DNA of 32,287 bases from Oscillospiraceae bacterium (lineage in GTDB: Bacteria; Bacillota; Clostridia; Oscillospirales; Ruminococcaceae). Shown piece by piece: positions 1 through 32,287 of the stretch. The notes under the pieces are model-generated. The model made no database searches and had not been told where the DNA came from. It was given only the letters and a program-made list of their open reading frames with translations. How positions within the stretch are numbered: the stretch's first letter is position 1; each line of letters opens with the position of its first letter. The stretch lies in the NCBI GenBank assembly GCA_017440545.1, contig JAFSGZ010000057.1:1-32287 (forward strand). The letters are read 5' to 3'. A program made the translations under genes and the position numbers.

Positions 1-130
1 ATATTCCTATTTTAAATCCGGGTGGCAGCATAAAAAGCGGCGGCAAAAGCGATTCCAAAAAAGAAAGTGCAACGGTTAACGCCGCGAGCATACCAACAAG
101 TGTAATTTTATTTATACTTTTTTTCTTCAT
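1..130 (-). CDS. Gx transporter family protein, N-terminal fragment (cut by window edge)
   Basis: The reading frame starts at an ATG (128-130) and runs off the left edge, giving about 43 residues. They begin MKKKSINKITLVGMLAALTV, then a hydrophobic stretch with LESLLPPLFMLPPGFKIGI. This matches the start of the Gx transporter / heptaprenyl diphosphate synthase component I family, whose members are small multi-spanning membrane proteins. The start codon lies one base after the stop of the NusG-domain-II gene, so the two are translationally linked. In Clostridia this family often sits beside NusG-domain-II and ApbE genes, as here. The family name is moderately sure from so short a fragment; its substrate (flavin or isoprenoid precursor) is not shown. 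Confidence 0.72.
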   Translation of the reverse strand, partial: MKKKSINKITLVGMLAALTVALSFLESLLPPLFMLPPGFKIGI

Positions 131-131
131 A

Positions 132-491
132 TTACAGCACCGCATCGTATTCAGAGCTTCCTAAAAGCTCTATTCTGACATTAGAGGGCAGGCAAACCGC
201 TGTTTGTCCCTCTTTTGAAAGCTTACCGAAATTCTTGCAGGTTTTGCAGGGGCAATTACTTTTACTTACAAATATCTCTCCGTTTTTTACAGTTATGGTA
301 AGCTTATATTTCCCGTTTATATCAAATCGAGTGTCCTCATTTAAGGATAAGGTTTTTAAAAGGGTGTTATCCTTATACACAAGCGCAGTTTTTGCTTTTT
401 CGCCTTTAGTGAACATTAAAGCCGCTGTGCATACTAAAATTATAGCAGCACAAACTATAAAAAAAGGCAGAGAAAAGGTGCGTCTGTTCAT
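132..491 (-). CDS. NusG domain II-containing protein, membrane-anchored
   Basis: The 119-residue protein has a basic N-terminus and a hydrophobic helix at about residues 8-27, then a small extracytoplasmic domain. The C-terminal part has C80, C82 and C85, then GKLSKEGQTAVCLPSNVRIE with C100. This is the signature of stand-alone NusG domain II proteins, which are unrelated in role to transcription factor NusG. Such proteins are commonly encoded next to ApbE and Gx or Rnf-like genes and are thought to act in cell-surface redox or flavin systems; their exact role is not known to me. The gene follows apbE after 4 bp and precedes the transporter gene by 1 bp, so this is a compact operon. Confidence 0.85.
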   Translation of the reverse strand: MNRRTFSLPFFIVCAAIILVCTAALMFTKGEKAKTALVYKDNTLLKTLSLNEDTRFDINGKYKLTITVKNGEIFVSKSNCPCKTCKNFGKLSKEGQTAVCLPSNVRIELLGSSEYDAVL

Positions 492-495
492 AATT

Positions 496-1545
496 TTATT
501 TTTCCTTTATAAAACTATTATTTGTAATCTTAAATTTATCATTTAGTCCTTTTGAAACATACACGGTTTTATCGTTCTTTACTATCACTGCGTCAAGGCT
601 GTTTTGCTCAATATATTCTTTTGCCTTATCGTAGCCCAACAGATAAAGATATGTAGACATATAATCGGCAAATCCGCCATCGTCATTTACAACGCTTGCC
701 GACAGAATATCGCTATTTGACGGATGGCCTGTTTTTATATCAATTATATGATGATATTTTTGTCCGTTTAACTCGGCATATCTTTCATAGCCGCCCGAGG
801 TTGAGATAATAGTATCTTTAAGCTCAAGGGTACTGAAAACATCGTTTCCGTTTATTGAAAGCGGGTCTCTGAGTCCTATAACATAATCCTCGCCGTTTGG
901 TTTTTCTCCCACAACGGCAACAGCGCTGCTGCCTATCGAGCAAATTGCCGAGGAAATATCATTTTGCTTATAAAACTCAACTACCTCATTCAGAGCCTCG
1001 CCTTTAGCTATTGCGCCAAGGTCGATACCCATATTTTTATCTATGCAAACGGTCGAGCTGAGAGAGTCGACCAGTACATTTTCAAAGTTAACATATTTTA
1101 AGGCATTTTTAATCTCATCATCGGTTGGAAGAGTTTCAGTTTTTAAGGCATTATTCCAAAGGTTACTCACAGGATAAACCGACAAATCGAAAACACCATC
1201 TGATTTTTTGGAAAGCTCTTTTGCCTTTAAAACAAGCCCGGCTGTTTCATTTGAAACCTCTACGACCTCTGTTTGAGAGTTATTTATTTTATAAATTTCG
1301 CTGTTTTTATTATAGGCTGAGAACATTAAATCCTTTTTTTCAAGAATTTTAAATACCTCGCCTGCAATTTTGCCCGAAATTTCTTCATCAGCATAAATTT
1401 TTTGACTCACCAGAGTGTCCATTAATATTTTAGTATCCGAATAAAGTGGGGGCTGTTTTTTGCTGTTATAAACAAGCACCGCCAAAACGCCTACTATGCA
1501 CAAAAGTGCCGCTAAAAGCACTATTTTCTTTTTCACCTTAATCAT
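496..1545 (-). CDS. apbE: FAD:protein FMN transferase (ApbE family), membrane-anchored
   Basis: ApbE transfers FMN from FAD, through a phosphodiester bond, to Thr/Ser of extracytoplasmic flavoproteins such as Rnf/Nqr subunits. The 349-residue protein has an N-terminal hydrophobic segment (about 7-26). The C in it does not make a convincing lipobox, so a transmembrane anchor is more likely than a lipoprotein. Family motifs are DLGAIAKG (175-182), GGYERY (251-256), YHHIIDIKTG (264-273) and ADYMST (293-298), the last matching the metal/flavin site usually read as AD-x-LST. Length is normal. The annotated ATG directly abuts its AAGGA sequence; a GTG three codons in (1534-1536) has better spacing and may be the true start. 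It is the first gene of a three-gene operon. Confidence 0.93.
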   Translation of the reverse strand: MIKVKKKIVLLAALLCIVGVLAVLVYNSKKQPPLYSDTKILMDTLVSQKIYADEEISGKIAGEVFKILEKKDLMFSAYNKNSEIYKINNSQTEVVEVSNETAGLVLKAKELSKKSDGVFDLSVYPVSNLWNNALKTETLPTDDEIKNALKYVNFENVLVDSLSSTVCIDKNMGIDLGAIAKGEALNEVVEFYKQNDISSAICSIGSSAVAVVGEKPNGEDYVIGLRDPLSINGNDVFSTLELKDTIISTSGGYERYAELNGQKYHHIIDIKTGHPSNSDILSASVVNDDGGFADYMSTYLYLLGYDKAKEYIEQNSLDAVIVKNDKTVYVSKGLNDKFKITNNSFIKEK

Positions 1546-1582
1546 TCCTTAAAGCCAATTAGGCATATTACCCTCACTTTAT

Positions 1583-1611
1583 ATCATATCGCACTTAAAG
1601 GCTTTTTTCAA
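1583..1611 (-). promoter_or_regulatory. Sigma-A promoter for the apbE operon
   Basis: On the minus strand TTGAAA (1606-1611) is followed after 17 bp by TATGAT (1583-1588). It lies about 40 bp upstream of apbE and downstream of the rplQ terminator, so the apbE group is transcribed independently of the ribosomal operon. Confidence 0.7.
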
Positions 1612-1659
1612 CTTGAAATTTGTTCATTAACTAAACGAAAAGATATTGACGAATTTTTA

Positions 1660-1698
1660 ACAAAAATATAAAGCCCGCTTCCGAAAAGGAAACGGGCT
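1660..1698 (-). terminator. Rho-independent terminator ending the S10-spc-alpha transcript
   Basis: On the minus strand an 11-bp stem, AGCCCGUUUCC paired with GGAAGCGGGCU (one G-U pair), closes a 5-nt loop (arms 1688-1698 and 1672-1682). It is followed by a U-rich tail (UUAUAUUUUUG). It begins 20 bp after the rplQ stop and is the only clear terminator between the rpsJ leader and this point. Confidence 0.92.
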
Positions 1699-1717
1699 CT
1701 TTAAAAATTAGCTTAAA

Positions 1718-2059
1718 TTAGATAAGCTCGATGATAGCCATTTCTGCTGCGTCGCCGCGACGGGGTCCGATTTTAATTATACGGGTGTAACCGCCGTTTC
1801 TGTCAGCATATTTAGGTGCGATTTCAGTAAAGAGTTTGTTGCAAACTTCTTCCTTAGTCACAAAAGCAAAAACCTGTCTCTTAGCAGCTAAGTTGTTGCT
1901 TTTAGCAATGGTAATCATTTTCTCGGCCATGGCGCCGACCTCTTTAGCTCTTGTTACTGTGGTTTCGATTTTTCCGTTTTGGAGGAGAAAAGTTACCATA
2001 GCTCTGAGCATAGCCTTTCTATGACTGGTCGACCTTCCTAATTTTCTGGAACCCGGCAT
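1718..2059 (-). CDS. rplQ: 50S ribosomal protein L17
   Basis: L17 is a large-subunit protein near the polypeptide exit tunnel. The 113-residue frame begins [21 protein letters not shown], very close to the family start, and ends [16 protein letters not shown], the usual C-terminus of the short Bacillota form. The ATG is preceded by AAGGAG at proper spacing. It lies 52 bp after rpoA and is the last gene of the long ribosomal run, the conserved place for rplQ. Confidence 0.98.
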
Positions 2060-2111
2060 TGAAATTCACTCCTTTATCATCTACCCTTTATTTAAAGGGT
2101 GGACTCTTTAA

Positions 2112-3074
2112 TTAATCGATGTCTTGATTGAGGTCATATCCGAGTGAGTGAAGCTTATTAATAACTTCCTCAAGCGATTTTTTACCGAGATTTCTGACTT
2201 TCATCATTTCGTCTTCGGTTTTGTTTGTTAAGTCCTCAACAGTGTTAATTCCGGCTCTCTTTAAGCAGTTGAAAGAACGAACCGAAAGGTCAAGCTCCTC
2301 AATAGTCATCTCTAAAATCTTTTCGTGACTCTTTTCGTCTTTCTCAACCATTATTTCTGTGTTAGCAGCCTCTTCTGAGAGGTCAACAAATAATGTGAGA
2401 TGGTCATTGAGAACCTTGGCAGCGAGAGATACTGCTTCCTGTGCGGAAATAGTACCGTCTGTCCAAACCTCAAGCATAAGCTTGTCATAGTCAGTAATCT
2501 GACCAACGCGGGTGTTTTCTACCGTGTAGTTTACCTTAAGAACAGGGCTATAGATGCTGTCAACAGGGATAACGCCAATAACGTTTTCGCCTTTTTCAAC
2601 CATAATCTCCTTGTTTCTTTCGGAGGAAACATATCCGCGGCCCTTTTCGATTGTAAGGTGCATATTAAACTCGGCGTCGGGGCCTAAGGTTGCAATATGC
2701 ATATCGGGCTCTAAAATTTCAATTTCAGAGTCGGCCTGAATACTTGCGGCAGTAATTTCGCATTCACCTTTTGCGCTGATTACAAGCTCCTTGCTCTCCT
2801 CACCGGCATAGTTTAAAGTAAGACCCTTAACGTTTAAAACGATTTCGGTTACATCTTCCTTAACTCCGGGAATTGTGGAAAACTCATGCTGTACACCATC
2901 AATGCGAATTGAGGTTACAGCTACACCGGGAAGTGATGAAAGAAGTACTCTTCTAAGGCTGTTGCCGAGAGTAATTCCGTAGCCTCTCTCTAAGGGCTCT
3001 ACTACGAACTTGCCGTAGCGTCCATCCGGTGTTAAGTCTGTGGAGGTAAATTTAGGTTTTTGGAATTCTAACAT
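2112..3074 (-). CDS. rpoA: DNA-directed RNA polymerase subunit alpha
   Basis: Alpha dimerises to scaffold RNA polymerase assembly and contacts promoter DNA and activators. The 320-residue length is normal. The N-terminal domain (about 1-230) includes [25 protein letters not shown], the alpha dimerisation signature. After a charged linker, the C-terminal domain (about 250-315) has [20 protein letters not shown] and [11 protein letters not shown], the helix-hairpin-helix fold that binds UP elements. GGGAGG lies upstream of the ATG. It lies between rpsD and rplQ as in most bacteria, but the upstream gap of 117 bp is unusually long for this operon and holds a stable hairpin. Confidence 0.98.
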
Positions 3075-3135
3075 TGAATAAACCCTCCCTAATTTAGCTT
3101 TTCACTTAATTTCTTAAAGCGTGCGTTTTATACAT

Positions 3136-3167
3136 GTGCAAAAGCTTTGTAAAAAAGCTTTTGGCAC
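3136..3167 (-). repeat. Long hairpin in the rpsD-rpoA intercistronic gap
   Basis: Arms at 3154-3167 and 3136-3148 pair over about 13 bp (GUGC-AAAAGCUUU against AAAGCUUUUGCAC, one bulged C) with a 5-nt loop. An additional GCGUG/CACGC pairing is possible outside. No U-run follows, so it is not a typical terminator. It may be an RNA processing or stabilising element setting rpoA-rplQ levels apart from rpsD. Confidence 0.6.
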
Positions 3168-3191
3168 ACGCAAAACACAAAACTATCTGAC

Positions 3192-3818
3192 TTATTTTGA
3201 ATACAACTCGACGATGAGGTGTTCCTCAACCTCGAGGTCAATCTCGTCTCTGGCGGGAAGACGTACAACGCTTGCACAAAGTGTGTCGCGGTTTACATCT
3301 AACCACTGGGGAACGGGCTTTGAGCTGTTGTTTTCAACAATAGCTTTCATAAAGTCGGTTGCCTTAGTCTTTTCGCATACGCAAACAGCGTCGCCCTCTT
3401 TTACGAGGTATGAAGGAATGTTAACCTTCTTGCCGTTTACTGTGAAGTGGCCGTGTAATACAAGCTGTCTTGCCTGTGCACGAGAAGCTGCAAAACCAAG
3501 ACGATAAATTACGTTATCAAGTCTTGACTCGAGGATTCTGAGAAGGTTTTCACCGGTCATACCAGCCTTCTTTTCTGCCATTTCAAAATATTTTGCAAAC
3601 TGACTTTCAAGCACGCCATAAAATCTCTTTGTCTTTTGCTTTGCTCTTAACTGAACTCCGTACTCAGAAATCTTTTTACGTCCCTGACCGTGCTGTCCGG
3701 GAACAGTTTTTCTGGTATCAATAGAGCATTTTCCTGTATAGCATCTGTCGCCCTTTAAGAACAATTTTTGTCCTTCACGGCGGCAAAGTCTACATACCGC
3801 TCCGGTATATCTTGCCAT
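3192..3818 (-). CDS. rpsD: 30S ribosomal protein S4, zinc-binding (C+) form
   Basis: S4 is a primary 16S rRNA binding protein that nucleates the 30S body and acts in decoding fidelity. The 208-residue protein starts [16 protein letters not shown] and carries four cysteines at 9, 12, 26 and 31, the zinc knuckle of the C+ type. The S4 RNA-binding domain (about 98-160) includes [21 protein letters not shown] and [16 protein letters not shown]. It ends in the usual LIVELYSK. In some Bacillota rpsD stands alone; here it is inside the alpha cluster, 24 bp after rpsK. Confidence 0.98.
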
Positions 3819-3842
3819 ATCTTTGGCACCTCCTGTTCAAAA

Positions 3843-4247
3843 TTAAACGCGTCTTCTCTTAGGAGGACGGCATCCGTTGTGGGGGATGGGGGTTACGTCT
3901 TTAATCATAGTAACCTCAAGTCCTGTTGCCTGAAGAGCTCTGATAGCAGCTTCTCTTCCTGAGCCGGGTCCTTTTACATAAACTTCAACAGTTTTAAGGC
4001 CATGCTCCATAGCAGCTTTTGCTGCTGTTTCGGCAGCCGACTGTGCGGCAAACGGTGTGCTCTTCTTTGAACCTCTAAATCCGAGCTCACCTGCGCTTGC
4101 CCATGAAAGAGCATTTCCCTGGCTGTCGGTAAGAGTTACGATTGTGTTGTTAAAAGTAGACTGGATATGCGCTGCACCGTGTTCAATGTTTTTACGCTCA
4201 CGACGCTTACGAACGGCAGTCTTTTTTGCTGTAGCCTTCTGTGCCAT
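3843..4247 (-). CDS. rpsK: 30S ribosomal protein S11
   Basis: S11 sits on the 30S platform next to the mRNA exit and E site. The 134-residue frame has a basic N-terminal tail, then [26 protein letters not shown] and [20 protein letters not shown]. It ends [13 protein letters not shown]-like (residues 122-134 read [14 protein letters not shown]), a strong family signature. It follows rpsM by 20 bp. Confidence 0.98.
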
Positions 4248-4267
4248 TTAGCTATCCCTCCCCTTTA

Positions 4268-4636
4268 TTACTTCTTCTTATTAGCAATGGTTCTCTTGGG
4301 ACCCTTGCGTGTTCTTGCATTTGTCTTTGTCTTCTGTCCACGAACGGGAAGTCCCTTTCTGTGGCGAACGCCTCTGTAGCATCCGATTTCGATAAGTCTC
4401 TTAATGTTAAGAGCAACCTCTCTACGAAGGTCACCTTCAACCTGATAACCCTTATCAATAGCGTCACGAAGTCTTGAAACCTCGTCTTCTGTTAAATCCT
4501 TAACTCTGGTGTCAGGATTTACATTGGCTTCTGCCAAAATATCATTGGCGGATTTGCGGCCGATACCGTAAATATAAGTAAGGCCTATTTCGACTCGCTT
4601 TTCTTTAGGCAAGTCAACTCCGGCTATACGTGCCAT
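4268..4636 (-). CDS. rpsM: 30S ribosomal protein S13
   Basis: S13 forms part of the 30S head, contacts the P-site tRNA and makes bridges to L5. The 122-residue protein starts [21 protein letters not shown] and has the helix-two-turn-helix [35 protein letters not shown] at the C-terminus is the classic S13 tail. A GGAGGTG site precedes the ATG. It lies between rpmJ and rpsK, as usual. Confidence 0.98.
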
Positions 4637-4668
4637 ATATGTTGCACCTCCAACTATAAGTTTTCTTC

Positions 4669-4782
4669 TTAGCCTTGTCTCTGCTTGTGCTTAGGATTCT
4701 CGCAGATTACCATTATGCGACCTTTTCTCTTGATAATCTTGCATTTTTCACAGATGGGCTTTACCGAAGGTCTGACTTTCAT
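4669..4782 (-). CDS. rpmJ: 50S ribosomal protein L36, zinc form
   Basis: This is a 37-residue gene, easily missed because of its size. It reads [20 protein letters not shown] at the N-terminus, followed by [18 protein letters not shown]11, C14, C27 and H32 form the zinc ribbon of the C+ L36 form, which binds 23S rRNA near the GTPase-associated region. AAGGAGGTACACATT lies just upstream of the ATG. It follows infA by 70 bp and precedes rpsM by 32 bp, the conserved infA-rpmJ-rpsM order. Confidence 0.97.
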
Positions 4783-4852
4783 AATGTGTACCTCCTTGTA
4801 TGGTCTTTATTGACCGTTTGTGCTTAATTTTTAATGCCTATTTATAAGGACA

Positions 4853-5071
4853 TTATTTTGAACGCCATGTAATTCTTCCTTTTGAAAGATCATAGGGGGA
4901 CATTTCAACTGTTACCTTGTCACCGGGGAGAATACGAATGAAATTCATTCTGAGCTTACCCGAGATGTGAGCAAGAATCTTATGTCCGTTGGGAAGTTCT
5001 ACCTGAAACATTGCATTAGGAAGCGCTTCAAGTACTGTTCCCTCAATTTCAATTACATCTTCCTTTGACAA
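4853..5071 (-). CDS. infA: Translation initiation factor IF-1
   Basis: IF-1 binds the A site of the 30S subunit during initiation. The 72-residue protein is a single OB fold with the family sequence [20 protein letters not shown], then [22 protein letters not shown] and a C-terminal [20 protein letters not shown] lies upstream of the ATG. The gene is separated from map by 189 bp, the longest gap inside the operon. Confidence 0.98.
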
Positions 5072-5260
5072 ACAAACAACCTCCTCAAAAGGCTTTTTTA
5101 GGTTTAGGGAAGTTTCCCATTTATATTTTTAAAATCACACGTCATAACATTGTGTCAGCCGCTTCCCTTGTTTAAAGGAAAAACACCTTATTGTGCCGCC
5201 TGACATTAAAACATTGTTTTTCTGCTCTACTTTGAGCAGACAACACTCTCTTGTCAAAGA
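5072..5260 (-). other. 189-bp infA-map spacer with no convincing gene
   Basis: Many Clostridia carry a short KOW-domain (L14e-like) gene between map and infA. I find none here in any frame. On the minus strand the spacer holds a 6-bp hairpin CUGCUC-AAAGUA-GAGCAG soon after the map stop and a small GGGAA/UUCCC hairpin near infA. No consensus promoter or U-tailed terminator is evident. Confidence 0.5.
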
Positions 5261-6007
5261 CTAAATCTTTGTGAGAACCTCAGCACCGTCACGGGTGACT
5301 GCTATTGTGTTCTCAAAGTGGGCAGAAACGCTGCCGCTTGCGGTTACTACTGTCCAGCCGTCGCTGAGCTGTCTAACTCCATGTCCTTTTAGGTTTATCA
5401 TGGGCTCTATCGCAATTGTCATTCCCTCTTCTAAGCGAAGGCCTCTGCCGGGCTTTCCGTAGTTTGGAACATCGGGGCCCTCGTGCATTTCTCTGCCGAT
5501 GCCGTGTCCGATAAATTCTCTAACTACGCCATAGCCGTGTGACTCTGCAAGGCTTTGTATTGCATAGCCTATATCGCCGAGTCGCACACCGGGCTTAACT
5601 AAGGAAATTGCTGTGTCAAGACAGGCACGGGTTACGTCTAAAAGCTTTTGTGTTTCGGGAGCGATTTCCCCCACAGCAAAAGTCCAGGCATTATCGCCAT
5701 GCCAGCCGTCCACCATTGCGCCAACATCGACGCTGACGATATCTCCGTTTTTGAGAACTCTCTTACCGGGGATACCGTGAATAACCTCGTCGTTTACAGA
5801 AAGACAAACCGAAGCGGGATAACCGGCATAGCCCAAAAATGAAGGTGTGCCGCCCTGCGACAAAATGAATTTTCTGACAGCATCATCAATCTCTTTGGTT
5901 GTGATACCCTCGCGAACCATACTTCCTGCAAGCTCTAAAGCCTGTTTTGAAAGTCTGCCCGCTGCTCTCATTTTTTCTATTTGTCCTGCTGTTTTAAGCT
6001 CTATCAT
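5261..6007 (-). CDS. map: Methionine aminopeptidase, type I
   Basis: MetAP removes the initiator methionine from nascent proteins using two divalent metals. The 248-residue protein has the metal ligands in order: D94, D105, H168, E201 (EPMI) and E232 (FENT), with H77 in the HGIPG motif as the substrate-side histidine. Length and lack of an N-terminal zinc-finger extension fit the short type Ia enzyme. It follows adk by 5 bp and is co-transcribed with the spc ribosomal genes. Confidence 0.97.
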   Translation of the reverse strand: MIELKTAGQIEKMRAAGRLSKQALELAGSMVREGITTKEIDDAVRKFILSQGGTPSFLGYAGYPASVCLSVNDEVIHGIPGKRVLKNGDIVSVDVGAMVDGWHGDNAWTFAVGEIAPETQKLLDVTRACLDTAISLVKPGVRLGDIGYAIQSLAESHGYGVVREFIGHGIGREMHEGPDVPNYGKPGRGLRLEEGMTIAIEPMINLKGHGVRQLSDGWTVVTASGSVSAHFENTIAVTRDGAEVLTKI

Positions 6008-6012
6008 TAAGC

Positions 6013-6645
6013 TTACTCCTCTATGGCAGCGAGTGTAAGTTTTGTTGTATCCTCGACCTTTTCTTGACCGTGAACAACAAAAAGCTTACCTCTGTCTTTG
6101 TAGAATTTGATTAAAGGCTCTGTCTGGTCGTGATAAACACGAAGTCTTTCAAGCACTGTGTCGGGGTGGTCGTCCTTACGACAGATTAGCTCAGCGCCGC
6201 ACAGGTCGCAGGTTTTACCATCCTTTGAAGGCTTATAATCGATATGATAGGAAGCAGAGCAGTCCTTACAAACTCTTCTGCCCGAAAGTCTTGAAATGAT
6301 TTTCTCATCCTCAACCTCAATATCGATAACCTTGTCTATCACTACTCCCATTGCATCGAGTGCCTCAGCTTGAGGAACTGTGCGGGGGAAACCATCGAGG
6401 ATAAAACCGTTTTTACAGTCGTCCTCTAAGAGTCTTTCTTTGATTATGGCGATTACGACCTCGTCAGGAACGAGGGCGCCCTCGTCAATATACTTCTTAG
6501 CCTTAAGGCCAAGCTCTGTTTCATTTCTAAGTGATTCTCTGATAATATTACCGGTGCTGATTGCGGGAATGGAAAGATGGTTTACTATAACCTCTGCCTG
6601 TGTTCCCTTACCTGCGCCGGGAGCACCTAAAAGAATTAAATTCAT
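6013..6645 (-). CDS. adk: Adenylate kinase, zinc-type lid
   Basis: Adk interconverts ATP + AMP and 2 ADP. The 210-residue protein has the P-loop GAPGAGKGT (7-15), the AMP-binding TGNIIRESLR (31-40) and DGFPRT (84-89). Its long LID domain carries C126, C129, C146 and C149, a structural zinc site found in many Gram-positive enzymes. It lies between secY (18 bp) and map (5 bp), the standard spc-operon position. Confidence 0.98.
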   Translation of the reverse strand: MNLILLGAPGAGKGTQAEVIVNHLSIPAISTGNIIRESLRNETELGLKAKKYIDEGALVPDEVVIAIIKERLLEDDCKNGFILDGFPRTVPQAEALDAMGVVIDKVIDIEVEDEKIISRLSGRRVCKDCSASYHIDYKPSKDGKTCDLCGAELICRKDDHPDTVLERLRVYHDQTEPLIKFYKDRGKLFVVHGQEKVEDTTKLTLAAIEE

Positions 6646-6663
6646 ATTGGCTCTCCTTTATTT

Positions 6664-7959
6664 TTATTCAAGAAATCCCTTATAATGACGCATCATCATC
6701 TGCGATTCAAGGTTTTTAACAATTTCAAGAGCAACACCAACTACGATGAGAACAGTGGTTCCGCCGAGAGCGATGTTCATCTTTGTAATACCCTGGAATG
6801 CGATGGGGAATACTGCAACTATTCCTAAGAAGAATGCACCAATAAGGATAATCTTTGAAAGAACCTTTGTGATGTAATCAGATGTGGGCTGTCCGGGTCT
6901 GTAACCAGGGATAGCGCCGTTGTTCTTTCTGAGATTATTGGCAATCTCAACGGGATTATACTGAATGGATACATAGAAATAGTTGAAGAAGATGATGAGT
7001 AAGAAATATACAACAGCATAAACTGCTGAGTTGTAATTAAAGATTGATACAAAGTTAGCCCAGAAGCCCTCTTTGATATTAAAGAAGCTAACAAGTATAC
7101 CCGGCAAGCTTACGATTGAGCTTGCAAAGATAATGGGCATTACGCCACTCATATTAACCTTAATGGGAATATAAGAGCTTTGTCCGCCATACTGCTTTCT
7201 TCCGACTACGCGCTTTGCATATTGAACCGAAATTCTTCTTTCACCGTCGGTCATTACAACGATAAATCCGATTACAACAACTGCGAGAACGATAACTACA
7301 GGAACTAAAATCTTATAAACAATATTATCGCTTGTAAAGTATGCCCAGAGCATTGTTGCTGCTGCGGGAAGTCTTGAAACGATACCTGCGAAAAGTAAGA
7401 TTGAAATTCCGTTACCGATTCCGCCTTTATTGATAAGCTCACCGAGCCATACAATTACAGATGAACCTGCAACGAATGCAGTGATAATTGTAATAGCGGC
7501 AAACCATCCGAAGAAACCGTCAGTAACCTTTACAACGTTTCCGTTTCTAAGGGTGAAATAGTATCCGATTGCCATCATAAGCGCAAGACCTATTGTAACA
7601 CCTCTGTTTACTCTGTTAATCTTGCGTCTTCCTTCTTCACCCTCGTCCTTTGCCCAGCGCTGAAGCACAGGGAAAACAACGGTGAGAAGCTGTACTATGA
7701 TGGATGCATTGATGTAAGGTGTTATTGAAAGAGCAAACAATGTAGCCTTTGAGAATGAATCGCCGGTGAGCATATTCAGATATCCGAAAAGGCTTCCATC
7801 GCCTGAAAGTGATGCAGCAAGTGCCTTAAGTGCCTCTGAATCGAGGAACGGAACAGGAATTGCTGAACCTACTCTAAAAATAACAACAATTAATAATGTG
7901 TAAAGCAGTTTTTTTCTTAGATCTTCGATTTTCCACGCGTTTCTAAGTGTTTGAAGCAT
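6664..7959 (-). CDS. secY: Protein translocase subunit SecY
   Basis: SecY is the channel of the SecYEG translocon. The 431-residue protein has about ten hydrophobic helices. Visible signatures are RVGSAIPVPFLD near the N-terminus, ALSITPYINASIIVQLL, GIGNGISILLFAGIVSRLP, and PVEIANNLRKNNGAIPGYRPGQPT in the cytosolic loop that contacts SecA and the ribosome. It follows rplO by 6 bp and precedes adk. Its partner secE lies at 22536-22787. Confidence 0.98.
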   Translation of the reverse strand: MLQTLRNAWKIEDLRKKLLYTLLIVVIFRVGSAIPVPFLDSEALKALAASLSGDGSLFGYLNMLTGDSFSKATLFALSITPYINASIIVQLLTVVFPVLQRWAKDEGEEGRRKINRVNRGVTIGLALMMAIGYYFTLRNGNVVKVTDGFFGWFAAITIITAFVAGSSVIVWLGELINKGGIGNGISILLFAGIVSRLPAAATMLWAYFTSDNIVYKILVPVVIVLAVVVIGFIVVMTDGERRISVQYAKRVVGRKQYGGQSSYIPIKVNMSGVMPIIFASSIVSLPGILVSFFNIKEGFWANFVSIFNYNSAVYAVVYFLLIIFFNYFYVSIQYNPVEIANNLRKNNGAIPGYRPGQPTSDYITKVLSKIILIGAFFLGIVAVFPIAFQGITKMNIALGGTTVLIVVGVALEIVKNLESQMMMRHYKGFLE

Positions 7960-7965
7960 ACTACT

Positions 7966-8406
7966 TTACACCTCCTCAGCCTTTCCGCCGGCCTTTTCAA
8001 TCTTCTCACGAGCTGTTGCGGAGAATTTTGTAACCTTTACGGTGAGCTTGCGATTAAGTTCGCCTCTGCCGAGGATTTTAACTCCATCAAGAGTTTTCTT
8101 AACAAGTCCTGCACTTACAATTGCAGCCTCGTCTACAACGCTTCCGTCTTCAAAGCGATTGAGTGCATCAACATTGATGCCTACATAGTTTGTAGCGAAA
8201 ATGTTGTTAAAGCCTCTCTTAGGAATACGTCTTGCGAGAGGCATCTGGCCACCTTCAAATCCGGGGCGTACTCCGCCGCCGCTTCTGGCCTTCTGTCCTT
8301 TATGTCCTTTACCGGCTGTTTTGCCGTTTCCGGATGCAGCGCCTCTACCTTTACGATAAGCCTTTTTTGTAGAGCCCTCTGCAGGTGATAATTCAAACAG
8401 TTTCAT
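7966..8406 (-). CDS. rplO: 50S ribosomal protein L15
   Basis: L15 binds 23S rRNA and extends into the centre of the 50S subunit during late assembly. The 146-residue frame has [20 protein letters not shown] and a glycine/arginine-rich N-terminal extension ([24 protein letters not shown], residues about 20-43). The globular C-terminal half ends in [20 protein letters not shown]. It lies 22 bp after rpmD and 6 bp before secY. Confidence 0.98.
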
Positions 8407-8428
8407 TTCAGTCGCACCTCCTTAAGCA

Positions 8429-8620
8429 CTATGCTTTTACTACCTCTACGAGGTGGGAAATTTTCTTAATTTTACCTTTTGTAGGCTCGTTGTCGGGCTG
8501 TACGGTGCTGTCACCGATTTTGCGCAGACCGAGAGCATAGGCAGTAGCGATTTGGTCCTGCTTGCAGCCGATAAGGCTCTTCTTAAGAACTACTTTTAAA
8601 GTTGCAGCTTTCTTAGCCAT
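8429..8620 (-). CDS. rpmD: 50S ribosomal protein L30
   Basis: The 63-residue protein has the L30 pattern [20 protein letters not shown], then [22 protein letters not shown] and the terminal HLVEVVKA. It is a few residues longer than many bacterial L30 proteins because of the MAKKAAT start. It lies 13 bp after rpsE and 22 bp before rplO, the conserved order. Confidence 0.97.
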
Positions 8621-8633
8621 TTTTATGCCCTCC

Positions 8634-9137
8634 TTAACCTACTAATACTTCTTTTACGCTTTTTCCGCGAATCTCAGCAACCTGCTCTGCATCACGAAGT
8701 GAAGCAAGACCTTGAATAGTTGCTCTGACCACATTGCACGGATTGTTGCTGCGAAGTGACTTTGTTCTGATATCCTTGATACCTGCGATTTCTACAACCG
8801 CACGAACAGGGCCACCTGCGATAACGCCGGTACCGGGTGCTGCCGGCTTCATGAGTACTCTTCCGGCACCGTAAGCGCCGATAACCTCATGGGGAATAGA
8901 TGTGCCTTTAAGCGACACCTTTACTAAATTCTTTTTCGCGTCCTCAATACCCTTACGGATTGCGTCGGGTACTTCGCCTGCCTTACCTAAGCCGAAGCCT
9001 ACGGTTCCTTGTCCGTCGCCAACGACTACCAGAGCAGCAAATTTGAAAATTCTACCACCCTTGACAGTTTTTGATACGCGGTTAATGGTAACTACTCTTT
9101 CTTGTAATTCCATTGTCGATGCATCAATTAAGCTCAC
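8634..9137 (-). CDS. rpsE: 30S ribosomal protein S5
   Basis: S5 lies at the mRNA entry and contributes to decoding accuracy. The 167-residue protein has the N-terminal double-stranded RNA-binding fold: [19 protein letters not shown], then [30 protein letters not shown]. The C-terminal domain includes [19 protein letters not shown]. The ATG has AGGAGG upstream. It lies 15 bp after rplR. Confidence 0.98.
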
Positions 9138-9152
9138 AAGAATAACCTCCTC

Positions 9153-9512
9153 TTAGAATTTGAGGCCGCCCTCACGGGCACCTTCGGCCAACTCTTTAAC
9201 ACGACCGTGATAAATATATCCGCCTCTGTCAAAAACAACGTTTTCAATGCCCTTTTCAAGAGCACGTTTAGCGATGAGCTCGCCAACCTTTTTAGCTGCC
9301 TCTTTGTTTCCGCCGTATGCGCCGAAATCTTTTTCAACAGTTGATGCTGAAACAAGAGTTACGCCCTTAACATCATCAATGACCTGAGCATAAATATGCT
9401 TAGCAGAGCGAAATACATCTAAACGGGGACAATCCGCTGTGCCGCTAACCTTTGAACGAACACGAGCGTGTCTTTTAAGCCTTGCTTTGTTGCTATCAGG
9501 CTTTGTTATCAT
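9153..9512 (-). CDS. rplR: 50S ribosomal protein L18
   Basis: L18 binds 5S rRNA with L5 and docks it to 23S rRNA. The 119-residue protein has a basic N-terminus ([16 protein letters not shown]), then [19 protein letters not shown]. It ends [20 protein letters not shown] and AREGGLKF, the family signature. It follows rplF by 17 bp. Confidence 0.98.
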
Positions 9513-9529
9513 AACTTTTCACTCCTTAC

Positions 9530-10078
9530 TTATTTCTTGGCGCCCTTACCGGCTTTTCCCTCTTTACGACGGATAACCTCATCGGCATACTTGATTCCCT
9601 TGCCCTTATAAGGCTCAGGTAATCTCTTCTCACGTACCTCTGCAGCAAACTGTCCAACCTTTTGCTTATCGGCACCCTTGATTATTACTGTGTTAGGGGA
9701 GGGAACCTCAATTGTGATTCCTTCGATTTCGCTAACGATTACCTGGTGTGAATAACCGAGGTTCATTACTAAATCTTTTCCCTGCTTTGCTGCTCTGTAA
9801 CCAACACCATTAACTTCGAGTGTTTTGCTAAAGCCGTTTGTTACGCCTTCAACCATATTAGCAATGAGTGTTCTTGTAAGGCCGTGAAGAGCCTTCATTT
9901 CCTTTACATCGCTGGGACGAGTTACTGTGATAGCGTCAGCAGCTACTTCAATATTCATATCCTTGTGGAATTCCTGGGTAAGAGTGCCGTTAGGGCCTTT
10001 TACTGTAAGGATTTTTCCATCAAGCTTTACGTCAACACCTGCAGGTATTGCTATGGGATTTCTACCAATTCTTGACAT
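9530..10078 (-). CDS. rplF: 50S ribosomal protein L6
   Basis: L6 sits near the sarcin-ricin loop and the factor-binding site. The 182-residue protein begins [20 protein letters not shown] and has two repeated domains. The second carries [25 protein letters not shown] and the signature [28 protein letters not shown]. It lies 13 bp after rpsH. Confidence 0.98.
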
Positions 10079-10091
10079 TCCTTACACCCCC

Positions 10092-10490
10092 TTACCAAAT
10101 AAATGCGAGGACTTCACCGCCAACATTCTCTTTACGAGCTTGTTTATCGGTCATCACACCCTTGCTTGTTGAAACAATGGCAACACCAAGGCCCTTCATT
10201 ACTTTGGGCATATCTTCGCAGCCGGAGTAAATTCTCAGGCCGGGTTTTGAAACCTTGCGAAGTCCGGTGATGATTTGCGATTTGTTAGGTCCATATTTTA
10301 ATGTAATTCTTATAATACCCTGCTTACCGTCTTCAATGACTTCATAGCTCTTGATATAACCTTCATCAAGAAGGATTTGAGCTATTGACTTCTTCATGTT
10401 GGATGCGGGTACATCTACCGTATCATGCTTTGCTGTATTCGCATTGCGAATTCTAGTTAGCATATCGGCAATTGTATCGGTGATTTGCAT
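10092..10490 (-). CDS. rpsH: 30S ribosomal protein S8
   Basis: S8 is a primary 16S rRNA binder of the central domain and, in some bacteria, a translational repressor of the spc operon. The 132-residue protein starts [20 protein letters not shown], has [18 protein letters not shown], and ends with the signature [27 protein letters not shown]. It lies 24 bp after rpsN. Confidence 0.98.
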
Positions 10491-10514
10491 ACCGTCAACC
10501 TCCTTTGCTTCTGT

Positions 10515-10700
10515 TTACCAGCTGGCTTTCTTAACTCCGGGGATTTCACCCTTGTATGCAAGCTCTCTAAAGCATATTCTGCATATTCCGAACTTGCGTA
10601 AATAACCGTGGGGTCTACCGCAGATTTTACACCTGTTATACGCTCTTACAGAGAATTTCGGTGCCCTTTGCTGCTTCATTTTCATAGATGTTTTGGCCAC
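10515..10700 (-). CDS. rpsZ: 30S ribosomal protein S14, type Z
   Basis: This 61-residue short S14 has four zinc-binding cysteines at 24, 27, 40 and 43 (RCKIC and CRICF), typical of Gram-positive and thermophile type Z S14. It ends [15 protein letters not shown], the family signature. It belongs to the 30S head. It lies between rplE and rpsH, its usual spc position; the gene is also called rpsN in some annotations. Confidence 0.98.
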
Positions 10701-10713
10701 TTAAAATCCCTCC

Positions 10714-11253
10714 TTACTTTGCAAACGGTGCGCCCATGAGTGTTAAAAGCTCGCGAGCCTCTTCGTCTGTCTTAGCAGTTGTAATAAAGCATATATCCAT
10801 GCCTCTGATTTTATCAATCTTATCATACTCGATTTCGGGGAAGATAAGTTGTTCTTTGATACCCATTGAGTAGTTTCCGCGACCGTCAAAAGAGTTAGCA
10901 TTAATTCCTCTGAAGTCTCTTACTCGGGGAAGTGCGAGTGAGAAAAGTCTGTCAACGAATTCATACATGATTTCGCCTCTGAGTGTAACCTTAGCACCGA
11001 TGGGCATACCCTCTCTGAGCTTAAAGTTAGCAACAGATTTTCTTGCTCTGCAAACGATAGGTTTTTGACCTGTGATTTTTGTAAGGTCTCCAACGATAGC
11101 GTCAATGATTTTTGAGTTATCCTTTGCTTCGCCGCTGCTTACATTTACAACGACCTTTTCAAGCTTGGGGATTTGCATGACGCTCTTATAGCTGAACTTT
11201 TTCATAAGCTCAGGCGCAATATCCTTAAGATATGCATCTTTTAATCTTGCCAT
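10714..11253 (-). CDS. rplE: 50S ribosomal protein L5
   Basis: L5 binds 5S rRNA and contacts the P-site tRNA and S13. The 179-residue protein has [20 protein letters not shown] near the N-terminus and a [26 protein letters not shown] block. It ends [21 protein letters not shown] with [16 protein letters not shown]. It lies 16 bp after rplX. Confidence 0.98.
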
Positions 11254-11269
11254 GTTAATTCCTCCTCAC

Positions 11270-11587
11270 TTAAAATGTTTTGCCGCAGTGCTTGCAAAGA
11301 CGAACGGTGTTGCCGTTTTTATCTTTAGCGTGAGCAACTCTTGTGGCTTTCTTGCATTTGGGGCATACGAGCATTACCTTGCTTGCATACATAGCTGCTT
11401 CAGCCTGTACAAGACCGCCCTTGTCACCCATCTTACGAGGTTTAACATGCTTTGTTACCATGTTAAGTCCCTCTACGATAACCTTGCTCTCTTTAGGGCT
11501 AACAGCAAGAACCTTGCCCTCTTTGCCCTTGTCATCTCCGGAGATTACCAATACGGTATCGCCTGTTTTAACATGTATTTTATTCAT
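11270..11587 (-). CDS. rplX: 50S ribosomal protein L24, with CxxC zinc ribbon
   Basis: L24 initiates 50S assembly. The 105-residue protein has the N-terminal KOW motif ([21 protein letters not shown], split around residues 7-27) and [11 protein letters not shown]. The C-terminal part has two cysteine pairs, C75/C78 (VCPKC) and C98/C101 (LCKHC), suggesting a bound zinc; the Bacillus protein as I recall it lacks these pairs. It lies between rplN and rplE. Confidence 0.98.
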
Positions 11588-11604
11588 TTGCGAACACCTC
11601 CGTA

Positions 11605-11973
11605 TTAAAGTACTTCGGGAGCGAGTGAGAGAATCTTGAGATATTCATGGTCTCTAAGCTCTCTTGCTACTGGCCCGAAAATACGTGTACCTCTGGGGTT
11701 TTTATCATCTCTGATGATAACGGCTGCATTTTCATCAAATCTGATGTATGTTCCGTCATCTCTGCGAACGCCTTTAGCTGAGCGTACAATTACTGCTCTA
11801 ACTACGTCGCCCTTCTTTACAACTCCGCCGGGAGCTGCTTTCTTTACAGATGCCACAATGACATCTCCAATGTTAGCATACCTTCTGCGTGAACCGCCAA
11901 GCACTCTGATGCACATAAGCTCTTTTGCACCGGTGTTGTCGGCAACTTTAAGGTAAGTTTGCATCTGAATCAT
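11605..11973 (-). CDS. rplN: 50S ribosomal protein L14
   Basis: L14 forms an intersubunit bridge with 16S rRNA helix 14. The start is set at the ATG at 11971-11973, giving 122 residues beginning [20 protein letters not shown], the exact family start. AAGGAGGACGCATC lies just before it. An in-frame ATG eight codons earlier (11997) would place that Shine-Dalgarno inside the gene and add non-family residues, so it is rejected. The end, [20 protein letters not shown], is typical. Confidence 0.98.
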
Positions 11974-12084
11974 GATGCGTCCTCCTTTTTGGTTCATTAA
12001 GACCCTCTTTTAAAGCTTGGGTGCGTATATTCCTTACGCCTTACACCTCAAAGGCTGCCTTAAGACCTAAAAATATTATTTTAT
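11974..12084 (-). other. 111-bp rpsQ-rplN spacer at the S10/spc junction
   Basis: This is where separate S10 and spc operons would meet. On the minus strand I see a GCGUA-AGGAAUA-UACGC hairpin and a tandem GUAAGGC-GUAAGG repeat. A weak promoter-like pair overlaps the rpsQ end: TCGAGA, 17 bp, TAATAT. None of these is convincing alone; there is no terminator, so read-through from rpsQ is expected. Confidence 0.4.
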
Positions 12085-12342
12085 TTATTTTGCCTTCTCG
12101 ATGATTTCAATAACTCTCCATCTCTTATCTTTGGACAGAGGTCTTGTCTCCATGATTTGCACCTTATCGCCAATGCCGCAAGCGTTTTGCTCGTCATGTG
12201 CCTTGAACTTTACAGTGCGCTTAATGATTTTTTTGTAAAGGGGGTGCCTTACATTGTCCTCGATTGCTACAACAACGGTTTTATCCATTTTGTCGCTTAC
12301 AACCTTACCGACTCTTGTTTTTCTTAAGTTTCTTTCAGTCAT
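12085..12342 (-). CDS. rpsQ: 30S ribosomal protein S17
   Basis: S17 is a primary 16S rRNA-binding protein with an OB fold. The 85-residue sequence begins [20 protein letters not shown] and continues [31 protein letters not shown]. It then has [21 protein letters not shown], a strong family signature. It lies 19 bp after rpmC. Confidence 0.98.
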
Positions 12343-12361
12343 GGCTTAATTCCTCCCTTCC

Positions 12362-12562
12362 CTATTTCACATCGCTGAGCTGTTTTTCTCTGATAATTGT
12401 CATAACCTTGGCAATATCCTTCTTAACAGCATTGATTCTCATAGGATTCTCGAGCTGGTTAATAGCGTGTTGGAAGCGCAGGTTGAAGAGCTCGTCTTTA
12501 AGGTCTTTTAAAAGCTGATTTAACTCAAGCTCACTCTTATCACGAATTTCGGTTATTTTCAT
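12362..12562 (-). CDS. rpmC: 50S ribosomal protein L29
   Basis: L29 is a two-helix protein by the exit tunnel, part of the docking site for SRP and trigger factor. The 66-residue sequence has [20 protein letters not shown], then [28 protein letters not shown], the L29 signature. Its ATG overlaps the rplP stop by one base (TAATG), so translation is probably coupled. Confidence 0.98.
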
Positions 12563-12984
12563 TACTCTTCACTCCCTTCTTCCTTCTTAACGAATTTACA
12601 CTTTACGGGAAGCTTGTGCATAGCGAGACGGAGTGCCTCTCTTGCAACTTCCTCGGCTACACCGCCGATTTCAAACATAACTCTACCGGGCTTAACAACA
12701 GCAACCCAGTACTCAGGGCTACCTTTACCTGAACCCATTCGAGTTTCAGCAGGTTTCTCTGTGATAGGCTTGTCGGGGAATATTTTAATCCAAACCTGAC
12801 CGCCTCTTTTGATGTAACGTGTCATAGCGATACGGGCTGCCTCAATTTGATTTGAGGTAATCCATGCAGGCTCTAAAGCCTGAATACCAAACTGGCCGTA
12901 TGTTACGGTGTTACCGCGGGTAGCAGTACCCTTCATGCGTCCTCTGTGGACTCTTCTGTATTTTACTCTCTTAGGCAGAAGCAT
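12562..12984 (-). CDS. rplP: 50S ribosomal protein L16
   Basis: L16 organises the A-site tRNA region of the 50S subunit. The 140-residue protein begins [20 protein letters not shown] and includes [20 protein letters not shown]. It also has [20 protein letters not shown] and [21 protein letters not shown]. Its ATG overlaps the rpsC stop by one base (TAATG), and its own stop overlaps rpmC the same way, forming a coupled trio. Confidence 0.98.
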
Positions 12985-13649
12985 TACTTGCTACCTCCTT
13001 CCTTTCGAGTATTCTTTGCAGCTGCAAGAACCTCTCCGGTATAAACCCATACTTTTACGCCGATACGACCGTAGGTTGTTGCTGCCTCAGCAAAACCATA
13101 GTCAATGTCAGCACGAATTGTCTGAAGGGGAATAGTACCTTCGTGGTACTGCTCTGTACGTGCGATTTCAGCACCGCCGAGTCTTCCCGATACAGCAACC
13201 TTAATACCTTTTGCACCGAGCTTCATTGCTCTACCGATAGCCATTTTCATAGCTCTTCTGAATGATGCTCTCTTCTCAAGCTGAGCTGCGATGCTTTCAG
13301 CAACGAGCTGAGCGTTGAGGTCCATATTTTTAACTTCTGTTACTTTGATATCCACGGTTTTACCGAGCATTGCTGCGATATCCTGACGAAGCTTCTCTAT
13401 CTCAGCGCCGCCCTTACCAATGATGATACCAGGCTTTGCGCAGAAGATGTTAATTCTAACAAGAGAATCAACTCTCTCGATTTCGATGCGGGGAATACCT
13501 GCATCGTAGCATCTCTTCTTGAGATATGTTCTGAGCTTGTAATCTTCAACGAGGGTATCTCCGAAGGTGTTATCCTCGGCATACCAACGCGAGTTCCAGT
13601 CTTTTATCACGCCGACTCTAAGTCCGTGGGGATTTACTTTCTGGCCCAT
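12984..13649 (-). CDS. rpsC: 30S ribosomal protein S3
   Basis: S3 forms the mRNA entry helicase region with S4 and S5. The 221-residue protein starts [20 protein letters not shown] and has a KH type II domain with [19 protein letters not shown] (about 71-89). The C-terminal domain contains [20 protein letters not shown] and [22 protein letters not shown]. It follows rplV by 10 bp. Confidence 0.98.
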
Positions 13650-13659
13650 AGTTTGCCTC

Positions 13660-13995
13660 CTATTCCTTTTCCTTCAGAACGAGGGTAATGTGTGATGATC
13701 TCTTTAATACTCTGAATGCTCTTCCTTGAGCACGGGGTCTGATTCTCTTCATAATCGGACCGGGACATACAAAACATTCTGCTACATAGAGATTGTTTTT
13801 GTCCATATTGTGATTGTTCTCAGCATTTGCAATAGCCGATTTGAGGAGCTTTACAAGCAGCTCAGAAGCTGCTTTAGGCGTATGCTGTAAAATAGCCATA
13901 GCCTTGTCTGCACTCTGGTTTCTGATAAGGTCGAGTACAATCTGAACCTTTCTCGGCGAAATGCGAGCATATCTAAGGTAAGCTTTTGCTTCCAT
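13660..13995 (-). CDS. rplV: 50S ribosomal protein L22
   Basis: L22 lines the exit tunnel with a long beta hairpin and is a site of macrolide resistance changes. The 111-residue protein has [20 protein letters not shown] near the start. The hairpin region reads [20 protein letters not shown], followed by [15 protein letters not shown]. It lies 27 bp after rpsS. Confidence 0.98.
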
Positions 13996-14022
13996 TGTTA
14001 ATTTCCTCCTTCCGACCTACTG

Positions 14023-14304
14023 CTAATTGCCATTGTTTGATGTTTTGGTGCCTGCGTGACCCTTAAATGTTCTTGTGGGAGCAAACTCACCTAACTTGTG
14101 GCCGACCATGTCCTCCGTTACATACACAGGAACATGCTTTCTTCCGTCGTGGACGGCAATTGTGTGTCCGACAAATTCGGGGAATATGGTGGAAGCTCTG
14201 TCCCAAGTTTTGAGAACGCGCTTCTCGCCTGTTTCATTCATAGCAACTATTCTTTTATAAAGGACCTCTTGTACATAAGGGCCTTTCTTTATACTTCTAC
14301 CCAA
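14023..14304 (-). CDS. rpsS: 30S ribosomal protein S19
   Basis: S19 sits on the 30S head and pairs with S13. The 93-residue protein starts [19 protein letters not shown]. It has [20 protein letters not shown] and ends [19 protein letters not shown], the family signature. GGAGGC is upstream of the ATG. It lies 21 bp after rplB. Confidence 0.98.
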
Positions 14305-14325
14305 TTCATTTGCCTCCTTTCAGCC

Positions 14326-15159
14326 TTATTTGCCGTTGCGGCGTTTTACGATAAGCTTATCTGAACTCTTGTGCTTAGCTCTGGTCTTATATCCAAGAGC
14401 GGGCTTGCCCCAAGGAGTTACAGGTCCGGGTCTACCGATGGGTGATTTACCTTCACCACCACCGTGGGGGTGGTCGCAGGGGTTCATTACAGAACCTCTA
14501 ACTGTAGGTCTCCAACCCATGTGGCGTTTTCTACCGGCTTTACCGATGCTTACGTTTTCGTGCTCAACGTTTCCTACTTGGCCGATGGTAGCCATACCCT
14601 CAACGGGTACATTTCTAAGTTCGCCTGAAGGCAAGCGGATAAGTGCATATGCGCCTTCCTTTGCCATAAGCTGAGCCATAATTCCGGCGCTTCTTGCAAG
14701 CTGTGCGCCCTTGCCGGGATAAAGCTCAATGTTGTGAATAAAGGTACCAACAGGAATGTTTGCAAGGGGAAGTGCGTTTCCGGGCTTAATGTCAGCCTCG
14801 GTGCCCGATACTACTGTATCGCCAACCTTAAGGCCAACGGGAGCGAGGATGTATCTTCTCTCCTTGTCCTCGTACTCAACGAGTGCGATGTGTGCGCTTC
14901 TGTTGGGGTCGTACTCTAATGAGATAACCTGTGCAGTCATTCCTACCTTATCTCTCTTAAAGTCGATAATTCTGTATTTTCTCTTATTAGCTCCGCCGCG
15001 GTGTCTAACGGTGATTCTGCCGTAGCTGTTTCTACCGTTTGTTTTGTCTAACTTAACGAGAAGTGATTTTTCGGGCTTATTTGTTGTAATCTCTGAAAAA
15101 TCGCTAACTGTCATTTGACGTCTTGACGGAGTAGTAGGCTTATAGCTCTTTAATGCCAT
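14326..15159 (-). CDS. rplB: 50S ribosomal protein L2
   Basis: L2 is needed for peptidyl transferase activity and subunit joining. The ATG at 15157-15159 gives 277 residues beginning [20 protein letters not shown]. It lies 10 nt after an AGGAG, while a GTG three codons earlier would abut that site, so the ATG is chosen. Visible signatures are [20 protein letters not shown], the SH3-like [25 protein letters not shown], and the catalytic-region [20 protein letters not shown] with the conserved histidine. Confidence 0.98.
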
Positions 15160-15178
15160 TTGTTTCACTCTCCTATAT

Positions 15179-15216
15179 AGGCTTTGCGGGGCTTGGCATT
15201 ACCCCATAACCTGCCT
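15179..15216 (-). repeat. Two-tier hairpin in the rplW-rplB gap
   Basis: On the minus strand AGGC (15213-15216) can pair with GCCU (15179-15182), enclosing GGGG/CCCC (15202-15205 with 15188-15191). It covers most of the 72-bp gap before the rplB Shine-Dalgarno and lacks a U-run. A role in rplB translation or RNA processing is possible but unproven. Confidence 0.35.
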
Positions 15217-15231
15217 TTTTAGTTTTGACTC

Positions 15232-15528
15232 TTACGCGAGGTTATCAAAGAACTCGATTGTCTTGGAATCCTCGGTTACTGTAACGATGGCTTTTTTCCA
15301 GTCAGGACGGTAGCCTTCGTTTCTACCCATTCTCTTAAGCTTGCCGCTGCAGTTAATAACTGCTACCTTCTTAACCTTTACGCCTGAGAAGATTTCTTCG
15401 CATGCTCTTTTAATGTCAACCTTAGTAGCGTCTTTTGCAACTGCAAAGGTGTATTTCTTAGAAGCCAGATTTGAAACGCTTGCCTCTGTGATAATCGGCT
15501 TTATAATGATGTCACGGGCTGTTTTCAT
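15232..15528 (-). CDS. rplW: 50S ribosomal protein L23
   Basis: L23 is the main docking point for trigger factor and SRP at the tunnel exit. The 98-residue protein begins [20 protein letters not shown]. It has [20 protein letters not shown] and [17 protein letters not shown]. Its start overlaps the end of rplD by 4 bp (ATGA), indicating coupling. It is followed by the 72-bp gap before rplB. Confidence 0.98.
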
Positions 15529-16151
15529 CTGTCATACACCTCCTCTAATTTAAGTGCTGCATCCTTTGCAAGAATGAGCTTGTCGTAATTTAAGATGTCG
15601 TAGGTATTAATGGTATTGTAAAGAGCTGTTTTAACTCCGGGGATGTTAGCGGCGCTCTTAATAACTGCATTATCAACTGCAGGCATAACAATGAGTGCCT
15701 TCTTCTCAACGCCGAGAGCCTTGAGCATTTCTACCATTTTCTTTGTTTTGATTTCTTCAAATGTAATTGCATCAACAACTACGAGCTCTTTTGTTTGTAC
15801 CTTGCTTGAAAGAGCAGATACTAAAGCGAGCTTCTTAACCTTCTTGTTAAGTGAGTAGCTGTAATCGCGGGGCTTAGGACCAAGAGCGATACCGCCGTGT
15901 CTCCACTGGGGAGCTCTGATTGAACCCTGACGAGCGTGGCCTGTACCCTTTTGTCTCCAAGGCTTTCTACCGCCGCCTCTAACCTCTGTTCTGGTTAAAG
16001 TTGACTGTGTGCCCTGTCTTTGATTTGCAAGATAGTTAACAACTGCAGCGTGCATTACTGCGGTGTTGGGTTCGATTCCGAAAACCTTATCGGAAAGCTT
16101 CATGCTGGAAACCTCGTTGCCAGACATATCAAAAACTTTTACCTTTGGCAT
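15525..16151 (-). CDS. rplD: 50S ribosomal protein L4
   Basis: L4 lines the exit tunnel; in gammaproteobacteria it also represses the S10 operon. The 208-residue protein starts [21 protein letters not shown]. Its tunnel loop contains [24 protein letters not shown] (about 55-78), the family signature, then [20 protein letters not shown]. It lies 17 bp after rplC and overlaps rplW by 4 bp. Confidence 0.98.
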
Positions 16152-16168
16152 TGTGCTTCCTCCTTCCC

Positions 16169-16801
16169 TTATGCTTTAACGCTGTCGGAGATGCATACGA
16201 TACCGTTCTTGGGACCGGGAATTGCACCCTTCAGCGCGATAAGATTGTTTTCTGCGTCAACCTTTACTACTTCAAGGTTCTGTACGGTTACTCTGCCTGC
16301 ACCCATGTGACCGGGGAGCTTTTTACCTTTCATAACTCTTGAAGGGTCGGAACAAGCACCGTTTGAACCTGCGTGACGGTGTACAGGGCCTGTACCGTGG
16401 GTCTCTTTAAGTCTTGCAAAACCGTGTCTTTTGATAACGCCTGCATAGCCTTTACCTTTGCTGGTTCCAACTACGTCTACCTTATCACCGATTACAAATG
16501 TATCTGCCTTGATGATATCGCCGACATTTACACTGTCACAGTTTTCAAAACGGAATTCTTTAAGTGTTTTCTTGTTTGCTACATTTGCCTTAGCAAAATG
16601 TCCTTTTCTGGGACGGTTGACATTCTTTTCCTTTGCGTCGCCAAAACCGAACTGCACGGCTTCATAACCGTCGTTTTCGATTGTCTTTTTCATGACAACA
16701 ACACAGGGTCCTGCTTCTACAACTGTTACAGGAACAACCTTGCCCTTTTCATCAAAGAGCTGTGTCATACCGACCTTTTTGCCGATAATTGCCTTTTGCA
16801 T
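16169..16801 (-). CDS. rplC: 50S ribosomal protein L3
   Basis: L3 binds near the 3' end of 23S rRNA and extends a loop toward the peptidyl transferase centre. The ATG at 16799-16801 gives 210 residues starting [26 protein letters not shown] lies 7 nt upstream, whereas an upstream in-frame TTG includes that site, so the ATG is used. Signatures are [23 protein letters not shown] and [30 protein letters not shown], with the methylatable glutamine position occupied by asparagine-glycine context (SNG). Confidence 0.98.
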
Positions 16802-16830
16802 TTTTTCTACCTCCAAAAATTTGGTTATTG

Positions 16831-16867
16831 GTTGACTTTAATTAACTTACAGCCATTGAAAGCCAAC
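16831..16867 (-). repeat. Hairpin in the rpsJ-rplC gap
   Basis: On the minus strand GUUGGCUUU (16859-16867) pairs with AAAGUCAAC (16831-16839), 9 bp with one G-U and a 19-nt loop. It ends 29 nt before the rplC ATG. There is no U-run. It could be a translational control or processing element for rplC; the evidence is only the pairing. Confidence 0.4.
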
Positions 16868-16888
16868 ATGACCTGCACTCACCGAAAA

Positions 16889-17200
16889 TTAATATTTAAT
16901 TTCGATGTCCACACCGGCAGGTAGCTGAAGCTTAGTGAGTGCGTCGACAACGTCATTTGACGGACGAACTACATCAATAAGTCTCTTGTGTGTTCTCATC
17001 TCAAACTGCTCGCGGCTATCCTTGTACTTGTGTACAGCACGGAGAATAGTTACGATTTCCTTCTCTGTGGGAAGGGGAATAGGACCTGAAACCTTTGCGC
17101 CAGCTTTTCTTGCTGTCTCAACGATTTTCTCAGCTGATTGGTCAACTAACTGATGGTCATAACCCTTGAGTCTGATTCTGATTTTTTGAGTAACTGCCAC
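16889..17200 (-). CDS. rpsJ: 30S ribosomal protein S10
   Basis: S10 sits on the 30S head and also serves as NusE in antitermination complexes. The 103-residue protein begins [20 protein letters not shown]. It has [23 protein letters not shown] and ends with the signature [38 protein letters not shown]-type tail. It is the first gene of the ribosomal run, preceded by a GGGAGGCGATTTAA ribosome binding region and an exceptionally long leader. No tuf or fusA gene lies upstream, unlike the usual str-S10 order. Confidence 0.98.
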
Positions 17201-17559
17201 TTAAATCGCCTCCCTAAATTAGTTGTGGGGCAACGGTTATCAATTCCACTTAGTAAAATTTGCTCTGTTTTTGTAAAACGCCTCGCAAATCAGCATTTTA
17301 CCGTTTCCACGCCGCCGGGTGTTTCGACCCGTGACACTAAAAAACCCGAAAAACTTGCAACCCCAAGTTTTCCGGACAGAACAACATTTTTACCCCCGAA
17401 AACCACAAAAAGCCCAAAGGACCCCCTTGTTTTTCGGCATTACACTAAACTGTGTTCGGTATTGATGTCGCCCGGTTTAAAATCGGACATACTCGGCGGA
17501 AATTACCTGCCATACCGGCAGCAACCTCCCGCTTCATCGCATATCTTGTGCAGTCTCGC
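17201..17559 (-). promoter_or_regulatory. Long structured 5' leader of rpsJ (candidate ribosomal leader RNA)
   Basis: The leader runs from the predicted transcription start near 17559 to rpsJ, about 360 nt, and holds no convincing gene. On the minus strand I can pair: GCGGGA/UUCCGC (17527-17532 with 17496-17501) enclosing CUGCC/GGCAG (17517-17521 with 17507-17511); AUGUC/GACAU (17486-17490 with 17465-17469); ACAC/GUGU (17452-17455 with 17442-17445); CCGAAAA/UUUUCGG (within 17431-17437 and 17396-17402); a terminator hairpin (17346-17375); and CGGGU/ACCCG (17327-17331 with 17316-17320). The density of hairpins suggests a regulatory RNA. I cannot assign it to a named leader family. Confidence 0.65.
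17339..17375 (-). terminator. Intrinsic terminator / attenuator inside the rpsJ leader
   Basis: CCGGAAAACUUG (17364-17375) pairs over 12 bp, one G-U, with CAAGUUUUUCGG (17346-17357), leaving a 6-nt loop. A single G and six U residues (17344-17339) follow. The 5' arm can instead pair, with one bulged G, with the upstream GUUUUCGG (within 17396-17403), which in turn can pair with 17431-17437. That set of mutually exclusive pairings is the layout of a transcription attenuator. Confidence 0.65.
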
Positions 17560-17565
17560 TTGATT

Positions 17566-17594
17566 ATTATACTATACCAATAAAAAAAATGCAA
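17566..17594 (-). promoter_or_regulatory. Sigma-A promoter of the S10-spc-alpha run
   Basis: On the minus strand TTGCAT (17589-17594) is followed after 17 bp by a perfect TATAAT (17566-17571). The predicted transcription start is about 17559. No other strong promoter lies before rpsJ. Confidence 0.88.
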
Positions 17595-17643
17595 GCTTTT
17601 TTTTAGAAAATCGAGAGAATTTTTAAGGAAAATTTTGTATATA

Positions 17644-17698
17644 TTGCACAAATAAATTTTCTGCTATTTTGGTCTTAAATTCTGTCATTTGCACAAAT
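17644..17698. repeat. Pair of direct repeats in the divergent promoter spacer
   Basis: TTGCACAAAT occurs at 17644-17653 and again at 17689-17698, 45 bp apart, between the rpsJ promoter and the plus-strand promoter. The rest of the gene-free stretch 17201-17780 is the rpsJ leader, the two promoters and AT-rich DNA. The repeat could be an operator, or chance in AT-rich sequence. Confidence 0.4.
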
Positions 17699-17723
17699 TA
17701 GCCTATATTGTTGTTATGTTGTC

Positions 17724-17751
17724 TTGACATCATTATATATAGTGGTACAAT
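17724..17751 (+). promoter_or_regulatory. Sigma-A promoter of the endonuclease/phosphatase-family gene
   Basis: TTGACA (17724-17729), 16 bp, TACAAT (17746-17751). It lies 29 bp before the ATG at 17781, with AAGGAG at 17765-17770. It is divergent from the rpsJ promoter. Confidence 0.8.
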
Positions 17752-17780
17752 TAAGAAAAAAGTAAAGGAGTGTAACCGCT

Positions 17781-18593
17781 ATGAAAAAACCTATTATCGT
17801 TATGACAAGCAATGTTTGTTGCTGGAACGACTCACATTTTACTAATGATAACCCTCATAATGCTGTTTGCAGAAGACTTCCAAGAGTCAAAGCTCTTTAT
17901 AAGAAATATATGCCCGACATTATCGGAGCACAGGAGGTTACGCTTACTTGGAAGAATTACCTTACAGAAGCAATGAGCGAATATGGTATCGTGGGCGATG
18001 CAAGAGAGGCAATTATAGACCCCGAACATTCTTCTATATTATATAAGAAGGAAAGATTTGAACTTATTAAAACCGAAACCTTTGCACTTTCAGAGAGCGG
18101 CGAGTTTGGTTCACTTGGCTGGGGCGAGGAATATCCGCGAATTTGCACCTACGCTATTTTAAAAGACAAGATAAACGGCGATGAGCTTTGTTTCTTCAAT
18201 ACCCACCTTGCCCTTAATAATGATGCAAGAATAAAAATGCTTGAGCTAATCTTTGCTAAGATGGACAGCTTTAATCTTCCATTAATACTCACAGGAGATT
18301 TTAATACAACCGAAACCTCTGACTCATACAAGCTCTGCACAGAAAACCGTTTCGATGACACCAAATATATTGCCAAAGACAGCGATAGCGGTGTCACATG
18401 GCACAATTACGAGGGCTCTGATTTTTCCTCAAACACCTCGCGCCATCCCGAATACAGAATATCTCCTATTGACTACATCCTGTCTTCAAAGGGCGACTTT
18501 GAATGTTTAAACCACAAAATTATAAGAGAAACGGTTGATGGTTTTTATCCTTCGGACCATTACTTTGTAATTTCAGAGGTTATTTTAAAATAA
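17781..18593 (+). CDS. Endonuclease/exonuclease/phosphatase family protein
   Basis: The 270-residue protein has the metal-dependent EEP fold pattern: N11 in TSNV, E52 in GAQEV, NTHLALNN with H142, TGDFNTTE with D173 and N175, SPIDYIL near the C-terminus and the catalytic SDH (258-260). No signal peptide or membrane segment is seen, so it is probably cytosolic. The family covers DNA repair nucleases, sphingomyelinases and inositol phosphatases; the GDFN/SDH set shows the chemistry (phosphoester hydrolysis) but not the substrate. It is transcribed away from the ribosomal operon from its own promoter and stands in the place usually held by rpoB to tuf. Confidence 0.88.
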   Translation: MKKPIIVMTSNVCCWNDSHFTNDNPHNAVCRRLPRVKALYKKYMPDIIGAQEVTLTWKNYLTEAMSEYGIVGDAREAIIDPEHSSILYKKERFELIKTETFALSESGEFGSLGWGEEYPRICTYAILKDKINGDELCFFNTHLALNNDARIKMLELIFAKMDSFNLPLILTGDFNTTETSDSYKLCTENRFDDTKYIAKDSDSGVTWHNYEGSDFSSNTSRHPEYRISPIDYILSSKGDFECLNHKIIRETVDGFYPSDHYFVISEVILK

Positions 18594-18613
18594 AAAAACT
18601 GCGAACTTAAGAG

Positions 18614-18631
18614 TTGTCCCCTGAAGGACAA
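18614..18631 (+). repeat. Short hairpin after the EEP-family gene
   Basis: TTGTCC (18614-18619) pairs with GGACAA (18626-18631) over a 6-nt loop, 20 bp after the stop at 18593. There is no T-run, so termination here is doubtful. A TATAAT overlaps just downstream (18632-18637) but lacks a good -35 box; it could be a weak promoter for the next gene. Confidence 0.35.
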
Positions 18632-18714
18632 TATAATTAAAAGCATTTTATGTAGTTTAGCGAAGGCACTTTCTTAAACGCATAACTTCACGCACAAAAA
18701 AGGAGATTATCTAC

Positions 18715-19362
18715 ATGAAAAAGGCGTTTATTTTCGATATGGATGGTACTCTTTTTGATACCGAAATGCTGACCCAAGAAGCATTGCGCGCCGTATCTCG
18801 CATACACTGCGAGCGAGATGACGTGGATGACTTTTATCCCACAGTCTGCGGTTCCACGCTTCCAAAGGCAAAACATTTGTATGAAGCATTTTATGGAGAA
18901 GATTACCCATTTTATGAACGCTATGATGAAATGCATAAGTGGATAAAGGAATTTATTGATAAAAACGGCATACCTGCTAAAAAGGGCGCAAAAGAGTTGC
19001 TTAGTTTCCTTAAAGAAAATGACTATAAAGTTGCCGTTGCAACCTCATCTCCCCGAGAGTCAACCGAGGAACATATAAAAAACGCCGGCTTTGAAAACTA
19101 TTTTGATGTCATGGTTTGTGGAGATGAAATTAAAAATTCAAAGCCCCATCCCGAAATTTTCCTCACCGCTGCAAAAAAGCTTGGAGTGAATCCCGAAAAC
19201 TGCTACGTCGCCGAAGACTCGTATAATGGAGTTGAAGCGGGCGTTGCAGCGGGAATGAAGGTGTTTATGGTACCGGATATGAACCTGCCGCGCCAAAAAG
19301 AAAAAGACCTCGCTTACAAAATTTGCAAGGACCTTTTGCAGATAATTGATTATATTAAATAA
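18715..19362 (+). CDS. HAD-superfamily phosphatase, beta-phosphoglucomutase-like
   Basis: The 215-residue protein carries all four HAD motifs: motif I FDMDGTLFDTE (D8 nucleophile, D10 acid/base), motif II VATSSP (S111), motif III K143 in NSKPHPEIF, and motif IV EDSYNG (E167, D168). The helical cap between motifs I and II is the C1 type of beta-phosphoglucomutase/phosphatase relatives. The SKPHPEIF-EDS pairing favours a sugar-phosphate phosphatase or mutase, but substrate cannot be read. AAAGGAGA precedes the ATG. It is 121 bp after the EEP gene on the same strand and converges with rplL. Confidence 0.9.
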   Translation: MKKAFIFDMDGTLFDTEMLTQEALRAVSRIHCERDDVDDFYPTVCGSTLPKAKHLYEAFYGEDYPFYERYDEMHKWIKEFIDKNGIPAKKGAKELLSFLKENDYKVAVATSSPRESTEEHIKNAGFENYFDVMVCGDEIKNSKPHPEIFLTAAKKLGVNPENCYVAEDSYNGVEAGVAAGMKVFMVPDMNLPRQKEKDLAYKICKDLLQIIDYIK

Positions 19363-19447
19363 TATTATTGACTATTGTTCTCTTAAACATAAAAGTATAA
19401 AAATTGATATATGCATTTTTCCGCTTGTTTCAAAGTAAGACAAAATT

Positions 19448-19478
19448 AAAAGAAGCACGAAAATTTCGTGCTTCTTTT
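19448..19478. terminator. Bidirectional terminator between the HAD gene and rplL
   Basis: A 15-bp perfect stem (19448-19462 with 19464-19478; core GAAGCACGAAA) with T-runs on both strands lies between two convergent genes. It ends the rplJ-rplL transcript on the minus strand and the HAD transcript on the plus strand. It shows that rplL is not co-transcribed with rpoB. Confidence 0.93.
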
Positions 19479-19538
19479 TTACTGTCTTTTATAACACGTA
19501 CCTTAATGTGTTCGTGCCTTTTATTTTTGTAAGTAAAC

Positions 19539-19913
19539 TTATTTAAGTTCAACCTTAGCGCCAGCTTCTTCAAGCTTGGTTTTGATTTCTTCAGCCTCTG
19601 CCTTTGCAGCGCCTTCTTTGAGAGCCTTAGGAGCAGACTCAACGAGTTCTTTAGACTCTTTAAGTCCAAGACCTGTGATTTCTTTAACTGCCTTAATAAC
19701 AGCCATTTTGTTTTCGCCGATTTCAGCAAGGATTACATCAAATGAATCCTTCTCAGCAGCAGCTGCTTCGCCAGCAGCAGCGGGAGCTGCAACAACAGCA
19801 GCAGCGGCAGAAACGCCAAACTCCTCTTCGAGTGCTTTTACGAGCTCGTTAAGCTCTAAAACTGTGAGGGCTTTAACCTCTTCAATCATTGCTAAAATTT
19901 TCTCTGAAGCCAT
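19539..19913 (-). CDS. rplL: 50S ribosomal protein L7/L12
   Basis: L7/L12 forms the multicopy stalk that recruits translational GTPases. The 124-residue acidic protein has an N-terminal dimerisation helix pair ([20 protein letters not shown]), an alanine-rich hinge (about 38-55), and a C-terminal domain with [21 protein letters not shown] and [15 protein letters not shown]. It lies 76 bp after rplJ and is followed directly by a terminator; rpoB, its usual downstream neighbour, is absent. Confidence 0.98.
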
Positions 19914-19989
19914 GATAATTATCCTCCATAATTTTATTTGCCGTCTTATGCGGCTATAATTTTTATTTTTTTAAATTTAAACAGCAATT

Positions 19990-20493
19990 TTATGCAGACT
20001 GTTTTTCTGCAATTTGATTAAGAACCATAGCAAGTCCTGCAATCGGGGAATTGAGACTTCCGAGCATCTTTGCAATGAGAACCTCTTTTGAGGGGATTGC
20101 AGCGATAGCATTAACAGTAGCTGCGTCGATTGCAGCACCATCCATGAAGCCTGCTTTAACCGAGAAAACATCACCCTCGATTTCCTTAGCATACTTGCAG
20201 ATAATTCTTGCAGCAGCCATGGGATCCTCTGTGCAAACTGCGAGAGCAGTTGTACCGTTAAGGGTTTCGTTAAGCTCGCTTAAACCGAGATTATCAAAAG
20301 CAAATCTGAGAAGGGTGTTTTTCTCAACAGAGTATTCAACACCTGCTTCACGAAGCTCGCGACGAAGTCTTGTATCATCAGCAACATTGATACCGATGTA
20401 GTTTACAAGCACACCTGCGGGAGCGTTTTTAATCTTTTCAGTAAGCTCGGCAACGATTTGTTTTTTACTTTGTAAAGTCTTTTCACTGGGCAT
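19990..20493 (-). CDS. rplJ: 50S ribosomal protein L10
   Basis: L10 anchors the L7/L12 stalk to 23S rRNA and, with L12, represses its own mRNA by binding the leader. The 167-residue protein has KKQIVAELTEKIKNAPAGVL, then LRRELREAGVEYSVEKNTLL, the family N-domain. The C-terminal helix for L12 binding includes LGSLNSPIAGLAMVLNQIAE. GGGAGGTG lies upstream of the ATG. An L10 leader with a terminator hairpin lies just upstream. Confidence 0.97.
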   Translation of the reverse strand: MPSEKTLQSKKQIVAELTEKIKNAPAGVLVNYIGINVADDTRLRRELREAGVEYSVEKNTLLRFAFDNLGLSELNETLNGTTALAVCTEDPMAAARIICKYAKEIEGDVFSVKAGFMDGAAIDAATVNAIAAIPSKEVLIAKMLGSLNSPIAGLAMVLNQIAEKQSA

Positions 20494-20520
20494 TTAATTC
20501 ACCTCCCGAAATAATACCTA

Positions 20521-20648
20521 AACAAAAAGCTCTTCCCGATGACCTCGGAAAGAGCTTAAATCACGACATAGTGAATTTTTTGCTTCTCCTCGGCCGGCGG
20601 GCTTTGCCCTTTAAGCTATAATGCACCTGCTGTCTTTGGATTGACAAC
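20521..20648 (-). promoter_or_regulatory. Ribosomal protein L10 leader
   Basis: The RNA starting near 20648 contains AAAGACAGCAGGUGC, then CUUAAAGGGCAAAGCC and CGCCGGCCGAGGAGAAGC, which match my memory of the Bacillota L10 leader that binds the L10-L12 complex. It is followed by the terminator hairpin at 20527-20557. The expected logic is that bound L10-L12 favours termination before rplJ. Confidence 0.85.
20524..20557 (-). terminator. Attenuator terminator of the L10 leader
   Basis: A 13-bp stem (20545-20557 with 20527-20539; AAGCUCUUUCCGA against UCGGGAAGAGCUU, one G-U) with a 5-nt loop is followed by a U-rich UUUGUUU tail. It sits between the rplJ promoter and the rplJ ATG, so it must be read through for rplJ-rplL expression. 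Confidence 0.88.
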
Positions 20649-20654
20649 ATATTT

Positions 20655-20683
20655 AATATACACCTAATTTTGCAAGGTGTCAA
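20655..20683 (-). promoter_or_regulatory. Sigma-A promoter for rplJ-rplL
   Basis: On the minus strand TTGACA (20678-20683), 17 bp, TATATT (20655-20660), beginning 15 bp past the rplA stop. It gives rplJL a transcription start separate from the rpmG-rplA unit, and feeds the L10 leader. Confidence 0.88.
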
Positions 20684-20697
20684 TAGCTAATTTAAAA

Positions 20698-21393
20698 TTA
20701 GCCGCCGTATTTAACAGTGCTAACACGGATTCCGGGGCCCATAGTTGTTGAAACAACGCAGGACTTGATGTACTGACCCTTTGCAGCGGCGGGCTTTGCC
20801 TTTACGATAGCGCCGATGAGGGTTTCAAAGTTCTCAACAAGCTTATCGCTACCAAAGGAAGCTTTACCGATGGGGCAGTGGATGATGTTGGTTTTGTCAA
20901 GACGGTATTCAATCTTACCTGCCTTGGCTTCGACAACTGCCTTAGCAACATCCATTGTAACTGTGCCAGCCTTGGGGTTAGGCATAAGACCACGGGGACC
21001 TAAAACCTTACCTAAGCGACCTACAAGACCCATCATATCAGGGGTTGCAATTACAACGTCGAAATCCATAAAGTTTTCTGTTTGAATTTTCTGCACAAGC
21101 TCTTCAGCACCTACGATTTCAGCGCCTGCTTCTTCTGCAGCCTTTGCGTTGTCGCCCTTAGCGAATACGCATACACGTACAGACTTACCTGTTCCGTTAG
21201 GAAGTACAATAGCACCTCTAACCTGCTGGTCAGCGTGACGAGAGTCTACGCCGAGTCTTACGTGAAGTTCAACCGTTTCATCAAACTTTGCCTTTGCAGT
21301 CTGAACACAAAGAGCAAATGCTTCGTTTGTGTCATATAACTTGGAACGGTCTAAAATTTTCTGACTATCTTGATAATTTTTACCGTGTTTCAT
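20698..21393 (-). CDS. rplA: 50S ribosomal protein L1
   Basis: L1 binds the mobile L1 stalk of 23S rRNA and helps release E-site tRNA; in many organisms it represses its own mRNA. The 231-residue protein begins [20 protein letters not shown]. It has [32 protein letters not shown] and the signature [35 protein letters not shown]-type centre. It lies after rplK with a 58-bp gap that holds an RNA element resembling the L1-binding site. Confidence 0.98.
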
Positions 21394-21412
21394 CTTTCGT
21401 TCCTCCCTAATT

Positions 21413-21444
21413 GAGTGGTAATTAACGGAATTTTCCTCCCACCC
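21413..21444 (-). promoter_or_regulatory. Candidate L1-binding RNA site upstream of rplA
   Basis: On the minus strand GGGUGG (21439-21444) pairs with CCACUC (21413-21418). Inside are a short GGA/UCC apical stem and a lopsided loop with GUGGGAG on the 5' side and UUAAUUACCAC on the 3' side. These segments resemble the 23S L1-stalk motif (GGUGGGAGGC opposite AAAUACCACC in E. coli, from memory). Confidence 0.65.
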
Positions 21445-21451
21445 GGGAGCA

Positions 21452-21877
21452 TCAGTCTATTACCTCGATACCCATGCTGCGTGCTGTACCTGCTACCATG
21501 CTCATAGCAGTTTCAACGTTTGCGGCATTAAGGTCAGGCATTTTCTGTTCAGCAATTTTTCTGACCTGCTCCTTGGTGATTTTTGATACCTTTGTTGTGT
21601 TGGGCTTGCCCGAACCGCTTTCAATACCGCAAGCTTTTTTAATAAGCACTGCTGCAGGCGGTGTTTTGGTAACAAAGCTGAAAGAGCGGTCTGCATATAC
21701 AGTGATGACAACAGGAATAATAAGACCTGCATCATTCTTTGTTCGCTCATTAAAGTCTTTTGTGAATGCCATAATGTTTACGCCGTGCTGACCTAAAGCA
21801 GGACCAACAGGCGGTGCCGGGGTAGCTTTACCGGCGGGAATTTGAAGCTTAATAAGCCCCACTACCTTTTGAGCCAT
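21452..21877 (-). CDS. rplK: 50S ribosomal protein L11
   Basis: L11 forms the GTPase-associated centre with 23S rRNA and is needed for the RelA response. The ATG at 21875-21877 gives the family-typical 141 residues, starting [26 protein letters not shown] sits 7 nt upstream, so an in-frame start five codons earlier is rejected. Further signatures are [22 protein letters not shown] and [25 protein letters not shown]. Confidence 0.98.
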
Positions 21878-21895
21878 TTTCTGCACCTCCAAATC

Positions 21896-21937
21896 GTGGT
21901 AAATCGAAGCAGTTTAATAAATTTCTGCCTCTCCCAC
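21896..21937 (-). promoter_or_regulatory. Candidate L1-binding RNA site upstream of rplK
   Basis: On the minus strand GUGG (21934-21937) pairs with CCAC (21896-21899); inside, AGGCAG (21925-21930) pairs with CUGCUU (21907-21912). The asymmetric loop carries GUGGGAG on one side and CGAUUUACCAC on the other, like the L1-stalk helix 76-78 region of 23S rRNA. It lies 19 nt before the rplK ATG, next to its Shine-Dalgarno. Confidence 0.72.
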
Positions 21938-21939
21938 AG

Positions 21940-21956
21940 GCGTTTAATAAACGCCG
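21940..21956 (-). repeat. Hairpin between nusG and the rplK leader site
   Basis: GGCGUUU and AAACGCC (21950-21956 with 21940-21946) form a 7-bp stem with a 3-nt loop. A second small stem, GCGGAU/AUCCGC, lies just 5' of it near the nusG stop. Neither has a U-run; they may bound or stabilise the L1-site structure. Confidence 0.5.
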
Positions 21957-21972
21957 AGCGGATACATCCGCA

Positions 21973-22494
21973 TTAAGCAAGTATAACCTGATGTAGCTCG
22001 ACTTCAGCAGGTGTGCTCCTACCGAACATCGAAACGGTAACCTTGACAGAGTTTGCCTCGATGTCAATTTCTTCAACCGTTCCGGTGAAGCCCTCAAGCG
22101 CTCCGCCTACTATCTGTACGGTGTCTCCGACAGCATAGTTGACTTCTACTTGTTTTTTCTCTACGCCCAAGTTTGCGACCTCTGCCTCTGTTAAAGGCAC
22201 AGGCTTGGTTGCAGAGCCGACAAATCCGGTGACACCTCGTGTGTTACGAACGATGTACCACGCGTCATCTGTCATAATCATTTTTACAAAGACGTATCCG
22301 GGAAACAGTTTCCTTTCAACCTCTTTTTGTTTGTTGTCCTTGCCAACTTCAATGGCAGTTTCTGTGGGAACTAAAACATCTTTGATTAAATTCTCAAGAT
22401 GTCTTGACTCAACCGACTGCTTTAAGGTTGTCATAACCTTGTTCTCATAACCTGAGTAGGTGTGAACAACATACCACTTTGCCTCTTCGGCCAT
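21973..22494 (-). CDS. nusG: Transcription termination/antitermination protein NusG
   Basis: NusG binds RNA polymerase and links it to Rho, S10 or pausing signals. The 173-residue protein has the NGN domain: KWYVVHTYSGYENKVMTTLK, KLFPGYVFVKMIMTDDAWYIVRNTRGVTGFVG (about 63-94). The C-terminal KOW domain reads VGDTVQIVGGALEGFTGTVEEID (about 125-147). It follows secE by 41 bp in the conserved secE-nusG-rplK order. Confidence 0.98.
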   Translation of the reverse strand: MAEEAKWYVVHTYSGYENKVMTTLKQSVESRHLENLIKDVLVPTETAIEVGKDNKQKEVERKLFPGYVFVKMIMTDDAWYIVRNTRGVTGFVGSATKPVPLTEAEVANLGVEKKQVEVNYAVGDTVQIVGGALEGFTGTVEEIDIEANSVKVTVSMFGRSTPAEVELHQVILA

Positions 22495-22535
22495 TACAAA
22501 TCATTCCTTTCTTAAGCGCTTTAATTTTTTAAGAC

Positions 22536-22787
22536 TTAAAGCGTGCCAAGGAATAACTTAACCAAGAACGAGAGTCCCAAGTCGATAAGAGAAATACACA
22601 GACCAATAACAATTACTGCTGCAATAACAATTACTGTGTTATTGATAACCTGATTCTTTGAGGGCCAAACGATTTTTTTAAACTCACCCTTAAGGTCGCG
22701 GAAGAACTTAAGGACGCTGCCCTTATTTGCCTTCTTTTCCTTTTTGGGACTTGAGTTCTTTGTTTCTTTTACAGCATTTTCAGCCAT
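22536..22787 (-). CDS. secE: Preprotein translocase subunit SecE
   Basis: SecE clamps SecY in the translocon. The 83-residue protein has a charged N-terminus rich in lysine, the amphipathic SVLKFFRDLKGEFKKIVWPS segment (the family signature ends KxVWPS), and one C-terminal transmembrane helix (about 49-75). It lies 18 bp after rpmG and precedes nusG. Confidence 0.96.
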   Translation of the reverse strand: MAENAVKETKNSSPKKEKKANKGSVLKFFRDLKGEFKKIVWPSKNQVINNTVIVIAAVIVIGLCISLIDLGLSFLVKLFLGTL

Positions 22788-22805
22788 TAAACTCGTCCGC
22801 CTTTC

Positions 22806-22955
22806 TTACTTTGTTTCTCTGTGAAGAGTGTGCTTCCTGCAGAATCTGCAATATTTGTTCATTTCGAGTCTGTCAGGGTCATTCTTCTTGTTTTTCTTGG
22901 TGTTGTAATTACGCTGTTTGCACTCTGTGCAAGCTAATGTAACGCTAACTCGCAT
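22806..22955 (-). CDS. rpmG: 50S ribosomal protein L33, zinc form
   Basis: This 49-residue gene starts at the ATG 22953-22955 with GGAGGTG upstream. It reads [20 protein letters not shown] at the N-terminus and ends [21 protein letters not shown]9, C12, C36 and C39 are the zinc ligands of the C+ L33 form. It is the first gene of the rpmG-secE-nusG-rplKA transcript. Confidence 0.97.
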
Positions 22956-23017
22956 ATCGGCACCTCCTACAAATTCGGATAATTTTTGCCTCCCTCATGA
23001 CAGGCAGATTTTCGCAC

Positions 23018-23041
23018 AAAAAATAAAACCTCGTCAGAGGT
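23018..23041 (-). promoter_or_regulatory. 5'-terminal hairpin with U-tract in the rpmG leader
   Basis: The predicted transcript begins near 23041 with ACCUC-UGAC-GAGGU (23028-23041), followed at once by UUUAUUUUUU. The 5-bp stem is short for a terminator but is placed right at the RNA 5' end; it could be an attenuator or a 5' stabiliser. Confidence 0.4.
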
Positions 23042-23047
23042 ATTAAT

Positions 23048-23077
23048 AATATACCATAAGACAAGGCTATTTGTCAA
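23048..23077 (-). promoter_or_regulatory. Sigma-A promoter for rpmG-secE-nusG-rplKA
   Basis: On the minus strand TTGACA (23072-23077), 18 bp, TATATT (23048-23053). It lies about 95 bp upstream of rpmG and past the end of the chromate-transporter genes. Confidence 0.85.
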
Positions 23078-23162
23078 CACTTTTTTAGTATTTATTTGTC
23101 TTTTTTTACCGTTTTGCCATATATAGACAAGCGTTTTAAAAAAACACAAGATATGGCTCATG

Positions 23163-23747
23163 CTACATCGAAAAAATCATTCCCGCAGCTGCCGAAAGAG
23201 CAATAAAGACAATGGGGTGAAGCTTTTTAGTGGGTTTTATAAAGTTTGTAAGCACAAACAGTATTAAACCTAAAATTATTCCCTTTATATTAAGACTGTT
23301 TAGCGCCACAACCTCTCCTATAAAGAGATTAGACATAATAACGCTTATGCCCGCGGCGGCTATAAGACCTGTTGAAGCCGGTCTTAATCCATAAAAGGCA
23401 TTGTTTACATATTTATTATCGCGAAAGCTTTTTAAAACCGCCGCCACAATTAAAATCATTATAATTGAGGGGGTTATAAGTCCTAAGGTTGCCACTACCG
23501 CACCGATTATAGCGCCGACAACACCGTGCTCACCCATTCCCGTTAAATATCCCACATAGGTTGCCATATTAACTCCGATGGGCCCTGGGGTTGACTCGCT
23601 GACAGCTATCATATTAGCTAAATCAGTTCTCGTAAACCAGTCTGTTTTATCGGCTATATCATAGAGAAACGGTATTGTTGCCATTCCGCCGCCAATAGCA
23701 AAAAGTCCTGTTTTGAAAAACTCATAAAAGAGGCTTAAATAAATCAT
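23163..23747 (-). CDS. Chromate transporter family protein, second subunit
   Basis: The 194-residue protein has about five to six hydrophobic helices and the CHR half-domain pattern: GLFAIGGGMATIPFLYDIAD, then MIAVSESTPGPIGVNMATYVGY (about 46-67), where S-x-TPGP is the family signature. It is one half of a short-chain CHR pair; two such halves are thought to make the working transporter. Members of this family export chromate in some bacteria, but many have unknown anion substrates. Its start overlaps the stop of the partner gene by 4 bp. Confidence 0.92.
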   Translation of the reverse strand: MIYLSLFYEFFKTGLFAIGGGMATIPFLYDIADKTDWFTRTDLANMIAVSESTPGPIGVNMATYVGYLTGMGEHGVVGAIIGAVVATLGLITPSIIMILIVAAVLKSFRDNKYVNNAFYGLRPASTGLIAAAGISVIMSNLFIGEVVALNSLNIKGIILGLILFVLTNFIKPTKKLHPIVFIALSAAAGMIFSM

Positions 23748-24286
23748 TTATTTTTACCTCCTATCGCCTTTAAAGCTATTCCAAGCACAGCCGAAATTAA
23801 AACAAAAATTACGGGGCTTAAACCTGTAAAGGTGCTGCCTAATATAACAAGCAGGAAAATTACAAGGGTTTTTATATCTACAACCGCTTTTTTGAAAAGC
23901 TTTACAACTGCGTTTATAATAAGCACACAAACGCAAACGCGTATTCCCGCAAAGGCGTGTGAAACAAGCTCAATGTGTGAAAAGGCTTCAATGACGCCCG
24001 CAAGTGCCGAGATGATTACAAGTGAAGGAAACACAACGCCGAGGGTTGCAAAAATCCCTCCGAGAATACCTTTTCTCTTTTGACCGATAAAGGTGGCTGT
24101 GTTAACGGCAATTACTCCGGGGGTGCACTGTCCTATTGCAAAATAGTCCATAATTTCTTCCTCGGTTGCCCACTTTTTATTATCTACAACCTCACGCTGC
24201 AGAATAGGAAGCATTGCATAGCCTCCGCCAAAGGTCATAACTCCGATTTTGGCAAAGGTTATAAACAAAGAAAAAAGCTCCTTCAT
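23744..24286 (-). CDS. Chromate transporter family protein, first subunit
   Basis: The 180-residue membrane protein has GVMTFGGGYAMLPILQREVV near the N-terminus and YFAIGQCTPGVIAVNTATFIGQKRKG (about 48-73), the companion half of the CHR signature (Q-x-TPG). The remaining helices are hydrophobic. It overlaps the next gene by 4 bp (ATGA), so the two halves are probably made in equal amounts. GGAGGATA lies before its ATG and a consensus promoter lies 50 bp upstream. Substrate is uncertain. Confidence 0.92.
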   Translation of the reverse strand: MKELFSLFITFAKIGVMTFGGGYAMLPILQREVVDNKKWATEEEIMDYFAIGQCTPGVIAVNTATFIGQKRKGILGGIFATLGVVFPSLVIISALAGVIEAFSHIELVSHAFAGIRVCVCVLIINAVVKLFKKAVVDIKTLVIFLLVILGSTFTGLSPVIFVLISAVLGIALKAIGGKNK

Positions 24287-24333
24287 TTATATATCCTCCG
24301 AAAACAAATTTACTCTCTTAATTTCACCTGCAA

Positions 24334-24362
24334 ATTATACCAAAAACTGCCTTTAATGTCAA
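24334..24362 (-). promoter_or_regulatory. Consensus sigma-A promoter of the chromate-transporter pair
   Basis: On the minus strand TTGACA (24357-24362), 17 bp, TATAAT (24334-24339), a perfect match in both boxes and spacing. Expected to be strong unless repressed. Confidence 0.9.
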
Positions 24363-24405
24363 CGGCTCAAATCCCTATATATAATAGGAAGGATTTTTTA
24401 AGTCA

Positions 24406-24435
24406 TTGACATCTATTATCGGCTTCATTTATAAT
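24406..24435 (+). promoter_or_regulatory. Sigma-A promoter of the HAD phosphatase at 24460
   Basis: TTGACA (24406-24411), 18 bp, TATAAT (24430-24435). It is divergent from, and 43 bp away from, the chromate-transporter promoter. Confidence 0.85.
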
Positions 24436-24459
24436 AAACTCAAAGGATAAGGTGATAAA

Positions 24460-25113
24460 ATGAAATTTCAAAATATACTTTTTGATTTAGACGGCACGCT
24501 GACAGACCCCGCCCTTGGCATTACAAACTGTGTTATGTATGCCTTAAAGCATTTTAATATTGAGGTTAAAGAGAGAAGCGAGCTTTTTAAATTTATAGGT
24601 CCGCCGCTTGTTGCCTCTTTTAAAGAGTATTACGGCTTTAGTGAAGATGATGCCCAAAAGGCACTCTGTTTATACCGCGAGCGTTTTTCTGACATAGGTC
24701 TTTTTGAAAATGAAATATATGACGGCATAGAAGAGCTTTTAGATGCGCTTACAAAGAACGGCGCACGGCTTTTTGTTGCAACCTCAAAACCCGATGTTTA
24801 TGCCGAAAAAATACTTGAGCATTTTAACATAAAGAGGTATTTTGCCTACATTTGCGGCAACACCCTAAACGAAGACCGTCCCAAAAAAGAGCAGGTTATT
24901 GCCCATTTAAAATTCCTTTATCCTGAGCTTAATAAAACAAACACCGTTATGGTGGGTGACAGATGCTATGATGTCGAAGGGGCGCACAGTGAGGGCTTTA
25001 AATGCATTGGTGTAGAATTTGGCTACGGGTCACAAAACGAGCTTATTAATGCGGGCGCTGACTTTATTGTTAAAACAGTTTCCGAGCTTGAAGAGCTTTT
25101 GCTTAAAGGTTAA
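24460..25113 (+). CDS. HAD-superfamily hydrolase, phosphoglycolate phosphatase-like
   Basis: The 217-residue protein shows motif I FDLDGTLTDPALGI (D9, D11), motif II VATSKP (S109), a lysine in DRPKKEQV (about 142) and motif IV MVGDRCYDVEGA (D167, D171). The four-helix C1 cap contains FIGPPLVASFKEYYG, typical of the Gph / YqaB group. Such enzymes hydrolyse small phosphate esters, including phosphoglycolate, pyrophosphate or nucleotides; I cannot choose. AAGGTGAT precedes the ATG. It is single, with its own promoter and a shared terminator. Confidence 0.9.
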   Translation: MKFQNILFDLDGTLTDPALGITNCVMYALKHFNIEVKERSELFKFIGPPLVASFKEYYGFSEDDAQKALCLYRERFSDIGLFENEIYDGIEELLDALTKNGARLFVATSKPDVYAEKILEHFNIKRYFAYICGNTLNEDRPKKEQVIAHLKFLYPELNKTNTVMVGDRCYDVEGAHSEGFKCIGVEFGYGSQNELINAGADFIVKTVSELEELLLKG

Positions 25114-25148
25114 AAAATCCCACAAGGAATATTCCTTGTGGGATTTTT
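25113..25148. terminator. Perfect palindromic bidirectional terminator
   Basis: A 36-bp perfect inverted repeat (25113-25130 with 25131-25148; core ATCCCACAAGGAAT) with A/T tracts at both ends lies between the convergent HAD gene and glyS. Its first base is the last base of the HAD stop codon. It serves both strands. Confidence 0.95.
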
Positions 25149-25151
25149 GTT

Positions 25152-26549
25152 TTAGAATTCAATATACTTTTCGATGTAGGCTTCTAAGTCATCAATCTTA
25201 ATTCTCTGCTGCTCCATTGTGTCGCGGTCGCGAACTGTAACACAGCCATCTTCTACGCTTTCAAAGTCATAGGTGATGCAGAGAGGTGTTCCTATCTCGT
25301 CCTGACGACGATAACGCTTACCGATTGAGCCTGTTTCGTCAAAGTCAACCATAAACTTTTTAGAAAGCTTAGTTAAAAGCTCTGCAGCGGGCTCTGAAAG
25401 CTTTTTAGAAAGAGGAAGAATTGCAGCTTTAAAGGGTGCGAGTGCAGGGTGAAGTCTTAATACAACTCTTACATCGCCCTTTTCCTCATTTACAACCTCT
25501 TCGTCGTAGGCATTACATAAAAATGCAAGTGTCATACGGTCGGCACCGAGCGAGGGCTCGATTACATAGGGAACATATTTTTCGTTTGTTTCGGGGTCGA
25601 AATATTCCATCGACTCGCCGCTGTGGTTTTGGTGCTGAGTGAGGTCGTAGTCGGTACGGTCGGCAATACCCCAAAGCTCGCCCCAACCAAACGGGAATAA
25701 GAACTCAAAGTCGGTTGTTGCCTTTGAATAGAAGCTAAGCTCGTCTTTATCGTGGTCGCGAAGTCTTAAGCACTCCTCTTTAATGCCGAGGTTAAGTAAA
25801 AAGTCGCGGCAGTAGCTTCTCCAATACTCAAACCATTCAAGGTCGGTTCCGGGCTTGCAGAAGAACTCAAGCTCCATCTGCTCAAACTCTCTTATTCTGA
25901 AGATAAAGTTTCCGGGGGTGATTTCGTTTCTGAATGATTTACCAACCTGTGCAACACCAAAGGGAACCTTTTTTCTTGTTGTTCTTTGAATGTTTTTAAA
26001 GTTTACAAAGATACCCTGTGCTGTTTCGGGGCGAAGATAGATAGTTGAGGTGTTATCCTCGGTTACGCCCTGAAAGGTCTTAAACATAAGATTGAATTTT
26101 CTTATATCTGTAAAGTCGGTAGAGCCGCAGTCGGGGCAAACGATGCCGTTTTCTTTGATGTAATCCATCATTTCAGCGTCGCTCCAGCCTGCAGGGTTTA
26201 AATCTAAATTGTTCTCGGCAATATAATCTTCAATAAGCTTATCGGCTCTGTGGCGTGTGTGGCAAGCCTTACAGTCCATTAAGGGATCGGAAAAGCCGCC
26301 GAGATGTCCCGATGCAACCCAGGTTTCAGGGTTCATTAAAATTGCGCTGTCAAGACCTACATTGTAGGGTGACTCCTGAACGAACTTTTTAAGCCAAGCT
26401 CTCTTTACATTGTTTTTAAGTTCAACACCTAAGGGGCCGTAGTCCCAAGAGTTTGCAAGTCCGCCGTAAATTTCACTACCGGGATATACAAAGCCTCTGC
26501 CTTTGCAAAGAGCCACTATAGTGTCCATTGTCTTTTTTGAGTTGTCCAT
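25152..26549 (-). CDS. glyS: Glycyl-tRNA synthetase, alpha2 dimer type
   Basis: This class II enzyme charges tRNA-Gly. The 465-residue single-chain form has the N-terminal [16 protein letters not shown] motif 1 region, two cysteine pairs (CKAC and CPDC) in an insertion that may bind zinc, motif 2 [25 protein letters not shown] (about 206-230), motif 3 [14 protein letters not shown], and the anticodon-binding domain starting [17 protein letters not shown]. This is the eukaryote-like homodimer also found in many Bacillota, not the alpha/beta type of E. coli. No T-box leader is seen in the 36 bp upstream. It is the last gene of a probable eight-gene transcript. Confidence 0.97.
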
Positions 26550-26585
26550 TTTAAATACCTCTTTCTTTTTGTCCTGTATATAAAA

Positions 26586-27317
26586 TTAATTATTAACTGT
26601 AACTGCGCGTCTTAATGCCGCTAACTCTGCCTTTGTCAGCTCGCGCCACTCACCAGGCTGAAGCATACCGAGCTTTAGGGGGCCTATGGCTATACGTTTA
26701 AGCCTTTTAACCTCTAAACCAACCGCTTCGCACATCTTTCTAATCTGGCGGTTTCGCCCTTCGTGAATGGTCATTTCCATAACCGTGCGATTAGGCTCTG
26801 TGCTGACTATATTAATAATTGCAGGTGCGGTTTTGCGCCCGTCAATTAAAACGCCCGAAGAAAGCTTTGATGCCGTTTCATCATCAACCAAACTACTGAC
26901 TGTTACTCTGTATCTCTTTGAAATATGAAACTTAGGGTGCATCATTGCATTTGCAAACTCGCCATCGTCGGTTAGTAAAAGAAGCCCCTCTGAAACCTTG
27001 TCAAGTCTGCCTATGGGATAAACCCTTGCGCCGACATCTGAAACCAAATCCCAAACGGTTTTTCTTCCCATTTCATCACTCATTGTGGTGACATACCCTC
27101 GTGGCTTATTTAAAGCTATGTAATGCTTTTCTCTTTTTCTGTTTAAGTAAATATTCTGACCGTCAACGCTTAAAATCTGCTTGTACGGGTCTATCTGCTG
27201 ACCTATTGTGGCGGTGTGTCCGTCTACCTTAACTACGCCCGCGCGGATAAGCTCTTCTGCCTTGCGCCTTGAGCAGTAGCCAGCCTCGCTTAGTATTTTT
27301 TGAATTCTTTCCTTCAA
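26586..27317 (-). CDS. rRNA pseudouridine synthase, RluB/RsuA family
   Basis: The 243-residue protein has an N-terminal S4 RNA-binding domain (ERIQKILSEAGYCSRRKAEE, about 2-60) and a catalytic domain with YPIGRLDKVSEGLLLLTDDG, where D of RLD is the nucleophile. It also has HEGRNRQIRKMCEAVGLEV and LKRIAIGPLKLG. The scpAB-dac-rlu neighbourhood fits RluB, which modifies 23S rRNA near position 2605 (E. coli numbering), but RsuA cannot be excluded by eye. It lies 20 bp after dacF. Confidence 0.92.
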   Translation of the reverse strand: MKERIQKILSEAGYCSRRKAEELIRAGVVKVDGHTATIGQQIDPYKQILSVDGQNIYLNRKREKHYIALNKPRGYVTTMSDEMGRKTVWDLVSDVGARVYPIGRLDKVSEGLLLLTDDGEFANAMMHPKFHISKRYRVTVSSLVDDETASKLSSGVLIDGRKTAPAIINIVSTEPNRTVMEMTIHEGRNRQIRKMCEAVGLEVKRLKRIAIGPLKLGMLQPGEWRELTKAELAALRRAVTVNN

Positions 27318-27337
27318 ATTAGTGTCCTCCGTTTTTG

Positions 27338-28393
27338 TTAAAGCACCGTTTCATTAAATATGAGCGGCAGCCTTAAAACCTCTTTATCATTTATAATATA
27401 CACCGCTTCCCCTGCCATTTCGCCCTTTAAGACGGGTGCAAAGTAAAACGGTTTTACATAAATTTCTCTTTTAATTTCTTCACCTTTTTTAAGCCCTATT
27501 TCACCTTCACCGAGAGAAGAAACCGAAAGGCTTACATCGCTCTCTGTCAGCACATCTAATTTTATATGCTCAAAATCTGTGTCAAGCTTGTGATTTTCAA
27601 AAAGGTCAAACCCAAAGCTGTAAAGCCTTTTATGGTCGCTCCAATCATTAGGTGCATTTAATGTTACGCAAATAAGGGTGCGGCCGTTTCTTCTAACTGC
27701 AGAAACAAGGCATCTTCCCGATTTTTTAGTAAATCCCGTTTTTATTCCTATGCAGCCCTCGACCTCTTTTAAAAGGCGGTTATGGTTATAAAGGGTACGG
27801 CGTTTGCCGTTATATTTAACGGTGTATTTAGATTTACTGCAAATCTCTAAAAAGTCGGGGTTTTTAATAGCCTCGGCGCCGAGGCGCGCCATATCCAAAG
27901 CTGTTGAATAATGCTCATCGTCATCTAAGCCCGACGGTGTTTTAAAGCTTGTATTTAAAAGCCCCATCTCTTTTGCGCGATTATTCATAAGCCCGCAAAA
28001 ACTCTCAATACTTCCCGAAATTTTAATTGCGGCGGCATTTGCTGCATCATTTCCCGAAAGCATAAGCATTCCTGCGGCAAGGATTTTTAAATTAACCTCG
28101 TCGCCCTCCAAAAGCCCCATTGAGCTTCCCTCAACCAAAATATGCTCGCGCTTTATTTTGAAGAGGGTATCCCTCTCATTGTTCTCTAAGCACAAAAGCG
28201 CCGTCATAATTTTGGTGGTGCTTGCCATTGAAAGCTTTTTATCTGCATTTTTCTCATAAAGAATTTCGCCGGTGTCGGCGTCCATTAAAATGCACGCCTT
28301 TGCTGAAACCGAAATTTCTTTTGCACTGACGCTTAAAGCGCAAATAAGAATAAGCGAAAATGAAAGTATTACCGCTGTAATTTTTTTAATCAT
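27338..28393 (-). CDS. dacF: D-alanyl-D-alanine carboxypeptidase, DacF-like
   Basis: This penicillin-binding protein trims the terminal D-Ala from peptidoglycan stem peptides. The ATG at 28391-28393 gives 351 residues; GAGGTG lies about 6 nt upstream, and a GTG three codons earlier overlaps that site. Features are a signal peptide (about 1-24, cleaving near VSAKE), the S58-T-T-K61 nucleophile motif, S113-G-N and K218-T-G, then a C-terminal PBP5-like beta domain from about 270. The place beside scpB, DUF2953 and gerW fits sporulation-linked DacF, though a vegetative DacA role is possible. Confidence 0.9.
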   Translation of the reverse strand: MIKKITAVILSFSLILICALSVSAKEISVSAKACILMDADTGEILYEKNADKKLSMASTTKIMTALLCLENNERDTLFKIKREHILVEGSSMGLLEGDEVNLKILAAGMLMLSGNDAANAAAIKISGSIESFCGLMNNRAKEMGLLNTSFKTPSGLDDDEHYSTALDMARLGAEAIKNPDFLEICSKSKYTVKYNGKRRTLYNHNRLLKEVEGCIGIKTGFTKKSGRCLVSAVRRNGRTLICVTLNAPNDWSDHKRLYSFGFDLFENHKLDTDFEHIKLDVLTESDVSLSVSSLGEGEIGLKKGEEIKREIYVKPFYFAPVLKGEMAGEAVYIINDKEVLRLPLIFNETVL

Positions 28394-28448
28394 AGAGCGC
28401 ACCTCTTTTTTAGGTTTTACCCTAAAATATATGCGCCGATTTTAAAAA

Positions 28449-28838
28449 TTACTCAGCAGAAGTTTCTTCTTTTTTATCCTTTTTAATAAAGGAAGACACC
28501 TGATTTACGGCATCGGGAATCATATTAACTAATCTATCAATGGTTTCGCCGTCGCGAGCGAGCTGTAAAAGCCTTACCTTACCGCTTTCAACAATTAAAA
28601 ATGCAACGGGTGTTACATTAACGCCGGCTCCTCCCCCACCGCCGAAAAGCTCCTTGGGGTTTTTAGTGGGCAAATCAGAGCCGCCCGAGGCAAATCCCAT
28701 AGAGATTTTTGAAACGGGAATAATTGAAACATCGTCGGAAACCTTAATGGGACTTCCGATAACAGTTTCGCCGTCAACCATTTGTTTAACCTTTTCAATG
28801 GTGGTTGCCATAAGGTCTAAAATAGGATGTTCTTTCAT
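28449..28838 (-). CDS. gerW: GerW family sporulation protein (YtfJ)
   Basis: The ATG at 28836-28838 gives 129 residues starting MKEHPILDLMATTIEKVKQM, with AAGGAG 9 nt upstream; a longer frame lacks such a site and overlaps the previous gene. The glycine-rich core includes ISMGFASGGSDL and FGGGGGAGVNVTPVAFLIV, the YtfJ/GerW signature. In Bacillus the protein is forespore-made and needed for germination with some nutrients; the biochemical role is not known to me. It follows the DUF2953 gene by 19 bp, mirroring ytfI-ytfJ. Confidence 0.93.
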   Translation of the reverse strand: MKEHPILDLMATTIEKVKQMVDGETVIGSPIKVSDDVSIIPVSKISMGFASGGSDLPTKNPKELFGGGGGAGVNVTPVAFLIVESGKVRLLQLARDGETIDRLVNMIPDAVNQVSSFIKKDKKEETSAE

Positions 28839-28857
28839 TTTTAAAAACTCCTTTATT

Positions 28858-29463
28858 TTAATCTGTAAATGCACTTAAATCAGTTATTATATTCTTTAAA
28901 TTAAAGACTAAATTAACCGAAAAAAGCCTTGCCTTTAAATAAAAATCTATACTGTTTTTTTGTCCGTTATAGTCAGGATAAATATTTATATCGCGTTTTT
29001 TAAGCTTAACTAAATTCGCGAGCACTCCCACAAGAGAATGTACAAATGCATTGTATTTCCCGACATTTATAGCGCACTCGGCAGCGTCATCGCCTACAAC
29101 GCTCATATTAAGCCTCAACTTTACCGAAATAAGTGAGAGCGCAGATTTTGAAATTCTTGTTCCTGCCGCAAGCTTTGTTAAAAAAACTGCCGCTCTGTCT
29201 AAAAAGTGCTCGTCGCTTTTGTTTTTAGCCTTTTTAGGCTGCTCTGTTTGGCTGTTTGGCTGTTTTTTCTCTTTTTTAGGATTGCTTTTTTTAGGGTAAA
29301 CTCTTTTTTTAATAAAAAGATATTTTATAAAAATTTCCGCCTTATCCTCTTTATAGAAAATCTCGGCATAAACAGGGATAAAAAGGGCAAAAGCCAAAAC
29401 TGCAAAAACTAAAATTAACAATGCCAAAAGGACATATCCTAAAACACTTAAAACCGCTGTCAC
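28858..29463 (-). CDS. DUF2953 domain-containing membrane protein (YtfI-like)
   Basis: The 201-residue protein has an N-terminal transmembrane helix (about 8-30), a lysine-rich low-complexity stretch (about 55-85, with PKKEKKQPNSQTEQPKKAKN), and a C-terminal domain with LRLNMSVVGDDAAECAIN and INIYPDYNGQKNSIDFYLKA, matching DUF2953. Function is unknown; the domain is nearly always next to gerW/ytfJ, which suggests a shared sporulation role. The start is GTG, overlapping the scpB TAG by one base (TAGTG). Confidence 0.85.
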   Translation of the reverse strand: MTAVLSVLGYVLLALLILVFAVLAFALFIPVYAEIFYKEDKAEIFIKYLFIKKRVYPKKSNPKKEKKQPNSQTEQPKKAKNKSDEHFLDRAAVFLTKLAAGTRISKSALSLISVKLRLNMSVVGDDAAECAINVGKYNAFVHSLVGVLANLVKLKKRDINIYPDYNGQKNSIDFYLKARLFSVNLVFNLKNIITDLSAFTD

Positions 29464-30035
29464 TACTCTTCACCTACTGGCTCTGCTATCGACTCTATTG
29501 CCTCTGTCAGTTCTGCAGTTGTAGCCTTTTGGGGAAGTGCGGGAAGCATATCAAGTGAGCTTATTCCAAAACAGCGTAAAAAGTTTGCTGTGGTTTTATA
29601 CGAAATAGGTCTTCCGGGCAAATCCATTCTACCGGCTTCCTCTATAAGCTCCTTTTCGCAAAGGGTTGAAACAACGCCTGAGCAGTCAACCCCTCTTATC
29701 TGCTCCATAAAGGATTTTGTTATAGGCTGATTATAAGCAACGATAGCCAAAACCTCAAGCGCCGCCTGAGAAAGCGGAACATTTCTTCTCATATCAAGGG
29801 CAGTTCTGACAAAGCTTCCATATTCCTTATTTGAAACCATTTGATAGCTTGTCCCGAGCTTTAAAATTAAAACTCCGCCATCTCTGCTTTCATATTCGTC
29901 TATAAGCTGGGCTATAAGCTTGTGAACTGTTTTTACATCTACCTCAATAACCGCCGAAATTCTCTCGGCAGACACAGGCTCACCGCTTGAAAACAAAATT
30001 GCCTCTATTGCTCCTCTATGTTCTCTAATTCCCAA
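29463..30035 (-). CDS. scpB: Segregation and condensation protein B
   Basis: ScpB is a winged-helix dimer that binds ScpA and SMC to form the chromosome-condensing complex. The 190-residue protein has IEAILFSSGEPVSAERISAV at the start. It also has LSQAALEVLAIVAYNQPITKSFMEQIRGVD (about 94-123), the family signature, and GRPISYKTTANFLRCFGISS. Its start overlaps the end of scpA by 31 bp, so the two are translated together. Confidence 0.95.
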   Translation of the reverse strand: MGIREHRGAIEAILFSSGEPVSAERISAVIEVDVKTVHKLIAQLIDEYESRDGGVLILKLGTSYQMVSNKEYGSFVRTALDMRRNVPLSQAALEVLAIVAYNQPITKSFMEQIRGVDCSGVVSTLCEKELIEEAGRMDLPGRPISYKTTANFLRCFGISSLDMLPALPQKATTAELTEAIESIAEPVGEE

Positions 30036-30751
30036 CTTTTATCCCCTCCCTTGCTGTTGTATCGAAGTCTTTTGCCATCGTCTGTTACAACTATTCTCTC
30101 GTGTCTTATAAGCTCTAACACCGCTAAAAATGCAGCAACAAGCTCGTATCTGTCGTTATTTTCAAGCCAAACCTCTTCAATGGGAACTCCTTTTTTGTTT
30201 CCGAGAAGCTTTGACATAATAATCATTACTCTTGATTTTATGGACACCATTCGTCTTGCAACAATTTCGCTGAATGCCGAGGCGGGCGGGGGCATTTTAC
30301 GCTCTCTTTTGCCTGCAACAGCTATGTAAGCCGAAAGAAGCTCTTTTATATCCATACTTCCCTCATATTTTTTGGGAAGCTCTATCTTTTCGGGCTCTCT
30401 TACAAAAATACTTCCACCGACATTTTGCTCACCTAAGGTTTTAGCAACAATTTTGCAGACGCCGTATTCAATTAACTGGCCCTCTAACTCGCTCTTTAAC
30501 ACCTCTGCCTCTTCCTCGTGCTGCGGCAGAAGCATAATGGTTTTAAGATAAACAAGCCTTGAAGCCATCTCAAGAAATTCGCTCGCTATGTCCATATCGT
30601 GCACGCGCATTTTTTCAATGTACGCTAAATACTGCTCTAAAAGCTCGGAAATGGGAATATCGTAAATGTCGAGCTTATGCTTTGCTATAAGTGATAAAAG
30701 CAAATCAAGTGGACCTTCAAATTTTTCGAGCTTAAACTCGGGTGCCGACAT
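30005..30751 (-). CDS. scpA: Segregation and condensation protein A (kleisin)
   Basis: ScpA is the kleisin that bridges the SMC heads. The 248-residue protein has the family start FKLEKFEGPLDLLLSLIAKHKLDIYDIPI. It continues LEQYLAYIEKMRVHDMDIASEFLEMASRLVYLKTIMLLP, followed by a loop and a C-terminal winged-helix with RYELVAAFLAVLELIRHERI. It lies 25 bp after the M50 protease gene and overlaps scpB by 31 bp. Confidence 0.95.
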   Translation of the reverse strand: MSAPEFKLEKFEGPLDLLLSLIAKHKLDIYDIPISELLEQYLAYIEKMRVHDMDIASEFLEMASRLVYLKTIMLLPQHEEEAEVLKSELEGQLIEYGVCKIVAKTLGEQNVGGSIFVREPEKIELPKKYEGSMDIKELLSAYIAVAGKRERKMPPPASAFSEIVARRMVSIKSRVMIIMSKLLGNKKGVPIEEVWLENNDRYELVAAFLAVLELIRHERIVVTDDGKRLRYNSKGGDKSWELENIEEQ

Positions 30752-30776
30752 TTTTCTCTCCCCTTTCCTTAAAAAG

Positions 30777-31481
30777 TTACTGTAATAATAAACCTATCGG
30801 AATATAAACGGCATCGCCTAAAAAGAATGTTATTTTATCAAATAGCCAGAGAATGTTTGTTCCTAAAAATGAAACTATTCCCGACAAAATTCCAATTCTG
30901 CTATCAACAAACAAAATGCCTAACAAAATATAAAAGCTGTAACGCTCTACTGTGTCTAAAAATCTTGCCGCCTTATAGGGCAAAAGGTAGCTAAGTATCC
31001 TCGAGCCGTCAAGCGGCGGAATAGGAATAAGATTAAAAAAGGCAAGGCCTATATTTGTTATTGATATTGTATAAAAAATCCAGTTTAAAAACAAAAGAAA
31101 GCTTATCTCTATTGGAATAAACTTATATAAAAGAATAACCAGCTTTGAAAGCACAAAAAATATAAAGGACAAAATGAGGTTCATTGTTGGTCCTGCAACC
31201 GCAACAAGCGCCATACCGCGCCTCATATTGCCGCGAAAGCGCATAGGATTTACAGGAACAGGCTTTGCCCAACCAAAGTGAAATAAAACCATTGATATTG
31301 TACCAAACAAATCCAAATGCTTTAATGGATTTAAAGAAAGCCTTCCCTGATAATATGCCGTATCATCGCCAAGTCGGTTTGCCACATAGGCATGGGCAAA
31401 TTCGTGAAGCGGAAGTGATATAAAAACCATTAATACAAATGGCAAATATTCTATAATTGTGAGAAAAAGCTGACGAGGCAA
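30777..31481 (-). CDS. Site-2 protease family protein (M50 membrane metalloprotease)
   Basis: The protein is a polytopic zinc protease with the HEFAH motif (H26, E27, H30 counted from the chosen start). It has the conserved AGPTMNLILS helix and FFNLIPIPPLDGSRIL, where D158 is the third metal ligand; the family cleaves substrates within the membrane. This is the small PDZ-free group of unknown target common next to scpA. The start is set at TTG (31479-31481), 6 nt after GGAGGA. The upstream ATG at 31494-31496 would add five residues (MGGIF) but contains that Shine-Dalgarno and has none of its own. Confidence 0.88.
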   Translation of the reverse strand: MPRQLFLTIIEYLPFVLMVFISLPLHEFAHAYVANRLGDDTAYYQGRLSLNPLKHLDLFGTISMVLFHFGWAKPVPVNPMRFRGNMRRGMALVAVAGPTMNLILSFIFFVLSKLVILLYKFIPIEISFLLFLNWIFYTISITNIGLAFFNLIPIPPLDGSRILSYLLPYKAARFLDTVERYSFYILLGILFVDSRIGILSGIVSFLGTNILWLFDKITFFLGDAVYIPIGLLLQ

Positions 31482-31514
31482 AAATATTCCTCCCATTTTA
31501 AGATATACATATAT

Positions 31515-31543
31515 ATTATACTACAAACAAAATTTAAAAACAA
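31515..31543 (-). promoter_or_regulatory. Sigma-A promoter of the M50 protease-to-glyS transcript
   Basis: On the minus strand TTGTTT (31538-31543), 17 bp, TATAAT (31515-31520). It lies about 34 bp upstream of the M50 start and back to back with the uvrA promoter. No terminator interrupts the following eight genes. Confidence 0.72.
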
Positions 31544-31567
31544 CATTAAATTATCACTTTATCATTC

Positions 31568-31596
31568 TTTACATTTAAAATTTTTAAGGGTATAAT
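31568..31596 (+). promoter_or_regulatory. Sigma-A promoter of uvrA
   Basis: TTTACA (31568-31573), 17 bp, TATAAT (31591-31596). It lies about 52 bp before the uvrA ATG. I see no clear LexA-type box (GAAC-N4-GTTC) nearby. Confidence 0.8.
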
Positions 31597-31648
31597 GATA
31601 TTAATGATAAAAATAGGGGAAAATTTTAAAAATAAAGGAAAAGAATGT

Positions 31649-32287
31649 ATGGCAGCAGATAAAATTGTTATAAAGGGTGCCAGAGCGCACAACCTTAAAA
31701 ACATAAATGTTGAAATCCCAAGGGACAAGCTTGTTGTTATGACAGGTCCATCGGGCTCGGGCAAAAGCAGCCTTGCTTTTGACACAATTTATGCCGACGG
31801 ACAGCGTCGTTATATTGAAAGCCTTTCGTCCTACGCCAGAATGTTTTTGGGACAAATGGAAAAGCCCGATGTTGACAGCATTGAGGGTCTTTCCCCCGCC
31901 ATATCCATCGACCAAAAGACAACCTCTAAAAACCCGCGTTCAACTGTTGGAACGGTAACCGAAATTTACGACTATTTAAGGCTTTTGTTTGCACGAATAG
32001 GCGTTCCGCACTGCCCTATTTGTAATAGAGAGATAAAACAGCAGTCGGTTGACGAAATTGTTGACAAAGTTTTAAAATCGCCCGACAAAAGCCGCATACA
32101 AATTCTCGCTCCGATAGTCAGAAGGCGAAAGGGCGAGCACAAAAAGGAGCTTGAGGCTGCTAAAAAAAGCGGTTTTGTAAGAGCAAGGGTTGACGATATA
32201 ATCTACGACCTTTCGGAAGAAATAAAGCTCGACAAAAACATCAAGCACAGCATTGATATTATAGTTGACAGACTTGTTATAAAAGAG
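31649..32287 (+). CDS. uvrA: Excinuclease ABC subunit A, N-terminal part (cut by window edge)
   Basis: UvrA finds bulky DNA lesions and loads UvrB in nucleotide excision repair. The frame is open to the right edge (213 codons) and reads [20 protein letters not shown] at the start. It has Walker [10 protein letters not shown] (33-41), [48 protein letters not shown] and the first zinc-ribbon pair HCPIC (121-125), then the UvrB-interacting domain. AAAGGA lies 9 nt before the ATG. An out-of-frame ATG four bases upstream makes a 5-codon mini-ORF. About three quarters of the gene lies outside the window. Confidence 0.97.

Follow-up and report, generated by a model that had tools for sequence, protein, structure and literature searches.

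The S10 leader RNA of Clostridia extends beyond its catalogued sensor motif into a predicted terminator-bearing domain

The leader RNA that precedes rpsJ in an Oscillospiraceae genome begins with a catalogued sensor motif, Rfam RF03136 (S10-Clostridia), and continues, as it does in most Clostridia, into an intrinsic terminator, a near-invariant core element and a long-range helix. The motif makes up the first quarter of the leader, and these three elements belong to the remaining three quarters, which are absent from the Rfam model. Sequence comparison establishes this architecture, including membership of the sensor family and the place before rpsJ. We think it reasonably probable that the whole is an autogenous S10 leader of a Clostridia type, in which a terminator-bearing domain lies between the sensor and the ribosome-binding site and both termination and translation would be controlled. 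Roughly one ribosomal protein in two comes from the S10-spc-alpha cluster, whose control is, to our knowledge, poorly known beyond the gammaproteobacteria.

The leader, rpsJ and the S10 cluster all lie on the minus strand of the window, by which we mean the whole stretch of 32,287 nucleotides that was analysed. A sigma-70-type promoter (17566-17594) consists of a -35 element TTGCAT at 17594-17589, a 17-nt spacer and a -10 element TATAAT at 17571-17566, and a -10-like hexamer just 5′ of the sensor motif is found in 86 of 99 relatives compared with 43% of shuffles. Transcription is predicted to start near ~17561, which gives a leader of ~360 nt (~17561 to 17201). The initial annotation had described a structured, gene-free leader of roughly this length behind a strong promoter, and that description holds: the promoter is present, the leader folds at -120.5 kcal/mol (z -3.6, with 0 of 100 dinucleotide shuffles as good), and a Pfam search of the open reading frames overlapping it (17153-17563, plus strand; 17445-17651, minus strand) returned zero matches. 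The ribosome-binding site GGGAGGCG is at 17207-17214, in a context, AGGAGGCGA, that is common to relatives. It is followed by rpsJ, which encodes S10 (16889-17200; Pfam PF00338, 3e-37), starts with GTG at 17200-17198 and is the first gene of the S10 cluster, in the order rpsJ-rplC-rplD-rplW-rplB-rpsS. Directly opposite the S10 promoter, a strong divergent promoter on the plus strand (17724-17751; TTGACA-16-TACAAT, with TG before the -10) serves an endonuclease/exonuclease/phosphatase-family gene (17781-18593, plus strand; Pfam PF03372). The window also contains an ordinary L10 leader (20514-20657, minus strand; Rfam L10_leader RF00557, 63.5 bits, cutoff 44), and the 167-aa minus-strand open reading frame 3′ of it (19990-20493) is presumably rplJ.

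The sensor motif at 17465-17545 matches RF03136 over its full length (model positions 1-81; cmscan 52.9 bits against a gathering cutoff of 35.1, E 3.6e-8), with hairpin 1 at 17532-17496 and hairpin 2 at 17490-17465. This match overturns the suggestion of the initial annotation that the RNA might represent a new leader family. Its statement that no S10 leader family was established in Bacillota is also wrong, because RF03136 exists; an S10 r-leader in Firmicutes is credited to Yao 2007, and Eckert and Weinberg 2020 add Clostridia examples (PMC7247131). The idea of a ribosomal-protein leader RNA survives in that the RNA stands before the S10 cluster and shows covariation, but it belongs to a catalogued family and only its downstream three quarters fall outside the model. 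The catalogued RNA and that of the window share the two hairpins, the place before rpsJ and 81 nt that score over the cutoff; they differ in that the model ends at hairpin 2, whereas the leader in the window, as the 5′ untranslated region of rpsJ, runs on for a further ~260 nt (264 nt from the motif end to the rpsJ start). No covariation was found for a basal helix that closes hairpin 1 through pairing 5′ of the motif in the minimum free energy (MFE) fold of the window (z 0.3), and we rejected it. Matches to Drum RNA and isrK in the window were under threshold.

RF03136 occurs once in the source genome and exceeds the cut-off in 48 of 61 near relatives. Named relatives were Anaerotruncus, Marasmitruncus, Ruthenibacterium, and uncultured Oscillospiraceae and Ruminococcaceae, which puts the source genome with the Oscillospirales-like Clostridia. 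Across the order, 107 of 147 genomes were over the cut-off and 131 had any match, and matches were also obtained in two control genomes, those of Bacillus subtilis and Lactococcus lactis. In 52 relatives the motif always lies before rpsJ, with 159-313 nt between its end and the start codon; the extension beyond RF03136 is therefore a property of the group.

Within this extension, a terminator scan identified an intrinsic terminator upstream of the coding region (17339-17375; -15.3 kcal/mol), formed by a CCGG…CCGG hairpin and a U-tract: CCGGAAAACUUG-GGGUUG-CAAGUUUUUCGG at 17375-17346, then a G and U6 at 17344-17339. A hairpin of -8 kcal/mol or lower with a U-tract at the expected place, shortly 5′ of the core, is present in 73 of 99 dereplicated leaders compared with 10% of shuffles; the other 26 fall short of this, and the U-tract is absent in some families. 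The terminator arms co-vary (z -9.9 in the 99 leaders and -5.6 in 46 leaders from other families, by a permutation that ignores phylogeny). Between sensor and terminator is a middle hairpin (17396-17437; pairing probability 0.99 in its outer part) that might be a species-specific antiterminator, as its arms and those of the terminator can form a competing duplex in the window (-11.3 kcal/mol, z -2.4). This duplex is kept neither in a genome of the same genus (leader L003) nor across the leaders overall, and a search for a conserved antiterminator, pairing the middle region with the 5′ arm of the terminator, gave z +0.4 in the 99 leaders. The terminator may therefore lack regulation or depend on the help of a protein, and the lack of a conserved antiterminator argues for a protein-assisted terminator rather than one of the switch type.

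The long-range helix joins the end of the RF03136 motif to a segment shortly 5′ of the ribosome-binding site. In the MFE fold of the window, its 5′ strand (GGGCGACAUCAAU-A-CCG, 17457-17473) pairs with its 3′ strand (AUUGAU-AACC-GUUGCCC, 17228-17248) with probabilities of 0.82-0.95, and the same-genus leader L003 has identical pairs. In many relatives, the pairing is between GGGCGAC…CUGAACAC, made up of the 3′ strand of hairpin 2 plus the bases that follow, and bases after the core (GUGUUCAG…GUCGCCC). We examined covariation with an alignment-free test, which compares the pairing energy of the segments within each leader to that of segments permuted among leaders and ignores phylogeny. Over the 99 leaders, the whole helix reached -18.6 kcal/mol versus -15.2 when permuted (z -11.6, 0 of 2,000 permutations, phylogeny ignored), and the inner part -7.7 versus -5.5 kcal/mol (z -10.5, 0 of 1,000). 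The signal persisted without GUGU (z -7.6) and in the outer part (z -3.6), whereas controls with shifted or reversed segments gave z -0.3, -1.3 and -2.2. A replicate on 46 leaders, almost exclusively from other families, gave z -9.6 with a control of -1.3, again with phylogeny ignored. The several hairpins drawn in the initial annotation are thus partly borne out: they are real, and the checks that it recommended, a comparison with Rfam and a search for compensatory changes, returned the RF03136 match and covariation in the terminator and the long-range helix, but it had not told apart the known motif, the terminator and the long-range pairing. An extra hairpin between the core and the 3′ strand of the helix (GUAAAAUGCU...GGCGUUUUAC, 17273-17301; pairing probability 0.99) is, judged from sequence, an insertion of the window's lineage; the core lies 125 nt from the start codon in the window versus ~70 nt in most relatives.

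The core element itself (17301-17333) is recovered by a covariance model, R1, and contains GAAACACCCGG at 17325-17315, followed by CGGCGUGG. Its consensus, GA[A/C/U]ACRCNCGG, is 11 nt long, near-invariant and located just 3′ of the U-tract; behind it, relatives have NNNN-GUGU and the window has GUGG. This pattern was defined on the order of the window, where it is found in 49 of 52 near relatives, and was then tested on other Clostridia. In a sample of 40 Clostridia drawn by S10 protein rather than by RF03136 (approximately one genome per family), 35 carried the pattern and four of the five misses had a recognisable variant, compared with 1.2% of shuffles. R1 was trained on 58 Oscillospirales sequences with the genus of the window excluded; at E<=5 its sole match in the 32-kb window was the core copy (24.2 bits, E 1.1e-4). 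It also matched, at E up to 1, 60 of 67 loci outside the training set, and in whole-genome searches its top match was mostly the rpsJ leader. Two kinds of further match were discarded: in two of the genomes checked, second matches lying ~5.4 kb downstream belong to the coding sequence of rplN, and of the two additional matches in the source genome, one sits in dnaK. A local ACAC:GUGU pairing within the core is formed in 92% of cells and is invariant, hence covariation is uninformative about it either way.

Several leaders depart from the usual arrangement of the core. Three rpsJ leaders (L211, L231 and L234, of Clostridia families f40 and f74) have the promoter and the core without a recognisable RF03136 sensor, and one leader (L107) has an extra GAAACACCCGG far upstream of the usual copy, before the promoter. 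A genome of the same family (G004) has a second core, GCGAAACACCCGGGAGCGUUGAG, with its own TTGACA-17-TATAAT promoter (L294:700-900), between the preceding gene and rplN, where the RF03136 motif is absent. In some genomes the reach of the core may extend to the spc genes.

As the core is transcribed after the U-tract, it cannot decide termination, and its invariance suggests a putative binding site that would work at the level of the read-through mRNA. In the mechanism we favour, an excess of a ribosomal protein from the S10 operon, putatively L4, would bind the two-hairpin sensor on its exit from RNA polymerase. When the polymerase reaches the CCGG terminator, ~200 nt into the transcript, the bound protein would raise termination and so lower the amount of S10-spc-alpha mRNA. 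On read-through, the core would be transcribed and the long-range helix would close, looping out the terminator domain and returning the sensor to the vicinity of the ribosome-binding site, as in compact Bacillota leaders in which hairpin 2 lies there; protein bound to the sensor could then act on translation too. The protein ligand, the direction of regulation and the use of both control levels are what we infer, and L4 as putative ligand is favoured by precedent only. In the S10 leader of E. coli, L4 with NusA drives termination (reviewed in PMC10931766), and r-leaders in general either terminate transcription conditionally or mask the ribosome-binding site (PMC7247131). The E. coli leader is likewise long and structured, has an intrinsic terminator before rpsJ and may act on transcription as well as translation (PMC10931766), but it has no Rfam or sequence match to the leader in the window, and the comparison with the L4 type covered the presence of a terminator.

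The same elements could also be read as a leader that acts on translation alone, in which the sensor and the long-range helix gate the ribosome-binding site; the terminator-like hairpin would then be no more than a structural spacer, or else a constitutive partial terminator. Terminator-less compact relatives carry the RF03136 motif directly at the ribosome-binding site, the core and the long-range helix exist only in read-through RNA, and the absence of a conserved antiterminator fits this account as well. A spacer, however, would need neither co-varying arms nor a U-tract at a fixed place in most leaders, and we judge this reading rather unlikely. A leader with no protein regulation at all, that is, a long 5′ untranslated region in which mRNA stability or polymerase pausing accounts for the conserved parts, would agree with the lack of sequence support for a ligand candidate: local alignment of the leader with the 23S and 16S rRNA of a same-family genome gave scores equal to those of shuffles, and a likeness to helix 39 of E. 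coli 23S was not borne out by the same-family 23S. We consider it very improbable, given that family-wide restriction to rpsJ leaders, a deeply conserved fold and two invariant sites are the usual signs of an r-leader (PMC7247131). That the core instead encodes a short leader peptide (M-x-x-x-E-T-P/H-G-x-V in several leaders, frame GAA ACA CCC GG, starting just after the U-tract), as a start codon and open frame in 66 of 99 leaders versus 49 and 37 in the other two frames might suggest, is scarcely credible, and a conserved uORF was rejected because L003 has an in-frame UGA two codons 5′ of the core and the core varies most at a second codon position; some third positions are nearly fixed, stop codons fall at unrelated places and the core of Bacilli lies inside a hairpin.

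Both the RF03136 arms and the 11-nt core, here GA[C/U]ACACCCGG, recur in the compact S10 leader of Bacilli. The Bacilli core, GACACACCCGG, was found within 150 nt of rpsJ in all 35 cases, inside hairpin 1 (for example, L133). The two leaders differ in layout: the Bacilli core is placed apically within hairpin 1, with hairpin 2 near the ribosome-binding site, whereas the core of the window, like that of other Clostridia, follows both hairpin 2 and the terminator, ~100 nt downstream of the Bacilli position. Leaders sampled from other classes mostly lack the core, and those that have a sensor usually have it in compact form, adjoining AGGAGG; two leaders have a core-like sequence inside hairpin 1 (L268 and L270) and two have one downstream (L255 and L280). 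These compact leaders end in CGGGCGA directly 5′ of AGGAGG, and the Clostridia domain would therefore be an insertion that separates the sensor from the ribosome-binding site. The Clostridia leader can be read as a compact leader with an insert of ~100-260 nt that holds the terminator and the core and is closed by the long-range helix.

From their shared 11-mer, the cores of Bacilli and Clostridia are likely to be homologous, with convergence as the alternative. We suggest tentatively, and at somewhat less than even confidence, that the core is a protein-recognition module placed at two sites of the RNA, within hairpin 1 in Bacilli and after the terminator in Clostridia, which would make this leader a natural non-circularly permuted regulatory RNA. 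For that class, PMC10085705 reports hammerhead ribozymes alone and calls for further examples. As far as we can tell, the two core positions are new; the sensor was already known. The terminator, core and long-range helix are not described in the literature consulted; parts of them may have been drawn in Yao 2007, in the supplements of Eckert and Weinberg or in a figure of PMC11109978. The motif RLC-47-1 of Peptostreptococcaceae (PMC11109978) is another leader candidate 5′ of rpsJ in Clostridia.

If our reading is true, the catalogued RF03136 leader is only the sensor half of the regulatory RNA. The added parts would give Clostridia a concrete expression platform open to testing, and the ligand search a second near-invariant site; the two positions of the core would represent the relocation of a module within a cis-regulatory RNA.
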